A stretch of 64,000 bases of DNA from positions 434,001 to 498,000 of the forward strand of contig NZ_CP006965.1 of assembly GCF_000517445.1 (NCBI RefSeq), in the 5' to 3' direction. Source of the DNA: Thermococcus paralvinellae (GTDB lineage: Archaea > Methanobacteriota_B > Thermococci > Thermococcales > Thermococcaceae). This document shows, in pieces, positions 1-64,000 of the stretch. A program made the position numbers and the translations under genes. The notes under the pieces were generated by a model. The model did not search any database, had not been told where the DNA came from, and worked only from the letters and a program-made list of their open reading frames with translations. Each line of letters begins with the position of its first letter. Position 1 is the first letter of the stretch.

Positions 1-1125
1 GAGAAAGGCAAAGCAGCCTTAAATGAAGACAGACCTATAGATAAAGTTCTCAAAATTCTTGCTGAAAAAGGTGAACTTGAGGCCAAAGAAATTGAAGGAT
101 TAATATCATTAAACGAGCTCAAGAGAAGAAAAATTGCAGAGGACGAGCTTAAAACGGAGAGAGAAGTTGAGATAACAGAAGAGGGGCTTAGGCTAGCAGA
201 AAAAGGCTTGGAACTTAAAGAAGAAGTCTCAATCCTTACACCCGAGCTCATAAAGAGCGGCAATTGGAGGAGCGTTGAGTTCAAGCGCTTCAACATCAAG
301 GCACCAGTTAAGAGAATTTATCCGGGTAAAAAGCAGCCTTATAGGGCTTTTCTTGATAAGATTAGAAGAAAGCTCATTGAGATGGGCTTTATTGAAATGA
401 CTGCTGAGAGCTTAATTGAAACCCAATTCTGGAACTTTGATGCTCTGTTCCAGCCTCAAAATCATCCGGCAAGAGACTGGACAGACACTTATCAGCTTAA
501 GTATCCAAAGTATGGATTCTTGCCAGAGGAAGGGCTTGTTGAAAGGGTTAAAGCTGCTCATGAGCACGGCTGGATAACTGGCTCAAGAGGCTGGGGCTAT
601 AGATGGGATCCAAGGATGGCCATGATGCTAATGCCAAGGGCACATGGAACAGCATTAAGTGCTCGCCAGTTAGCTAAAGATATTCAAATTCCAGGAAAGT
701 ACTTTGCCATTCAGAGAGTCTTCAGACCAGATGTTTTAGATAGAACTCACTTGATAGAGTTCAACCAAGTTGAAGGATTCGTTATTGGGGAGGATTTGAC
801 CTTTAAACACCTCCTTGGAATACTCAAGCGCTTTGCTACTGAGGTTGCAGGAGCGAAGAAAGTGAAGTTCTTGCCTGATTATTATCCATTCACAGAGCCC
901 AGTGTTCAGATGAGCGCTAAACATCCAGAACTTGGTTGGGTTGAGTTTGGAGGAGCTGGGATTTTTAGAGAGGAAATGACAAAACCCCTTGGAATTGACG
1001 TTCCAGTGATTGCTTGGGGAATTGGAATTGACAGACTAGCGATGTTTAAGCTCGGAATTGACGACATAAGGTACCTCTTCAGCTATGACTTGAGGTGGCT
1101 AAGAGAGGCTAAAATAATTTGGTGA
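1..1125 (+). CDS. pheS: Phenylalanyl-tRNA synthetase alpha subunit, 5'-truncated by window edge
   Basis: The frame is open from base 1, so the N-terminal part lies outside the window. PheS is the catalytic subunit of the cytoplasmic alpha2-beta2 synthetase that charges tRNA-Phe. Class II synthetase motifs are visible: motif 2 around [19 protein letters not shown] and motif 3 as [10 protein letters not shown] near the C-terminus. The first visible part looks like the winged-helix region ([13 protein letters not shown]). The TGA stop is followed 10 bases later by the pheT ATG, so the two subunits are co-transcribed. The identification is secure; only the start is missing. Confidence 0.96.
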
Positions 1126-1135
1126 GGTGGGCAAA

Positions 1136-2815
1136 ATGCCAAAGTTCGATGTTGCTAAAGCTGATTTGGAACGCTTGGTTGGAAAGGGCTTTACAGTTGA
1201 GGAGTGGGAAGACTTATTCCTTTACGCTAAATGCGAGCTTGATGATGTCTGGGAAGAAAATGGCAAAATTTATTTCAAAGCCGATGCAAAAGATACGAAC
1301 AGACCCGACTTGTGGAGTGCTGAGGGAATTGCAAGGCAGATAAAGTGGGCACTCGGAATGAAAAAGGGTCTGCCAAAATACGAAATTGAGAAGAGCGACA
1401 TTGTTGTTTACGTTGATGAGAAGCTTAAGGATATTAGGCCTTATGGAGTCTATGCATTAGTTGAGGACGTTAAGCTTGATGAGGAGGCACTTAAGCAGTT
1501 GATTCAACTTCAAGAAAAAATTGCTCTGACTTTTGGAAGAAAGAGAAGGGAAGTTGCAATTGGAACTTTTGACTTTGACAAGCTTAGGCCTCCATTCTAC
1601 TACAAAGCGGTTGAGCCAGAGAAGATAAAATTCATTCCTCTGAACTGCGAGGAAGAGATGACAGCAAATGAGATACTTGAGAAACACGAGAAGGGAATTG
1701 AATATGGCCACCTTATTAAAGGAAAGCCATATTATCCCCTTTTGGTTGACAGCGAGGGCAACGTTCTTTCTATGCCTCCAGTTATAAACTCAGAGACCCA
1801 TGGAAAAGTTACTGAGGAAACAAGAAACATATTCATAGACATCACTGGATGGGACTTGAACAAGATAATGCTTGCTTTGAATGTTATTGTTACGGCTTTA
1901 GCAGAGCGCGGCGGAAAGATAAAGAGCGTAAAAGTTGTTTACAGAGACTTTGAAATAGAAACGCCTGATTTGACTCCAAAAGAGTTTGAAGTTGAACTTG
2001 ATTACATCAAAAAGCTTGCTGGAATCGAGCTGAGTGATGAGCAGATTAAGGAGCTTTTAGAGAGGATGTTCTACGAAGTAAAGCTTGAAAATGGAAAAGC
2101 CAAACTCAAATATCCGGCGTTTAGAGACGACATAATGCATGCCCGTGACGTTTTGGAGGATGTCCTCATTGCTTACGGCTATAACGAGATTGAACCGGAA
2201 GAACCAAAATTAGCTGTTCAAGGAAAGGGAGATGACTTTATTGAGTTTGAGAATGCCATTAGAGAATTAATGATTGGCTTTGGACTACAAGAAGTCATGA
2301 CCTTTAATCTTACTAACAAGGAAGTCCAGTTCACCAAGATGAACATTCCAGAAGAGGAGATAGTCGAAATTGAAAATCCAGTAAGTTTGAGATGGAGTGC
2401 ATTGAGGAAGTGGCTTATCCCTTCACTGATGGAGTTCCTTAGCTTAAACACTCATGAAGAATATCCGCAGAAAATTTTCGAAGTTGGAAAGGCTACTCTA
2501 ATAGATGAAACAAAGGAAACAAAAACAGTGAGCGAGAGCAAATTAGCTGTTGCTATAGCTCATCCAAGAGTTACATTCACAGAGGTCAAAGAAATCCTTG
2601 ACAGCGTCATGTACCACTTAGGCATTGAATACGAGCTTGAAGAGACAGAGCATGGCTCATTCATTCCTGGCAGAGTTGGAAAGATAATTGTTGAGGGGAA
2701 AGAAATTGGTATAATTGGCGAAATTCACCCGCAAGTTTTAGAGAACTGGGGAATTGAAATGCCTGTTGCGGCATTTGAGGTATTCTTAAAGCCTCTTTAC
2801 AAGCTTTCCTCTTAA
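1136..2815 (+). CDS. pheT: Phenylalanyl-tRNA synthetase beta subunit
   Basis: Partner subunit of PheS; it carries the B3/B4 editing-type and B5 domains and helps bind tRNA. The archaeal form is short (about 560 residues, as here) compared with the roughly 800 residues of the bacterial form. A GTG in frame at 1127 would add three residues, but GAGGTGG just before 1131 is a good ribosome binding site for the ATG at 1136, giving the N-terminus MPKFDVAKADLERLVG, so I prefer that start. RPDLWSAEGIARQ and a HARDVLEDVLIAYGYNEI segment are typical of the archaeal/eukaryal beta chain. It directly follows pheS. Confidence 0.95.
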   Translation: MPKFDVAKADLERLVGKGFTVEEWEDLFLYAKCELDDVWEENGKIYFKADAKDTNRPDLWSAEGIARQIKWALGMKKGLPKYEIEKSDIVVYVDEKLKDIRPYGVYALVEDVKLDEEALKQLIQLQEKIALTFGRKRREVAIGTFDFDKLRPPFYYKAVEPEKIKFIPLNCEEEMTANEILEKHEKGIEYGHLIKGKPYYPLLVDSEGNVLSMPPVINSETHGKVTEETRNIFIDITGWDLNKIMLALNVIVTALAERGGKIKSVKVVYRDFEIETPDLTPKEFEVELDYIKKLAGIELSDEQIKELLERMFYEVKLENGKAKLKYPAFRDDIMHARDVLEDVLIAYGYNEIEPEEPKLAVQGKGDDFIEFENAIRELMIGFGLQEVMTFNLTNKEVQFTKMNIPEEEIVEIENPVSLRWSALRKWLIPSLMEFLSLNTHEEYPQKIFEVGKATLIDETKETKTVSESKLAVAIAHPRVTFTEVKEILDSVMYHLGIEYELEETEHGSFIPGRVGKIIVEGKEIGIIGEIHPQVLENWGIEMPVAAFEVFLKPLYKLSS

Positions 2816-2836
2816 CTTAATTTTTCGGTGAGTGTT

Positions 2837-3262
2837 ATGAATTTAAGTTTGCTTTTTGCAATTGTCCTTGGTCTCTTAATTGGATTATATATGCCAAAAT
2901 TGATGGAAAAGTATAAAGAATGGGGCAGGTTTTTTCTCTTGATTATAATAGTTGGGCTTGCTTTAGTGAATTGGAGAGCCGGAAAAGTCCGAGATGCTTA
3001 TATTTACTTTGAAATAGTTGTATGGCTTCTATTTGGTTTGATCATTTATGTTGAGGAATTTGGTATAAAAATCATGATGACCCTTCTCCTTATAACTGTT
3101 GGAATCCTTGGATTAACTCTTTACCAGTTTGAAGCAGCTATAACAGACATTTTAGGATTAGCTATTAGCACAATAGTGGCGTTATATGGGTTTGCATATT
3201 TGGGGGATTTGGTAAACCAAAGAAGGGCTGAGAAATCCAAAAAGCCAAAAACTAAGTCTTGA
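2837..3262 (+). CDS. Small multi-pass membrane protein, unknown function
   Basis: I do not recognise a named family. The product is about 141 residues, almost entirely hydrophobic, with four to five likely membrane spans separated by short charged loops (KYKEWGR, RAGKVRDAY). It ends in a basic cytoplasmic-type tail (NQRRAEKSKKPKTKS). A GTG at 2828 is possible, but GGTGAG at 2827-2832 fits the ATG at 2837. It lies 21 bases after pheT and may be read through from it. Its 3' end overlaps an antisense small ORF by 11 bases. No function is inferred. Confidence 0.7.
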   Translation: MNLSLLFAIVLGLLIGLYMPKLMEKYKEWGRFFLLIIIVGLALVNWRAGKVRDAYIYFEIVVWLLFGLIIYVEEFGIKIMMTLLLITVGILGLTLYQFEAAITDILGLAISTIVALYGFAYLGDLVNQRRAEKSKKPKTKS

Positions 3263-3377
3263 ACTTTTTCTTTTGTTTTATTTTCCTCTCTAGTCTTTTG
3301 ATTAATTGGGTAAGCATTATCTCAAAGTTCTCGATGGCACTCAACACCTCATTATCCCTTACGCATTTGATCTCCAT
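3252..3377 (-). CDS. Small basic protein, 41 residues, unknown
   Basis: A short ORF on the minus strand: it begins MEIKCVRDNEVLSAIENF and ends in a very basic tail (RLERKIKQKKKFKT). A strong ribosome binding site, GGAGGTGAG, lies just upstream of its ATG. The middle looks amphipathic and helical, so it could be a small nucleic-acid-associated or coiled-coil peptide. It is convergent with the membrane-protein gene and overlaps its end by 11 bases. The good ribosome binding site and charge pattern argue that it is real, but there is no family match I can name. Confidence 0.5.
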   Translation of the reverse strand: MEIKCVRDNEVLSAIENFEIMLTQLIKRLERKIKQKKKFKT

Positions 3378-3623
3378 CCTTCTCACCTCCAATAATGATA
3401 TCCATTAATGTGCATTTAAATTTTGTCTCAGTTTTATTGTCAATGTTTCGAAAAATTTGAGATATATTTGCATAGTCTTGGATATTTTTCTTTTACATTT
3501 ATAAAGATTTACATAATAAAAGACATTGATGTTTGGAGAAAAAACTTAAATGTTTATTTATATACATTGATGCACAAAAATTTCGAATTAAACGAGCCAA
3601 ATTAACGCTGTATTTCCAAAAAT

Positions 3624-3632
3624 TTTTTATAA
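3624..3632 (+). promoter_or_regulatory. TATA box upstream of truA
   Basis: TTTTTATAA about 40 bases before the truA ATG, inside a very AT-rich gap. Spacing predicts transcription starting near 3650-3658, giving a short leader. Confidence 0.45.
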
Positions 3633-3665
3633 CTAAAGCTTGTTATCTTATTGTAGGCGAGAAGT

Positions 3666-4466
3666 ATGAGAATTGCCTTAAAAATAGCGTATGATGGGAG
3701 TAAATTTTACGGGTTTCAGCGACAACCTGAACTGAGAACAGTAGAAGGTGAGATAATTAAAGTTCTCCAGAAACTTAATCTGATTGAATCTCCAGAAAAA
3801 GCCAATTTCAAAGGAGCTTCAAGAACAGATAGAGGAGTCAGCGCATTTGGAAATGTGGTTGCATTCGATACCGAAAATCCAAAACTGGCTCAGCCGAGAA
3901 TTTTAAATCATCACTTAAGAGATGTTTGGGTTTTAGGAATTGCTCAAGTTCCAGAGGATTTTCATCCAAGGTTTTGGGCCAAAAGTAAGATTTACCGCTA
4001 CTACTTAGTTAATGAAGGGTTTGATATAGATGCAATGAAAGAATGTGGTAGGCTTTTCGTTGGTACTCATGATTTTTCTGCCTTTGCCAAGCTTGAAAAG
4101 TTTAGAGACCCAATAAGAGAAGTAACAAAGCTTGAAATAATCCCAAAAGGGGACATTATTGTAATCGAAATCGAAGGAAAGAGTTTTCTCTGGGAGATGG
4201 TCAGGAGAATTGTAACTGCATTAAAGCTATGTGGTCTTGGTATTATTAAGGCTGAAGATATAAGGAGAATGCTAAACAGAAAAACTAATAAAAGGCTTCC
4301 TGCAGCACCTCCGGAGAATCTTGTTCTGTGGGAGATAAAATATGACAAAGTAAATTTTCAAATTGATGAATACTCACTCAAAAAGATTAGACAGGAATTT
4401 TTTGAAAAGTTTAGCTATGCTTTGATTAGAACTAGCATATTTAAGGATTTTTTGTCTTTTCTATGA
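3666..4466 (+). CDS. truA: tRNA pseudouridine synthase A
   Basis: TruA isomerises uridine to pseudouridine in the tRNA anticodon stem-loop (positions 38-40 in the bacterial enzyme). The catalytic aspartate sits in the conserved GASRTDRGVSAFGN segment near residue 57. The N-terminal IAYDGSKFYGFQRQP and the later SFLWEMVRRI are also hallmark segments. The length (266 residues) is normal. It stands alone behind its own TATA box, and its last six bases overlap the convergent helicase gene. Confidence 0.94.
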   Translation: MRIALKIAYDGSKFYGFQRQPELRTVEGEIIKVLQKLNLIESPEKANFKGASRTDRGVSAFGNVVAFDTENPKLAQPRILNHHLRDVWVLGIAQVPEDFHPRFWAKSKIYRYYLVNEGFDIDAMKECGRLFVGTHDFSAFAKLEKFRDPIREVTKLEIIPKGDIIVIEIEGKSFLWEMVRRIVTALKLCGLGIIKAEDIRRMLNRKTNKRLPAAPPENLVLWEIKYDKVNFQIDEYSLKKIRQEFFEKFSYALIRTSIFKDFLSFL

Positions 4467-5831
4467 TTTTTGCTTAACTTTACTGGAAATGTTATTATCG
4501 TAGAACTTTCCATAATAATGCTTCAAGGCTTTTTCTCTTTCGATAAAGTGAGTGAATAATAGTGGATCGTCGTCCTGAACATCAACTATAACGGCCTCTT
4601 TTCCATCTTTCGGCCTTAGTGCTCTTCCAATTGTCTGGATTGTCATTATGTCACTCTTTCCGCCACCAGCTAAAATTATAGCGGAAATCTCTGGTATATC
4701 AACTCCTTCTTTAAGCAGGGTTGAAACCAAGACTCGAATTTCTCCATTCTTAAACTTTTCAAAGATTTCCCATCTGTTGGGGCTTTGGGAACTTAAAAAC
4801 TCAGCGTTAATTCCTCTCTTTTTGAGCATCTTCATCAGGATTTCTCCGTGGTCAATTCTTCTAACGTCAATCAAGACTCTGTGTCCTTCTTTTGCAAGTT
4901 CGATAGCTTTTTCAACGATAGCTTTGTTTCTCTCCTCGTTTTCCATAATCATCTCTTCATAAAGCTCCTTATACCTCTCAGCTAGGGCAGGCATCTTTGA
5001 TTCATATCTAATAATCTCAAACTTTGGCTTTGCCAAAAAGCCTTCCTTAATCAGCTCATCAGCCTTAACTTCGTAAATTATCGGCCCTATTGCTCCCTCA
5101 ATCTTTATCTCCTCTCCTCTGATTCTTCTCCAAGGTGTAGCTGAGAGTCCAAAACGATAGACTTGAGGTAGAGACATTCCAAGCTGATAGAACTTTTCAG
5201 CAGCTGAAGTTCTGTGACACTCATCAAAAATCACTATAGCATAGGGGAGCTTGAGTTTGTCGGCTCCTCTTGATAGGAGTGTTTGAATCATGGCTACAGT
5301 TACGGGCTTTTCACTCCACTTATTATCTCCAACGATACCAGCTTCTACCCCAAGAACTTCTTCAACTTTTTCTTTCCACTGATAAAGAAGCTCTTTAGTA
5401 TGAACAACTATAAGGGTTGAAAGATTAAGCTCATGAACAATTCTCAAACCTACAACTGTTTTTCCGCTTCCAACAGGCAATGCAAGAACACCCATCTTTG
5501 CCTTTATTGCTTTTCTAACGGCTTTCTGCTGATATCTTCTTAGCTTGTACTTTTCGTTCCACTCTGAGTTCAGATTGATGCCCTCAACTTCACGTTCATC
5601 TATAATCCTCACACGATACCCCTTAGAATTCAAAAGCCTCTTAACTCTCGGAATTAACCCTACAGGGAATGATTTTTCATATGGATCGTACAAGCTTTCG
5701 GGCTTCTCCCACTTGCCGAAATCTCTCTTGTAGCTTAGGGCCTCATAAATCATGAAGTAGACTTTTGGTTCTGCTTTCTCAATAATGACTTTTGCACTTT
5801 TATTTGGAATTCGTAACGTTACCATGGACAT
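4461..5831 (-). CDS. XPB/Rad25-type superfamily 2 DNA helicase
   Basis: ATP-dependent DNA helicase/translocase of the archaeal XPB group, linked to DNA repair or transcription. Motif I is LALPVGSGKTVVGL, motif II is the DEAH-like DECH (VIFDECHRTSA), motif III is LSATPW, and motif VI is QTIGRALRPK near the C-terminus. An N-terminal damage-recognition-like region of about 100 residues precedes the helicase core. The 456-residue length suits archaeal XPB. The start is uncertain: TTG 5837, ATG 5831 and ATG 5825 are in frame without a clear ribosome binding site. A TATA-like CTATAAAG about 30 bases upstream suggests a nearly leaderless mRNA starting at 5831. It is divergent from the ubiD gene. Confidence 0.85.
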   Translation of the reverse strand: MSMVTLRIPNKSAKVIIEKAEPKVYFMIYEALSYKRDFGKWEKPESLYDPYEKSFPVGLIPRVKRLLNSKGYRVRIIDEREVEGINLNSEWNEKYKLRRYQQKAVRKAIKAKMGVLALPVGSGKTVVGLRIVHELNLSTLIVVHTKELLYQWKEKVEEVLGVEAGIVGDNKWSEKPVTVAMIQTLLSRGADKLKLPYAIVIFDECHRTSAAEKFYQLGMSLPQVYRFGLSATPWRRIRGEEIKIEGAIGPIIYEVKADELIKEGFLAKPKFEIIRYESKMPALAERYKELYEEMIMENEERNKAIVEKAIELAKEGHRVLIDVRRIDHGEILMKMLKKRGINAEFLSSQSPNRWEIFEKFKNGEIRVLVSTLLKEGVDIPEISAIILAGGGKSDIMTIQTIGRALRPKDGKEAVIVDVQDDDPLLFTHFIEREKALKHYYGKFYDNNISSKVKQKS

Positions 5832-5936
5832 CGTCAATCAAAAGACACTTTTGGAAAAAACTCTTTATAGACTTTTTGGCTCAAATTTGTGCAGAAAGGA
5901 TAAAAGTAATTTAACATAATTAGGAAGGGTGGTGTT

Positions 5937-7205
5937 ATGTTAAGGGAAATCATTGAAGAATTTATGGATGATGTTGTTACTATTGAAAAACCAGTCAACA
6001 AGAACCTTGAAGTTACAAGGTATCTGCTCAAATACAAGACCAAGCCCGTTCTTTTCAAAGATGTTAATGGATGGGAAGTTGCCGGCAACATCTGGAGCAC
6101 GAGGGAGAGAATAGCAAAATACCTAGGCATTAAAAAGGAGGAAATTCTGCACGTTATGGAGTACGCAATGGATAATCTTCATGATTACAAGTTAATTGAG
6201 AAGGCGGAGTTCATGAGAAACAGAACTAAAGATTTCTCACTTAAAGAACTCCCGATTCCAAAGTATTATCCGAAGGATGGGGGAGAATATTTCACGTCTG
6301 CTATTGTTGTTGCAAAAGATGAAAACGGCTTTGTAAACATGTCTTTCCATAGAATGATGGTGATTGATGGTAAGAGAGCAGCAATAAGAATTGTTCCCCG
6401 TCATTTGTATGCAATGTGGAAAGAGAAAGCAGAAAGAGGAGAAGAGCTTGATGTCAGAATAATTGTTGGTAATCCAATCTACGTTTTGCTTGCCGCTGCT
6501 ACGAGCGTGGAATACGGCAAGAGTGAGCTTAATATTGCTTCGGCCATAAAAGAGAAAACTCTTGGTGGAAAGCTTGAAGTTGTCAACGTCAACGGTATTG
6601 AAGTTCCAGCGGAGAGTGAGTTTGTTTTTGAGGCAAAGATTCTTCCGGAGCTGACTGATGAAGGTCCTTTCGTTGACATAACTGGCACTTATGACTACGT
6701 TAGAAAGCAGCCTGTTGTGATTTTTGAGAAGATGTATCACGTTGACAATCCAATTTTCCATGCCCTTTTGCCTGGAGGTTATGAGCACTACATGCTCATG
6801 GGTCTTCCAAAAGAGCCTCAAATCTACAAGAGCGTGAAAAGGGTTGTTCCCAAAGTGCATGGGGTTAGACTAACTGAAGGTGGATGTATGTGGCTCCACG
6901 CGGTAGTTAGCATAACAAAGCAGCATGAAGGAGACGGCAAAAACGCAATCTTAGCGGCTTTCTCTGGACATCCATCATTAAAGCACGTTGTAGTTGTTGA
7001 TGAGGATATAAACATCTATGATGACAGAGAAGTTGAATGGGCAATAGCGACGAGGTTTCAAGCTGATAGGGATATGGTGATAGTTCCTAACGCAAGAGGA
7101 AGTTCTCTTGACCCTTCAGCTGAAAAAAGCTTGACAGCAAAGTGGGGAATTGATGCAACGAAGCCCTTGGATAAAAAGGAGGAGTTTGAGAAGGCTAAAT
7201 TATGA
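5937..7205 (+). CDS. UbiD-family prenylated-FMN decarboxylase, probable anhydromevalonate phosphate decarboxylase
   Basis: UbiD-family enzymes decarboxylate unsaturated acids with prenylated FMN made by a UbiX partner. Conserved stretches include RIVPRHLY, the Glu-rich [16 protein letters not shown], and HHALLPGG-type sequence (here [11 protein letters not shown]). The length of 422 residues is normal. Archaea with the modified mevalonate pathway use a UbiD homologue as trans-anhydromevalonate 5-phosphate decarboxylase for isoprenoid lipids. Thermococcales have that pathway, so this role is likely but inferred. GGGTGGTG just before the ATG is the ribosome binding site. No mevalonate gene or ubiX adjoins it. 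Confidence 0.85.
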
Positions 7206-7226
7206 CCTTTCCTTTTCAACCTTATT

Positions 7227-8009
7227 TTACCGATTAATCTCAAGCGATAGAATCTTTGACTTCTTGGCTGCAGCATCTACTGCCTTCATTATCGCCGTTC
7301 TGACTCTGCTGTCTTCAAGCTCAAAAATTCCATCTATAGTCGTTCCTCCAGGAGTTATTACCATATCCCTAATTTGAGCTGGATGCAGATTTGTCTCAAG
7401 GAGAAGCTTTGCTGTTCCTAAGAGAGTCTGTGCACTTGCTAATAGGGCAACATCCCTTGGCAGTCCAACTTTCAAGCCGCCGTATATGAGAGATTCTAGA
7501 AAGACAGAAGCATAAGCTGGCCCAGAGCCGCTCAGCCCTGTTATTGCGTCCATGTATTCTTCTTCAATTTTAATGCACTTCCCAAAAGTTTCAAAAATTT
7601 CCTCGACGAGCTTTATTTCCTCATCACTTAGATCATTTGTGGCGTAGGCTGTGAACGATTCCTTCACGAGGATTGCTATGTTTGGCATAGCTCTTACAAA
7701 CTTTGCATCAGCTGAGCTTTTGAGAACCTTTAAGGGAATACCAGCGGCAAATGAAATGACAATTTTTCCTTCAACAGCTTCTCTGATTTCCTCCAGAACT
7801 TTTCTAACTTTGTTTGGTTTCACGGTTAGTATTATTATATCAGCCATTTCTGCTGCGATTTTATTGTCTCTCAGCACTTCGACACCATGTTCTTCGAGCC
7901 ATTTAATCTTCTCAATCTTTCTCCTTGTGGCTATGACCCCATATTTCTCTGAGAGCGCTTTGGCAACAGCACTCCCAATCGTCCCAGCTCCAATAACCGC
8001 TATCTTCAT
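7227..8009 (-). CDS. proC: Pyrroline-5-carboxylate reductase
   Basis: NAD(P)H-dependent reduction of 1-pyrroline-5-carboxylate to proline. The Rossmann motif GAGTIG occurs at residues 7-12. The family signature near the C-terminal third (TLLGTAKLLLETNLHPAQIRDMVITPGGTTIDG) and the SGSGPAY motif are clear. The length of 260 residues is typical. It is the last gene of the threonine operon and overlaps asd by four bases. A reductase acting on a related cyclic imine cannot be excluded. Proline genes are unusual partners for asd-thr, so the link is probably only shared transcription. Confidence 0.9.
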   Translation of the reverse strand: MKIAVIGAGTIGSAVAKALSEKYGVIATRRKIEKIKWLEEHGVEVLRDNKIAAEMADIIILTVKPNKVRKVLEEIREAVEGKIVISFAAGIPLKVLKSSADAKFVRAMPNIAILVKESFTAYATNDLSDEEIKLVEEIFETFGKCIKIEEEYMDAITGLSGSGPAYASVFLESLIYGGLKVGLPRDVALLASAQTLLGTAKLLLETNLHPAQIRDMVITPGGTTIDGIFELEDSRVRTAIMKAVDAAAKKSKILSLEINR

Positions 8010-8992
8010 TTTATCACCCCTAACGTATAAGCTAACTCTGCGTTTAGGATTGAACCTCCGGCAGCTCCTCTAATGAGATTGTGTCCTAAAGTGACGTATT
8101 TGAACTTTCTCTCTCCGATTTTTTCTAATCTCCCAACTGTAACGGTCATCCCATTGCCTAATTCCCTGTGCAGTTTTGGTTGGGGGATTTCCCTATAGAC
8201 GATTGGCTTTGCATATGAAGGAAGCTTAAGCTCTTTCAATGGGTCAAAGAATTCAAAAGCTTTTCTAAGTTCTTCAACGCTGATGTCTTCATCAAGTTCA
8301 ACAAAAACTGCCTCTGTGTGTCCATGGGACACTGGAACTCTTGTTGTAATAGCGGATATTTCGAAGTCAAAGCCAAGGATTTTCCTTGATTCGTTCTCAA
8401 TTTTCCACTCCTCTTTTTCAATGTATGGAATTACGTTGTCAAAGATCTGCAGGGCTGATAAGCCTTTAAATCCGGCTCCACTTATTGCTTGCATCGTTGC
8501 AACGTTGACCTTTTTGAGCCCGAATTCTGAGAGAACTTTAAGCGAAAGCACTAGAATAGCTGTGGAACAGTTTGGGTTTGTAACTATAAATCCTTCCCAC
8601 TCTCTTTGCTCTTGCTGGAATTCAATAAGCTTTAACTGGTCACTATTGACCTCCGGAACCAAGATAGGTACATCTTCTTCATATCTATGGGATGAAGCAT
8701 TGCTGAATACGGGAATTTTCTCGGCGAGCCTTTCTTCCACTTTACCGGCTATTGAAGAAGGAAGAGCTGAGAAGACTAAATCCACGTCTGGGTTCTTTAA
8801 GAACTCATCTAAGTTTTCCACCTCTATATCTCCAATATCATCACTGACCCATTCTGCAATCTCTCTGTACTTCTTTCCTTTGGATCTCTCTGAGGCAACT
8901 AGTCTTTCAATTTTGAACCGGGGATGACGTGTCAAGAGCCTTACGAATGTCTGTCCAACTAAGCCTGTTGCGCCTAAAACCGCAACCTTCAT
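8006..8992 (-). CDS. asd: Aspartate-semialdehyde dehydrogenase
   Basis: Reduces aspartyl phosphate to aspartate semialdehyde with NADPH, the second step towards threonine. The N-terminal GATGLVG binds NADP, and the catalytic cysteine is Cys142 in TNPNCSTA. The later GHTEAVFVEL matches the archaeal/fungal branch. The length of 328 residues fits. I use the ATG at 8992, which overlaps the thrC stop as TGATG; a GTG at 8995 is the alternative. Translational coupling with thrC upstream and proC downstream is evident. Confidence 0.95.
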   Translation of the reverse strand: MKVAVLGATGLVGQTFVRLLTRHPRFKIERLVASERSKGKKYREIAEWVSDDIGDIEVENLDEFLKNPDVDLVFSALPSSIAGKVEERLAEKIPVFSNASSHRYEEDVPILVPEVNSDQLKLIEFQQEQREWEGFIVTNPNCSTAILVLSLKVLSEFGLKKVNVATMQAISGAGFKGLSALQIFDNVIPYIEKEEWKIENESRKILGFDFEISAITTRVPVSHGHTEAVFVELDEDISVEELRKAFEFFDPLKELKLPSYAKPIVYREIPQPKLHRELGNGMTVTVGRLEKIGERKFKYVTLGHNLIRGAAGGSILNAELAYTLGVIK

Positions 8993-10167
8993 CACAAAAC
9001 CTCCTTAAATGCTTCTAAACTTGGTTCTATTGGAGCCGGAAGCTTAAAGTTCTCAATTATTACGTTTGGGTCTTTCAGTCCATGTCCTGTTGTAATTAAA
9101 ACGTAGCTTTCATCTGGCTCAATTAGGCTAAGTTCTTTCAGCTTAATTAGACCAGCCAAGGAAGATGCCGATGCTGGTTCGACAAAAATTCCCTCCTTTG
9201 ATGCGAGCAGTTTTTGAGCCCTAAGAATCTCTTCATCACTCACACTCTCAAACAATCCACCCGATTCTTTAACAGCTCTCCAAGCTTTCTTCCAGTTGGC
9301 TGGATTTCCAATCCTTATGGCTGTTGCTACGGTTTCGGGTTTCTCTTCAGGCTTGAACTCTCTCTTCTCCTTCCAGGCTTTAGCCAGTGGAGATGCTCCT
9401 TCAGCCTGAATACCAATCATCCTTGGCAGTTTCTCTATAAAGCCAGCCTCATAAAGCTCCTTAAAGCCCTTCCAGATTGCCGAAATGTTGCCAGCGTTTC
9501 CTACGGGCAGAATAACATTATCTGGAACAAAGCCAAGTTGGTCAAATATCTCAAAAGCTATTGTTTTCTGTCCCTCAAGGCGGAAGGGATTTATTGAGTT
9601 GAGCATGTAAACTCCCAATTCCCTGCTTGCCTCTACCACAACCCTCAAAGCCTCGTCAAAGTTCCCTCTAACTGGCACAACTTTTGCCCCGTATACTATA
9701 GCCTGGGCAAGCTTTCCTAATGCTATTTTTCCGCTTGGCACTAAAACATAGCTCTTTATCCCTGCTTTTGCTGAATAAGCTGCTAGAGACGCTGAGGTAT
9801 TCCCCGTTGAGGCACATATAACTTTGTCCATGCCCAGCTCAATTGCCTTTGAAACACCAACTGTCATTCCTCTATCCTTGAAAGAACCTGTTGGATTTGC
9901 ACCTTCATTTTTGACATAAAGCTCTTTCATCCCAAGTTCTCTCTGGAGATTTTCCAGACGATACAGAGGTGTTCCTCCTTCATTGAGAGAAACCCTCTTT
10001 TCAACGGGAATAAAGCTCTTGTACTTCCAGAGTGTTATGTTTTTTCCATCAAAAACATTTTCAACTTTATCCAAATCGATGACTACCTCTAATAAGCCGC
10101 CGCAGTCGCACCTATATCTAACTTTATCTTCCGGATATTCTCTACCACACTCTATACATCTAAGCAT
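8992..10167 (-). CDS. thrC: Threonine synthase
   Basis: PLP enzyme converting O-phosphohomoserine to threonine. An N-terminal zinc ribbon is formed by Cys4, Cys7, Cys20 and Cys22. The PLP lysine is Lys97 in GSFKDRG, and a phosphate-binding glycine loop (LPVGNAGNISA) follows. At 391 residues it belongs to the short archaeal/Bacillus type. It overlaps thrB by 16 bases and asd by one, so aspartokinase-thrB-thrC-asd form a single operon. No homoserine dehydrogenase gene is present in this window. Confidence 0.96.
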   Translation of the reverse strand: MLRCIECGREYPEDKVRYRCDCGGLLEVVIDLDKVENVFDGKNITLWKYKSFIPVEKRVSLNEGGTPLYRLENLQRELGMKELYVKNEGANPTGSFKDRGMTVGVSKAIELGMDKVICASTGNTSASLAAYSAKAGIKSYVLVPSGKIALGKLAQAIVYGAKVVPVRGNFDEALRVVVEASRELGVYMLNSINPFRLEGQKTIAFEIFDQLGFVPDNVILPVGNAGNISAIWKGFKELYEAGFIEKLPRMIGIQAEGASPLAKAWKEKREFKPEEKPETVATAIRIGNPANWKKAWRAVKESGGLFESVSDEEILRAQKLLASKEGIFVEPASASSLAGLIKLKELSLIEPDESYVLITTGHGLKDPNVIIENFKLPAPIEPSLEAFKEVL

Positions 10168-11039
10168 TTTGCTCCTCCTCCAACTTTGGTTATGAAGTAT
10201 TCCGCTCTAATTCCCTCATTCCCAAATGCTTCGACCATAGCCTCTCCGATACTTCTCAAATCTTCCCCCAAAGCAAACATCGCTGGACCAGAGCCTGATA
10301 AAGAAACACCATAAGCACCACTTTCCAGTGCAGCTCTTCTAACATTATCGAACCATGATATGAGTGGTTTTCTGTATGGGATAGCTAAGTAGTCATCCAG
10401 AAGTTTCCCGACTTTTTCTATATCCCCTTCTTTCAAAGCCGAGATTAAGGCACTTGCAAGGGCTAAATTTCTGACAGCATCGCTTAGGGGAACATATTTT
10501 GGCAGGACTTCTCTTGCTCTTTTTGTGCTCACCTCGACTTCTGGAAGAACAATGACAAGCTCAAAGTTTACATCTAGCTTAAACACCTCAAGAGGTGAAA
10601 GAGATTTTAGTATCGTGAATCCACCAAAGAGGGATGGAACAATGTTGTCCCCATGAGCACTTCCAGATGCTGCCTTTTCTCCTTCAAGAGCAGCTTTTAT
10701 TATGAGTTCTTTGTTTTTAACTTCAAGAAGAGTTGCCATTGCCAATGCTCCACCCAATGCTGATGCTCCAGAGCTACCGAGCCCGCTTTTGGGCCTTATT
10801 CCTTTTTTAACCTTCATTTTAAAGCCCATCTCTGCTTTAAGCATCTTCAAGAGCGCAAGAGCAGATATTGAAGCAACGTTTTTTTCTGGATCTTCTGGCA
10901 CGTTAAATCCTTCAACTTTTACTTCAATTTCATTGCTTTCTCTGATTTTGATAACATCTCTAGGTTCATCAAGGCATAAACCAAACACATCAAACCCTGG
11001 CCCAAAGTTCGCTATCGTTGCTGGAGCTAAAACCTTCAT
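10152..11039 (-). CDS. thrB: Homoserine kinase (GHMP family)
   Basis: Phosphorylates homoserine with ATP to give the threonine synthase substrate. The GHMP ATP-binding motif PKSGLGSSGASALGGALA is at roughly residues 62-79, and the C-terminal GHMP motif is YGVSLSGSGPAMFAL. The length of 295 residues is standard. GAGGTGATTTTAA ATG provides a strong ribosome binding site. Its first 50 bases overlap the end of the aspartokinase reading frame, an unusually long overlap. Confidence 0.95.
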   Translation of the reverse strand: MKVLAPATIANFGPGFDVFGLCLDEPRDVIKIRESNEIEVKVEGFNVPEDPEKNVASISALALLKMLKAEMGFKMKVKKGIRPKSGLGSSGASALGGALAMATLLEVKNKELIIKAALEGEKAASGSAHGDNIVPSLFGGFTILKSLSPLEVFKLDVNFELVIVLPEVEVSTKRAREVLPKYVPLSDAVRNLALASALISALKEGDIEKVGKLLDDYLAIPYRKPLISWFDNVRRAALESGAYGVSLSGSGPAMFALGEDLRSIGEAMVEAFGNEGIRAEYFITKVGGGAKCLDV

Positions 11040-12090
11040 TTAAAATCACCTCATGAAGTTCATTTAGGGCATCTTCTAGTTCTTCTCTTCTCACAAGAAA
11101 ACAAATCCAGTTTTTGCCCTTGTCACAAACCTTGGCGTTAAATTCGATTTCGTCACTTCCGACAACTCCAATTCTTGCAAAGTTTTCGTCAATGACTTTG
11201 TAGGTTATTATTGGCATTCCTGATTTTATATCTGAAACAAGCGTCCCTAATTTCCAGTCACTTGTCTTTCCAAGGATTATCGGGATTTTATCTTTCACTG
11301 GTTCAATAGTTCGCTCATGCAAAGCTTTCATTCCGAGCCTTGAAGCTATTAGTGCTTCATCATAAGAAACGAATGGAATTAACTTTGCCTTTCTAACTAT
11401 TCTTGGATCAGCTGTGTAAATTCCCTCAACATCGCTCATTATCAAAACTGTCCTTGCATTTAAAAGAGAGCCTAAAATCGATGCTGTGTAATCGCTTCCT
11501 CCTCTTCCAAGCGTGGTTCTAAAGCTTTTATAGCCTCCCAAGAATCCCGTCACAACTGGAACTTTGCCCTCTTTTAACAGAGTTTCAAGTGCCTTCACTC
11601 TGTTTGCAGTTTCTCTGAAGTTAACATTGGCGTTCCCAAAGTTGTTGTCTGTTCTAATTATATGGAAAGCATCAACTGGAACGCTTTCTATCCCCCGATT
11701 TCTCAAAGCTTCTGTAAATATTTTCACTGATAGTCTTTCTCCAAAGGACAAAACGTGGTCAATGAACGCTCCTCTATTTGGGAAACTCCTTTCACTCCTC
11801 AGAACTTGCCGAAGCTCAAGGAAGAATTTCTCAACATTCAAATCGACTCCAAGTTGTTCAATGACCTTTTCATGCTTTTCTGCAATTTCTTGAATTATTT
11901 TTTCGTCCTTATTGTTTGCTAAATGTAACAGAGAGTCTGTAACTCCCTTTAACGCTGAAAGAACAACCACAACCTCATTTCCATCATGGAGCTTCTTGAC
12001 GAGCCCTAAAGCTTCACTAAAAGAGTCTCTAACTGAGCTTCCTCCAAATTTAATAACTATTCTTGGTTTGGCGGAGAGTTTGTAAATCAC
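10990..12090 (-). CDS. Aspartokinase with shortened regulatory domain
   Basis: Phosphorylates aspartate, the first step to threonine. The amino-acid kinase domain starts with KFGGSSV (residues 14-20) and includes the LGRGGSDYTA and DVEGIYTADP motifs. After about residue 300 only a single recognisable ACT-like stretch follows (FARIGVVGSDE... CFLVRREELEDALNEL). The total of 366 residues is about 80-100 shorter than two-ACT aspartokinases, which suggests altered feedback control. The start is GTG 12090 with GGGTGAT about ten bases upstream. It leads the thr operon. Confidence 0.93.
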   Translation of the reverse strand: MIYKLSAKPRIVIKFGGSSVRDSFSEALGLVKKLHDGNEVVVVLSALKGVTDSLLHLANNKDEKIIQEIAEKHEKVIEQLGVDLNVEKFFLELRQVLRSERSFPNRGAFIDHVLSFGERLSVKIFTEALRNRGIESVPVDAFHIIRTDNNFGNANVNFRETANRVKALETLLKEGKVPVVTGFLGGYKSFRTTLGRGGSDYTASILGSLLNARTVLIMSDVEGIYTADPRIVRKAKLIPFVSYDEALIASRLGMKALHERTIEPVKDKIPIILGKTSDWKLGTLVSDIKSGMPIITYKVIDENFARIGVVGSDEIEFNAKVCDKGKNWICFLVRREELEDALNELHEVILNEGFSSSNDSELWARV

Positions 12091-12128
12091 CGATAGTGCA
12101 TCACCCTACTCGTAGAGTTTTTAATTTG

Positions 12129-12137
12129 CTTATAAGT
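12129..12137 (-). promoter_or_regulatory. TATA box of the aspartokinase-thr operon
   Basis: Read on the minus strand, ACTTATAAG lies about 40 bases before the aspartokinase GTG. Transcription would start near 12105, giving a very short leader. Confidence 0.4.
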
Positions 12138-12298
12138 TTTTTCGAAAAATTTTTGTCTTTCTGTCGAGATTTGCAAAACTAACCTGCAAGTGAATTGTCA
12201 AAACGTCACATTTTAGTGCAATAATTTTCAAAATAGTTCAATTAGATTTGTTTCGAAATGACATAATGATAATTTAGCTAGCTTTTCCTAGCCAAAAA

Positions 12299-12306
12299 TT
12301 TAAATA
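12299..12306 (+). promoter_or_regulatory. TATA box of the aromatic operon
   Basis: TTTAAATA preceded by an A-rich element. The predicted start is near 12328-12332, right at a mini-ORF (ATG 12333). This promoter would drive the regulator gene and the whole aro operon that follows without sizeable gaps. Confidence 0.45.
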
Positions 12307-12352
12307 CTAAAAGTCAATCTTCAAAGTCGGTGATGGTGATGCCTCGCCAATA

Positions 12353-12658
12353 TTGATAGCCCAAAACATGGAAATTAAAAGAGATGAGTTAGTTGTATTT
12401 AGAAAGCTCTTTTTAAGGGCTTTGAACGAAAACCAGCTTCTGATTCTAAGGAGTATCAATGGGAAGCACCACTCTCTAAACGCCCTTTTAGAAGAACTAA
12501 GCAGAGAAGCCAAGAAGCCTATCTCAACATTAAAACTCAATGCCAAGATTCTGAAGGAGCTTGGCTTAATTGACTACGGCGAAAAGAACAATCCAAAGCC
12601 TGTTGAATTGACAAAGCATGGAAAGCTTGTTCTAAAAATTCTTGGGGTGATAGAATGA
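12353..12658 (+). CDS. HTH transcription regulator, probable Tar-type activator of aromatic genes
   Basis: About 100 residues with a winged-helix fold: helices around LRALNENQLLILRSI and a recognition region KPISTLKLNAKILKELGLIDYG followed by a basic wing (KPVELTKHGKL). In Thermococcus kodakarensis a small HTH protein (TK0271, Tar) next to the aro genes activates aromatic amino acid genes. Position and size here match, so orthology is likely but inferred. TTG 12353 and ATG 12368 are both possible starts; neither has a good ribosome binding site. The stop overlaps the start of the transketolase gene by four bases. Confidence 0.75.
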   Translation: MIAQNMEIKRDELVVFRKLFLRALNENQLLILRSINGKHHSLNALLEELSREAKKPISTLKLNAKILKELGLIDYGEKNNPKPVELTKHGKLVLKILGVIE

Positions 12659-13320
12659 GTGAAAGCCTAGTTCGCTCAGCCTTAAATGACAAGCTCAAAG
12701 AAATGCTCTCAGAAGTGAACAACTTCCATCTCAACTCCTCTATAACGTGTCTTGAAATTTTAAAGGCAGTGATAGCAAAGAAAAGAGAAAACGATGTAAT
12801 AATCTTAAGCAAAGGACACTCAGCACCAGCATTTTATGTAATTCTTTCAGAGCTCGGACTTTTAAGTGAAGAAGATCTGAAAAGCTTTGCTAATTTAGAT
12901 GGACTGCCAAGCCATGTTATCAGAGGTTTGCCCTTTATTGAGGTCTCAAGCGGTTCATTAGGGCAGGGATTGTCAGTTGCCAATGGAATAGCACTAGCCT
13001 CAAAGCTTGAAGGAGAAGAAAAGAACGTTTACGTAATTTTAGGCGATGGGGAATTGGATGAGGGCCAAATTTGGGAAGCAGCAATGACTTCTTCGCATTA
13101 CAAGCTTGACAATGTCATAGCAATTGTTGATAGGAATTTCAAGCAATTAACAGGGAAAACAGAGGAGATTATGTCAAAAGAACCCTTAGGGGAGAAGTGG
13201 AAATCCTTTGGCTGGGAAGTGTTTGAGGTTGAAAACAAAGCCGAGAAAATCCTCGAGTTGCTCTTTGAGCTCGACAAAGTAAAGGGAAAGCCGAAAGTGA
13301 TAATAGCAAAGTGGGAGTGA
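12655..13320 (+). CDS. Transketolase N-terminal subunit
   Basis: This half binds thiamine diphosphate: the GDGELDEGQ...N motif is present (LGDGELDEGQIWEA, then IVDRN), and SKGHSAPAFY near residue 52 holds the catalytic-type histidine. At 221 residues it covers only the PP domain; the Pyr and C-terminal domains are on the next gene. In the aro operon it most likely makes erythrose 4-phosphate for DAHP synthase, because these archaea lack a full pentose phosphate pathway. It is translationally coupled to the regulator upstream (ATGA overlap). Confidence 0.93.
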   Translation: MSESLVRSALNDKLKEMLSEVNNFHLNSSITCLEILKAVIAKKRENDVIILSKGHSAPAFYVILSELGLLSEEDLKSFANLDGLPSHVIRGLPFIEVSSGSLGQGLSVANGIALASKLEGEEKNVYVILGDGELDEGQIWEAAMTSSHYKLDNVIAIVDRNFKQLTGKTEEIMSKEPLGEKWKSFGWEVFEVENKAEKILELLFELDKVKGKPKVIIAKWE

Positions 13321-13326
13321 AAAGTT

Positions 13327-14256
13327 ATGAGTAAAATCATCGAAAGCTTTAGGGAAGCCTTTGGAAGAGCTTTAGTTGAGATAGGAAAGGAGAACGAAAA
13401 CGTTGTAGTCCTCGATGCGGATGTAAAGGGCTCAACAAAAACGATTTATTTTGAAAAAGCTTTTCCTGATAGATTCTTCCAAATCGGCATAAGTGAGCAG
13501 GATTTAATTTCAACGGCAGCAGGCTTCGCGATAGCCGGCAAAATTCCAATAGCTTCTGCTTTTGCAGCTTTTATGATGAGAGCCTGGGAGCAGATAAGAA
13601 ATACAGTAGCTAGGGATAACTTAAACGTCAAAATTGTTACGACTCATTCAGGTTTTTCCGATTTCATGGATGGTTCATCACATCAATGTTTAGAGGACAT
13701 AGCTTTAATGAGGGTTTTGCCAAATATGAAAGTCCTTGTGCCAGCAGATGCTTATGCAACCAAAGTTCTCCTTAAACGGATGGTTGAAAGTGAAGGACCC
13801 TTTTACATGCGTTTGGGAAGGGATTACACGGTAAAGGTTTACGATGGAGAAGAGCTCGAAATTGGGAAAGCAGAAATCCTAAGGGAAGGGGAGGATGTTT
13901 TTTTGATTGCTTGTGGATTCATGGTTTCAGTGGCTTTAGAAGTTGCTGAAAAGCTTAAAGACCTGAGCGTTGGAGTAGCAGATTTTCACACAATAAAGCC
14001 CCTTGATGAGAATACTCTGCTCAAAATAGCTAAAAAAGCCAACTTAATAGTCACCCTAGAAGAGCACAGCATTTTTGGAGGACTTGGAGGGGCTGTGGCA
14101 GAAGTTCTCAGTGAAAGAATGCCAAAGAGGGTCATTAGAATTGGAACAACAGAGTTTGGCAAAAGCTCGAGGGACTACTTAGCGTTATTGGATCTCTATG
14201 GCTTAAGCGCTGATAAAATTGCAAAGAGAGTAGCTGAGGCAGTTGAGGGCTTTTAA
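13327..14256 (+). CDS. Transketolase C-terminal subunit
   Basis: Supplies the pyrimidine-binding and C-terminal domains of the split transketolase. The conserved pyrimidine-domain glutamate lies in FQIGISEQDLISTAAGFA, followed by the HSGFSDFMDGSSHQ segment. The length of 309 residues is normal. It starts six bases after the N-terminal subunit, and the two must form a heterotetramer. Its stop is close to the DAHP synthase ribosome binding site, so expression is linked to chorismate synthesis. Confidence 0.93.
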   Translation: MSKIIESFREAFGRALVEIGKENENVVVLDADVKGSTKTIYFEKAFPDRFFQIGISEQDLISTAAGFAIAGKIPIASAFAAFMMRAWEQIRNTVARDNLNVKIVTTHSGFSDFMDGSSHQCLEDIALMRVLPNMKVLVPADAYATKVLLKRMVESEGPFYMRLGRDYTVKVYDGEELEIGKAEILREGEDVFLIACGFMVSVALEVAEKLKDLSVGVADFHTIKPLDENTLLKIAKKANLIVTLEEHSIFGGLGGAVAEVLSERMPKRVIRIGTTEFGKSSRDYLALLDLYGLSADKIAKRVAEAVEGF

Positions 14257-14274
14257 ATGCCGGGAGGTGATTTG

Positions 14275-15060
14275 ATGTTTAAATTCAGCAAAGAATACAA
14301 AGCTAAGACCGTTATCAAAGTTGATGGAGTCAAATTTGGAGAAGGATTTACTATAATCGCTGGACCGTGTTCCGTTGAAACTGAAGAGCAGATAATGAAA
14401 ACTGCGGAATTTTTGAGCAAGCTTGGAGTTAAAGTCCTAAGAGGGGGGGCGTTTAAGCCCAGAACTTCCCCCTACTCCTTCCAAGGGCATGGGGAAGAAG
14501 CTTTGAAGTGGCTCAAAAAAGCTGGAGAAGAGTTCGGCTTAGTTACGGTCAGCGAAGTTATGGATACAAGGAAAGTTGAACTTGTGTCTAAATACGTTGA
14601 TATTCTGCAAATCGGGACAAGGAATGCTCAAAACTTTAACCTTCTGAAAGAGGTCGGCAAAACAGATAAGCCGGTCATTTTAAAGAGAGGCTTTGCCAAT
14701 ACGATTCAAGAGTGGCTCTATTCGGCAGAATACATCCTAGCTGGGGGAAATGAAAATGTTATTCTCTGCGAGAGAGGCATTAGAACATTTGAAACATCAA
14801 CGCGTTTCACTTTGGATATCTCAGCGGTTCCAGTCGTTAAAGAGCTCAGCCACCTGCCGATAATAATTGACCCCTCCCACGCCGCTGGAAAGAGGAGCTT
14901 GGTTAAACCCTTAGCCAAAGCAGCGTTTGCCGTCGGAGCGGATGGAATTATGGTTGAAGTTCATCCTGAACCAGAGAGAGCACTATCAGATTCAAAGCAA
15001 CAACTAGATTTCAATGATTTTAAAGAACTCTTGGAGGATTTAAGAAAATGGGGATTATAA
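14275..15060 (+). CDS. aroF: 3-deoxy-7-phosphoheptulonate (DAHP) synthase
   Basis: Condenses phosphoenolpyruvate and erythrose 4-phosphate, the first shikimate step. It is a type I-beta enzyme: IAGPCSVE near the N-terminus, [17 protein letters not shown], and the metal-binding segment [10 protein letters not shown]. It lacks a chorismate mutase or ACT fusion, which suggests an unregulated core enzyme. An in-frame ATG at 14257 exists, but GGAGGTGAT at 14264-14272 points to ATG 14275 (261 residues). It overlaps aroB by 13 bases. The name aroF/aroG is a matter of convention. Confidence 0.94.
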
Positions 15061-16046
15061 TCGAGGAAGGTGGCATTAAAAAGCTAAAAAGCATTGTTGA
15101 TGAGCTTTCCCCTTACAAAACCATCGTAATAACAAACACAACCCTCGAAAAGCTTTGGTTAGATAAGATTTTGGATCAAATAAGCGCTATTCCAATCATT
15201 ATTCCCGACGGAGAGGAGTTCAAAAGCCTCGAAACGGCTCAGCAGATATGGAAAAAGCTAATTGAGATCGGCTTCACAAGGAAATCCTTGATAATTGGAC
15301 TTGGCGGTGGGGTTATAACAGATTTAGCTGCTTTTGTTGCTTCTACTTTTATGAGGGGAACCTATTTGGGCTTACTTCCAACGACGCTTTTAGCTCAAGT
15401 TGATGCCGCTATAGGGGGGAAGACAGGGATAAATTTTGAAGGCAAAAATATTATTGGAACTTTTTACCTGCCCAACTTTGTTCTAATTGATCCAGAAACT
15501 CTGAAAACGCTCCCCAAGGTTGAAATATTGAATGGCTTTGGTGAGGTTGTTAAGTACGGAATTCTTGATTCGGGAGTTTATGAGAAGCTCAGGTCTTTCA
15601 GGGAAATCGATGAAGAGCTAATTAGAGAATGCGTAAATGTAAAGCTCAGAATCGTTGAAGAAGACTTGAGGGAAAGTGGGAAGAGGAGGATTTTGAACCT
15701 AGGTCACACCGTTGGGCATGCAATAGAGAAAGTTTCAAATTACAAGATAAAGCATGGTCTTGCCGTCGCTATCGGCTTGATGGCGAGCGCACTAATAGCG
15801 GAAAAGATAAACGGTTTCGATTCTGGAAAAGTCGAGGAGTTATTAGATAGGTTTGGCCTCCCAAAGAGGCACAACTTTGAACCAAAAGAGCTTTTGAAAG
15901 CCATGAAAATAGATAAAAAAGCTTGGTACGGGAGATTAGTTTTCATACTTCCGGAGGACATTGGGAAAGTTTTCATAGAGGAAATTGACGAGAAAGTAGT
16001 TTTAGCTGTTCTCGAGGCGATGAGGGATGATAGCAGGGACAATTAA
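15048..16046 (+). CDS. aroB: 3-dehydroquinate synthase
   Basis: NAD- and divalent-metal-dependent cyclisation of DAHP to 3-dehydroquinate. The dinucleotide-binding [16 protein letters not shown] segment, [17 protein letters not shown] and the metal-site histidines in [10 protein letters not shown] are all visible. It has 332 residues, slightly shorter than the bacterial form. Its start lies inside the DAHP synthase gene and its end overlaps aroD by 20 bases. Confidence 0.95.
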
Positions 16047-16677
16047 AGCTAAAACCGTCGATGAAGTAATTAGAATCATTGAAAAGGGTACAGCTGATCT
16101 CTATGAGCTTAGAGTTGATGCCATGGAAAGCCTTGATGGAATTGAAAAGCTGAAGCCCTTTGCTGGGAAGCTGATAATCACAGTGCGTTCTAAGGAGGAG
16201 GGGGGATTTAGAGAGACTAGTGATGAAGAGAGGCTTAAACTCTTCGAAGAGTTCATGAGGATTAACCCAGCGTTCGTTGATGTTGAATTCAAATCAAAGA
16301 TCGCAAAAAATGTTATTGAGCTGGCAAGGGAGAAAAAAGTTAGGGTTATCATTTCATATCACGATTTTGAGAAAACGCCGAGCTTTGAAGAACTCAAAGC
16401 ACTCTTGGAGGAAATGAAAAAGCTTGAGGCTGATGTCATAAAAATAGTCACCTTCGCTAAGCACTACATCGACAACGTGAGGATTGTAAGGCTCTATGAA
16501 TACGAAAAAAATCTCATTGCTTTTTGCATGGGTGAAAAAGGGAAGATTTCAAGGGCTTTTAGCTTGATTTTAAGTCCATTCACCTATGCCTCCATAAGTG
16601 AAGCAGTTGCACCTGGACAGCTGAATGTTGAAGATATGAAGCTACTCTCAGCTATAGTTGGTGGTAGAAATGATTGA
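16027..16677 (+). CDS. aroD: 3-dehydroquinate dehydratase, type I
   Basis: Dehydrates 3-dehydroquinate through a Schiff base. Type I features: ELRVDAME, VIISYHDFEKTP with the catalytic His, and VIKIVTFAK with the Schiff-base Lys. At 216 residues it is a compact archaeal version. It overlaps both neighbours (aroB by 20 bases, aroE by 8), indicating translational coupling. Confidence 0.95.
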   Translation: MIAGTIKAKTVDEVIRIIEKGTADLYELRVDAMESLDGIEKLKPFAGKLIITVRSKEEGGFRETSDEERLKLFEEFMRINPAFVDVEFKSKIAKNVIELAREKKVRVIISYHDFEKTPSFEELKALLEEMKKLEADVIKIVTFAKHYIDNVRIVRLYEYEKNLIAFCMGEKGKISRAFSLILSPFTYASISEAVAPGQLNVEDMKLLSAIVGGRND

Positions 16678-17497
16678 CGCCAAAACGAAGCTTTATGGAT
16701 TAATCGGGAAGCCTGTTGAACACTCACTAAGTCCAGCTATTCACAATGCTTTATTCAAAAAATACAACATCAACGCTGTTTATTTAGCTTTTGAAGTTGA
16801 TGATTTGGAATCAGCGGTTAAAGGGATTAGAGGGCTTAAGATTTCTGGATTAAACGTTACGATGCCCTACAAAGAGCAAATTTTGGAGTTTTTAGATGGG
16901 CTTTCCGAAGAAGCTAACGCAATTGGAAGCGTGAATACAGTAGTAAACAGAGAGGGGAAACTCATTGGATACAACACTGACGGCATTGGTACATTAAAAG
17001 CTCTAAAGCGCTTTACGGAAGTTGAGGGGAAAAGGGTCTTGCTTTTGGGAGCTGGAGGTGCCGGGAAGGCAATAACCTACACTCTCTCCAGGTTAGCCAA
17101 AGTTGTTGTGCTTAACAGAACTGAGAAAAAAGCGAAAGAGCTTGAAAAGTTTGGTGTCAAAGGGGAGAAGCTGAGCAAAGAGAGTTTAGAGTATTACTTA
17201 AGCTGGGCTGACATCGTGATAAATGCCACATCCCTTGGCATGAACGAAGATAAAACCCCAATTCCAAAGGAGCTTTTGAAAGAAAAGTTGGTTGTTTTTG
17301 ATATCGTTTACTCCCCCTTAGAAACCAAGCTCTTAAGAGAAACTAGGAAATTTGGTTGTTTGACTATTGACGGCTTGTGGATGCTCATATATCAAGGAGC
17401 CGAGAGCTTTAGGCTGTGGACTGGAGTCAAGCCAGACGTTGAGTTCATGCGTAAAGTTGCCTTGGAGGCGCTTAAAAGTGAAAGGCGAAGCATTTAG
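16670..17497 (+). CDS. aroE: Shikimate dehydrogenase
   Basis: NADPH-dependent reduction of 3-dehydroshikimate. The substrate pocket ([14 protein letters not shown]), catalytic Lys in LNVTMPYKE and the Rossmann motif GAGGAGKA are present. A TTG at 16658 could extend it by four residues, but GGTGGT at 16660-16665 favours ATG 16670 (275 residues). It overlaps the shikimate kinase gene by 20 bases. Confidence 0.95.
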
Positions 17498-18293
17498 CGC
17501 GATAACGGTAATCAATGCCTTTGCCACTGGAAAGGGAGGAGCAATTGGAATATATTTGAAGGTTAGTGTTAGGGTTAAGCTAACTGATGAAGGGGTTAGT
17601 GGTGAAATCTCTGTCAGAGGGGAGGAGTTTGAAGATCTTTCATTAGTTAAAGCAGTTGTGGAGACAATCAAAGATAAATTCGGCTTAGATTTTGGCGTTA
17701 AAGTTGAGATAGACTCAGAGATTCCAGTTGGGAAGGGATTGAAGAGCAGTTCAGCTGTAGCTAACGCTTTAACAAAGGCAATCTTAAAAGAGCTTAAAAT
17801 TGAGTTGTCCGATATTGAAGTTGTTAAGCTCGGCGTTGAAGCCGCTAAGAGGGCTGGTGTAACTTTAACGGGAGCATTTGATGATGCTTGTGCCTCCTAC
17901 TTTGGAGGTCTATGCTTGACGGACAACCTGAAGCTTGAGCTCTTGAAGAGAGAGGAAGTGGAAAAAATTCCAGTAGTTTTGCTAATTCCCCAAGAAACTG
18001 TCCTGACGTCAAGTCTGAGAAGAAGGAACTTTAGAGTCCTCGCTCCATATGTCGAGGAAGCCTTTAAGTTAGCATTAAGAGGAGAGTGGAAAAAAGCTTT
18101 GGTTTTGAATGGGCTGATATATGGGTCTTTCTTAAGATACAACCTCGAGCCCATTGCTAAAGCTTTAGAAGTTAAAGCGATTGCTGGACTTTCTGGAAAA
18201 GGCCCTGCAATGTTCGCTATAACTGAAGAGCCTGAAAAAATTGTAGAAATTTGGAGAGACTATGGGGAAGTTTTGACAACGAGGCTGAGGTGA
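17478..18293 (+). CDS. aroK: Shikimate kinase, archaeal GHMP type
   Basis: Phosphorylates shikimate with ATP but belongs to the GHMP kinase superfamily, not the bacterial P-loop type. The GHMP motif [16 protein letters not shown] is near residue 80 and the C-terminal [12 protein letters not shown] motif is clear. The frame is open upstream of 17478, but GTG 17478 with GGAGG at 17464 gives a 271-residue protein, the usual size, beginning [19 protein letters not shown]. It overlaps the end of aroE by 20 bases and is followed at once by aroA. Confidence 0.93.
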
Positions 18294-18297
18294 GCTG

Positions 18298-19509
18298 ATG
18301 ATAGAAATCACACCGATAAAAACTTTAGATGGAAAAATTAAAGCTCCTCCCTCAAAGAGCTATACGCATAGAGCATTATTTTTGGGATTACTTTCGGAAG
18401 GGAAAACGAAAATAGAGAACCCGCTAATCTGCACTGATACACTTGCAACGCTAAACGCTGTGAGAGCATTTGGAGCCAAAGCAGATTGGAATTTTGTCGA
18501 AAGTTCTGGAGAAGTTAAGCCAGCTAAAATTAACGCTTTTGAATCAGGAACAACCGCGAGGTTAGCCATAGGAATTAGTGCCTTAGCAGATGGAGAAAGC
18601 GTGATAGACGGAAAAGAATCTTTAAGGAAACGCCCCATGGAACCTCTACTTAAAGCTTTAAGTGATTTAGGGGTAAAAACTAAATCGAATGGATTTTTGC
18701 CAGTGCGAGTTTTTGGTGGGAAGATAAGAGAGGATTACGTGAGAGTTGATGGGAGTATTTCGTCACAGTTCATCACTGCCCTGCTTTTCTTGGGAGCTAA
18801 AGTTGGATTAAGCGTGGAAGTGCTGAACCCAGTTTCAAAGCCCTACCTTGAGATAACGCTTAGAACACTAAAGTGGGCTAATGTTAAGGTTGAAAGAGAT
18901 GATGGTATTTTCCACGTTTATCAGGGTATAAAAGCTGAGCATTTCTCAATCCCCGGTGATTACTCTTCAGCTTCATTCTTTTTAGTAGCTGGAGCGATAT
19001 TCGGTAAAGTTAGAGTTGAAGGATTGGATAAAGATGATGTTCAGGCCGATAAAGTGATAGTTGAGCTCTTGAGGGAGTTTGGAGCTAACGTAAAAGTTGG
19101 CAAAGACTACGTTGAAGTTGAGAGGGGTGAATTAGTAGGGCAAGAAGTTGACTGCAGGGACTTTCCTGATCTCTTCCCAGTTTTAGCTGTTTTAGGAGCC
19201 TACTCAGAAGGAAGAACTGTTTTGAGGGCAAAGCATTTGCGCTACAAAGAGAGCGACAGGATAAGGGCTATGGCTTTGAACTTGGCGAAGATGGGTGCAA
19301 AAGTAAAAGAGCTCGACGACGGTTTAATAATAAGCAAGAGCGAGCTTAGAGGCACTGTATTGAATCCGCAAAATGACCACAGGATTGCAATGGCATTAAC
19401 AATTGCCGCTTTAGGTGCAAGAGGGAAAAGTGTCATCTTAAACGAGAGATGCGTCGAAAAGTCCTATCCGAACTTCTTTGGAGATTTAAGGGGGTTGGTC
19501 AGCCAATGA
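18298..19509 (+). CDS. aroA: 3-phosphoshikimate 1-carboxyvinyltransferase (EPSP synthase)
   Basis: Transfers enolpyruvyl from PEP to shikimate 3-phosphate. Signature segments: APPSKSYTHRALFLGLLS at the N-terminus, ESGTTARLAIGISAL, RPMEPLL, and HLRYKESDRI near the C-terminus, then NDHRIAMALTIAAL. The length of 403 residues is typical of archaea. GAGGTGAGCTG precedes the ATG. Its TGA overlaps the aroC ATG as ATGA. Confidence 0.96.
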   Translation: MIEITPIKTLDGKIKAPPSKSYTHRALFLGLLSEGKTKIENPLICTDTLATLNAVRAFGAKADWNFVESSGEVKPAKINAFESGTTARLAIGISALADGESVIDGKESLRKRPMEPLLKALSDLGVKTKSNGFLPVRVFGGKIREDYVRVDGSISSQFITALLFLGAKVGLSVEVLNPVSKPYLEITLRTLKWANVKVERDDGIFHVYQGIKAEHFSIPGDYSSASFFLVAGAIFGKVRVEGLDKDDVQADKVIVELLREFGANVKVGKDYVEVERGELVGQEVDCRDFPDLFPVLAVLGAYSEGRTVLRAKHLRYKESDRIRAMALNLAKMGAKVKELDDGLIISKSELRGTVLNPQNDHRIAMALTIAALGARGKSVILNERCVEKSYPNFFGDLRGLVSQ

Positions 19510-20588
19510 TGGGAAGAATGCTTAGATTTTCGCTCTTCGGTGAGAGCCATGGAAGAGTTGTTGGAGTTCTAATTGAGGGAGTTCCACCAGGAATTAAAGT
19601 TAATCTAGAAAAGATGAAAGCTGAGCTTGAGAGGAGAAAGGGCATTAAGAGGTTCTCAACTAAAAGAAGAGAGAGCGACAAGCCAGTAATCCTCTCAGGG
19701 GTCTTCAACGGCTTTACGACTGGTTCTCCTATAGCTGTAATCATTGAGAACAAAGATGTTGATTCATCTTATTATGAGGAAATAAAAAACACCCCAAGAC
19801 CCGGACACAGTGATTACACTGCTAAAATCAAGTATTTTGGATTCAACGATTACAGGGGTGGTGGATTTTTCTCTGGCAGGTTGACGGCTGGAATAGTAAT
19901 AGCCGGCTACTTTGCGAAGGAGATTTTAGCAAAAGCTGGAATAGAAGTAAAAGCTTACATAAAATCCATTGGAAAAGTAAAAGCAAGGAATTTGAGCGTT
20001 GAAGAAATCTTTAGCTCAAAAAACAGCTTTTGCCCAGATGAGGAAGTTTTTCAAAAAATGCTCGAAGAGATGGAAAGAGCAAGGAAAGATGGGGACAGTG
20101 TTGGTGGCATTGTCGAAGTTATAGCCCTAAACGTTCCTCCCGGCTTTGGCGGTCCTTACGACGAAGATTTGGAAGGGGATTTAGCTAAAGCCTTCTTTGC
20201 AATTCCAGCTGTTAAGGGGGTTGAATTTGGTTTAGGTTTTAAGATAGCTGAGCTTAGAGGAAGTGAAGCAAACGATCCATTTGTTGTCAAAGATGGGAAA
20301 ATTATGACAGAGACCAACAACTGCGGCGGCATTTTGGGAGGAATAAGCAATGGAATGCCAATAGTTGCGAGAATTGCATTTAAACCAACACCTTCAATTT
20401 ACAAGCCACAAAGAACGGTTGACTTGGAGAAGATAGAAGAAACTGAGATAAAGCTCAGAGGCCGCTTTGATTCCTGCATAGTACCAAAAGCTCTGCCAGT
20501 TGTTGAATCCATGATGGCCTTGGTTTTGGCAGATCATTTGCTGAGGTGGTTGAGTTGGAAAGGCTTCATGAGCTTAGGAAAAGGATAG
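19506..20588 (+). CDS. aroC: Chorismate synthase
   Basis: FMN-dependent final step to chorismate. Signatures FGESHGRVVGVLIEGVPPG, RPGHSDYTA and the FSGRLTAGIVIAGYFAKEIL region are all present. The frame is open upstream, but the ATG at 19506 overlapping the aroA stop gives 360 residues, normal for the family. In-frame ATGs at 19509 and 19518 are alternatives. It overlaps the chorismate mutase gene by about 43 bases. Confidence 0.95.
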   Translation: MMGRMLRFSLFGESHGRVVGVLIEGVPPGIKVNLEKMKAELERRKGIKRFSTKRRESDKPVILSGVFNGFTTGSPIAVIIENKDVDSSYYEEIKNTPRPGHSDYTAKIKYFGFNDYRGGGFFSGRLTAGIVIAGYFAKEILAKAGIEVKAYIKSIGKVKARNLSVEEIFSSKNSFCPDEEVFQKMLEEMERARKDGDSVGGIVEVIALNVPPGFGGPYDEDLEGDLAKAFFAIPAVKGVEFGLGFKIAELRGSEANDPFVVKDGKIMTETNNCGGILGGISNGMPIVARIAFKPTPSIYKPQRTVDLEKIEETEIKLRGRFDSCIVPKALPVVESMMALVLADHLLRWLSWKGFMSLGKG

Positions 20589-20785
20589 ATGAGATTGATA
20601 AACAAATAATTGAGCTCTTGGAGAAGAGAGTTAGGATTGCTAAGGAGATTGGGGAAATAAAGAGAGAGTTAAACTTGCCCATAAGGGATGAAAAAAGAGA
20701 GGAAGAAGTCCTCAGGAGAGCTGGCAAGTTTAGGGAAGTCTTTGAGAAGATAGTGGAGGTTTGTAGGGATGTTCAACGTGTATGA
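20546..20785 (+). CDS. aroQ: Chorismate mutase, AroQ type
   Basis: Rearranges chorismate to prephenate for tyrosine and phenylalanine. This is a small all-helical single-domain form (about 79 residues) with the AroQ pattern LHELRKRIDEIDKQIIELLEKR, VRIAKEIGEIK and PIRDEKREEEVL. It is stand-alone, not fused to a dehydrogenase or dehydratase. The start may be GTG 20546 or TTG 20555; GAGGTGG at 20544-20550 suits the latter. It is embedded between aroC and the aminotransferase with overlaps on both sides. Confidence 0.9.
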   Translation: MVELERLHELRKRIDEIDKQIIELLEKRVRIAKEIGEIKRELNLPIRDEKREEEVLRRAGKFREVFEKIVEVCRDVQRV

Positions 20786-21803
20786 GTTTTTTAACAAAAT
20801 TTCATCGCTCAATCCCAAAATAAGATTAGATGCTGGACAACCGGATATAAATGTGGATGAGAGGATAATAGAAGAAGCTGTGAGCTCTTTAAAGAGGGGC
20901 GAAACAGGATATACCAAAACTCCTGGCTTAGATGAGCTTAGGGAGAAGATAGCAGAAGTTGAAGGAGTTGAAAAAGAGAATGTAATAGTTGGTAACGGCT
21001 CAAAGATTTTAATTGCTTCGCAGATTTTAAGGGCTAGGCGTATTGGAGTAATTTCTCCTTACTGGCAGGCTTATGAGAGCATAGCTAAGGCATTTGGGAA
21101 AGAAGTTAAAATCTTTAAGACTTCCCTTGAAGATGGCTGGAAGCCAAAAATAGAAAGATTAAATGTTGACTTACTCATCTTAAACTATCCAAACAATCCA
21201 ACGGGAAAAATTCTGCCAAGAGAAAAGCTCAAAGAAATCCTTGAGATTGCTGAGGATGGAAATGTAAAAGTTTTAGCCGATGAAATTTACTCTGACATAA
21301 CTTTTAAACCCTTCACACCAGCGAGGGAGCTTTATGACAACGTTGTGACCGTTAAAGGCTTCTCAAAGCTCTTCGCCATGACGGGATTTAGGTTAGGTTA
21401 TGCAATAGCGCAAAGAGAAGATATTAAAGCTATGCAGAAGTTTTTAGAGGTAACAACAACTTGTGTTCCAATCTTCATTCAAAAGGCTGGAGTTAAAGCG
21501 TTAGAAATTAGAGAAGAGGTCAAAAAGAGGGTTGTCAAAATCTACGAGGAGAGAGCAAGACTTGCTTCAAGAATACTGAAAGACTTTGAATTTTACGAGC
21601 CAGATGGAGCGTTTTATCTCTTCGTTAGAATAGGAATTGATGGACTTAGTTTTGCCGAGAAGCTTTTAGAAAAGGGTGTTTCTGTTTTTCCAGGAATAGC
21701 CTTCGGAGATTATGGAGATTTTATCAGAATCTCATTGGTAAGTTCGAGGCTTGAAGAAGGACTCAAAATAATTAAGGAGGTTAAGCTATGCGCATCGGAA
21801 TAA
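20769..21803 (+). CDS. PLP aminotransferase of the aromatic operon
   Basis: Fold-type I class I/II aminotransferase. The PLP lysine is in VKGFSKLFAMTGFRLGYA, with NYPNNPTGKI and LADEIYSDI as cofactor-binding segments. At 344 residues it resembles histidinol-phosphate or aspartate-type aminotransferases. Placed between chorismate mutase and prephenate dehydrogenase, it most likely transaminates prephenate or 4-hydroxyphenylpyruvate/phenylpyruvate. This assignment rests on context, and substrate specificity cannot be read from the sequence. A separate hisC exists at 44.0-45.1 kb, which makes a histidine role less likely. Confidence 0.85.
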   Translation: MFNVYEFFNKISSLNPKIRLDAGQPDINVDERIIEEAVSSLKRGETGYTKTPGLDELREKIAEVEGVEKENVIVGNGSKILIASQILRARRIGVISPYWQAYESIAKAFGKEVKIFKTSLEDGWKPKIERLNVDLLILNYPNNPTGKILPREKLKEILEIAEDGNVKVLADEIYSDITFKPFTPARELYDNVVTVKGFSKLFAMTGFRLGYAIAQREDIKAMQKFLEVTTTCVPIFIQKAGVKALEIREEVKKRVVKIYEERARLASRILKDFEFYEPDGAFYLFVRIGIDGLSFAEKLLEKGVSVFPGIAFGDYGDFIRISLVSSRLEEGLKIIKEVKLCASE

Positions 21804-22573
21804 TCGGCTATGGAAAAATGGGGAAGCTGTTTGCCAGAGAGTTCAGCACAAGGCATGAAGTTGGAATTTACTCAAACCATGCAGAAAAGAGTGAGTTTAA
21901 GCTGTTTAGCTCAATAGAGGAGCTTTTTAAATGGGCAGATTTGATTGTAATTGCTAAATCTCTTGAGGAGACACCCAAAGTTTTAGAGGAGCTTGCAAAG
22001 TTGAGTGAAAAAATTGAAGGAAAGGTCATCTTTGATATCTCGACATTCAAGAGAGATGTGATAGAGATTTACAAAAGATTTCCGGAGAGTGTTAAGGTTT
22101 GCAGTGTTCACCCGATGTTTGGTGCTGGAGCTAAGAGCTTCGAAGGAAGAAGATTCATAGTAATTCCAGTTGAGGGGAGAGAGGAAGATATAAATCCAGT
22201 GATAAATCTTTTCAAGGAATTTAAAGCTGAAGTTTTCGTTGCAGACGCAAAAACTCACGATGAAATGATGAAGATTGTCATTGGACTCCCATACTTCATT
22301 GGCATCTCATTCCTAAGCTTCCTCTCGGAATTTGAAGGAGTTGAAAACTTTGGAGGTACATCATTTGAGTATTTGACCACTTACGCAAAAGCTGTACTGA
22401 ATGACTCACCAGAATTCATTGACGAGGTTTTGGAATTCTCAAAGGACAAAATCAAGGAATTCCTTAGATTCGTTGAAAAAGGAGAATTTAACGTTCAGGA
22501 GCTTAGAGAGAAGTTTGAACATGAAATTGAGGAGAGCTACAAAAGATTTTACATAGTGTTAAACAAAGAATGA
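21788..22573 (+). CDS. tyrA: Prephenate dehydrogenase
   Basis: Oxidative decarboxylation of prephenate (or arogenate) for tyrosine. The Rossmann motif GYGKMGKLF is at residues 7-15, and VCSVHPMFGAGAKSFEGRRFIVIP matches the catalytic-histidine segment of TyrA. At 261 residues it is a core dehydrogenase without ACT domain. GGAGG precedes the ATG, inside the aminotransferase gene. It is the last gene of the aro operon. A prephenate dehydratase (pheA) was not found in the window. Confidence 0.93.
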   Translation: MRIGIIGYGKMGKLFAREFSTRHEVGIYSNHAEKSEFKLFSSIEELFKWADLIVIAKSLEETPKVLEELAKLSEKIEGKVIFDISTFKRDVIEIYKRFPESVKVCSVHPMFGAGAKSFEGRRFIVIPVEGREEDINPVINLFKEFKAEVFVADAKTHDEMMKIVIGLPYFIGISFLSFLSEFEGVENFGGTSFEYLTTYAKAVLNDSPEFIDEVLEFSKDKIKEFLRFVEKGEFNVQELREKFEHEIEESYKRFYIVLNKE

Positions 22574-22660
22574 TTGGAATTGACAAATTTCGTCTAAATG
22601 ACATTTTCTCTTTGAAAAACTTTTTATCGCCAAAGGATTTCAAAAAAGGGAGTGTCAAAA

Positions 22661-23329
22661 ATGGAAAGGATAGCATTCATAGACATTGAAGGAACATTAA
22701 CAGAATATGAATTCTGGAACGAAATAGCGAATTACGTTGAGAAAGGAAATGAAATACGTGAGTTACTTTATAATGGGCTTAGAGGAGAAATTGACTGGTT
22801 TGAAGGATTTATGAAGAGAATAGAGCTCATAAAGGGAGTTGACAAAAAGTTAATTTTAAAAGCATCTCAAAAGCTTGAGCTCCAACCCCAAGCGAGAGAA
22901 TTAGTCGAGCTCTTGAAGAGTGAAGGCTTTTACGTAGTTTTGGTGAGTGGAGGTTTTAAGGAAGTTGTAAAAAAAGCCCTAACGTATACCAATGCAAACA
23001 TGCTCATTGCGAATAAGTTGCTTTTCAAAGATGGAAAAGTCTGTGGAGTTTACCTATCTTTCAGGAGCAAGGATGAAATACTGGACAGATTTTCAGCAGA
23101 AAGAAGTTTTGTTTTAGCTATTGGGGATGGGAGTAACGACATTCCAATGTTTAAAAGGGCTAACGTAAGCATTGCAGTCGGAAACAACAAAAAGGCCATT
23201 GAACATGCTGACTTTAATGCTAATAACCTTGACGAGCTCATAAAACTCGTCAGTGAAGTGCTTGAAAATGGTGTAGAAATCAGAAGGGGATATGCTCTTC
23301 CTCAAGAAGGAACTCTAGAGACACCTTGA
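22661..23329 (+). CDS. HAD-superfamily phosphatase, SerB-like
   Basis: Haloacid dehalogenase phosphatase with a cap inserted after motif I. Motif I is FIDIEGTLT, so the second Asp of DxD is a Glu, as known in enolase-phosphatase-type HADs. Motif II is VLVSGGF, motif III includes a Lys (NKLLFKDGK), and motif IV is AIGDGSNDIPMF. Overall it resembles archaeal phosphoserine phosphatase relatives. GTG 22652 is in frame, but AAAGGGAG fits ATG 22661 better. It stands alone after the aro operon; the substrate is not known. Confidence 0.82.
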   Translation: MERIAFIDIEGTLTEYEFWNEIANYVEKGNEIRELLYNGLRGEIDWFEGFMKRIELIKGVDKKLILKASQKLELQPQARELVELLKSEGFYVVLVSGGFKEVVKKALTYTNANMLIANKLLFKDGKVCGVYLSFRSKDEILDRFSAERSFVLAIGDGSNDIPMFKRANVSIAVGNNKKAIEHADFNANNLDELIKLVSEVLENGVEIRRGYALPQEGTLETP

Positions 23330-23363
23330 GACCATAGGAAGGTTCATAATTACATTTTTCTTT

Positions 23364-23401
<38 letters not shown>

Positions 23402-23453
23402 ATTCCAGCGCAAAACTTATTATTCAAGCCTTAGATGTAGTTCTGGTGGGATT

Positions 23454-24128
23454 ATGCAAAAAGATAAGCCGAGTATCACAAAAGTTGTTAAAGACCTTAT
23501 CATGTCAAAACCAGCGATTAGGGAATGTATGATTCTGGATATTGTAAACTACAGTGCTCTGGCAAGACTCTTGTTGGAAGAATTAGAGAGTAGGGACATC
23601 AAAACCTCAGTTGGAGCTGTAAAGATGGCTTTGATAAGGCTTGGAGGCGAGCTTAAGAAAGAGAGGGAATCCCTTGAGAGACAAATTAAGAATGTTATCG
23701 CTGGAACAGTTATTGAACTCCAATCCGATTTAGTAGTTGTAACAGTCGAAAAAAGAATCCTTTTAAATAAAATTGAAAGGCTTTCGAAGGTCATGGAAAA
23801 AGCTCGTTTCTTCCAACTTACACAAGGTGTTGAGACATTTACAATTGTTGTCTCGAGTGAGGAGAAAGAAGAGATAATCAAGATTTTGGAAGAAAGCGTA
23901 GTCGATATTATCGAAGAACAAACGGCTATAATCCTCATAAGTCCCGAGGAAATAATTGAGACTCCGGGAATAGTGGCTTTCGTGACATCGGCACTCTCCT
24001 CAAATGGAGTAAACATAACCCAAGTAATCTCGTGTCATAAAGATACAATATTCGTTCTCGACAGAAGGGATGCTCCAAAAGCTTACCAAATCCTTGAAGA
24101 GTTGATTTTAAAGATGAGGAAGGCTTAA
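23454..24128 (+). CDS. ACT-domain protein with N-terminal HTH-like region
   Basis: 224 residues. Residues about 1-75 are helical (VVKDLIMSKPAIRECMILDIVNYSALARLL, then AVKMALIRLGGEL) and look like a winged-helix region. After a charged linker come two ACT-like halves: VIELQSDLVVVTVEKR... and TPGIVAFVTSALSSNGVNITQVISCHKDTIFVLD. ACT domains bind amino acids, so an amino-acid-responsive regulator is plausible. I do not recognise a characterised protein. The aromatic operon lies upstream and an aminotransferase lies downstream. Confidence 0.75.
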   Translation: MQKDKPSITKVVKDLIMSKPAIRECMILDIVNYSALARLLLEELESRDIKTSVGAVKMALIRLGGELKKERESLERQIKNVIAGTVIELQSDLVVVTVEKRILLNKIERLSKVMEKARFFQLTQGVETFTIVVSSEEKEEIIKILEESVVDIIEEQTAIILISPEEIIETPGIVAFVTSALSSNGVNITQVISCHKDTIFVLDRRDAPKAYQILEELILKMRKA

Positions 24129-24157
24129 GTTTGTCAAAAATACAAAACACAAGGGGA

Positions 24158-24167
24158 AAAATTTATA
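24158..24167 (+). promoter_or_regulatory. TATA box upstream of aminotransferase
   Basis: AAATTTATAT about 40 bases before the preferred ATG at 24205; it predicts a start near 24185. Confidence 0.45.
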
Positions 24168-24204
24168 TCCATTAATGAACATAAGTGTGGGCCTAGGTGA
24201 TAAA

Positions 24205-25371
24205 ATGTTCTCTCAGAGAATACTTGACATCGATATGAGTGAAGTCAAACGAGTGGTCTCTTTAATAAAAGGTGGGAACGTAATTTCATTCGCCGGTGGA
24301 GTGCCAAGTAAGGAGCTTTTTCCTCTTAAAGAGCTGAGAGAAGCATTTCTAGAAGTTGGGGAAATTGCTGATGTGTTTCAATATGGTTCAACTTTGGGAT
24401 TTGAAGGCCTCAGAGAGGAACTATTAAAGCACTTAAAGGAAAGTCAGGAAATTCATGCAAAACTCGAAGAGATAATGATAACTCACGGTTCTCAGCAGGG
24501 AATTGATATCATTGGAAGGGTTCTTGTTGATCCAGGAGATATAATTGTAGTCGAAGCACCAACGTACTTTGTCGCTCTAAACACCTTCCAAGTTTATGAA
24601 GCGAGATTTCTTCAAGTTGGGCTTGATGAAGAGGGTCTGAAGACTGAAGAACTTGAAAGCCTATTAAGAAAGGGTGAAAAGATAAAACTCGTCTATACAA
24701 TTCCAACGTTCCAAAATCCTTCTGGAGTTACTATGGGCGAAGAGAGAAGGAAACACTTAGTGGAGCTTGCAGAGGATTTTGACTTCATAATAGTTGAGGA
24801 CAATCCATATGGAGAGCTTCGCTATTCAGGAAGCCCTGTAAAAGCAATAAAGCACTTTGATAAGAGTGGAAGGGTAATAAACTTGGGAACGTTCTCAAAG
24901 ATTTTCGTTCCGGGCTTTAGGTTGGCATGGCTTATAGCGAGTGAAGAACTCATGGAAAAGCTTGAAGTTGGAAAATTAACCACCGATGTTTGTTCAAACA
25001 CAGTTGGACAGTACGTTACTTGGGCATTTATGAGGAAAGGGTTATTAAAGAAGCACATCCAAAGACTTATAGAGTTCTATAGGCCAAAACGGGATGCAAT
25101 GCTTGAGGCCTTAGATGAGTTCATGCCTGAAAACGTCAGCTGGACAAAGCCGGATGGGGGAATGTTTATCTGGTTAACTATTGATGATAATGTTGATACC
25201 AAAGAAATGCTTGAGGATGCTGTTAAGAGAGGAGTTGCTTATGTTCCCGGAAAAGTGTTTTATACCTTAAGGGGTGGAGAAAACCAGATGAGGCTGAACT
25301 TCACATTTGAAAGTGTTGAACGGATAAGGGAAGGGGTAAAGATTCTAGCAAAACTTATTTCTATCTCTTAG
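24205..25371 (+). CDS. PLP-dependent aminotransferase, aromatic/2-aminoadipate type
   Basis: Fold-type I aminotransferase of the AroAT/KAT/LysN group. ISFAGGVPSKELFP, YTIPTFQNPSGVTM, IIVEDNPYGELRY and the PLP lysine in LGTFSKIFVPGFRLAW are all visible. The length of about 388 residues is usual. The frame starts at ATG 24175, but CTAGGTGAT just before 24205 supports ATG 24205 (MFSQRILDIDMSEVK). Related Thermococcales enzymes transaminate aromatic amino acids or 2-aminoadipate with 2-oxoglutarate. Proximity to the aro operon favours an aromatic role, but LysN-like activity is possible. Confidence 0.88.
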   Translation: MFSQRILDIDMSEVKRVVSLIKGGNVISFAGGVPSKELFPLKELREAFLEVGEIADVFQYGSTLGFEGLREELLKHLKESQEIHAKLEEIMITHGSQQGIDIIGRVLVDPGDIIVVEAPTYFVALNTFQVYEARFLQVGLDEEGLKTEELESLLRKGEKIKLVYTIPTFQNPSGVTMGEERRKHLVELAEDFDFIIVEDNPYGELRYSGSPVKAIKHFDKSGRVINLGTFSKIFVPGFRLAWLIASEELMEKLEVGKLTTDVCSNTVGQYVTWAFMRKGLLKKHIQRLIEFYRPKRDAMLEALDEFMPENVSWTKPDGGMFIWLTIDDNVDTKEMLEDAVKRGVAYVPGKVFYTLRGGENQMRLNFTFESVERIREGVKILAKLISIS

Positions 25372-25373
25372 GA

Positions 25374-25389
25374 TTTTCGTTTTTTATTT
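25374..25389 (+). terminator. Oligo-T terminator after the aminotransferase
   Basis: TTTTCGTTTTTTATTT directly behind the stop codon, in the gap between convergent genes. Archaeal termination commonly occurs at such T-runs. Confidence 0.45.
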
Positions 25390-25413
25390 CAAAAAGAATA
25401 AAGCTAGAAAGAG

Positions 25414-25752
25414 CTAAAGGGCATTTGTTCCCTTCTCTTCAGTCCTGATCCTTATAGCCTCTTCGATGGGTATTATGAATATCTTTCCGTCTCCAACTTC
25501 ACCAGTCTTTGCAGCACTTATTATTGCCTTGACAACTCTGTCCACATCTTTGTCGTCAACGACTACCTCAATTTTTACTTTTGTTAGGAGCTCGACTTTC
25601 ATCAGTCTTCCTCTAAATTGTATTGTCATTCCTCCTTCTTTTCCTCTTCCCATCACCGCAGTCACTGTCATTCCGAAGAATCCCTCATCTTCTAACGCTT
25701 TTATGACGTCCTTAAGCTTTTCCTCCCTGATTATTGCCTCAACCTTCTTCAT
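25414..25752 (-). CDS. glnK: PII nitrogen regulatory protein
   Basis: Trimeric PII signal protein that binds ATP/ADP and 2-oxoglutarate and gates the ammonium channel. The 112-residue size, N-terminal MKKVEAIIREEKLKDV and B-loop TGEVGDGKIFIIPIEEA are diagnostic. In the T-loop, the position of the bacterial uridylylated Tyr51 (RGAEYMVDF) reads RGRLMKVEL, so that modification is not possible. It overlaps amt by four bases, the classic amt-glnK pair. Confidence 0.95.
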   Translation of the reverse strand: MKKVEAIIREEKLKDVIKALEDEGFFGMTVTAVMGRGKEGGMTIQFRGRLMKVELLTKVKIEVVVDDKDVDRVVKAIISAAKTGEVGDGKIFIIPIEEAIRIRTEEKGTNAL

Positions 25753-27167
25753 TCTTTCTCACCTCCGTTCTTAACTGTTGGAAGTAATACTGCCTCAGTT
25801 GATACGAAGTTTGGATATGCTATTGTTGCATGCTCCACTATGTCCAGTCCAAGCATTTCTTTCTCTGGGCTTACCCTTATTCCGACTGTCTTCTTGAGGA
25901 TGTAGAACAATATATAACCTGTTCCAAAGGCCCAGAGGAAGTTAACCACCGCTGAAATTAGTTGAGCAACGAAAAATCCAGCGTTTCCGTAAAGTAAACC
26001 TGTTACATAGGGTGGTTCAGTTGTGTAAACACCATAAGTTCCATCAGCGAACAGACCTAAGGCTATTAATCCCCAAGTTCCGTTGAACCCGTGGACAGGA
26101 ACAGCACCAACGACGTCATCGATTCCTCTCTTCTCAAGGAACCAGTAGCCATAAACTGCTATGAATCCAGCGACTATCCCAATGATTATTGCAGCCCAAG
26201 GAGTAACCCACGCACATGGGGCTGTTATGGCAACTAATCCTCCAATGGCACCGTTACAGATCATTCCAACATCTGGCTTCCCAAGCTTTTTCCATGTTAT
26301 TAGCATCGCTGTTATGGCACCTGCAGCTGCGGCTAAGTTAGTGTTAGCAGCGATGATTGAAATCCTAAGCTCGTGAGCTGAAAGCGTTGAACCTGGATTA
26401 AAGCCAAACCAGCCAAACCATAGGATGAGGGTTCCAATTACTGCATAAGCCATGTTATGACCAGGAATTGGTCTTGGGTTTCCATGTCTATCATATTTCC
26501 CAATCCTTGGCCCTAAGAGCATAGCGGCTGCTAAGGCTACATAACCACCTAAAGCGTGAACAACTCCACTTCCAGCGAAATCTAAAGCTCCATAACCCCC
26601 ACCAAGCTTCGTCATAAATTCACTTGAGCTCAACCAACCACCGCCCCAGAGCCAATGGCCATAGATTGGATAAATTATTGCACTCACAACTGCACTGTAG
26701 ATAAGATATGTTGAGAACTTTGGTCTCTCTGCTATTGCTCCACTGACTATTGTCGCTGCAGTAGCACAGAATACAAGCATGAAGAACCAAATCTCTATTG
26801 TTGAGACATCGTAGGCATCTCCAAGTAAAAACCATCCGCTCTTTCCTACTAAATCGTGCCAATCGTTGCCCATCATTAGAGCAAAGCCGACTGCAAAGAA
26901 GGCTAAGCTTCCAACTGCAAAATCCATCAAGTTTTTCATCATGACGTTTGCAACGTTTTTAGCCCTTGTAAAACCCGCTTCCAGCAGTGCAAATCCTGCC
27001 TGCATGAACATAACTAAGAATCCACATATTAAGACCCAAACGAAGTCCACTGGTGCTTCTGGAGTCTCCTTTAGGGTCTCTGCTCCCGTTGGGTCTCCTG
27101 CTAATACAAAGCTTCCACTAATTAATATTGCCACAAATATGGTAAACAAAATATTTGCTCCCCTCAC
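25749..27167 (-). CDS. amt: Ammonium transporter
   Basis: Amt/MEP/Rh channel for ammonium uptake, with eleven expected membrane spans. An N-terminal signal-like hydrophobic segment ends near SFVLAGDP. Conserved regions include FVWVLICGFLVMFMQAGFALLEAG, DFAGSGVVHALGG and VPVHGFNGTWG with pore histidines. The length of 472 residues is normal for archaeal Amt with an extended C-terminus. The start is GTG 27167 behind GGGGGTG. PII downstream should block it when nitrogen is plentiful. Confidence 0.95.
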   Translation of the reverse strand: MRGANILFTIFVAILISGSFVLAGDPTGAETLKETPEAPVDFVWVLICGFLVMFMQAGFALLEAGFTRAKNVANVMMKNLMDFAVGSLAFFAVGFALMMGNDWHDLVGKSGWFLLGDAYDVSTIEIWFFMLVFCATAATIVSGAIAERPKFSTYLIYSAVVSAIIYPIYGHWLWGGGWLSSSEFMTKLGGGYGALDFAGSGVVHALGGYVALAAAMLLGPRIGKYDRHGNPRPIPGHNMAYAVIGTLILWFGWFGFNPGSTLSAHELRISIIAANTNLAAAAGAITAMLITWKKLGKPDVGMICNGAIGGLVAITAPCAWVTPWAAIIIGIVAGFIAVYGYWFLEKRGIDDVVGAVPVHGFNGTWGLIALGLFADGTYGVYTTEPPYVTGLLYGNAGFFVAQLISAVVNFLWAFGTGYILFYILKKTVGIRVSPEKEMLGLDIVEHATIAYPNFVSTEAVLLPTVKNGGEKE

Positions 27168-27212
27168 TTTTTAGCACCCCCTTGAATTAACGTTCCCATC
27201 CTTGCAGCACTT

Positions 27213-27223
27213 CAAGTATAAGA
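27213..27223 (-). promoter_or_regulatory. TATA box of amt-glnK
   Basis: On the minus strand TCTTATACTTG lies about 50 bases before the amt GTG, predicting a start near 27190 and a leader that includes the GGGGGTG ribosome binding site. Confidence 0.4.
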
Positions 27224-27356
27224 CATTTTTGCAAAAATTATTGAGATTTTGTCAAATTTGTTCAGATGGTCCCATATTTATTTGGATAATTATTCAAAAA
27301 AGTTGAGAAATTTTTGAAAACTATATCTCTATTGTTAGTTTTCACTAATTGTTATA

Positions 27357-27397
27357 TTTGTAACAGAATTTTTCAATTTTGACACATTAGTTACAAA
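27357..27397 (+). promoter_or_regulatory. Inverted repeat upstream of the argG TATA box
   Basis: TTTGTAAC at 27357-27364 and its exact reverse complement GTTACAAA at 27390-27397 are separated by 25 bases and abut the TATA box. Position suggests an operator for a regulator that works on the argG promoter. Confidence 0.4.
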
Positions 27398-27407
27398 AAA
27401 TATAAAA
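27398..27407 (+). promoter_or_regulatory. TATA box of argG
   Basis: AATATAAAAA about 35-43 bases before the argG GTG start; it predicts a short leader containing GGTGGTTTAG. Confidence 0.5.
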
Positions 27408-27440
27408 AGTGTTCCTTTTATTTTGGCCTAGGTGGTTTAG

Positions 27441-28673
27441 GTGAAGGTAGTTTTAGCATATTCAGGCGGTTTGGATACATCGGTTATCCTTAAACTAATG
27501 CAAGAGAAGCTGAACGCTGAAGTGATAACCGTCACAGTGGATGTTGGCCAGAAAGATGACTTCAAGAAAATTGAAGAGAAGGCTTTGAAGTTTGGAGCAG
27601 TAAAGCACTATACGATTGACGCAAAGGAGGAGTTTGCGAAGGAATATCTAGCTAAAGCCATTAAAGCCAATGCCCTTTATGAAGGGGCCTACCCTTTAGC
27701 CACTGCCTTGGCAAGGCCTTTGATAGCAAAGAAAATAGTGGAAATTGCTAAAAAAGAAAACGCCGATGCAATAGCTCATGGCTGTACCGGAAAAGGGAAT
27801 GACCAAGTGAGGTTCGATTTGGCAGTTAAAGCACTCTATCCAGAAATTAAGATAATCGCTCCAGTAAGGGAGTGGGGTCTAACAAGGGATTGGGAGATGG
27901 AATACGCAAAGAAAAACGGCATTCCCGTTAAGGAAAAAATCTACAGCATTGACGAAAACCTTTGGGGGAGGAGCATAGAAGGGGGAATTTTAGAAGACCC
28001 CTCTGAAGAACCACCACAGGAAGTTTTTGAGTGGACGCTTTCACCAGAGAAAACTCCTGAAAAGCCTGAGTACGTAACAATAGAATTTGAGGAAGGAGTT
28101 CCAGTTGCCTTGAATGGGAAGGAAATGAACTTAGTTGAGCTTATAGAGACGCTGAACTTTATAGCTGGGAAGCACGGAGTTGGAAGGATAGACCACATTG
28201 AAGATAGGACCGTTGGAATAAAGAGCAGAGAAGTCTATGAAGCGCCAGCAGCAATAACTCTAATCAAAGCCCACAAAGACCTTGAAAAGTTTGTTCTCAC
28301 AAAATGGGCTCTTGAGTTTAAGGAAATAGTTGATTCTAAGTGGTCATGGCTCGTTTATAATGGCCTCTGGTTCGAGCCACTCAGGGAAGCATTAGATGCG
28401 TTCATTAATACCGTTGAAGAAAAAGTCAGTGGGACTGTCAAAGTAAAGCTCTACAAAGGAAATGCCATTGTTGTTGGAAGGAAATCGCAGAATGCGCTCT
28501 ATGACATAAATCTCGCAACATTCGAAAAGTCTGACTATGACCAAAAACTTGCCATAGGCTTCATCGAGCTCTTTGGAATGCAGAGCGTTTTGGCCTATAG
28601 CATGGCTAATAAGTCCAAACCGATGGAAGCCTTTGGAAGTAAAAAGTTGGAGGCTGAAAAGGTTATCAGTTAG
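27441..28673 (+). CDS. argG: Argininosuccinate synthase
   Basis: ATP-dependent ligation of citrulline and aspartate. The N-terminal pyrophosphatase P-loop [11 protein letters not shown] is at residues 4-14, and [27 protein letters not shown] and the Ser-rich [12 protein letters not shown] segment follow. It has 410 residues. The start is GTG 27441 with GGTGGTTTAG upstream. argH follows after eight bases. With the LysW pathway in the same window making ornithine, this is the arginine arm. Confidence 0.96.
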
Positions 28674-28681
28674 GTGGTGTT

Positions 28682-30043
28682 ATGTACAGGAAGAATCTGC
28701 TTGGTGATATAAACTCTGAAATTCTCTCCTATATTTCTTCAATGGAAGAAGATAAAGAGCTTGTTGAAGAGGTTATCGAGAGCTTAATATCTCATGTAAA
28801 AGTCCTAACATCCCAAAATCTTATCCCTAAAGAGAAGGGAGAGAAAATACTAGGGGAGTTAAAAAACCTCCTCAAAGACCCTTCTCCGCTATTTAAAATT
28901 GAGGCTGAAGATGTTCACGAGGCGATTGAGATTTACCTAAAAGACAAGCTTGGCGAAGATGAAGGATACTTGGCTTTAGGAAAAAGTAGAAACGAACACG
29001 TTGCCTCTGCTTTAAGGTTAAAAGCAAAGAAACTTTTAATCGAGCAGATAAAGGAAATGTTGGCTTTTAGGAGAATTCTCCTGGAGAAGGCTAAAAATTA
29101 CCTCAATACAATAATGCCAGCATTTACTCATTTACAGCCGGCACAACCTTCAACCTTCGCTCACTATTTATGCTACATAGAGGAAACCTTAGCTACATAC
29201 ACGAAGGCTCTACTCTTTGCTCTTGAGATAGTTAATAACTCCCCTTTAGGCGCTGGAGCTGTAGGAGGAACAAGTGTGTCATTAGACAGGAAAAAGCTCG
29301 CTGGAGAGCTCTTCGATGGAATAATCTTTAACTCTATAAATGCAACGAGCAATAGGGACTTCTTAGGGATAGCCTGTTCAATCGATGTAAACCTATCCAT
29401 CTTCCTCTCAAGGATAGCTGAAGATATAGTGGTTTTTTCGACACCACAGTTCAACTACCTTAAGCTTCCAAATGAGCATTTAGCAACGAGTAGTATGATG
29501 CCCCAAAAGAGAAATCCAGCAACAATGGAAATAGCAAGAGCTTGGGGTGCTGAGAGCATAGGGCATCTCGTTGCATTGCTGACAATTTTGAAGGGTCTTC
29601 CAACGGGTTACAATTTAGATATGCAGGAAGCCAACAAGCACGCTTTCAAAGTATTAAAAAGGACACTTGAAACGCTTAGGATTTTCACTGACCTCTTTGC
29701 CAAAATTGAGGTCAATGAAGAGAACCTGCTGAGAGATGCAAAAATTTTCCCCATTTTAGCAACGGACATTGCTGAGAAAGTCGCTTTGATGAGTGAAAGA
29801 CCTTATAGGGAAGTTTACAGCGAGATAGCCAAACTCGTAAAAGAATCTGAAAGCGTTGAAGAATTTTACGCTAAGGCTCGGGAGAAGTACAACGTTAAGA
29901 TCAGCTTAGATGATGGGATTAAAAAGCCCGTTATAGGCTCCCCAAATCCAGAAAAAGTCAGAGGATACATTGAAACGGCAGAAAAAGCTCTTGAAGAAGA
30001 TTTCAACAAGCTCAAGCTTTTTGACATTAAATTGTTAATTTAA
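28682..30043 (+). CDS. argH: Argininosuccinate lyase
   Basis: Fumarase/aspartase-superfamily lyase releasing arginine and fumarate. The signature SSMMPQKRNPATMEIARAW is near residue 270, and THLQPAQPSTFAHYL is the conserved histidine region. The length of 453 residues is normal. It follows argG closely, with GGTGGTGTT ATG as the ribosome binding site and start. A gap of 72 bases separates it from carA. Confidence 0.96.
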   Translation: MYRKNLLGDINSEILSYISSMEEDKELVEEVIESLISHVKVLTSQNLIPKEKGEKILGELKNLLKDPSPLFKIEAEDVHEAIEIYLKDKLGEDEGYLALGKSRNEHVASALRLKAKKLLIEQIKEMLAFRRILLEKAKNYLNTIMPAFTHLQPAQPSTFAHYLCYIEETLATYTKALLFALEIVNNSPLGAGAVGGTSVSLDRKKLAGELFDGIIFNSINATSNRDFLGIACSIDVNLSIFLSRIAEDIVVFSTPQFNYLKLPNEHLATSSMMPQKRNPATMEIARAWGAESIGHLVALLTILKGLPTGYNLDMQEANKHAFKVLKRTLETLRIFTDLFAKIEVNEENLLRDAKIFPILATDIAEKVALMSERPYREVYSEIAKLVKESESVEEFYAKAREKYNVKISLDDGIKKPVIGSPNPEKVRGYIETAEKALEEDFNKLKLFDIKLLI

Positions 30044-30115
30044 ATATTACAAAAATGATTAATTGGACGGATTTATGTCTATAAAATATGAGGGCAAAAT
30101 TAGTAGGTGGTTTAA

Positions 30116-31237
30116 GTGAAAGCTTATCTCTTATTGGCGGATGGAACAATTGTAGAAGGAAAGGGCTTTGGAGCCGAGGGAGTCAAGTTCGGAGAGGTGG
30201 TCTTTACAACAGCAATGGTGGGTTATCCAGAGTCACTAACAGATCCATCATACAAGGGGCAAATTCTAGTCATGACCTATCCACTAATTGGAAACTATGG
30301 CGTGCCAAGTAAAGAAATTAGGGAAAATGGCATTCCCATTCACTATGAGTCAGATAAAATTCAAGTTGAGGGTTACGTGATTTCAAAACTCATGCGACCA
30401 AGCCACTGGGCAAGCGAAATGAGCCTAGACGAATGGCTCAAGAAAGAAGGAATTCCAGGAATAGAGGGTGTTGATACAAGGGCGTTAGTTAAGAAGATAA
30501 GGGAAAAAGGAGTTATGATGGGAGCTTTGGCTGTAGGTGATTATGATAAGGAAGAGCTTGAAAAGATAATGGAAAATGTTAGAAAGCTAAGCTATGATGA
30601 AGCAAATTTTGTCGATAAGGTAACTCCAAAGGGGATAATTGTCCATTCTCCAAAGAAAGCAGATAAGACCGTTGTTGTGGTTGATTGCGGGGTTAAGTAT
30701 GGCATTCTGCGAGAATTCTTAAAGAGAGGGTTTAAGGTCATAAGGATACCCTACACCTACGACCCAACAAATGCCTTCGAGGAATTTAACGCCGATGGGA
30801 TATTCCTAAGCAACGGTCCAGGGAACCCTGCTTTGCTGAAAACACTGATAGAGAATGCCAAAGCCATAATTGAGTATAACGTCCCGACAATGGGGATATG
30901 CTTAGGCAGTCAAATACTAGCTTTAGCTGACGGTGCAGAGATTTACAAGCTTAAATACGGCCACAGAGGAATTAACAAGCCAGTCAAAGACCTAAAGACA
31001 GGAAAGGCCTTTGTAACGACGCAAAACCATGGCTACGCGGTAAAGCCCGAAAGCTTGAACGAATTTAAAGTCTGGATGATTAATCTCGACGATAAAAGCG
31101 TTGAGGGGATTTATCATCCAAACAAACCGATTATAGCGACCCAATTCCATCCTGAGGCTTCTCCCGGACCTTTAGATTCAACTTGGGTCTTTGATCTTTT
31201 TGCAAAACTAATCAAAGGTGATGCTCATGGTTTCTAA
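30116..31237 (+). CDS. carA: Carbamoyl-phosphate synthase small subunit (glutaminase)
   Basis: Class I glutamine amidotransferase that delivers ammonia to CarB. The N-terminal CPSase domain begins AYLLLADGTIVEGKGFG; the catalytic cysteine is in MGICLGSQILALA and the His/Glu pair in ATQFHPEASPGP. It has 373 residues. The start is GTG 30116 behind AGGTGG. It overlaps carB by 11 bases. Carbamoyl phosphate is needed for both arginine and pyrimidines. Confidence 0.96.
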   Translation: MKAYLLLADGTIVEGKGFGAEGVKFGEVVFTTAMVGYPESLTDPSYKGQILVMTYPLIGNYGVPSKEIRENGIPIHYESDKIQVEGYVISKLMRPSHWASEMSLDEWLKKEGIPGIEGVDTRALVKKIREKGVMMGALAVGDYDKEELEKIMENVRKLSYDEANFVDKVTPKGIIVHSPKKADKTVVVVDCGVKYGILREFLKRGFKVIRIPYTYDPTNAFEEFNADGIFLSNGPGNPALLKTLIENAKAIIEYNVPTMGICLGSQILALADGAEIYKLKYGHRGINKPVKDLKTGKAFVTTQNHGYAVKPESLNEFKVWMINLDDKSVEGIYHPNKPIIATQFHPEASPGPLDSTWVFDLFAKLIKGDAHGF

Positions 31238-34200
31238 AGTCTTAATTTTGGGTTCTGGTGCAATAAAGATTGGTGAAGCTGCTGAATTCGACTACAGCGG
31301 AAGTCAGGCGTTAAAAGCCTTAAAAGAAGAAGGCATTGAAACTATCTTAGTAAACCCAAACGTTGCTACAATCCAGACTAGCCATGAGATGGCTGACAAA
31401 GTTTACCTCCTTCCTCTGGATGTCAAATTTGTTGAGGAAGTTATAAAGAAAGAGAGGCCAGATGGAATTTTATTAGGCTTTGGTGGGCAGAGTGCATTAT
31501 CTTTGGGTGTGGCACTCTATGAAAGTGGGATTTTGGATAAATACGGTGTTAAAGTCCTTGGCACACCCATAGAAGGCATAAAGAAAGCCTTGGATAGAGA
31601 AAGGTTTAGGGAGACAATGATAAAAGCGGGACTCCCAATACCACCAAGCGGAGCAGCTAAAAGTGTTGAAGAAGCCATTGAAATAGCGGAGAAGATTGGC
31701 TTCCCTGTCATCGTTAGGGTGAGCTTCAACCTCGGCGGTAGAGGTTCTTTCGTTGCTTGGAACAGGGAGGAGTTTGAAAACTATATAATTAGGGCTTTCG
31801 CTCAGAGTGAGATTGGTGAGGTTTTGGTCGAGAAATACCTCTATCATTGGAAGGAAATAGAGTTTGAAGTTGTGAGGGATAAAAACGGAAATGCTGTTGC
31901 CGTTGCATGCTTAGAGAACTTTGACCCGATGGGAGTTCATACTGGAGATTCCATAGTTGTCGCTCCCTCTCAAACTCTCACCAATAGAGAGTATCAAATC
32001 CTAAGGAGCGCGGCAATAAAGGTTGCTGAAGCAATAGGTTTAGTTGGCGAGTGTAATGTTCAGCTAGCCTTAAATCCAAAATCAGAGGAATTCTATGTTA
32101 TTGAAACAAATCCAAGGATGAGCCGCTCATCTGCGTTAGCGAGCAAGGTAACTGGTTATCCTTTAGCATATATAGCGGCAAAGCTTGCTTTGGGCTATAC
32201 CTTAGATGAGCTATTAAACGGTGTGACTGGAGTTACCACAGCGGCTTTTGAGCCAAGCTTAGATTATGTTGTCGTTAAAGTTCCGAGATGGGACTTAGAG
32301 AAGTTTGAAAATGCAAACAAGAGGATAAATTCAGAGATGAAGAGTATTGGAGAAGTCATGGCAATAGGACGAAACTTGCATGAGGCATTCCAAAAGGCAA
32401 TTAGAATGGTTGATATAGGAGATGAACTGATTGGTGAATATTATGAAAAGGAAGAACCCTTGGAAGAGGTCATGAAGAGGATAAGGAACTATGAACCCTA
32501 CATGCCAATGCATATAGCTAAAGCATTAAAGCTTGGGGCAAGCATTGATGAGATTTATGAAATCACTGGGATAGACCGCTTTTATCTCTACATAATCGAA
32601 GACCTTGTTAGGGTGGCGGAAGAGCTAAAGAGGAACCCAACTGAGGAGCTTATTAGTGAAGCAAAGAAGCTCGGCTTCAGCGATAAGCAAATAGAGAGGT
32701 TAGTGGGTAAGAAGTTAAAGGAATTCAAGAAGCCAAAAATCTTCGTGAAGCAGATTGACACTCTGGCTGGGGAATTCCCTGCAAAGACAAATTATCTGTA
32801 CATGACCTATGATGCCCAAGAAAACGCCATCCCTCACACGGAAAATCCGAAAGTTTTGGTTTTGGGTGCTGGAGTCTTTAGGATAGGTGTCAGCGTTGAG
32901 TTTGATTGGGCAGTTGTGAATTTCACAAATTCAGCAAAGAAGAGGGGCTATGAGGTTATCGTGCTTAATTATAACCCTGAAACAGTTTCAACAGACTGGG
33001 ACATTAATGATAAGCTCTATTTCGAAGAGATAACCCTTGAGAGAGTTTTGGAAATCTACAAGTTTGAGAAACCTGAAGGTGTCGTTGCCTTTGCTGGCGG
33101 ACAGTTAGCTAATTCCTTGGCTAAAAAGCTTGAGCAGAATGGAGTTAGGCTTTTGGGAACGAGAGGAACGAGTGTTGATGTAGCTGAAAACAGGGCGAAG
33201 TTCTCCAAACTCCTTGAAGATTTGGGAATAAAGCAGCCTCCCTGGACAGTTGCGAAAAGCCTTAGAGAGGTTTTAAAGTTCGCTGAGGAAGTTGGGTATC
33301 CGGTTATGATAAGGCCAAGCTACGTTTTGAGCGGAACTGCAATGAAAGTCGCCTACAATGAGAAAGAGCTGAGAGAATACCTCTCCTTAGCGGCAAAGGT
33401 ATCTCCAGAACATCCTGTGGTGGTTTCAAAATTCTTAGATGCTATGGAAGCTGAGATTGATGCTGTGTCAGATGGAAGGAGGGTTGTTGGTGTTACTTTG
33501 GAGCACGTAGAAAAAGCTGGTGTTCACAGTGGAGACGCTACGATGGTGACACCTTACCGCTATCTAAAACCCAAGCAAGTTAAAAAGATGCAGGAAATCG
33601 CTTTAGAGCTTGCTTTGGCTTTAGGAATTAGGGGGCCGTTCAACATACAGTTCTTGGTAAACGATGACGTCTATGTCCTTGAACTAAACTTAAGAACGAG
33701 CAGATCAATGCCATTCTCAAGCAAAGCAAGAGGCGTAAATTTAATGGAGCTAGCGGCTCAGGCGGTATTTGATGGAAAGCTCTCAATTGGTGAGAAGTAC
33801 AAATACTATGAGATACCTCCAAAGGCTTTCGCTGTGAAAAGTCCACAGTTCTCGTGGTCTCAGCTCCAAAACGCTTATCCCTTCTTAGGCCCGGAAATGC
33901 GTTCCACGGGAGAGGTAGCAGCTCTCGGTAGCGAATTCGAGGATTCACTGCTTAAGAGCTGGCTCTCAGTGAAACCGAACAAAATGCCCGAAAAGAGTAT
34001 ATTAGTCTACGGCTATGGAAGAGAAAAAGAGAAGCTAAGCGAAACAGCTAAGATTCTTGAATCTCTCGGCTACGAAGTATTTACGCTTGAAGATGCTTTA
34101 AGCATCGGAAACCCCATAAGCAAAGAGAAGGCAGTAGCGTTAATGAAAAGCAGTAAGATCGACTTGGTGATGACCTCTGGCTATGCAAAAGACAGGGATT

Positions 34201-34394
34201 ACAAGGTAAGGAGAACTGCGGTAGACCTAAACGTCCCAATTGTTTTAGATGCAAACTTGGCTTATGAGCTTTCAAAAGCTCTCGCTTGGGCCAAGGAGAA
34301 CGAGTTTGAAATTAAAGAGCTAAGCGAGTATTATGGAAAAATAAAGCTAAGAAATGTGCCCACACCTATAGAGGTGCTTATTCAAAGTCTCTGA
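31227..34394 (+). CDS. carB: Carbamoyl-phosphate synthase large subunit
   Basis: Two tandem ATP-grasp synthetase halves make carbamoyl phosphate from bicarbonate, ammonia and two ATP. The first half begins VLILGSGAIKIGEAAEFDY, the second around VLVLGAGVFRIGVSVEFDW. The ATP-grasp segments VIRVSFNLGGRGS and MIRPSYVLSGTAM correspond. A C-terminal allosteric MGS-like domain ends the protein. The frame allows GTG 31218, but AAAGGTGATGCTC supports ATG 31227 (about 1055 residues). The second half deviates from the usual GSGPNRIGQ sequence (GAGVFRIGV). Confidence 0.95.
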   Translation: MVSKVLILGSGAIKIGEAAEFDYSGSQALKALKEEGIETILVNPNVATIQTSHEMADKVYLLPLDVKFVEEVIKKERPDGILLGFGGQSALSLGVALYESGILDKYGVKVLGTPIEGIKKALDRERFRETMIKAGLPIPPSGAAKSVEEAIEIAEKIGFPVIVRVSFNLGGRGSFVAWNREEFENYIIRAFAQSEIGEVLVEKYLYHWKEIEFEVVRDKNGNAVAVACLENFDPMGVHTGDSIVVAPSQTLTNREYQILRSAAIKVAEAIGLVGECNVQLALNPKSEEFYVIETNPRMSRSSALASKVTGYPLAYIAAKLALGYTLDELLNGVTGVTTAAFEPSLDYVVVKVPRWDLEKFENANKRINSEMKSIGEVMAIGRNLHEAFQKAIRMVDIGDELIGEYYEKEEPLEEVMKRIRNYEPYMPMHIAKALKLGASIDEIYEITGIDRFYLYIIEDLVRVAEELKRNPTEELISEAKKLGFSDKQIERLVGKKLKEFKKPKIFVKQIDTLAGEFPAKTNYLYMTYDAQENAIPHTENPKVLVLGAGVFRIGVSVEFDWAVVNFTNSAKKRGYEVIVLNYNPETVSTDWDINDKLYFEEITLERVLEIYKFEKPEGVVAFAGGQLANSLAKKLEQNGVRLLGTRGTSVDVAENRAKFSKLLEDLGIKQPPWTVAKSLREVLKFAEEVGYPVMIRPSYVLSGTAMKVAYNEKELREYLSLAAKVSPEHPVVVSKFLDAMEAEIDAVSDGRRVVGVTLEHVEKAGVHSGDATMVTPYRYLKPKQVKKMQEIALELALALGIRGPFNIQFLVNDDVYVLELNLRTSRSMPFSSKARGVNLMELAAQAVFDGKLSIGEKYKYYEIPPKAFAVKSPQFSWSQLQNAYPFLGPEMRSTGEVAALGSEFEDSLLKSWLSVKPNKMPEKSILVYGYGREKEKLSETAKILESLGYEVFTLEDALSIGNPISKEKAVALMKSSKIDLVMTSGYAKDRDYKVRRTAVDLNVPIVLDANLAYELSKALAWAKENEFEIKELSEYYGKIKLRNVPTPIEVLIQSL

Positions 34395-34615
34395 AGCATT
34401 GACTTTTCTCACTTTATATCTTAGTTTTCTATAGCACTTCTTTTCTGAAAATTCTATGAAATATACTTTATATTTACCAAGCTTTTTCTTTTCATTTCTC
34501 AATTTCTTTCTCCAATGCTCAAAAATTTCTTCGGTAATTTTGAAGAAAAGTCGAAAAATTTTAATAAAAATCCGAATAGTCTAAAAATCTCTTCGAGAAT
34601 TATCAAAGTTTTCCG

Positions 34616-34628
34616 AAATATTTATATA
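34616..34628 (+). promoter_or_regulatory. TATA box of the lys operon
   Basis: AAATATTTATATA within a 245-base AT-rich gap after carB. The start should be near 34645-34655, very close to the first candidate start codons of lysS, so the mRNA may be leaderless. I saw no other gene in this gap. Confidence 0.5.
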
Positions 34629-34660
34629 CCCATTTATGAATGTTGGGAATGTTAAATCAG

Positions 34661-35779
34661 ATGGGGGTGGTACTATTAAGAGCCATACAACTGCTGGACT
34701 CAACATTGAGGGAAGGAGAACAATCACCAGGGGTTAATTTTACCCCTGAGCAGAGATTGAGGATAGCAATAGAGCTAGATGAATTTGGAGTTGAGTTTAT
34801 AGAAGTAGGGCACCCAGCAGTGAGCCAAGACGTAATGGAAGGTATAAAACTAATAACTAGCCAAGGATTGAAAGCAAACCTCCTAGCACACTCAAGAGCT
34901 TTGAGAAGGGACATAGATTTAGTTTTGAACACAAATGTAAACTGGATAGGAGTATTCTTCTGCCTCTCAAATGCCTGCCTTCAAAAGCGCTTCAACATAA
35001 CCCTTGAGCAAGCTTTAGACAGGATTGAAAATGCTATCCTTTATGCCAAAGATCATGGCTTAAAAGTGCGCTTTACACCAGAAGACGCAACAAGAACGGA
35101 GTGGGAAAATCTCGAGAGGGCGTTAAGCTTAGCAAAGGAACTTAAAGTCGACAGAGTAAGCATAGCAGATACAACAGGAAGTGCTCACCCGCTCTACTTC
35201 TACGAGCTCGTTAGAAGAGTAGTTAGCTTCGGCATTCCAACTAACGTTCACTGCCACAACGATTTGGGCTTAGCCTTGGCAAATGCAATAATGGGCATTG
35301 AAGCTGGAGCAACGTTAGTGGATGCAACGATAAATGGCATAGGAGAAAGAGTGGGAATAGTGGATTTGGCTCAAATTTCAACGATTCTCTACTACCACTA
35401 TGGAATCAAGCACTACAAACTTGAAAAGCTCTACGAGTTGAGCCAAATAATCCAAGAAATAACTGGAAGTAGAGTGCAGAGGAATTATCCAATAGTTGGG
35501 GAAAACGCCTTTATACACAAAGCTGGCTTGCATGTTTCCGCCGTGATAAAAGACCCCAGGTTTTACGAGTTCTTACCAGCAGAGATCTTTGGAAGAGAGA
35601 GGGTGATTTATTTGGACAAATATGCAGGAAGGGACTCGATAAGATTCTACTTGGAAAAAATGGGAATTAGAGATGAAGGAATTGCCGAAAAACTGCTCAG
35701 CATTGTGAAGAACTCTCAGGAAGTCTTCACTCCAGAAAGGCTTCTTGAAGAGGCAAGAAAAATGGGGGGAGTAGAATGA
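34661..35779 (+). CDS. lysS: Homocitrate synthase
   Basis: Condenses 2-oxoglutarate with acetyl-CoA, the first step of the alpha-aminoadipate route. It is a DmpA/HMGL-like TIM barrel: [18 protein letters not shown] near the N-terminus, [11 protein letters not shown] and [15 protein letters not shown] metal ligands, then a C-terminal dimer region. ATGs at 34640, 34649 and 34661 are in frame; the GGGGGTGG at 34663-34670 lies inside the frame and has no start codon at the proper distance, so 34661 is a compromise. It overlaps lysT by four bases. A related isopropylmalate synthase is excluded mainly by context. Confidence 0.9.
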
Positions 35780-36930
35780 CAATTGTTGAAGAGCTGTTGA
35801 ATGCAAAAGCTGGAGAGGCCGTGATAAGGGAAGTTGATTTAATCTACGCTCATGACGGAACGGTGCCTCTAATCATTGAATCTTTTAGAAAGACATTCAC
35901 AAGAGTAAGAAAACCAGATAAAGCTTTCATTTTCTTTGACCATGTTTATCCAGCACCAACTGTGAAAATAGCAAATTTGCAAAGAGAAATCAGGGAATTC
36001 GCAAGGGAACAGGGAATTAGAATATTCGAAGGCTACGGCATCTCCCATCAGGTTGTTCCAGAGGAAGGTCTCTTAGAGGGCGCAAAAATAATCATTGGAG
36101 CGGATTCACACACGCCAACTTTAGGTGCCTTTGGAGTGTTTGCCGTTGGGATGGGGGCAACAGACACTGCCATAGCTTTAGGGTTGGGCAAAACTTGGTT
36201 CAAAGTTCCGGAAAGCGTTAGAGTAAACCTCGAAGGAAGATTAGGCAAAAATGTTATGGCAATGGATTTAATGCTTCACTTGATTGGATTACTGAAAGAT
36301 TTTGATATGAACTACAAGGCCCTAGAGTTCTTTGGAGGCCTTGACCTTTCAATTGACGAAAAAATGACAATAGCAAACTTCAGCGTTGAGACAAATGCAA
36401 AGACAGCTGTTTTAGACAACGGAACCTTCAGCGGAGACGGGGATTACTTGAGGGAAGTTACAATAGAGCTCGGCCAAATTGAGCCTCTAGTAGCTCTACC
36501 ACATCACCCAAGCAACGTCGAGAGAGTTGAGAAGGTTAAAAGAAAGATTGATCAAGTTTTCATAGGCTCATGTACCAACGGAAGGCTTGAGCAACTTAGA
36601 AGAGTGGCAGAAATCCTTGAAGGCGAAGAGGTTAGTGTGAGAACCTTTGTAGGGCCGGCATCAAGAAGGATTTACCTTCAAATGATAAAAGAAGGGATTA
36701 TGCAAAGGTTAATTGACGCAGGAGTTACTGTTCTTCCTCCCGGATGTGGGCCTTGCTTAGGAAGGCACATGGGAGTAGCTGGAGATGGGGAGATAATCTT
36801 GAGCACAACCAACAGGAACTTTAAAGGAAGGATGGGCTCTCCAAACGCTGAAATCTATCTTGCCAGCCCTGTTACTGCAGCGGTGAGTGCAATTTATGGA
36901 GAGATAACGAATCCGGAGGATGTCCTATGA
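35776..36930 (+). CDS. lysT: Homoaconitase large subunit
   Basis: Iron-sulfur hydro-lyase converting homocitrate to homoisocitrate via cis-homoaconitate. Cluster cysteines appear in [13 protein letters not shown] and [14 protein letters not shown]. The substrate-binding [23 protein letters not shown] is conserved. With 384 residues it is shorter than LeuC, as expected for the archaeal LysT. It is coupled to lysS and lysU by ATGA overlaps. Confidence 0.93.
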
Positions 36931-37406
36931 GGGTGTGGAAATTTTGGGATAATGTTTCAACTGATGAAATAACTCCTGGAAGATACAACTTAACGAAAGA
37001 TCCACAAGAATTAGCCAAAATAGCGTTCATAGAAGTTAGACCAGAGTTCTCTCAAAATGTAAAACCAGGAGATGTGATAGTTGGCGGAAGAAACTTTGGA
37101 ATTGGTTCATCGAGAGAGTCAGCCGCTTTGGCATTGAAAGCATCTGGAATAAGTGGAATTATTGCAAAGTCCTTTGGAAGAATATTCTACAGGAATTGCA
37201 TTAACTTGGGCATTCCTCTCTTAATTGGTGACACAGATTGGCTGAACGATGGGGATGAGATTGAGGTCGATTGGAAACGGGGAATTGTGAGAAAAGGTGA
37301 TGAAGTAAGGAAGTTTAAGCCATTGGATGGATTCCTCTTTGAGATAGTTGAGAGCGGTGGAATAATTGAATACGTGAGACGGAGGGGAGACCTGTGTATA
37401 GAGTAG
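36927..37406 (+). CDS. lysU: Homoaconitase small subunit
   Basis: Swivel domain partner of LysT. The substrate-specificity loop region [13 protein letters not shown] (in place of the isopropylmalate type) and [20 protein letters not shown] are conserved. The length is 159 residues. It overlaps lysT by four bases and the dehydrogenase gene by 13. Confidence 0.93.
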
Positions 37407-38437
37407 CGGTCATTAAGGGAGACGGCATTGGCATTGAAGTTACAGAAGCTGCAATTGAAGTTATAAACGCGGTAACTGATAGAATAGAGTTTATTGAGTT
37501 TGAAGGTGGCTTCGAGGTATTCAAAAGATATGGGGCCCCAATAAGAGAGGAGGACTTGGAAGAGATAAAGAAAATGGATGCAGTTTTATTTGGGGCAACA
37601 TCAACACCTTTCGACGTTCCAAATTACAAAAGCTTAATCATAACGCTTAGAAAGGAACTTAACCTTTATGCTAACCTAAGAATAATCCCCGATTTGTGGA
37701 ATGAGAGAGAAATCTATATTGTTAGGGAAAACAGCGAAGGCCTTTATTCTGGGCTTTACGATGTTGAAAAAGAGAAAGTTGTTGATTACAGGATAATAAC
37801 AAGAAAAGGAGCTGAAAGAATAGCAAGATTCGCCATAAATTTGGCAAAAGAAAAAAGGGAAAAGGTTACTTTCGTCCATAAAGCAAATGTCCTAATGGGT
37901 GACAAGTTCTTTAGGAAAGTCGTCTTGAGTTTAGCCGAAAGGGAAGGAGTCGAGGTTAGAGAAAAAATTGTAGATTCCTTCACAATAGAACTCGTCAGGA
38001 ATCCATGGAATCAGGAGATTATTTTAACGGAAAACCTCTTTGGTGACATTCTTTCGGACTTAGCAGCTATTCACGCAAGGAGTATTGGGATTGTTCCCTC
38101 TGGAAACTATGGTGATGATATAGCCCTATTTGAACCTATTCACGGAACTGCACCTGATATAGCTGGAAAGGGGATAGCCAATCCAATTGGGTCTATTTTG
38201 AGCGGTGCCATGCTTTTGGATTATCTCAACTTAAACGGTCAAATCATCTGGGAAGCTGTCAAATCCTACGTGAGGAAAGGCAACCTAACGCCCGATTTGG
38301 GGGGAACTGCAATGACGAAGGATGTTGTTGAAGGAATTATCGAGGAGATAGAATATCGAATTGACCCCTTGGAGTGGGACGAAGTTTGGGTTGATGAAAT
38401 TAGGATCAACTTCATCCCAACACTTTTCATAAAGTAA
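37394..38437 (+). CDS. hicd: Homoisocitrate dehydrogenase
   Basis: NAD-dependent oxidative decarboxylation of homoisocitrate to 2-oxoadipate; member of the isocitrate/isopropylmalate dehydrogenase family. [15 protein letters not shown], the substrate region [17 protein letters not shown] and [14 protein letters not shown] are diagnostic. The size of 347 residues is normal. Followed by a 95-base gap carrying regulatory signals before lysW. In other archaea such enzymes can also act on isocitrate or isopropylmalate. Confidence 0.92.
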
Positions 38438-38490
38438 TGTTTCATTTGTAACAAAAGCCAAAAAACTTAGAAATAAATGCTACAAAAAAG

Positions 38491-38516
38491 ATTTAAAGAT
38501 TTCCAAATGTTGGAAA
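38491..38516 (+). promoter_or_regulatory. Internal promoter and inverted repeat before lysW
   Basis: A TATA-like ATTTAAAG at 38491-38498 is followed by the inverted repeat TTTCCAA-ATG-TTGGAAA at 38500-38516, just before the lysW ribosome binding site. It could be a repressor operator or, if transcription begins upstream, a 5' RNA hairpin. Confidence 0.4.
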
Positions 38517-38532
38517 GAAGGAGGTGAATGAA

Positions 38533-38694
38533 ATGGTGGAGTGTCCAGTCTGCGGAGCGGAGATTGAAGTCGGAGAGTTAGAATTACACCAAATAATTGA
38601 GTGCCCAGTCTGTGGAGCTGAGCTTGAGGTAGTTGACTTAGATCCAATAGTCTTGGAAGAAGTCCCAGAGGTAGAGGAGGACTGGGGAGAGTAA
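38533..38694 (+). CDS. lysW: LysW amino-group carrier protein
   Basis: 53-residue acidic carrier whose C-terminal glutamate is linked to the amino group of aminoadipate or glutamate, masking it during synthesis. Two zinc-binding CPVCGAE knuckles are present and the protein ends in the diagnostic EDWGE. The ribosome binding site AAGGAGGTGA is one of the strongest in the window, suggesting high expression. It has its own candidate promoter upstream and a T-run downstream. It is too short for routine ORF lists but certain from sequence and context. Confidence 0.96.
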   Translation: MVECPVCGAEIEVGELELHQIIECPVCGAELEVVDLDPIVLEEVPEVEEDWGE

Positions 38695-38702
38695 CTCCCT
38701 AA

Positions 38703-38714
38703 TTTTCTTTTTTT
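38703..38714 (+). terminator. T-run behind lysW
   Basis: TTTTCTTTTTTT between the lysW stop and the lysX ribosome binding site (TTGGAGGCC). It may act as a partial terminator giving extra short lysW transcripts. Confidence 0.4.
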
Positions 38715-38726
38715 GGAGGCCAAACA

Positions 38727-39548
38727 ATGAAAATCGGCATAACCTACACAATAATGCGTAAGGAGGAAATGATGCTCAAAGAGAGAGCAAAGGATTACGG
38801 AGAAGTAATTATGCTCCACGATAGCGACGTTGTTTTCCCCCAAAGCTACGACGTAGATGTTGTAATAATAAGGAATGTCAGTCACTTTAAGGCTCTATAT
38901 TTAGCAAAGCTCTTCGAGAGTGAAGGCATTCCAACTGTGAACCCCTTCCATATAATACTTGAAGCAGGAGATAAACTCCTAGCAACCTTAAAGCTTAGTA
39001 AAAAGGTCAAGATTCCGAGATGGAGTGTTGCCTTTGATGAGAAAAGCGTCAAAAAAGTCGCTGAAACTCTTGGCTATCCTATAGTTTCAAAACCAGTCTT
39101 TGGAAGTTGGGGAAGGCTGATAACGAAAATAAACGATGATGATGCATTGGAAGGAATAATAGAGCACAAAAAGTGGCTGAGCAATCCACTTTACAAAATC
39201 TACTACTTCCAAGAATTTGTCAAAAAGCCAGGAAGGGACATTAGGAGCTACGTTATTGGAGGAGAATTTGTTACTGCTATTTACAGATATTCTGAGCATT
39301 GGATAACAAATACAGCTAGGGGCGGAAAGGCTGTCCCTTGTACTGACGAAGAAGTGAGGGAGATTTCCATTAAGGCTTGGGAAGCATTTGGGGAAGGTGC
39401 TTTGGCTATAGATATCTTCGAGAGTGAGGAAGGACTGCTGGTTAATGAGGTTAACCCAACTATGGAGTTCAAAAACACAGCTAAAGCTACTGGAGTTGAT
39501 ATAGCTAGGAAAATCGTTGAGTATGCAGTTGAGGTGGCTAAAAGATGA
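38727..39548 (+). CDS. lysX: LysW-aminoadipate/glutamate ligase
   Basis: ATP-grasp ligase (RimK-like) that joins 2-aminoadipate, and in Thermococcales also glutamate, to the C-terminus of LysW. It begins KIGITYTIMRKEEMML; the ATP-grasp parts YPIVSKPVFGSWGRLITKI, YYFQEFVKKPGRDIR and ALAIDIFESEEGLLVNEVNPTMEFKN are clear. It has 273 residues. Only one such ligase is in the window, consistent with a bifunctional lysine/arginine pathway as shown for T. kodakarensis. It overlaps lysY by four bases. Confidence 0.93.
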   Translation: MKIGITYTIMRKEEMMLKERAKDYGEVIMLHDSDVVFPQSYDVDVVIIRNVSHFKALYLAKLFESEGIPTVNPFHIILEAGDKLLATLKLSKKVKIPRWSVAFDEKSVKKVAETLGYPIVSKPVFGSWGRLITKINDDDALEGIIEHKKWLSNPLYKIYYFQEFVKKPGRDIRSYVIGGEFVTAIYRYSEHWITNTARGGKAVPCTDEEVREISIKAWEAFGEGALAIDIFESEEGLLVNEVNPTMEFKNTAKATGVDIARKIVEYAVEVAKR

Positions 39549-40537
39549 TTAAAGCAGCTGTTGTTGGTGCAAGCGGTTATATTGGGGGAGAGTTGGTTAG
39601 GCTCTTAGCGATGCATCCTGAGGTTGAGATAACGGCAATAACATCAAGAAGATACGCTGGAAAAAAAGTTCACAAGGTTCATCCAAACTTGAGAGGGCTA
39701 AATTTGCGCTTTACAAATGATTATAACTTTGACGCTGATGTTATATTTTTAGCAGTCCCTCATGGAGAGTCAATGAAAATTATCGACGAATTCCTTGGCA
39801 GTGCAAAAATAATCGACCTCAGTGCTGATTTCAGGGTAAGCTTGGACCTCTACAAGAGATATTATGGAGAGCACGTAAAGCCAGAGCTCATTGATGAGTT
39901 CGTCTATGGATTGCCAGAAATTCACAGAGAGGAGATCAAAAAAGCCGAGCTAATAGCGAATCCTGGTTGTAATGCCACAGCAGTCATTTTAGCTCTGTAT
40001 CCCTTCAAAGGAGATGTTAGCGAAGCAATAGTGGATTTAAAGGTTAGCTCAAGTGCTGGTGGAAGAAGAGAAAACGTGGCAAGTATTCATCCCGAGAGGT
40101 CCCATGTAGTTAGGGTCTATAAAGCATTCCACCACAGGCACGAAGCTGAGGTAATTCAAGAGACCAATGTAAAGGCTCAGTTCACAGTTCATTCTGTTGA
40201 CTTGGTGAGAGGGTTACTGGCTACAATTTACTTCAAGATGGAAACGAGTGAGAAAGATCTCTATAAGATGTTTTTCCGCTACCTAAAAGAGCCATTCATA
40301 AGAATCGTCAAAGAGAAAGGTGGAATCCAGAGGCTCCCTGATCCAAAGTACGTAATAGGAAGCAACTTCGTTGATATAGGCTTTGCCTACGATGAGGAGA
40401 ATCAGAGGGTTATACTCTTTTCCGCATTGGACAATCTAATTAAAGGTGGCGCTGGACAAGCGGTGCAAAACATGAACATAGCTTTTGGGTTAGATGAGAC
40501 TCTAGGACTGAGCTACTTGCCAGTGTATCCAATTTGA
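39545..40537 (+). CDS. lysY: LysW-aminoadipate/glutamate 6-phosphate reductase
   Basis: ArgC-type NADPH-dependent reductase making the LysW-bound semialdehyde. The Rossmann motif GASGYIGGELVRLLAMHP is at the start and the catalytic cysteine is in IANPGCNATAVILAL. The length of 330 residues is normal. It overlaps lysX by four bases. The ArgC homology supports dual use on the glutamate branch. Confidence 0.93.
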   Translation: MIKAAVVGASGYIGGELVRLLAMHPEVEITAITSRRYAGKKVHKVHPNLRGLNLRFTNDYNFDADVIFLAVPHGESMKIIDEFLGSAKIIDLSADFRVSLDLYKRYYGEHVKPELIDEFVYGLPEIHREEIKKAELIANPGCNATAVILALYPFKGDVSEAIVDLKVSSSAGGRRENVASIHPERSHVVRVYKAFHHRHEAEVIQETNVKAQFTVHSVDLVRGLLATIYFKMETSEKDLYKMFFRYLKEPFIRIVKEKGGIQRLPDPKYVIGSNFVDIGFAYDEENQRVILFSALDNLIKGGAGQAVQNMNIAFGLDETLGLSYLPVYPI

Positions 40538-40548
40538 AGGTGAGGAAG

Positions 40549-41277
40549 ATGAGGGTCGTTAAAATTGGGGGGGCAGTTTTAGATAGGCTGGAAGAGTTTG
40601 ATGGAATTTTAGAGGGGGATATAATAACTCACGGTGGCTCAGATTACGTTGATGAGCTTTCCAAAAGGTTAGGAATGGAGGTTAAAAGACTTAAAAGCCC
40701 CTCCGGTGTGGAGTTTAGGTACACCCCAAAAGAAGTGCTTGAGATTTACTTAATGGGTATAATGAAAGCCAACAAGAGGATAGTTTCTCTTCTCCAGAGC
40801 AGAGGGATTAATGCCATAGGATTGAGTGGGCTTGATTTAGGTCTCATAAAAGCCGAAAGGAAAAAGCTCATCAAAGCCGTAATCAATGGAAAAAAAGTTG
40901 CAATAAGAGATGACTACTCTGGTATTATAAGGGAAATCAACGTTAAAGCCTTAAAGGAACTCAGCAAGGTAGGAGTTCCTGTTATAGCGCCAATAGCAAT
41001 GAGTGAAGCCTATGAGCCTTTGAACATTGATGGGGATAAGTTGGCTCATGCAATAGCTCTAAGCTTGAAAGCAGACGAGCTTGTCTTTTTAACGGACACT
41101 GCTTTTTTAGCTGATGGAGAAATAGTTGAAAAAATTAAGGTTAATCAAATGGAAAAGTTCTTGCCCTTCGCAAGAGGAGGAATGAAGAGAAAGCTGCTTA
41201 TGGCTAAAAAATCCGTTGAAAGCGGTGTCAAAAAGGTGATTATCCAAGGACTCAACGGCAGGACGGTGATTGAATGA
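40549..41277 (+). CDS. lysZ: LysW-aminoadipate/glutamate kinase
   Basis: ArgB-type amino-acid kinase that phosphorylates the side chain of LysW-bound aminoadipate or glutamate. It begins [10 protein letters not shown]; further conserved parts are [24 protein letters not shown] and the C-terminal [18 protein letters not shown] 40534 is in frame, but AAGGTGAGGAAG supports ATG 40549 (242 residues). It overlaps lysJ by four bases. Confidence 0.93.
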
Positions 41278-42371
41278 GGGAGGTAAGCGTTTACAAAAAG
41301 AGGCTCAAGCTCATCAAAGGAAAGGGCGTTTACGTCTGGGATGATAAAGGGAACAAATACCTTGATGCAATAGCTGGGATAGGCGTTGCAATCTTGGGAC
41401 ATGCAAACGAAGAGCTTGAGGAGACAATAAATGAACAGATGAGAAAGCTGGTAGTTGCTGGACCAATGTTCGAGCATGAGGAAAAGGAAGAATTTTTCGA
41501 GGAGCTATCTCACTTTGTCAATTTTGAATACGCCTTCATGGGGAACTCTGGGACTGAAGCTGTTGAAGCTGCTTTAAAGTTTGCCCGCCTTTATACTGGA
41601 AGGAAAGAGATAATAGCTATGACAAATGCTTTCCACGGAAGAACATTTGGCTCTCTAAGTGCAACTTGGAAGCCAAAGTACAGGCAGGGGTTTGAGCCTT
41701 TAGTTCCTGGGTTTAAGCATATTCCATTCAACAACGTCGAAGCGGCAAAAGATGCTATAACAAAAGAGACTGCTGCTGTAATACTTGAGCCAATTCAGGG
41801 AGAAGGTGGCATTGTTCCAGCTAAAGAAGAGTTTGTGAAAACATTGAGGGATTTAACTGAGGATGTTGGGGCTTTGCTCATAGTGGATGAGGTCCAAAGT
41901 GCCTTTAGAACTGGAAAGTTCTTAGCTATAGAGCACTATGGTGTTGAGCCGGATATAGTTACGATGGGAAAAGGGTTAGCTAATGGAGTGCCAATCGGAT
42001 TAACATTAACGAACTTTGACGTCCCAAGGGGCAAGCACGGCTCAACCTTTGGAGGAAATCCTCTCGCTTGTAAAGCTGCATCTACAACGCTTAGAATTTT
42101 GAGAAGGGAAAGGCTAATAGGAAAAGCTAAGGAGAAGAGCATAACTGTCGAGGGAGAAAAGGTCGTGATGACAAGGGGCAAGGGATTGATGATTGGAATC
42201 GTCTTGAAAGAAAGCGCTGGAAAGTACGTTCAAGCACTGCAGGATAGAGGACTTTTAGTTGGAACTGCTGGAAATAGAGTGATTAGACTCCTACCGCCAC
42301 TCATAATAACAAAGGAACAAATGCTTTGGGTCAAAGAGACCATTGAGGGTGTCCTAAATGAAAATCAGTGA
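41274..42371 (+). CDS. lysJ: LysW-aminoadipate semialdehyde/glutamate semialdehyde transaminase
   Basis: ArgD-type class III aminotransferase that converts the LysW-bound semialdehyde to LysW-lysine or LysW-ornithine. [40 protein letters not shown] and the PLP lysine in [14 protein letters not shown] are present. The length of 365 residues is slightly short for the family but normal for archaeal LysJ. Start and end overlap lysZ and lysK. Confidence 0.94.
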
Positions 42372-43341
42372 AGAGGAGAAAATCGAATTTCTGAAGGAAC
42401 TTGTGAGCATTTACAGCCCAAGCGGAGAAGAAGAAAAGGTTGCAAAATTTTTGGTCGAGAGCTTTGAGAGCTTTGGTGTTGAGGCATACATTGATGGAGT
42501 AGGAAATGTGATAGCTGGGAAAAGAGGAGATGGGAAGAGAATCCTCTTAGCTGGGCATATAGATACCGTTAAAGGCTACATCCCAGTTAGAATCGAAGAC
42601 AATTACTTATGGGGAAGGGGGAGCGTTGATGCCAAAGGGCCTTTGGCAACTTTCTTTTTCGCTTTCCTTGAAAGCAGAGCAAATTTAATTTTCGCTGGCT
42701 TAGTTGACGAAGAAAGGTATTCCCTCGGAGCTAAAAATCTAAATGTTCCAAGACCAGACTTTATAATCATTGGGGAGCCAAGCGGCTTTGATAGCGTTAC
42801 AATTGGCTATAAGGGAAGCTTAACGATGAAGTTTGTTGAAAAAGTTGAAAAGTTCCATGGAAGTTTAAGCTCAAAAGGTGCCGCAGAGCTTTTAATTGAA
42901 AAATGGCTCGAATTAAGCAGAGATTTTGGTGAAGGCTTTAATAAGCCAAGCGGAAGGATTTTGAGACTTGAAGCCTATGAGAGGGAATTCGATTTTTATG
43001 GGGAGATGATTGTAAACATTAGAACACCTCTCAATTATGAACCAGCAATTAAAGGAGAAATTTTGGATTTTGTTCCCGCTTACGAAGTTTCGCCAAGGAG
43101 TCCGTTGGTTAGGGCTTTTGTTAGGGCTATAAGAAAGAATGGAATAAAGCCAAGGTTGAAGAAAAAATCGGGCACAGCAGATATGAACATTCTGGCTCCT
43201 AAGTTTGGAGTTGATGCTGTTGCTTATGGCCCCGGTGATTCAAGACTTGACCATACTCCTTACGAGCGCTTAAACTTAGAGGAATATTTGAAAGCGATAG
43301 AAGTACTAAAAAAAGCTTTAGAGGAGTTAAAAAGTATCTAG
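42358..43341 (+). CDS. lysK: LysW-lysine/LysW-ornithine hydrolase
   Basis: M20-family zinc carboxypeptidase that frees lysine or ornithine from LysW. Metal ligands lie in [40 protein letters not shown] and the C-terminal [16 protein letters not shown]. The length is 327 residues. It is the final gene of the lys operon and is convergent with the HAD gene, with a 15-base overlap. Confidence 0.94.
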
Positions 43342-44052
43342 AAGCTTTTCTATGGCTTCATTCACATCTTTGACATCTCTTCCCACCATGAGGAAACCAA
43401 AGTTCCTTCCATAATCCTTTTTATAGTTCTCTACTAAGAGTTCATCATTTACTGTATCACCGATGTATACTCCGTACTCTCCTTTCGTTAGATACCAAAG
43501 GGCTTTTGGATCAGGTTTTACATAGAGCTCTCTTGTTACAGCGTTTTCGAAATGAAAACCGAGTATTTTCCCCGCTAATTCAAGCTCTAAGGCACTTCTT
43601 CCTGTTATAACTCCAAGCTTGAACCTATCTTTAGTCTTTTCTAAAAGCTCTCTTCTTACTATTGGCTTTTCCTTCTTCCAGAGTCCATCAAAGTCGAAAG
43701 CCCTGTCTTCATAGTACTCACCAAGATAAAATGTGTTGAAAATCCTTTCAATACTCCTAGGCTCTATTGCCATTCCAAACTTTGCCCTCACCCATTCTAT
43801 TCCTTCACCACTTGGGAAGTTCTCCACAAACTGCTGCACATCTCCGGCCATTGCAAAGAGTATCAATGCTTCGCTAACCTTAAAATCATCTCCAAAAGCT
43901 CCTTTCTGCCTCAGTTTTCTGATTAAATCTAGGCTAATTTCATCATCTTTGCCAAACTTTTTGAGGAAATGCTCTACAGTCATCTTTGTTGCTAAGTCGT
44001 AGCTCTCCCTCACGTCAATTAAAACGCCGTCAACATCAAATATCAGCCACAT
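43327..44052 (-). CDS. HAD phosphatase, probable histidinol-phosphate phosphatase
   Basis: HAD hydrolase with motif I IFDVDGVLIDV, motif II GVITGRS, motif III with KPDPKAL and motif IV YIGDTVNDEL; a helical cap lies between. It is the last gene of the minus-strand his operon. A DDDD/HAD-type histidinol-phosphate phosphatase is reported from Thermococcus onnurineus in an equivalent place, and no other histidinol phosphatase is visible in the operon, so that role is inferred. ATG 44052 is preferred over TTG 44061 because AAAGGAG lies upstream. It overlaps hisC. Confidence 0.82.
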   Translation of the reverse strand: MWLIFDVDGVLIDVRESYDLATKMTVEHFLKKFGKDDEISLDLIRKLRQKGAFGDDFKVSEALILFAMAGDVQQFVENFPSGEGIEWVRAKFGMAIEPRSIERIFNTFYLGEYYEDRAFDFDGLWKKEKPIVRRELLEKTKDRFKLGVITGRSALELELAGKILGFHFENAVTRELYVKPDPKALWYLTKGEYGVYIGDTVNDELLVENYKKDYGRNFGFLMVGRDVKDVNEAIEKLLDTF

Positions 44053-45055
44053 TTTCGACAAACTCCTTTAATACTTTAATAAGCTCATCATTTTCCTCCT
44101 TTTTGCCTATAGTAACTCTTATGTGTCCCTGCAATCTTCCGTCAAGTTTCCTCACCACAATCCCCCTTTCAAGCAAGAATTCGTAGGCATCAAGCTTCAT
44201 TAGCAAGAAGTTAGCTTCACTGGGATATGCGTACTCCTTGAATTCTTGGTAAATCCTTTCGCGCTCTTTAATTATGTAATTAACTCTTTCCATAACTAAA
44301 TCATAGTGGTTTAGCATCACCTTAGCAGTTATCATTGTAAGCACATTCAGACTAAAGGGGGATTTTATGCGATATAGTGCATCAACAATTTCCTCGCTTG
44401 CCAAAAGATATCCTGCTCTTACTCCAGCCAAGCTGAAAGCCTTTGAGAAAGTCCTCAAAATGATTAGATTCTCGTATTCATCAAGCAAATCAATGTAGCT
44501 TTTTTCTGAAAATTCAGCATAGGCTTCATCTATAACAACAGGAGCTCCAGTGTCGAGAACTTTGAGTATCTCTTCTCTTGGCTGAGTATTTCCAGTTGGG
44601 TTGTTTGGGGAAGTTATGAACACGATGCTTGCTTTTTGAGATTTTTCAGCAATTTCATCGCCGTTCATAATGAATCTTTCATTAAGGGGAACTTCTACAA
44701 CAGGAATTCCATTTAGCTTTGCATAGAAATAGTACATGGCAAACGTTGGAGGCGTTGTAACTATGTAATCTCCATCAAAAAGCTTGATCAAATAGCTTAA
44801 AAGCTCATCTCCACCGTTGCCAACAGCAACGTTCTTTGGACTAACTCCATAGAACTCTGCAATTGCTTCTCTAAGAGGCATTGAAGTTATGTGAGGATAG
44901 CGGTTGAAGGGAGTTTTCCTAAGCTCTTCGAAGATTTCTTCCTTTATCTCTGGCGGCAGATCAAAGGGATTTTCGTTTTTATCGAGCCATATCTTGTAAT
45001 CTCCCTCCAAAACTTTATAAGGCTGAAACGTTTTTATTAACTCCCTAATTTTCAT
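44036..45055 (-). CDS. hisC: Histidinol-phosphate aminotransferase
   Basis: PLP enzyme converting imidazole acetol phosphate to histidinol phosphate. WLDKNENPFDLPPE, GNGGDELLSYLIKLF, TSPNNPTGNTQP, VIDEAYAEF and the PLP lysine in RTFSKAFSLAGVRAGYLLA are typical. It has 339 residues. It overlaps hisIE by four bases. Confidence 0.95.
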   Translation of the reverse strand: MKIRELIKTFQPYKVLEGDYKIWLDKNENPFDLPPEIKEEIFEELRKTPFNRYPHITSMPLREAIAEFYGVSPKNVAVGNGGDELLSYLIKLFDGDYIVTTPPTFAMYYFYAKLNGIPVVEVPLNERFIMNGDEIAEKSQKASIVFITSPNNPTGNTQPREEILKVLDTGAPVVIDEAYAEFSEKSYIDLLDEYENLIILRTFSKAFSLAGVRAGYLLASEEIVDALYRIKSPFSLNVLTMITAKVMLNHYDLVMERVNYIIKERERIYQEFKEYAYPSEANFLLMKLDAYEFLLERGIVVRKLDGRLQGHIRVTIGKKEENDELIKVLKEFVENVADI

Positions 45056-45684
45056 CTCCTACGCCTCCTCAACTCGTTCATAACTTCACCGAGGCTTATG
45101 TCATTATAAGCCAGCAAAACTAACAAATGATAGAGTAAATCCGCAGTTTCGTAAATTATCCTCTCCCTGCCTTCTGCAACGAGAACTTCAACTGCCTCTT
45201 CCCCAAACTTCTTGTAAATCTTTTCTTTCCCTTCAGCGAAGAGCTTTGATGTGTATGAACCCTCAACAGGCTTTTCTTTTCTTTGTTTTATCAGCTCCTC
45301 TAGCTCTCTCAAAATTGTTAGTGAATAGTCTATTCCCCCTTCAACTTTCTCAGGTTCTCCAAGCTTACGATAGAAACATGAGTAATTTCCTGTATGGCAA
45401 GCTGGACCCTTAGGCTCAACAATTAAAAGCAAAGCGTCGCTGTCGCAGTCTATCTTTATCTCTTTGACTTTTTGAACGTTCCCGCTGACCTCACCTTTCA
45501 TCCTAATTCTCTTTTGACTCCTTGAGTAGTAGTGAGCATATCCTGTCTCAAGTGTCTTTTTCAAAGCTTCTTTGTTCATGTAGGCTAATGTTAGGACTTC
45601 TCCTTTCGTGTCTTGAACAATTACTGGAACAATCCCATTATTCTTCTCCCAGTTGACTTTTTCAATAAGCTCTTCCATTTTCAT
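45052..45684 (-). CDS. hisIE: Phosphoribosyl-AMP cyclohydrolase / phosphoribosyl-ATP pyrophosphatase
   Basis: Bifunctional enzyme for steps two and three of histidine synthesis. The N-terminal cyclohydrolase has zinc ligands in IDCDSDALLLIVEP and GPACHTGNYSCFYR. The C-terminal pyrophosphohydrolase helix bundle has KKFGEEAVEVLVA and ETADLLYHLLVLLA. It has about 210 residues. ATG 45684 (overlapping the hisF stop) and ATG 45678 are both plausible; TTGGAG upstream slightly favours 45678. Confidence 0.95.
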   Translation of the reverse strand: MKMEELIEKVNWEKNNGIVPVIVQDTKGEVLTLAYMNKEALKKTLETGYAHYYSRSQKRIRMKGEVSGNVQKVKEIKIDCDSDALLLIVEPKGPACHTGNYSCFYRKLGEPEKVEGGIDYSLTILRELEELIKQRKEKPVEGSYTSKLFAEGKEKIYKKFGEEAVEVLVAEGRERIIYETADLLYHLLVLLAYNDISLGEVMNELRRRRR

Positions 45685-46439
45685 CACTCCAATCTTATAG
45701 GAACGCCTTTCTTAGCGAGGTATTCTTTCAGCTCTCTAACCGTGTATTTTCCATAGTGGAAAATTGACGCCGCTAAAGCTGCTTCAGCTCCTATCTTGAA
45801 AGCTTCATAAAAGTGCTCTGGACTCCCTGCACCGCCTGAGGCAATAACTGGAATATCAACGGCTTCAACGATAGCCTTTGTCAGTGGAATATCAAAGCCT
45901 TGCTGTGTTCCATCAGTGTCCATGCTCGTGAGTAGAATCTCACCAGCTCCAAGTTTTTCAACTTCCTTTGCCCACTCTATAGCATCAATTCCTCTAGCTT
46001 TCCTTCCTCCGTGAGTATAAACCTCCCAATATTTTCCGTTCCACTTTGCATCAATTGCTATCACCAGATTTGCAGAGCCAACAACTTTTGCTGCTTCTCT
46101 CACAAGCTCAGGATTATCAACGGCCGCCGTATTGAGAAAAACTTTATCTGCTCCGCTCTTGATTATCTCCCTAATTTCCTCGACGCTCTTTATACCTCCA
46201 CCGACTGTAAATGGGACATAAATTTCTTCAGCTATTCTCTTAACCAAATCGAAGAGAATTCTCCTCTTTTCAAACGATGCTGTGATGTCAAGAAAGACTA
46301 TCTCGTCTATCCCTTCTTCCTCATACCTCTTAGCGAGCTCTATTGGATCTCCCGCATCTCTAATGTTCTTAAATTTTATTCCCTTAACAACTCTGCCTTC
46401 TTTTATATCCAAAGCCGCGATAATCCTCTTAGCTAACAT
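45684..46439 (-). CDS. hisF: Imidazole glycerol phosphate synthase cyclase subunit
   Basis: TIM-barrel subunit that closes the imidazole ring using ammonia from HisH. The catalytic aspartates appear in [15 protein letters not shown] (N-terminal) and [12 protein letters not shown]. The half-barrel repeat [10 protein letters not shown] / [10 protein letters not shown] is visible. It has 251 residues and overlaps hisA by seven bases. Confidence 0.96.
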
Positions 46440-47122
46440 TTTAAAGCCTCCAGAAGTTCTTCCAATCTAACTTTACCCTCATAGAGAGCTTTTCCAACGA
46501 TTGCACCAGAAAATCCAATCTCTTTGAGCTTCAGCACATCACTTACGCTTGAAACTCCACCTGCATATATAAACTCCTCTTTATCCCAAAATCTCTCTAT
46601 GCTTTCTATCCCAGTTAAAGTGCCGTCTTTTTCGATTGCCGTATAGATAAATCTGCTAACGTATTTTCTGAGCATTTCATAGGCTTCTTCAACTTTCAGC
46701 GAGCTTTCCTCAAGCCATCCCTTTACTGCTATTCTTCCACCTCTTGCATCCAAGCTGACAGTTATGCCATCAAAATCTTCTGTTATCTTTTCTAAAAACT
46801 CTAAATCAAAGGCTTTCGTACCAATTATGACATTTTCGACACCAATTTTATAGGCTTTTTCTACGCTCCCATAGTCTCTGAAGCCACCCCCAATCTGTAC
46901 TTTAAGCTCTGTTTCTTCTATTATGCGCTGGGCAACATCGAGATTTTGTGGCTTTCCTGTGAAAGCTCCATCTAAGTCAACAATGTGGATTTTATCAACG
47001 TATTCGGCGAAACCCTTGGCTATCTCCACTGGGTCACCATAAACTTTCACTTTATCCTTTCTTCCTTTGTAGAGGCGAACTGCTTTGCCGCCCATTAAGT
47101 CAATAGCAGGATAAATCCTCAT
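46433..47122 (-). CDS. hisA: ProFAR isomerase
   Basis: (beta/alpha)8 isomerase of phosphoribosylformimino-AICAR phosphate. It starts [19 protein letters not shown] with the catalytic Asp; [15 protein letters not shown] and [12 protein letters not shown] are the half-barrel signatures. At 229 residues it is compact. A one-base gap separates it from hisH. Confidence 0.95.
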
Positions 47123-47123
47123 A

Positions 47124-47711
47124 TTACAGCCTCCTGAAATTCGCTAAAAGCTTTAATCCAACTTTACTTGACTTCTCTGGGTGAAATTGAACGCCAAAGA
47201 TGTTGTCCCTACAGACTGCCGATGCAAAGATCACTTCGTTTCCCTTCGATTGATAATCCGTAACTCCTGCAATTATGCTCTCATCCCTAGGATTCGCATA
47301 GTAGGAGTGGACAAAGTAGAAGTAAGCCCCGTCCCTTATTCCCTCAAACAGTGGACAGTCTTTTTTCTGCCATACTTGGTTCCAGCCAATGTGCGGCGTT
47401 CTAACTCCTCTAAATCTCACGACGTTGCCCTTGAATATCCCCAACCCTTTTCCTTCGCTCTCCTCGCTCCACTCAAAGAGTAGCTGAAGCCCAAGACATA
47501 TCCCGAGAAATGGCTTCCCATCGTTTATGGCATCCAAGATAACTCCCCTCAAAGGCTCAAGCTTCTCCATCACAGCTCCAAAGTTTCCAACTCCTGGCAA
47601 GACTATTTTCTCAGCTTTTTCTATTTCATAGGGGTCGCTCGTAATGACTCCCCCTAAGGCTTTTTTCACGTTGGCTAAGTTACCAATTCCCAAATCAACT
47701 ATCGCAATCAC
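47124..47711 (-). CDS. hisH: Imidazole glycerol phosphate synthase glutaminase subunit
   Basis: Triad glutamine amidotransferase supplying ammonia to HisF. It begins IAIVDLGIGNLANVKKAL; the nucleophile is the Cys of GICLGLQLLFE and the His/Glu pair is in FGVQFHPEKSSKVG. It has 195 residues. Its start overlaps the hisB stop by one base. Confidence 0.95.
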   Translation of the reverse strand: MIAIVDLGIGNLANVKKALGGVITSDPYEIEKAEKIVLPGVGNFGAVMEKLEPLRGVILDAINDGKPFLGICLGLQLLFEWSEESEGKGLGIFKGNVVRFRGVRTPHIGWNQVWQKKDCPLFEGIRDGAYFYFVHSYYANPRDESIIAGVTDYQSKGNEVIFASAVCRDNIFGVQFHPEKSSKVGLKLLANFRRL

Positions 47712-48241
47712 TACAACACCCCCTTGGTGCTCTCCAACCGCTTGCTTTCTCTCAAAGCCTGTCTCAAAGCAACACCGAGTCCCTTAAACGCAGCCTCAAT
47801 TATGTGATGCGCATTCATTCCAGCTAATTGTTTCACGTGAATTGTAGCATTTAATGTCCTTGCTAAAGCCCAGAGAAATTCCCTAACTAACGTAACCTCA
47901 AATCCCTCTTCGCTCTCCTTCACATCAAGCTCAAGGTTCAGGTAAGGCCTTGAGATATCGACAGCTACCAGAACCAGTGCATCGTCCATCGGCATTATTG
48001 CACTTCCAAAGCGGGCTATCTTTCTGCCTTTAATTTTCTCTCTAAGCTCTTCACCCAGGACTATACCCAAGTCCTCCCACAGGTGGTGCCTTAAATCATA
48101 GCTCGCCTTGATGCTGACATTTTGTTGCATGTAAAAGAATAGAGCAGTAAGGAGGTGATCGAACACTCTATCTCCCGTTTCTATGCCTCCCTCAACGCCA
48201 ATCTCTACAATAATATCAGTCTCTTTCGTTTTGCGCCTCAT
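47711..48241 (-). CDS. hisB: Imidazoleglycerol-phosphate dehydratase
   Basis: Manganese enzyme that dehydrates imidazole glycerol phosphate. The metal-binding histidine pairs appear in [13 protein letters not shown] and [13 protein letters not shown], with [13 protein letters not shown] between. The 176-residue form lacks the phosphatase domain found in some bacterial HisB fusions; the separate HAD gene may supply that activity. It overlaps hisD by four bases. Confidence 0.95.
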
Positions 48242-49371
48242 CTTCTAACCTCCATCGATTTCTTGTGCATCTCAAGTCCTTCAATTTCAGCCAAGCGAAT
48301 CCCTAAATATCTCTCCGCCAAAAACTCCTCTCTGCTGACGTAGGCTAAGCTTATTCTCTTCATGAAGTCCATAACTGTTAAAACCCCGCTGAACTTCGCT
48401 GCTCCCCCCGTAGGCAAGACGTGGTTAACTCCAAGGAAATAGTCAGCAGCTGGCACTGGTGTGTATTCTCCCAAGTAGATAGCTCCAGCGTTTTCAATTA
48501 AATCCACAAGCTTCAGCGGTTCCTTCGTGATTATTTCCAAGTGTTCTGGAGCTATCTCGTTAGCCTTTTCGGCGCATTCCTCAAGGCTCTTACAGAGAAC
48601 GACCTCGATCCCGTCCCTGCTGCAGTACTCTGCCAGCTCTCTTGAAGTCGTCAGGAGCCAGGCCTTGCTGTCCTTTCCGTGCTCAAGCTGGGAAAGTAAG
48701 TCGTAGAGGACGTATTCTTTGTTCGCGCTCTCATCTGCTATAACAGCTATCTCTGATGGCCCAGCTAAGCTGTCAATTCCCACAACACCGAAAACCTGCC
48801 TCTTTGCTTCATTCACGAACTTATTGCCTGGACCAAAGATTTTGTCCACTTTTTTCATACCTATACCATAAGCCATTGCTCCAATCGCTTGAATTCCTCC
48901 GAGCTTGTAGACCTCTTTAATGCCGAGGAGCTTTGCCACATAGAGGACGTAGGGGTTAACTTTGCCGTTTTTGGGCGGTGTTGTAACCGCTATCTCCTTA
49001 ACGCCAGCTATCTTCGCTGGAACTCCAACCATCATGAGCGTCGAAGGCAGAGGCTTCCCTCCAGGGACATAGATACCGATCCTCCTTACCGGCTTGTATA
49101 TTATGCCGTAAAGTGAAGCGTTCTTTATGTAGAGCTTATCGTTCTCAAGCTGTTTCTCGTGATACTCCCAGATTCTTTCTATTGTGCGCTTGATGATTTT
49201 CTTATCCTTCTCTGGAATCTGCCTCTCTGCTTCTTCAAACTCCTCTTCGCTGACAAGGAATTCCCCATCATAGCCGTCAAACTTCCTTGAGTATTCCTTC
49301 ACAGCTTCAATGCCTTTTTCCCTTATGTCTTTCAAAATTTGAGCCACATAGCTTTCTAACTCAAAATTCAT
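48238..49371 (-). CDS. hisD: Histidinol dehydrogenase
   Basis: Zinc- and NAD-dependent four-electron oxidation of histidinol to histidine. Conserved parts are [58 protein letters not shown] and [16 protein letters not shown]. It has about 377 residues, shorter than most bacterial forms (about 430), with a reduced N-terminus. TTG 49380 is open, but AAGGAGG suits ATG 49371. Confidence 0.95.
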
Positions 49372-49978
49372 CTTTGACAACCTCCTTAATTTTTAAAACA
49401 AGCTCGTTAATCTCCTTAAACTTGGTCTTTTGGGAAATTCTATTCACCAAAAGCAGAGCGGAAACATCCATAATCTTCTCTACCTCAACTAAGCCGTTAG
49501 CCCTCAACGTGTTTCCAGTCTCGACTATATCAACGATGGCATCTGCAATCCCAATTTTTGGAGCAAGTTCGATGCTTCCGTGAAGCTTTATCACTTCAAC
49601 CTCTACTCCTCTCCTTTCAAAGAACTTCCTTGCAAGGTTTGGGTATTTAGTAGCAATCCTAAACCCGTCCATCTCTTCAACGCTAACTACATTTTCTTTG
49701 GGCATCGCTAAGCTTAAGCGGCACTTTCCAAAAGGCAACTCAAGAGGAACAAGGACGTCACTTTCCCTTTCCTCAACGACATCACTTCCAGCTATGCCAA
49801 CGTCAACGCCATACTCAACGTAAACCGGGACATCAAATGCTCTGGCAAGAAGAAGCTCATATTTACCATTTTGTACCATCAATTCCCTATTCTCTGGAGG
49901 TTTAAGCTCGATTCCAGCTTTTCTTAGAATTTCAAGTGAACCCTTGAATAATCGCCCTTTTGGGAGAACAAATCTCAT
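49361..49978 (-). CDS. hisG: ATP phosphoribosyltransferase, short form
   Basis: First step of histidine synthesis: PRPP plus ATP. It begins [32 protein letters not shown] and [14 protein letters not shown] (PRPP loop) are typical. At 205 residues it is the short form without the C-terminal regulatory domain and so needs HisZ, whose gene is directly upstream and overlaps by four bases. Confidence 0.95.
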
Positions 49979-50865
49979 TCTTCCACCTCCACCGGAATGC
50001 CAAGCTTTACGAGCTCTTTCGCAAGCTTGTATACTTCTTTTATCTCCCCTCTGATTCTCTTTCTGCTCTTCTCTATTTTGCCGTCGAAGAGCTTTGAGAG
50101 TGCATTTAAGTCAAAGGCGAATCCAAAAGCGCTGACCCCTTTAAATGTATACTCTCCACCGCCTCCGAGTGGCTTTCCAATCTTTGGAGAATAGACCTCA
50201 AAGATTACGTCACTGTAGTAAGGGAGAGGTCTTATTGTGCCGAAGTCTATGAAGACTCTCTCATCGTCAACTGCCTCGATAATCTTGTTGAGCTTCTCGT
50301 ATCCACAGCTCTTTCCCCTGAAATTAAAGAGCTGCCAGAGCTCTTCTTTCTTCTCCTCGTTTATAGGCAGTCTCTCGATGATTTCAAAGTTTCTTCTCGT
50401 CAAGGCTCTGAAAATTTCTGCCTTGAATTCTTCGATCCCCTTAATAGCATTTTCCCAGACTTTTAAGCTGCCAACGTCAATGTAAAAGTCCTCAATGCCA
50501 AGTGCTTCGAGGGAAGTTATAACAGTTAAAAGAACCTCAACTTGCATTTTGATATCTTCTCCGCCAATAAACTCAACTCCAGCCTGCCATTTTCCTTTAA
50601 TCCCTCCGTTCAGCACTTCGCTGATGTAGTAGAGCTTAAGTCTCCTAGGCTCCTTGAGGTTTGCAAGTATCTGAGATGTTAAGTCTGGTTTTATTACGTA
50701 AAATTCATTGTTGTAAGCAAATTTTGTTCCTTTTCTAAGCTGCTCGCTGAACTCTTCTATCGTTGGCAAAAATATCTCTCTATAACCCCAAAGCTCAAAT
50801 GTTCGCCTTAAATACTTTGTAATATCTGCTAATCTCTCTGATTCGGAAAATAAATCCTTCTTCAC
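49975..50865 (-). CDS. hisZ: HisZ, regulatory subunit of ATP phosphoribosyltransferase
   Basis: Catalytically dead relative of histidyl-tRNA synthetase that activates short HisG and mediates histidine feedback. Synthetase-like segments [21 protein letters not shown] and [21 protein letters not shown] are visible, while a tRNA-binding domain is absent (296 residues). GTG 50865 behind GGAGGGG is the start. It is the first gene of the his operon. Confidence 0.92.
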
Positions 50866-50943
50866 AATAACCCCTCCAAGAACTTTTCGATAAAAATATC
50901 CCCTGCTAAATAGTGCCCAACTAAGCTAAGTACTTCAGAATAG

Positions 50944-51039
50944 TCAATGATGGTAGTAACTCACCAGAAAAGCGATTGAAGAGTTAATTTCTTCTCTAAA
51001 GTTTGTATTTCTTTTGTTGTCTATTCCTCCCCCTCTCAT
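50944..51039 (-). CDS. Candidate his leader peptide (31 residues)
   Basis: Small ORF between the his operon and its upstream TATA box. It starts at ATG 51039 with GGGGTG eight bases upstream, begins MRGGGIDNKRN and ends FLVSYYHH followed by TGA, 78 bases before hisZ. The two histidines right before the stop are suggestive of a leader, but two are few. It may just be spacer sequence in a long 5' leader. Confidence 0.3.
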   Translation of the reverse strand: MRGGGIDNKRNTNFREEINSSIAFLVSYYHH

Positions 51040-51072
51040 TTTTAAACACCCCAACTCCAAATGTCCTGTACT

Positions 51073-51084
51073 CTATATAAGTTT
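51073..51084 (-). promoter_or_regulatory. TATA box upstream of the his leader region
   Basis: On the minus strand AACTTATATAGA is the best TATA element in the 269-base gap. The predicted start near 51050 would give the his mRNA a leader of about 185 bases containing the 31-residue ORF. A second AT-rich element (GATATTTTTATCG, 50888-50900) lies closer to hisZ. Confidence 0.45.
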
Positions 51085-51134
51085 AACCTATTGGAAATTG
51101 TCAGTATGACAAAAGATTGCGAAAAATATTAGAC

Positions 51135-51923
51135 CTAAAGGGAAGCCAGCTCAAAAATAAGCTCAGCTTTGGAACAGTATTTTTTCAACCTCTTCTTAAC
51201 TTCTGTATGCTTCCCAAGAACGGGCCAGAGAATTGAGTCTATGTGAAGAGGAGGGATATTAACATCTTCTGCAATCCTCGACCAAAAGCTTGTGGGTAGC
51301 TCGTTTATGAATCTCTTTGTATAGGCATTTATTCTCACATCATCTGGAATTTCAATTTCCATTGGATAGGGAATGAACTCTTTAAATGCTATCCTGCCTG
51401 CATAGCCAAACATCTTCACAGCAAAGACTATTGTCTTGGCATTTCTTTTGGAATTTAGCACTTCTGCAAGGTCGTTTCTTAGGGACGTCATTGAATAGTA
51501 GTAATTCTTGAGATCTTTAAGTTTAAGCTTAATTAAAAAAGGCTCGAGCTTTTCAAGCCTTTTAATTTTTGCAGCTGTTAGCCTTCTGTTAGTTTGAGAG
51601 GCGGGTAAAAACCCTGAATAAGCATCAACAATCCCTTTTTCTGGAGGATTCGAAGAGAAATACTCGGCAAATTCCCACCACCACTCCTCTCCTGTGGCAG
51701 TCAGCTGATAGCTGACTATTGCGTTGGCAATTACGAGCTTTATGAATAGTTCATCGTTTTTGAGATTTTTGTGAAGATGCTCCAGAGCAGAGAATTGCAA
51801 ATCAACTTTCTCCTCGATAGTTCTGGCACATTCTATGCCCAACTCTTTAAGGATTTCCTTTAATCTCTCGATCTTAGGCTTGTTCTCCTTGTGTTTGACT
51901 GCGATAAAGCGGTCAAGGGTCAT
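51135..51923 (-). CDS. AGOG-type 8-oxoguanine DNA glycosylase/lyase
   Basis: Archaeal GO glycosylase that removes 8-oxoguanine and nicks the abasic site. A helical bundle with TGEEWWWEFAEYF, then KTIVFAVKMFGYAGR carrying the likely catalytic Lys (163 or 170) and EIPDDVRINAYT with the catalytic Asp near 195, and the C-terminal NIPPLHIDSILWPVLG. The length of 262 residues is normal for AGOG. It follows the GHMP gene after two bases, so the two share a transcript although they have no obvious joint function. Confidence 0.87.
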   Translation of the reverse strand: MTLDRFIAVKHKENKPKIERLKEILKELGIECARTIEEKVDLQFSALEHLHKNLKNDELFIKLVIANAIVSYQLTATGEEWWWEFAEYFSSNPPEKGIVDAYSGFLPASQTNRRLTAAKIKRLEKLEPFLIKLKLKDLKNYYYSMTSLRNDLAEVLNSKRNAKTIVFAVKMFGYAGRIAFKEFIPYPMEIEIPDDVRINAYTKRFINELPTSFWSRIAEDVNIPPLHIDSILWPVLGKHTEVKKRLKKYCSKAELIFELASL

Positions 51924-51925
51924 CT

Positions 51926-52897
51926 TTATCCCTTCGCTACGCTGTTTATCAGCCTCAGCAGATAGGCATTTTCCATCACAATTTCTGCTCCTTTGTTCCT
52001 TGGAGTTCCAAGCTCTATCTTGGCTTTGAGGCCGTAATCCTTCAGAAAGTCATGCAGCTTTGCCTTCAGCATAGAGTATTCGCTCTTCCATATCAGCCCA
52101 TAAACAGTTGGACCCCATGAACTCTGCCCGTATCCATAAGTGTTCTCCCTCAAAAACTCTAGAATTAGCTTTACATCCTCCCTAAATTCACCTCTTTGAT
52201 AATCCTCAAAATGCTTTCCAACTAACCTTTGAATTTCACTCAAATGCTTTCCGAAGGTCTTAATGTCCCTTTCTTTTAGAGCTGGTAGAAGTCCAAGCAG
52301 AATTCTGTGGCTTATCTCCTTTGCAATTTCGGGCTTACCTCCAATGCTCGCCATTATAGGCTTTTCCTCCTCTTCGTCAAATCCTCTCTTAACTTGAGGA
52401 ATCACTAAAAGAAAAGCCCAATTCTCAGGAAACTCTTCTCTAAGAATTAAAGGTGGGATTCCTTCCTTAACTCCTCCATCAATAACAAAGCCGCCGTATT
52501 TGAAGGTATAAATCCCAGCGCCACTGTTTTTTCCTCTCCCAAAAATTTCGGCCAGCTCTTCAATTTTAGCATTTATGTTGTTTAGCTTTGCTATTCCTAC
52601 ACCAACAGCTAAAGAGAGCTGAGTTGTTGAGCCCAAGCCGATATGCCTTGGGATTGCTCTTCTGACTTCAACAAGATAGTTGAAACCTGTGCTGAAATGT
52701 TTGTTCATCCTTCCAACAACAAATTCAATTGTTTTTTTATCTTCCTCATCAGCCCTAATTTCGAGCTTTTCATGGGGCATGAGCTTTATCTCGTATCCAT
52801 CTTCAAGAGCAACACCAAGACTTCCAAATCTTCGCCCTAAAGAACCAGAGGGATCAATTAAACCCAAGTGCAGTCTTCTTGGTGTTTTGATTATCAT
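51926..52897 (-). CDS. Beta-ribofuranosylaminobenzene 5'-phosphate synthase-like GHMP protein
   Basis: GHMP-superfamily protein of the RFAP synthase type, which joins p-aminobenzoate-type substrates to PRPP with decarboxylation in methanopterin-like cofactor synthesis. It starts IIKTPRRLHLGLIDPSGSLGRRFGSLG; the GHMP motif PRHIGLGSTTQLSLAVGVG is near residue 87. Of three in-frame ATGs (52909, 52903, 52897), GGTGAT supports 52897 (323 residues). It is divergent from a dihydropteroate synthase gene, which supports a role in the modified folates of Thermococcales. Confidence 0.85.
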   Translation of the reverse strand: MIIKTPRRLHLGLIDPSGSLGRRFGSLGVALEDGYEIKLMPHEKLEIRADEEDKKTIEFVVGRMNKHFSTGFNYLVEVRRAIPRHIGLGSTTQLSLAVGVGIAKLNNINAKIEELAEIFGRGKNSGAGIYTFKYGGFVIDGGVKEGIPPLILREEFPENWAFLLVIPQVKRGFDEEEEKPIMASIGGKPEIAKEISHRILLGLLPALKERDIKTFGKHLSEIQRLVGKHFEDYQRGEFREDVKLILEFLRENTYGYGQSSWGPTVYGLIWKSEYSMLKAKLHDFLKDYGLKAKIELGTPRNKGAEIVMENAYLLRLINSVAKG

Positions 52898-53056
52898 GAT
52901 CATCACCATTTTGGATTTGAAAGTTGCCTTTTTAATTTATTTGCATTCCATGACAAAAATGATTTAACAACAAAAATCAAAATGCAGTTTGGTGAAGATT
53001 ACGCTTATCGGATAACAGATTTCTTTTGTTATACAAAGACTCTGAGGTGAACGAAA

Positions 53057-53881
53057 ATGAAATTTGCTGGTGTCAATCTTGATGAACCGAAAATTATGGG
53101 AGTCATCAATGTTTCTCCAGAAAGCTTTTACAAAGGAAGTGTCAAGCAGAGTGAGGATGAGCTGATTAGAACGGCTTTGAAAATGATTGAAGATGGGGCT
53201 TCTTTCATCGACATTGGAGCTAAGTCTACAGCTCCTTATTTAGAAACTCAAATTCCAGTTGAGGAGGAAATTAGAAGGGCAGTCTGGGCGATATCAACGC
53301 TGAGGGATTACGTAGATGTTCCAATCAGCATAGACACGACAAATGCAAAGGTTGCTGAGGAAGCGGTAAAAGCTGGAGCGGATATAATCAACGATGTTTC
53401 TGGGCTTAAAAGTGATTCAGAAATGGTTAAAGTTGCAAAAGAGTATGATGTGCCGATAATAATCTGTGCTCATGGGGAAGTTAGGGATTTCATGGAGCCT
53501 ATTCACACTGTAATTAACTTCCTTCAGGAGAGCTTGCAGATCGCTTACAAAAATGGAATTGAAAAAGAAAAGATTGCAATCGATCCAGCAATTGGCTTCT
53601 TGAGACCAAATTATCCGCCTTGGTATGAGTGGGATTCAAAGGTTATAGCAAACCTGAATATGCTTAAGATGTTTGGGCTTCCAATTTTAGTTGGAATCTC
53701 TAGGAAATCCTTCATTGGTGCAATAACAGGGAGAAAAGATCCAGATGAAAGATTATCTGGTTCATTGGCAGCGACAGCACTGGCTGTTTGGAATGGAGCC
53801 AACATAATAAGGACTCATGATGTCAAGGAGACACTCGATGCAGTTAAGGTCGCTTGGTTCATTAGAAAGTTTCAGGTATGA
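53057..53881 (+). CDS. Dihydropteroate synthase family protein
   Basis: TIM-barrel pterin-binding enzyme. It begins FAGVNLDEPKIMGVINVSPESFY; GASFIDIGAKSTAP, ISIDTTNAKVAEEA, GADIINDVSGLKSD and IAIDPAIGFLRPNY are the pterin and pyrophosphate-binding segments, ending with ILVGISRKSFIGA. It has 274 residues. The neighbouring divergent RFAP-synthase homologue suggests it acts on a methanopterin/modified-folate precursor, possibly a ribosylated aniline, though this is inference. It has its own short promoter gap of about 150 bases. Confidence 0.9.
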   Translation: MKFAGVNLDEPKIMGVINVSPESFYKGSVKQSEDELIRTALKMIEDGASFIDIGAKSTAPYLETQIPVEEEIRRAVWAISTLRDYVDVPISIDTTNAKVAEEAVKAGADIINDVSGLKSDSEMVKVAKEYDVPIIICAHGEVRDFMEPIHTVINFLQESLQIAYKNGIEKEKIAIDPAIGFLRPNYPPWYEWDSKVIANLNMLKMFGLPILVGISRKSFIGAITGRKDPDERLSGSLAATALAVWNGANIIRTHDVKETLDAVKVAWFIRKFQV

Positions 53882-53904
53882 ACTTGTCTTTTTGACTATT
53901 ATTG

Positions 53905-53997
53905 CACCCTGAAGATTGCTCCTTGAGTGGGGAAAGGGGGCGAGTAGATATTGGGTCATGCTCTGAGACTTAAGCATGATTTAGTATCCTGTACATT
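53905..53997. ncRNA. Candidate structured RNA or terminator region
   Basis: A GC-richer island in an AT-rich gap. Hairpin 1: TTGCTCC (53916-53922) can pair with GGGGCGA (53937-53943), with two G-T wobbles. Hairpin 2: TCATGCT (53956-53962) pairs perfectly with AGCATGA (53973-53979). Box C/D signatures are not convincing and an ACA near 53993 has no matching lower stem. Strand and function are unknown. Confidence 0.3.
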
Positions 53998-54148
53998 AAA
54001 AATCACTAAAGGTTTTTAGGTTTTTATTGTTTATTGTATAAAGATTTGGGAAGTTTCAATGAAAGATTCTAACATTAAAAAGCTTTGAACCTTTCAGAGG
54101 CTTTAAGAAAGAAAATAGAAGGAAGTAAAAGCATTGAGGTGTCACGGA

Positions 54149-55018
54149 ATGAATAGAATAGAGAGAGCTGTACTCGATGTCCTCAAAAAAGTGAGTGAGC
54201 ACAGAGGACTGTATGAGAGAAATGAAGAAGCTGTAAAACAGCATTTAATTGGAGAAATATTCCAAGCCCTTGGCTGGGAATGGGATAATCCAAAAGAAGT
54301 ACGTCCTGAGGAAAGGACTGAAGAGGGAAGGGCAGATTACGCGTTAATCCTTAATGACAGAGTTGTTGCATTTGTTGAAGCTAAAAATCTAAGCGTAAAT
54401 GTTCTTAAAAAGGACAAACCATTGAGACAGCTCGGGAGATACTGCTTCAATCATGGGGTTAAGTATGGGATCTTAACAAATGGGATATTATGGGTGGTCA
54501 TTAAAGCTTTTGAGGAAGGTTCTCGCTTAGAGGACAGGATTATTTTAAGTGTGGATGTGGAAAATGAGCCAATTGAGAGAACAGTCCTTAAATTAAGCCT
54601 TTTGTCAAAAAGTAAAATAGAAAAACTTGAAAGGTTTACAACCCTCTTAAGAGCTTTAGAATTCAGCTTTGATGAGCTTAAAAAAGAGGGAATCAGCGAG
54701 AGAAAGCTGATAGAGTTTTTAACAGCCTCAAAGAAGAGGTTGCTTACGTTGGATAAAATAAAAGGGAACGAGTTCCCAAAGGCCCTTTATGTGTATGATG
54801 ATGGCTGGAAAATGGTTCCTCTTGTAGAAAGAAGCATTAAAGGAGTCTTGCTGTCTCTTCTTCTCTACCTTAGTGAAAGAAGTGAAGGAGAAGAAAAGGC
54901 TCAAATCAAAAAGGCTTATGCATATCTCAAAGAGATCCCAATTGATACGGAAAAGATTCTAAGGCTTCTGCGTGAGATAGAGAGAGATAAAGGGATAAGA
55001 GTTGGAATCGAGATTTAA
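54149..55018 (+). CDS. Stand-alone PD-(D/E)XK nuclease-like protein (HsdR N-terminal type)
   Basis: Resembles the N-terminal endonuclease domain of type I restriction HsdR (HSDR_N). The active-site pattern is EEGRADYALIL...VVAFVEAKNL with the Asp and the Glu-x-Lys, then QLGRYCFNHGVKYGILTNGILWVV. The C-terminal half (residues about 150-289) is helical with no helicase motifs, so this is not a full HsdR. ATG 54149 follows GAGGTG; an upstream codon at 54134 is less likely. There are no hsdM/hsdS genes nearby. It could be a defence or DNA-processing nuclease, and its target is unknown. Confidence 0.78.
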   Translation: MNRIERAVLDVLKKVSEHRGLYERNEEAVKQHLIGEIFQALGWEWDNPKEVRPEERTEEGRADYALILNDRVVAFVEAKNLSVNVLKKDKPLRQLGRYCFNHGVKYGILTNGILWVVIKAFEEGSRLEDRIILSVDVENEPIERTVLKLSLLSKSKIEKLERFTTLLRALEFSFDELKKEGISERKLIEFLTASKKRLLTLDKIKGNEFPKALYVYDDGWKMVPLVERSIKGVLLSLLLYLSERSEGEEKAQIKKAYAYLKEIPIDTEKILRLLREIERDKGIRVGIEI

Positions 55019-55803
55019 TTCTTCCAAGGAACCTCAGTTTTGATCTTCCAAATGCCTAAAAGCTTTCTTGAGCCCCATGTTGCCTGGATTTCAAAGGCAA
55101 CAATTATATCCTCATAGATGTCAATTAAATTGAATGAATTTCCAAAGGGATTTCTATGTAGCTCCCAGCTTATTGAACCAGCGTTAATTACTGGGGTTCT
55201 TTCAATCCTAACTCCAAATGCATTACCGCCGTGTCCTGTCATTACAAGCTCTGTTCTTTCTTCAGTGAGTATCTTCAAAACATTACCGGCATCCTCTAGA
55301 AATCCAAGTTCTCTACTTCTTGGAATCGGCACTGGGTTGTGGTGCATTACAACAGCTGTGAATTTCTCTTTGTATTCTTCAAGCATTGACCTCAGAATTT
55401 TTTGACCAATTCTACCAACAACACCTATAGGTGTCTCGTATTGAGCAGTTAGTATGGGAATAAAAACGAAGTCTCCAATTTCCTTAACCTCAGGCTCTCC
55501 AAAGTACTCCTTAAACAAATCATATCCGAGATACGTTATGTCATTATGGCCCGGAACTATGATTTTTTCTGCCTTAAGCTTTGCATAGTAATCTGCTGCC
55601 ATCTCGTAGTACCTCTCAATTCCTACATCCACAATGTCGCTGCAGTGGACTACCAAATCAGGCCTATACTTCTCGTTTATTGCCTTTATTGCATTCTCAA
55701 GAACACGTTTCCTGAAGTATATTCTATCGGAAACATTGCTCTCACTCATCTGGATTATCCTCAGGAGATGCTTTCCTTTTGGAATGAAAATCTTGGGCTT
55801 CAC
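55015..55803 (-). CDS. Degenerate metallophosphoesterase paralogue
   Basis: 262 residues clearly related to the gene immediately upstream, yet most metal ligands are altered. Where the paralogue has SDTH this has SESN; GD is SD; GNHD reads GHND (IVPGHNDITYLGYDLF versus AIPGNHDARNVGYGLF); GHKH reads GHGG. The motif-IV-like region reads HHNPVP where the paralogue has HHHLVP. It therefore probably binds metal differently or has lost phosphoesterase activity and acts as a partner. The start overlaps the upstream gene by four bases. Confidence 0.8.
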   Translation of the reverse strand: MKPKIFIPKGKHLLRIIQMSESNVSDRIYFRKRVLENAIKAINEKYRPDLVVHCSDIVDVGIERYYEMAADYYAKLKAEKIIVPGHNDITYLGYDLFKEYFGEPEVKEIGDFVFIPILTAQYETPIGVVGRIGQKILRSMLEEYKEKFTAVVMHHNPVPIPRSRELGFLEDAGNVLKILTEERTELVMTGHGGNAFGVRIERTPVINAGSISWELHRNPFGNSFNLIDIYEDIIVAFEIQATWGSRKLLGIWKIKTEVPWKN

Positions 55804-56531
55804 AGATTTGTAGCTTTTTTCAACTCATCCCCAGTCACTCTTCTTATGGTTACATCAATTTGCTCATCATCATTTAGTTTGATTATGTTATAGCTGTTCA
55901 CGTCGCCTTTCCTTGTCTTTCTGCATGATGTACAGCCAGCATTCACAACGACCAAATCCTCAATATTGTAAACATTTGGAACGTGTTTGTGTCCACAAAG
56001 ATACAGATTAACTTCATGCCTTAACAGCAAATCTAAAACATCTCCAGCATTGAATAAGACGTTCCTCTCCCTTCCCGTGTCTGGAAGAGGGACAAGATGA
56101 TGATGAGCGGCTACAATTTTGAATCTCTTATGTGAATACTCCTCTAGCTTTTCCTTCAGCCAGCGAAACTTGTAGCCGCCGATTCTTCCATCACTTAAAT
56201 CTGGTATTGTGGAATCAACCCAGATTATTACAAGATCATCTCGTTCATAAACTCCGTACAAAGGACCAATGTATCTCTCAAACAGCCCATATCCAACATT
56301 TCGAGCATCATGATTCCCAGGAATGGCTATAAGGGGTTTCTCTATCTTCCCAATCAGATAGCTGGCATGTTCGTATTCTTCTTTGAGCCCTTGATCTGTC
56401 ACATCGCCAGTATGAACTACCAAGTCGAAATTGCTCTGATTTATCTCATTTACTATTAAGTCATAGGCGTAGGATTTGAATGCTGATTCTTGGGTTATGT
56501 GCGTATCACTTATGTGGGCTATTTTAATCAT
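55800..56531 (-). CDS. Metallophosphoesterase (calcineurin-like)
   Basis: Binuclear metallophosphoesterase of the cyclic-nucleotide phosphodiesterase/Icc type. All motifs are intact: HISDTHIT (Asp9, His11), VVHTGDVTDQG, IPGNHDARN, AAHHHLVPLP and LCGHKHVPNVY. It has 243 residues. It starts seven bases after the end of the frameshifted DUF917 gene and overlaps the degenerate paralogue downstream, so it may be in the sugar operon. The substrate is unknown. Confidence 0.88.
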   Translation of the reverse strand: MIKIAHISDTHITQESAFKSYAYDLIVNEINQSNFDLVVHTGDVTDQGLKEEYEHASYLIGKIEKPLIAIPGNHDARNVGYGLFERYIGPLYGVYERDDLVIIWVDSTIPDLSDGRIGGYKFRWLKEKLEEYSHKRFKIVAAHHHLVPLPDTGRERNVLFNAGDVLDLLLRHEVNLYLCGHKHVPNVYNIEDLVVVNAGCTSCRKTRKGDVNSYNIIKLNDDEQIDVTIRRVTGDELKKATNL

Positions 56532-56537
56532 TAAACC

Positions 56538-57442
56538 TCACTCCGTTGATATCGACGTTTCAAGTTTTCTTCTTGTAGCTTCAAGTAAATCACTTAATGT
56601 GAAAATCCCAACTATTTTTCCGTTCCTCCATGAAGCTATGTTCTCATTTTTAAATAAAATTCTATAACTTGAAGCTCAAACTCACCGATTGTGAACCCAC
56701 TTCCCTCTCTTCTTTCCATGTATACACATTCCCCCTTAAATAAAAGGAATCCTCCTAGTTCTAAGAGTGATAAAACCCAATTTTTGTCCTCTTCTTTTGC
56801 TTTTCTCACACTTTTTCCAATATCCATAGCAAGGCTGATTGCATTTCTTATTATGGTCCTTTTGAATATTTTTCCTCTAATTGGGTGTGAGGTTACGCCG
56901 ACATTTGCTCCTGTAACTTTAACTATGCTCCTTACAAGTTTTTCGGCATGCAAATCATCTCTAGTTCTTGAAAATATTATTTTGTCCTCATATGCTGTAA
57001 CAACAGAGAAGGGGCACATATTATAGCCACGTATGTAATAAACTGAGTGATGTAGCTCTGGAACCGCTCTCCCTGCCATGTCAGCATCTATAAGTGGCAA
57101 TCCAAGTTCTGCTGCTGTTGTCAGTGCAGCTGCAGTGTTATGACCACCCATTTCTGTTGAAACAACTCCAAAAAATTTCTCTCCAATAAACTCTTCTAAC
57201 AATATAAATGATTTAACTGCTAAGTTGTCTTTGGAATTTCCACCAAGAGAGCCAACGTAATAGGGACTTGCAACTATTTTATCATTAGGAACGTCATCAA
57301 CATCAACGAGTCTAAATTTTCTACCTTTCTTCAATTCTCTTTTTATTAACTTCCAGCCCTCTTCTAAGCTACCCCCACCCCCACAGCCAAGAATCGTCGC
57401 CCCAACAAGAATATCCATGAGGTCTTCTTCTCTGAGCTTCAT
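56538..57442 (-). pseudogene. DUF917-family gene with frameshift and short C-terminus
   Basis: The first 268 residues match DUF917 (LVGATILGCGGGGSLEEGW, then VVSTEMGGHNTAAAL and LPLIDADMAGRAVPELHHS). The frame stops at TAG after EFYLKMRT, but the -1 frame carries on with NENIASWRNGKIVGIFTLSDLLEA, the family's NEN and PDLI-like region, to a TGA at 56538. The shift falls on an A5 run (T-run 56647-56651 on plus) that overlaps a T TTA AAA slippery heptamer. Even joined, the product (about 301 residues) lacks some 50 C-terminal residues. It is either a pseudogene, a sequencing error or recoded. Confidence 0.78.
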
Positions 57443-57467
57443 TTTTCTCCCTCAAAGTAAAAATTAA

Positions 57468-58589
57468 TCAAAGGATAACCTTCTTTGTATGTTTGTCGAA
57501 AAAGTGTGCCTGCTTTAAGTCAAAACCTACTTCTATCTCTTCTCCTTCCTTAACTTTCGAATCTTTATGGAACTTTGCAACAAATTTAATGTTGCCCACG
57601 TTTAAATGGACGATTAGTTCACTTCCTAATGGTTCAACAACATCAACCTTTGCTTTGACTCCTGGATAATCTCCTTTTGTAAGTGAGATATCATAAATAT
57701 CTTCGGGCCTTATTCCGAAAATAACTTCTTTTCCTGCATATCCAAGCTCTCTTAGAGCTTCGCTAATGTCGGCTGGAAGTGTTATTCTGAGGTCTCCTGC
57801 ATCTAGCCATAAGTTGCCCTCAGCGTCTTCCAAGAGTGAAGCCTCGATGAAGTTCATTGGAGGGGAGCCTATAAATCCAGCCACGAACATGTTTGCTGGC
57901 TCACGGTAAACTTCTTCGGGAGTACCAACTTGTTGTAAGACTCCGTTCCTTAGAACAGCTATTCTATCACCCATTGTCATTGCTTCAACCTGATCGTGAG
58001 TTACATAAACAGTCGTGATTCCCAATTGTTTTTGAAGCTTCTTAAGCTCAGCACGCATTCTAACTCTGAGCTTTGCATCCAAGTTGCTCAACGGCTCATC
58101 CATGAGGAACGCCTTGGGCCTTCTTACTATCGCCCTTCCCAAAGCCACTCTCTGCCTTTGCCCACCACTGAGCTCCCTTGGCTTTCTGTTTAAAAGGTGG
58201 GAAATGCCAAGCATCTCAGCAACTTCTTTGACTCTCTTGTCGATTTCATTCTTTGGTAGTTTTTTGAGCTCCAAAGGGAAAGCGAGGTTTTGGTATACAG
58301 TCATATGAGGATAGAGGGCATAATCTTGGAAAACCATTGCTATGTCTCTATCTTTTGGAGGAACAAAGCGATAACTTTCTGCATCTGCGACGAGATTCTC
58401 TCCGATGTATATTTTTCCTTCAGTTGGCACCTCAAGACCGGCAATCATTCTAAGCGTTGTGGTTTTCCCACAACCACTTGGGCCAAGTAAGGTCATGAAT
58501 TCGCCATCTTTTATGTGCAGATTTAGATTTTTAACAGCCTCTACTTCGTCAAATCTCTTTGTTACGTTAATAAGCTTAATCTCAGCCAT
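57468..58589 (-). CDS. Sugar ABC transporter ATPase (MalK/UgpC type)
   Basis: Energises import through the two permeases that follow on the same strand. Walker A is GPSGCGKTTTLRMIAGL, the signature is LSGGQRQRVALGRAI, Walker B leads to DEPLSNLDAKLRVRMR, and the H-loop is VTHDQVEAM. The C-terminal 130 residues form a TOBE-type regulatory domain (FGIRPEDIYDI). It has 373 residues and is intact, unlike two other components of the system. Confidence 0.93.
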   Translation of the reverse strand: MAEIKLINVTKRFDEVEAVKNLNLHIKDGEFMTLLGPSGCGKTTTLRMIAGLEVPTEGKIYIGENLVADAESYRFVPPKDRDIAMVFQDYALYPHMTVYQNLAFPLELKKLPKNEIDKRVKEVAEMLGISHLLNRKPRELSGGQRQRVALGRAIVRRPKAFLMDEPLSNLDAKLRVRMRAELKKLQKQLGITTVYVTHDQVEAMTMGDRIAVLRNGVLQQVGTPEEVYREPANMFVAGFIGSPPMNFIEASLLEDAEGNLWLDAGDLRITLPADISEALRELGYAGKEVIFGIRPEDIYDISLTKGDYPGVKAKVDVVEPLGSELIVHLNVGNIKFVAKFHKDSKVKEGEEIEVGFDLKQAHFFDKHTKKVIL

Positions 58590-58595
58590 TGGTAA

Positions 58596-59435
58596 TCACC
58601 CCTTTATCGCTCCCAAAGTCAATCCTCCAATGATCCTCTTTTGCAAGACTAGGAAGTATATCAGCAATGGAAGCACGGCTATTGTCGAACCAGCCATTAA
58701 AGCACCCCATTCTGTATAGTATTGTCCTCTAAATAGGGCCAAACCAACTTCTATTGGGTATTTTTCCCACGAATTCAGCATTATTAATGGCCAAATGAAG
58801 GCTTTCCAGTAGGTTATAAAATTTAAAATTGCTATTGTTATCACAGCAGGCTTTGCCAATGGTAGTGCTATCTTGAGGAATATCTGAACCTCTGAAGCAC
58901 CATCTATCCTTGCTGCTTCAATTAGTGAGTCAGGTATGGTTTCCATGTACTGCTTGAACATGAATATCCAGAAAGCGGAGACACTTCCTGGGATTATCAA
59001 GGCCCAAGAAGTATCGATTAGGCCAAGCTTTGTGTTTATGACGTAAACGGGTATTATCGTGAGTTCCCACGGTATCATTAGCATTCCTAAAATTACATAA
59101 AACACAATTCTATTCCCCGGAAATCTGATTTTTGCCAATGAATAACCAGCAAGTGAACAGAGTATGAGAACACCTAAGGTTCCACCTCCAGCGATTATTA
59201 TTGTGTTGATTATCCATCTGAACACTGGTGCATAATTAAAGAGGGTTCTGTAGTTATCTAGAGTTATGCTGTGTGGTATCCAAGTTGGAGGAATTTGCCA
59301 TATTTCACCTTCAGGCTTCAAAGATGATGCAATCATCCAATAAAGGGGGAAGAATGCAGCGAGTGTAGCGAAGATTAACAAAATGTGACCAATGACTGAG
59401 AGCCAAATCACGCTCCTATCCATTTCAAGTTTCAT
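58596..59435 (-). CDS. Sugar ABC transporter permease (MalG/UgpE type)
   Basis: Inner-membrane permease with six spans. The EAA loop EAARIDGASEVQIFLKIALPLAKP contacts the ATPase. It has 279 residues, normal for this subfamily, and is intact. It begins 11 bases after the broken companion permease and ends six bases before the ATPase gene, all on the minus strand. Confidence 0.92.
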   Translation of the reverse strand: MKLEMDRSVIWLSVIGHILLIFATLAAFFPLYWMIASSLKPEGEIWQIPPTWIPHSITLDNYRTLFNYAPVFRWIINTIIIAGGGTLGVLILCSLAGYSLAKIRFPGNRIVFYVILGMLMIPWELTIIPVYVINTKLGLIDTSWALIIPGSVSAFWIFMFKQYMETIPDSLIEAARIDGASEVQIFLKIALPLAKPAVITIAILNFITYWKAFIWPLIMLNSWEKYPIEVGLALFRGQYYTEWGALMAGSTIAVLPLLIYFLVLQKRIIGGLTLGAIKG

Positions 59436-59446
59436 CCTTAATCACC

Positions 59447-60347
59447 TCAATAATAGTAGCCTTTTTCTCCAACAGCCTTCTTTTGGATTATAGCCAAAGC
59501 AAACAGCATTGCGGACATGAATACTGCCACAGCTGAAGCGTAGCCCATGTTGAAGAGTTGGAACCCCTGTTCATAGAGGTAGTACACTATTGTTGTCGTT
59601 GCTCTCATTGGTCCGCCTTCGGTAATCACATAAATTGGTGTGAACACCTGTATGGTACCAATTGTTGCGAGTATTAACACTAACAGTATAACTGGTCTCA
59701 TCAATGGTAGCATTATTCTCCTGAAAATGGTCTTGGTGTCTGCCCCATCAACCATAGCTGCTTCAAAGAATGTTTGAGGAATCCCGGCTAGTCCCGCCAA
59801 GAACAATACTGTATAGTATCCAACACTTGACCAAACTCCATAGAGTATAATTGTTGGCATTGCCCACTTAGGATCGGCGTACCATTGAGGTGGATTTGAA
59901 ATTATCTTCTCGAGAATGGCATTTACTAACCCATAAGTTGGATCAAAAATGTAGGCCCAGAGTATCATTATTGCAACGGAAGAAATAATATAAGGAGTAA
60001 TTAGCGATGTTTTGAAAAACGAGGAAAATCTTACAATTTGCATATGAATGAGGAACGCGAAAATTAATGCTAAAGTTACAGAAATTAGCGTTGTTGCAAC
60101 TCCATAATAGAATGTGTTTTTTAGGGCTATCCAAAATTCTGGGTCAGTAAACATGTTGTAATAGTTCTTAAGTCCAATAAACTCCGGCATCGTCATTCCA
60201 TTCCAATCCGTAAAACTCGCAAAAACTGACCAAAATGCCGGGATTATATAATAAAACAGTAAATATTATCATCGCAGGGAGAACAAAGATGTATCCCCAT
60301 TTATTCTCCTTCATTTCAACCTTTAGTATTTTCCAATTTATTTCCAT
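59447..60347 (-). pseudogene. Sugar ABC transporter permease (MalF/UgpA type), frameshifted
   Basis: Two overlapping reading frames make one permease. The N-terminal frame from ATG 60347 (GGGGTGG upstream) gives EMKENKWGYIFVLPAMIIFTVLLY; then it runs into PGILVSFCEF and stops at 60168. The frame shifted by one reads PAFWSVFASFTDWNGM and then MPEFIGLKNYYNMFTDPEFWIALKNTF through the EAA loop FEAAMVDGADTKTIFRRIMLPLMRP. The change occurs at about 60241-60262. One inserted or two deleted bases explain it. Confidence 0.82.
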
Positions 60348-60383
60348 TTGAGCCACCCCAAAAAGAAATAAGAGAGGAAAAAA

Positions 60384-61735
60384 TCACTTCTTAGCTTTCT
60401 CAGTCCACCACTTGTCCACAGCCTTCTGGGCTTCTTCTTGAGCCTTCTTGAGAGCCTCGTCCAAGCTCTTCTTTCCAAGGTAGTATGCTTCAAGCTCTGG
60501 CTTGACCTTACCCCAAACTCCAGCAAATGACGCCACTGGTGGATACATCTTTCCGTACTTTGCGGATTCTGCAAAGATCTTCATGTATGGATCGTCACCA
60601 AATGGATTCTTGACTGAGTATCTTGATGGGAAGAATCTACTTACTTTACACCACTTTTCTTGAACCTCTGGGCTTACCATGTACTTGATGAATAACCATG
60701 CTTCCTCCGGATGCTTTGTGTTCTTGAATATCACCAGGCTGTCAGCACCTGCGAAGACGTATTTTCCAGCTGGTCCTTCTAAGGGTTCACTGACAATGAA
60801 GTTAATCTTTGTGTTTTCCTGTAAGTCTCCAATGAACCATGGACCATCATAGACCATCAAAACTTTCCCACTCTTGAACAGTCCCTCAACCTGCAGTCCT
60901 TTCCATGTTGGGCATGCTTTAGGAGCATATCCCTTGTCAATAAAGCTCTTGAGTAATCCAATTGCTTTCTTCCACTCTGGTGTGTCAATTGTTGCCTTTC
61001 TCTGATCTGGTGATACTAAATCACCGCCAGCCTGCCAGACCCATGGAAGCTGGTAGGAACTCCACTGTCCACCAAATGCGAAACAATATTCTTGTCCTCC
61101 GCTCTTTTCTTTAATGAGTTCACACACCTTCAAGAACTCATCCCAGGTCTTTGGAACTTCCTTAATGCCATATTTATCCATTAGGTCTTTGTTCCAGAAG
61201 GGTATTCTAACAGCAGTGAACCATGGGATGTTGTACTGCTTTCCATCGATTGGATTTATACCAGCCTTCCAAGGACCTTCATAGAAGTCTTTAACAAAGG
61301 CATCTCCCTCTTTCTTTATGAAGTCATCCAATGGCAGTAGGACTCCTTCAATTGCGAAGTTGTTTGGCAGTCCTAACTCGGCAACATCTGGGCCCTTTCC
61401 AGCTGCTACAGCTGCTTTGATCTTATCGTAATATCCTTTCCATGGGTAGATTTCATATTTAACCTTAATCATGGGTATTTCTCTTCAAAGCCTTTGATTA
61501 TTTCATCCAAGAATGACTTCATATCTTGGGCAGGTAGAGACTGGGGGAACCATACAACCAATGTTACAGGCTCTTTTTTAGCTGTTGTCTCTACAGTTTT
61601 TGTCTGAGTTGGAGTTGCAGTTTTAGTAGGTTGTGTAGAGGAAGTTGTGGTGGTTTTTTCTCCAATACAACCAGCTGTTGCTACTACTAATATTCCAAGC
61701 ACAAGAGCAAGAAGTTTCATATAACCCCTCTTCAC
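60384..61735 (-). pseudogene. Solute-binding lipoprotein of the sugar ABC transporter, frameshifted
   Basis: Lipoprotein signal peptide with lipobox ATAGC (VLGILVVATAGCIG), a Thr-rich linker, then the mature fold starting VTLVVWFPQSLP. The first frame ends ...GFEEKYP-TGA at 61469; the second frame starts in the same CCATGA and continues IKVKYEIYPWKGYYDKIKAA through a full family-1 solute-binding protein. One lost base at 61469-61472 accounts for it. The stop/start overlap could in principle allow coupled synthesis of two pieces, but a split in the first lobe is unlikely to be functional. GTG 61735 after AGGAGGG is the best start. Confidence 0.85.
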
Positions 61736-61778
61736 TATCATCCCTCCTAAGGGGGATTCAAAAATTATAAAGTTTTTC

Positions 61779-61790
61779 AGGATATATAAA
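61779..61790 (-). promoter_or_regulatory. TATA box of the ABC transporter operon
   Basis: Minus strand TTTATATATCC, about 45-55 bases before the lipoprotein start; the adjacent AsnC-type regulator gene lies just upstream. Confidence 0.45.
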
Positions 61791-61943
61791 ATTTTTGTTA
61801 AAAATGATTATATTTATTTAAAATAGTTGAATTTCAAATTAAAATTTAGTCACGAAGTCTCTTAAGATATGTCCAATAATTCGCATTATTTTGTTATTTA
61901 GAGTTTGACAAGAGGTGGAATAATTAAAAGAAAAGAGTCGTGA

Positions 61944-62489
61944 CTATTTTGATTGTGAGTTCACGAGTTCTGAGAATATTTTTGGCGTATAAACATTTGC
62001 AAGGATTGTGTAGTGATCAACGACATTGCTTTCAATCATGAACTCCTCGATTTTCTCTTTTAATGTTCTAAAGTCCTTCTCAAAGAACCTGAACAGAAAA
62101 TCATACTCACCTATGTATTCACTAACTTCGTATATCCTAGGCTCTTCCAAGGCTTTTGTTATAAAATCCTTTACTGCCTCGGCAGAACAGCCTGGTTTGA
62201 GCTTAATTAGAACATCTGCCGATGCTAGCTTTAATTTGTCGAATACTAAGAATCCCCTGACCCTTATTATGCCTTTTTCTTCTAGTGTTAATCTCCTTCT
62301 TCTCGCAGTTGGCACTGAGACATTAGCTATCTTTGCTAGATCTGTATCAGAGATTCTTCCGTCATCTCTCAAAGCCAACCAAATTAGAATATCAATTTCG
62401 TCAAGATAGTCCTTGAGAATCTCTTTGAAAAATTCAAGTTCTTTCTTATATCTTGCTTCATTTTTGTTTACCAAATTTTTCACCTCCAT
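61944..62489 (-). CDS. Lrp/AsnC-family transcription regulator
   Basis: N-terminal HTH (DEIDILIWLALRDDGRISDTDLAKIANVSVPTARRRRLTLEEKGII) then a RAM-like sensor domain (ADVLIKLKPGCSAEAVKDFI ... ISEYIGEYDFLF-like). An extra N-terminal stretch of about 25 residues precedes the usual start. It lies between the sugar oxidoreductase and the ABC operon on the same strand, so it likely controls them. ATG 62489 is open; GGAGGTG inside the frame would instead favour TTG 62474. It is intact. Confidence 0.85.
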   Translation of the reverse strand: MEVKNLVNKNEARYKKELEFFKEILKDYLDEIDILIWLALRDDGRISDTDLAKIANVSVPTARRRRLTLEEKGIIRVRGFLVFDKLKLASADVLIKLKPGCSAEAVKDFITKALEEPRIYEVSEYIGEYDFLFRFFEKDFRTLKEKIEEFMIESNVVDHYTILANVYTPKIFSELVNSQSK

Positions 62490-62595
62490 GAGAATAATTT
62501 GGATGTTTTTAGCACTCTGGTTATCAAATTTTAAACTATTTGGGGTTTAAAAATCTATTGGCAATTTGTCAGCAAAAATTGAAAAAGTTGAGAGA

Positions 62596-63553
62596 TTAAA
62601 TTGTTATTTGTCTATCGTTCTTTGAGGCTCTATACAATGCACTTACGGCCTTATGGACTTTCAGACCATCAACTTCATTGACAACCGGCTTTGTCCCATT
62701 TTCAATACATTCGATAAAATGCTTCAACTGTCTCAGATACATTTCTTCAACGGGTTCGCTAAAGTTGCCCTCTTCAAGGATTTGCATCTCTCTCTTTGAA
62801 ATTCTGTAATTTCCCCCAAGATACCCATCAACCGTGACAGTTCCATTGGTAGCTTGAAGTCCCCATTTTCTCCATCTATGTTGAGCAGTCCATGTTTGCA
62901 TTAACGTTGAAACGGCTCCATTCTTGTGAACAAACGTTGCTACGGCGTTGTCCTCTATTGTGGCATCCTCTTCAAGAGTCCAGCATCTTCCATAGACCTT
63001 CTTTATGTCTCCAGCGTACCAGAGGAAATAATAAATTACATGCACCGCGTTTTCATTTATCATTCCACCACTTTTTCCTTTATCCTTTATCCATTCATTT
63101 CTGGGTGTTCTTCCTAAAGCTACATGCCACTGGAAGAGAATATCCCCAAGTTCCTTGTCTAGATAATCCTTTATCTTCATGAAAAGTCCATGGAATCTAA
63201 GGCTGAAGGCCACCATGAGTTTATTTGTTCCCTTGGCTTTTCTGTAGATTGCTCTTGCGTCATAGATATCAGCACCCATGAGCTTTTCAAGGAGAACGTG
63301 GAATCCGTTTCTTAAGGCATATAGAGCTTGCTCCCTGTGTAGATGGGGGTGTTGCGATTATTACTCCGTCTGGGCTCTCATTTTCAAGCATTTTTTTATA
63401 GTTTGTATAAACTGGAACTTTGTATTCTGCTTTCACTTTTTCAAGGATTTCTGGCTTAATATCACAAACCCCTGCTATTTCCACATTTGCCATTTTCATG
63501 ACTTTCAAATGCAACTGCCCCATGCTTCCGGCGCCGATGAGAGCAATTCTCAT
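62596..63553 (-). pseudogene. Gfo/Idh/MocA-family oxidoreductase, frameshifted
   Basis: The N-terminal frame from ATG 63553 has the Rossmann motif IALIGAGSMGQLHLK and DGVIIATPP, then derails. The correct continuation HLHREQALYALRNGFHVLLEK lies in another frame that leads straight into the second piece (GADIYDARAIYRKAKGTNKLMVAFSLRFH...). The shift maps to a five-base G-run on the plus strand at 63345-63349. The catalytic EK motif is kept (VLLEKLMG). Joined, it would be a normal oxidoreductase of about 319 residues acting on a sugar or inositol-like substrate. Gap 62490-62595 separates it from the regulator. Confidence 0.85.
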
Positions 63554-63558
63554 TCATA

Positions 63559-64000
63559 TCACCCGAATATCTTTTTTAGAGAGGTGAATGAGTCTTCAGC
63601 GGCTTTAACTGGGTCTGCCAAGTAGGGCGGCACTTCTGGAAGGATGTATCCGTCATATTTCACTTCTTCAAGAGCTTTTCTAACTTCACTCCAGTTAACG
63701 CTTCCGCTGAGAGGAATTCCAAACTTGAGTTCGACTAAGTTGAAGTCCTTAACATGAACCTGAAGTATCTTGTCTTTGAGAACTCTTATCCAGTGCTCTG
63801 GCAGTGAGTGAGGTATTGTGTTGCCTACATCAAAATAAGCCCCAACATTCTCACAGTTTATTTCGTCTAAGAGTTGCTTGAACTCCAATGGTCCTGCAAA
63901 AACCCTGTTCCACACATTCTCCAGTCCTATCTTAACTCCACATTCTTCTGCAATTTTTGAAGCTTTCTTTACGAAGTCTGATGCCTTTTCAAAGTGCTTT
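63559..64000 (-). CDS. Sugar-phosphate isomerase/epimerase-like TIM barrel, 5' part outside window
   Basis: The frame is open to the window edge at 64000, so the N-terminus is missing. Visible parts match xylose-isomerase-like TIM barrels (IolE/Hyi/tagatose epimerase group): GVKIGLENVWNR, NVGAYFDVGNTI, LQVHVKDFN and YILPEVPPYLADP, with metal-ligand Glu, Asp, His and Glu. It ends six bases before the oxidoreductase start, so they form an operon. An inositol- or keto-sugar-converting role together with the oxidoreductase is likely but not specific. Confidence 0.85.
   Translation of the reverse strand, partial: KHFEKASDFVKKASKIAEECGVKIGLENVWNRVFAGPLEFKQLLDEINCENVGAYFDVGNTIPHSLPEHWIRVLKDKILQVHVKDFNLVELKFGIPLSGSVNWSEVRKALEEVKYDGYILPEVPPYLADPVKAAEDSFTSLKKIFG

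Follow-up and report, generated by a model that had tools for sequence, protein, structure and literature searches.

Taken jointly, our results make it probable that the two overlapping metallophosphoesterase (MPE) reading frames of Thermococcus paralvinellae are the broken form of one two-domain protein conserved in the class Thermococci, that this protein would act in the breakdown of cyclic 2,3-diphosphoglycerate (cDPG) or 2,3-DPG, and that the copy in this strain is decaying. The locus lies in the window, by which we mean the whole stretch of DNA analysed (64,000 nucleotides), and its coding part comprises the following features.

55800 to 56531, minus strand: N-terminal canonical MPE domain (ISDTH, HTGDxTD, GNHD, HHH, GHKH), 243 amino acids, ending prematurely after a frameshift.
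55015 to 55803, minus strand: C-terminal pseudo-MPE domain (SESN, HCSDIVD, GHND, HHN, GHGG), 262 amino acids, a separate reading frame in the window.
55810 to 55821, minus strand: single-base deletion near 55815; the coding strand reads GAAAAAAGC in the window versus GAAAAAGAGC in five congeners, and the deletion splits the fused gene.

Over 1.5 kb of alignment with the five congeners, the window copy shows no internal indel other than this one-base deletion; the overlapping pair is thus a single gene whose split is private to the window genome. A sequence-only reading of this DNA had described two overlapping paralogous genes. It was right about the two reading frames, about their overlap (four bases, GTGA) and about their paralogy (the halves share about 31% identity, and neither has another clear relative in the same genome), but not about there being two genes, since other genomes hold them in one frame. 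A homology search located the C-domain in 89 of 94 family genomes, and in nearly all of these 89, as in sister families, the open frame runs to about 500 codons; in the window genome it is 269 codons long. At every one of the 76 non-window loci that were read directly, both domains lie in a single frame (one of these frames ends at a contig edge). One scan of genome contigs found no homologues outside Thermococcaceae; BLAST searches recovered distant homologues, also fused, in three sister families of the class (f2, f4 and f5). The phylum-level search spanned the same 115 genomes as the class-level search. Searching relatives for the gene pair, a check proposed with the original description, therefore found both domains to be widespread, but as one fused protein. 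Separate conserved genes, as expected of a natural two-gene enzyme/pseudoenzyme heterodimer, were seen at none of the 76 loci. The heterodimer suggested earlier does not hold in general, as the halves are covalently fused everywhere else, and could apply only to the split window copy. Literature searches returned no tandem archaeal MPE pseudoenzyme.

Both halves score above the PF00149 (Metallophos) cutoff of 21.5 bits, the N-half with 80.2 bits and the C-half with 42.1 bits. The N-half belongs to the dinuclear metallophosphoesterases of class III (GpdQ/Icc-like). The class III motifs DxH, GDxxD/N, GNHD, HH and GHxH are all found in the N-domain, sister families f2, f4 and f5 included, when SDSH in f5 and AHRH in f4 are tolerated. 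In our main alignment of 70 Thermococcaceae sequences, with f2, f4, f5 and two divergent Thermococcus genomes (G057 and G061) compared separately, SDTH, HTGD, GNHD, HHH and GHKH of the N-half are invariant (70/70), and the claim that the upstream frame carries every canonical motif is borne out. All metal and catalytic motifs are common to the N-domain and the class III enzymes GpdQ, Rv0805 and CpdA (PF00149), the first two of which are its top sequence matches; unlike these enzymes, the fused MPE adds a dead C-terminal MPE domain and an operon with CBS, 2PGK and cDPGS genes. An AlphaFold2 model of the fusion, built from an alignment of six sequences, confirmed the fold (mean pLDDT 67.5, pTM 0.50, catalytic loops below 50), and the top fold match of the predicted structure is GpdQ. 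The model is of moderate quality and supports conclusions on the fold, not on how the domains pack or on the geometry of the site.

The C-half has E264 in place of the first metal-binding Asp, H329 in place of the metal-binding Asn and G436 in place of the last His, and it keeps D299, H397 and H434; each of these six residues is identical in 70/70 Thermococcaceae. Position 266, where a metal-binding His is expected, varies among N, K and S, and the catalytic His is replaced by N or S. The replacements noticed earlier in the downstream frame (SESN for SDTH, GHND for GNHD and GHGG for GHKH) are therefore real and not due to chance. The Ser for Gly in HCSDIVD is private to the window copy, HxGD being found in 69 of the 70 sequences. 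The intact GNHD of a catalytically competent class III MPE occurs in no C-half of any lineage; GHND or GHSD, GSSD, or, in the three sister families, GPRD or GARD is found instead. The proposed combination of a catalytic enzyme with a pseudoenzyme thus holds across the whole archaeal class.

It was also suggested that the downstream protein has a new metal site. We consider it improbable that the C-domain, instead of being a pseudo-domain, is catalytically competent through a new mononuclear metal site. The invariance of E264, D299, H329, H397 and H434 among the 70 Thermococcaceae keeps such a site weakly possible there, but the catalytic His position is occupied by N or S, other ligands are lost in f2, f4 and f5, and D299 and H329 are missing from the two divergent Thermococcus (loci L088 and L089), which have GSSD, GN for GD at the bridging Asp and an intact fusion. 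Since the C-half ligands are lost in sister lineages and in these two genomes, what has been conserved is not metal binding. The C-domain of these two Thermococcus appears to show further decay of the pseudo-site under an unbroken fusion.

Maximum-likelihood analysis separates the N-halves from the C-halves as two clades (support 100/100), each with f4 as its first branch, which indicates that the duplication and fusion are older than the radiation of the class. Judged from these sequences, the protein is an ancient enzyme–pseudoenzyme fusion whose halves are sister clades that split before the Thermococci diversified. The C-half originated as an old tandem duplicate of the N-half and lost the catalytic Asn-His. 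As a pseudo-domain it may now have a structural or regulatory role, probably packed on the N-half much as one subunit of a dimer packs on the other, and would supply the partner surface that dimeric relatives obtain from their second subunit. As the class diverged, the metal ligands of the pseudo-domain drifted, yet the domain itself was retained and stayed fused to its active paralogue. Inactive calcineurin-like proteins that keep the MPE fold without catalytic residues and are used as scaffolds include Vps29 and GAP50, both among the fold matches of the fused model, and the small subunits of eukaryotic DNA polymerases are also inactive calcineurin-like domains. In contrast to all of these, the dead copy described here forms one tandem chain with its own active paralogue. 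Among proteins of the metallo-beta-lactamase fold, long-form RNase Z (ELAC2) likewise combines an active and an inactive half, products of a tandem duplication, in a single chain; it differs from the fused MPE in its fold, its dead half and its substrate.

To place the fused protein in a pathway, we rely on its gene neighborhood, counted over 63 loci with flanks, and on co-occurrence. A gene for a two-CBS-domain protein lies directly upstream and is co-directional in 60/63 loci, with a gap of 4 to 24 nt by BLAST coordinates; in the remaining three, all from f4, it is on the opposite strand. The 2PGK gene is within 1 kb of the MPE gene in 55/63 loci (14 upstream and co-directional, 41 downstream and convergent), a linkage that spans four families, and is not nearby in the Pyrococcus, g2 and g6 loci. 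A cDPGS gene is near the MPE gene in 50/63 loci. The identity of 2PGK rests on a match to NF003259 above the curated NCBIfam cutoff, and that of cDPGS on matches to the PDB entries 9sxb (E=2.9e-205) and 8ork. Of 115 genomes, 95 carry MPE together with 2PGK, 16 carry neither and 4 (3 + 1) carry only one of them, and MPE and cDPGS agree in 104; these counts ignore shared ancestry, and ten of the 16 double absences belong to one family. By linkage and co-occurrence with 2PGK and cDPGS, the MPE probably belongs with the cDPG pathway, with the qualification that f2 and f4 are without cDPGS. Even at a permissive threshold, no cDPGS was detected in these two families, which keep MPE and 2PGK. Their loci (L081-L087) carry 2PGK, CBS and tandem MPE genes. 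This suggests that the enzyme may act on 2,3-DPG, instead of or in addition to cDPG, or that the link is to 2PGK only; of the pathway genes, 2PGK shows the strongest association. Two genomes, G089 and G090 (loci L093 9404-12118 and L031), carry another type of cDPGS, 43% identical to the usual one, with 8ork as its nearest solved relative; in both, apgM replaces 2PGK at the same operon position, and G089 has no 2PGK match.

Cyclic 2,3-diphosphoglycerate is a protectant against heat and pressure. The most likely role of the fused MPE, with the substrate deduced from neighborhood and co-occurrence, is in the breakdown of cDPG and/or 2,3-DPG. The synthetic route runs from 2-phosphoglycerate through 2PGK and cDPGS to cDPG (PMC10690619), and the N-half would hydrolyze the cyclic pyrophosphate of cDPG, or remove phosphate from 2,3-DPG, returning the solute to glycolysis. 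The CBS protein would sense adenine nucleotides and tie MPE activity to their status. A cDPG hydrolase activity in Methanothermobacter is membrane-bound (PMC1224877), and in M. thermautotrophicus it is inhibited by K+ and Pi (Sastry 1992 and van Alebeek 1994, as cited in PMC1224877). The fused MPE would act at the breakdown step of that pathway, although no membrane segment is evident in it, unlike the membrane-bound hydrolase of M. thermautotrophicus, which is known as an activity only. The cDPG-synthesis proteins of Thermococcales respond to high pressure (PMC7511516; PMC4890121), and cDPG itself was undetected in this order (PMC7511516). A more specific reading is that the CBS-gated fused MPE is the archaeal cDPG hydrolase, that Thermococci both synthesize and degrade cDPG, and that the window strain amounts to a natural knock-out of the entire pathway; we put it forward tentatively, at a little under even chances. 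The genes for cDPG synthesis are known and their products crystallized, but our literature searches turned up no publication that names the hydrolase gene; a class-wide enzyme/pseudoenzyme tied to the synthesis genes makes this question testable with one recombinant protein.

Less likely, but to be taken seriously, is that the protein works as a phosphodiesterase on some other compound (a cyclic nucleotide, c-di-AMP, a glycerophosphodiester or di-myo-inositol phosphate) and that its neighborhood is incidental. GpdQ and Rv0805 are the closest solved relatives, the best weak NCBIfam match is to a cAMP phosphodiesterase, and CBS domains bind adenine nucleotides, all of which would fit such a substrate. 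However, the cAMP-phosphodiesterase model (CpdA, NF008359, cutoff 225 bits) gives 76.7 bits for the N-half, far under the cutoff, and 28.4 bits for the C-half, the linkage to 2PGK is held in two gene arrangements and four families, and co-occurrence with 2PGK is nearly complete.

If the fused MPE acts in (c)DPG breakdown, the window strain has lost its pathway. Its genome is a single contig, 99.87% complete, in which 2PGK was found neither by protein search nor with the curated model, and cDPGS is likewise absent. Upstream of the MPE gene, the window holds the following.

56538 to 56639, minus strand: 3' remnant of the CBS gene, immediately upstream of the MPE gene; 31 codons, matching residues 105-135 of the intact protein at 84%.
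56636 to 57442, minus strand: S-Me-THD-like (DUF917) reading frame at the island edge, 3' truncated, 268 amino acids versus frames of 373-393 in relatives.
57468 to 63999, minus strand: strain-specific ABC sugar-transporter/oxidoreductase island; relatives have cDPGS, 2PGK or apgM, and CBS genes there.

Synteny with the nearest congener ends at about 56628, inside the CBS stub. A foreign island lies in the place where relatives have the pathway genes and most of the CBS gene; the MPE would then have lost its function and acquired the frameshift, in what is a presumed order of events. The region 56636-64000 encodes DUF917/S-Me-THD, a MalK-type ABC sugar transporter, an Lrp-type regulator, the C-terminal part of a Gfo/Idh/MocA protein and a xylose-isomerase-like TIM barrel, and several of its reading frames look broken, the solute-binding protein being split at 61.47 kb and the permease and oxidoreductase lacking their N-termini. 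A sugar-phosphate role for the MPE, as the adjacent ABC transporter and DUF917 genes might suggest, was ruled out because the island is strain-specific: its binding protein occurs in 1/94 family genomes, and relatives carry other genes there.

The window MPE gene itself has 14 private nonsynonymous and 17 synonymous changes (14/17), an excess of amino-acid change relative to 27/117 in six flanking genes of the same genome (p=0.0027) and to 22/70 pooled over five congeners (p=0.023); this comparison was picked after the locus had been seen, although relaxed selection had already been named, with the original description, as a finding that would refute it. That refuter was a downstream gene restricted to this genome and evolving under relaxed selection: its first part fails, with the domain in most family genomes, and the second is true of the window copy. 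The copy thus has both marks of a pseudogene, a disrupted frame and relaxed selection, although the indel may be a sequencing error, and it is most likely a decaying relic.

That the split is a sequencing or assembly error, the gene being intact and fused in the real strain, strikes us as unlikely. A single-base indel beside a short homopolymer is a typical error, and other split frames lie close by (the solute-binding protein, the truncated oxidoreductase and the permease). The private changes and the lost pathway partners, however, go beyond what an indel error produces. The excess of amino-acid change argues against an error as the whole explanation of the split; it is possible that a gene in real decay also carries an indel error in its sequence.

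Still less likely, in our view, is that the split is functional in the window strain, as a two-gene heterodimer, through translational coupling via GTGA, or by ribosomal or transcriptional slippage on the A6 run that restores some of the full-length protein. The frames do overlap by GTGA, a -1 slip after AAA AAA gives AGC TAC AAA TCT GTG AAG, which is the frame of the relatives, and both halves are largely open, with a pairwise dN/dS of about 0.05-0.06 against the nearest congener. Against this stand the excess of private amino-acid changes over the flanking genes, the loss of the CBS partner and the pathway, and, by inspection, an imperfect slippery heptamer at the -1 site. Programmed frameshifting as the main reading is possible but not favored, because the other genomes need none.

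With decay as the preferred reading, the gene pair is a local accident, and the main value of the locus lies in the conserved fused enzyme/pseudoenzyme, its link to a pathway and a strain in which that pathway is lost, where partner loss and MPE decay are visible together. Downstream, an HsdR_N-like gene (54134-55018) is convergent with the MPE gene; relatives of it, with other restriction genes not evident, lie near the MPE gene in 44 clustered loci.
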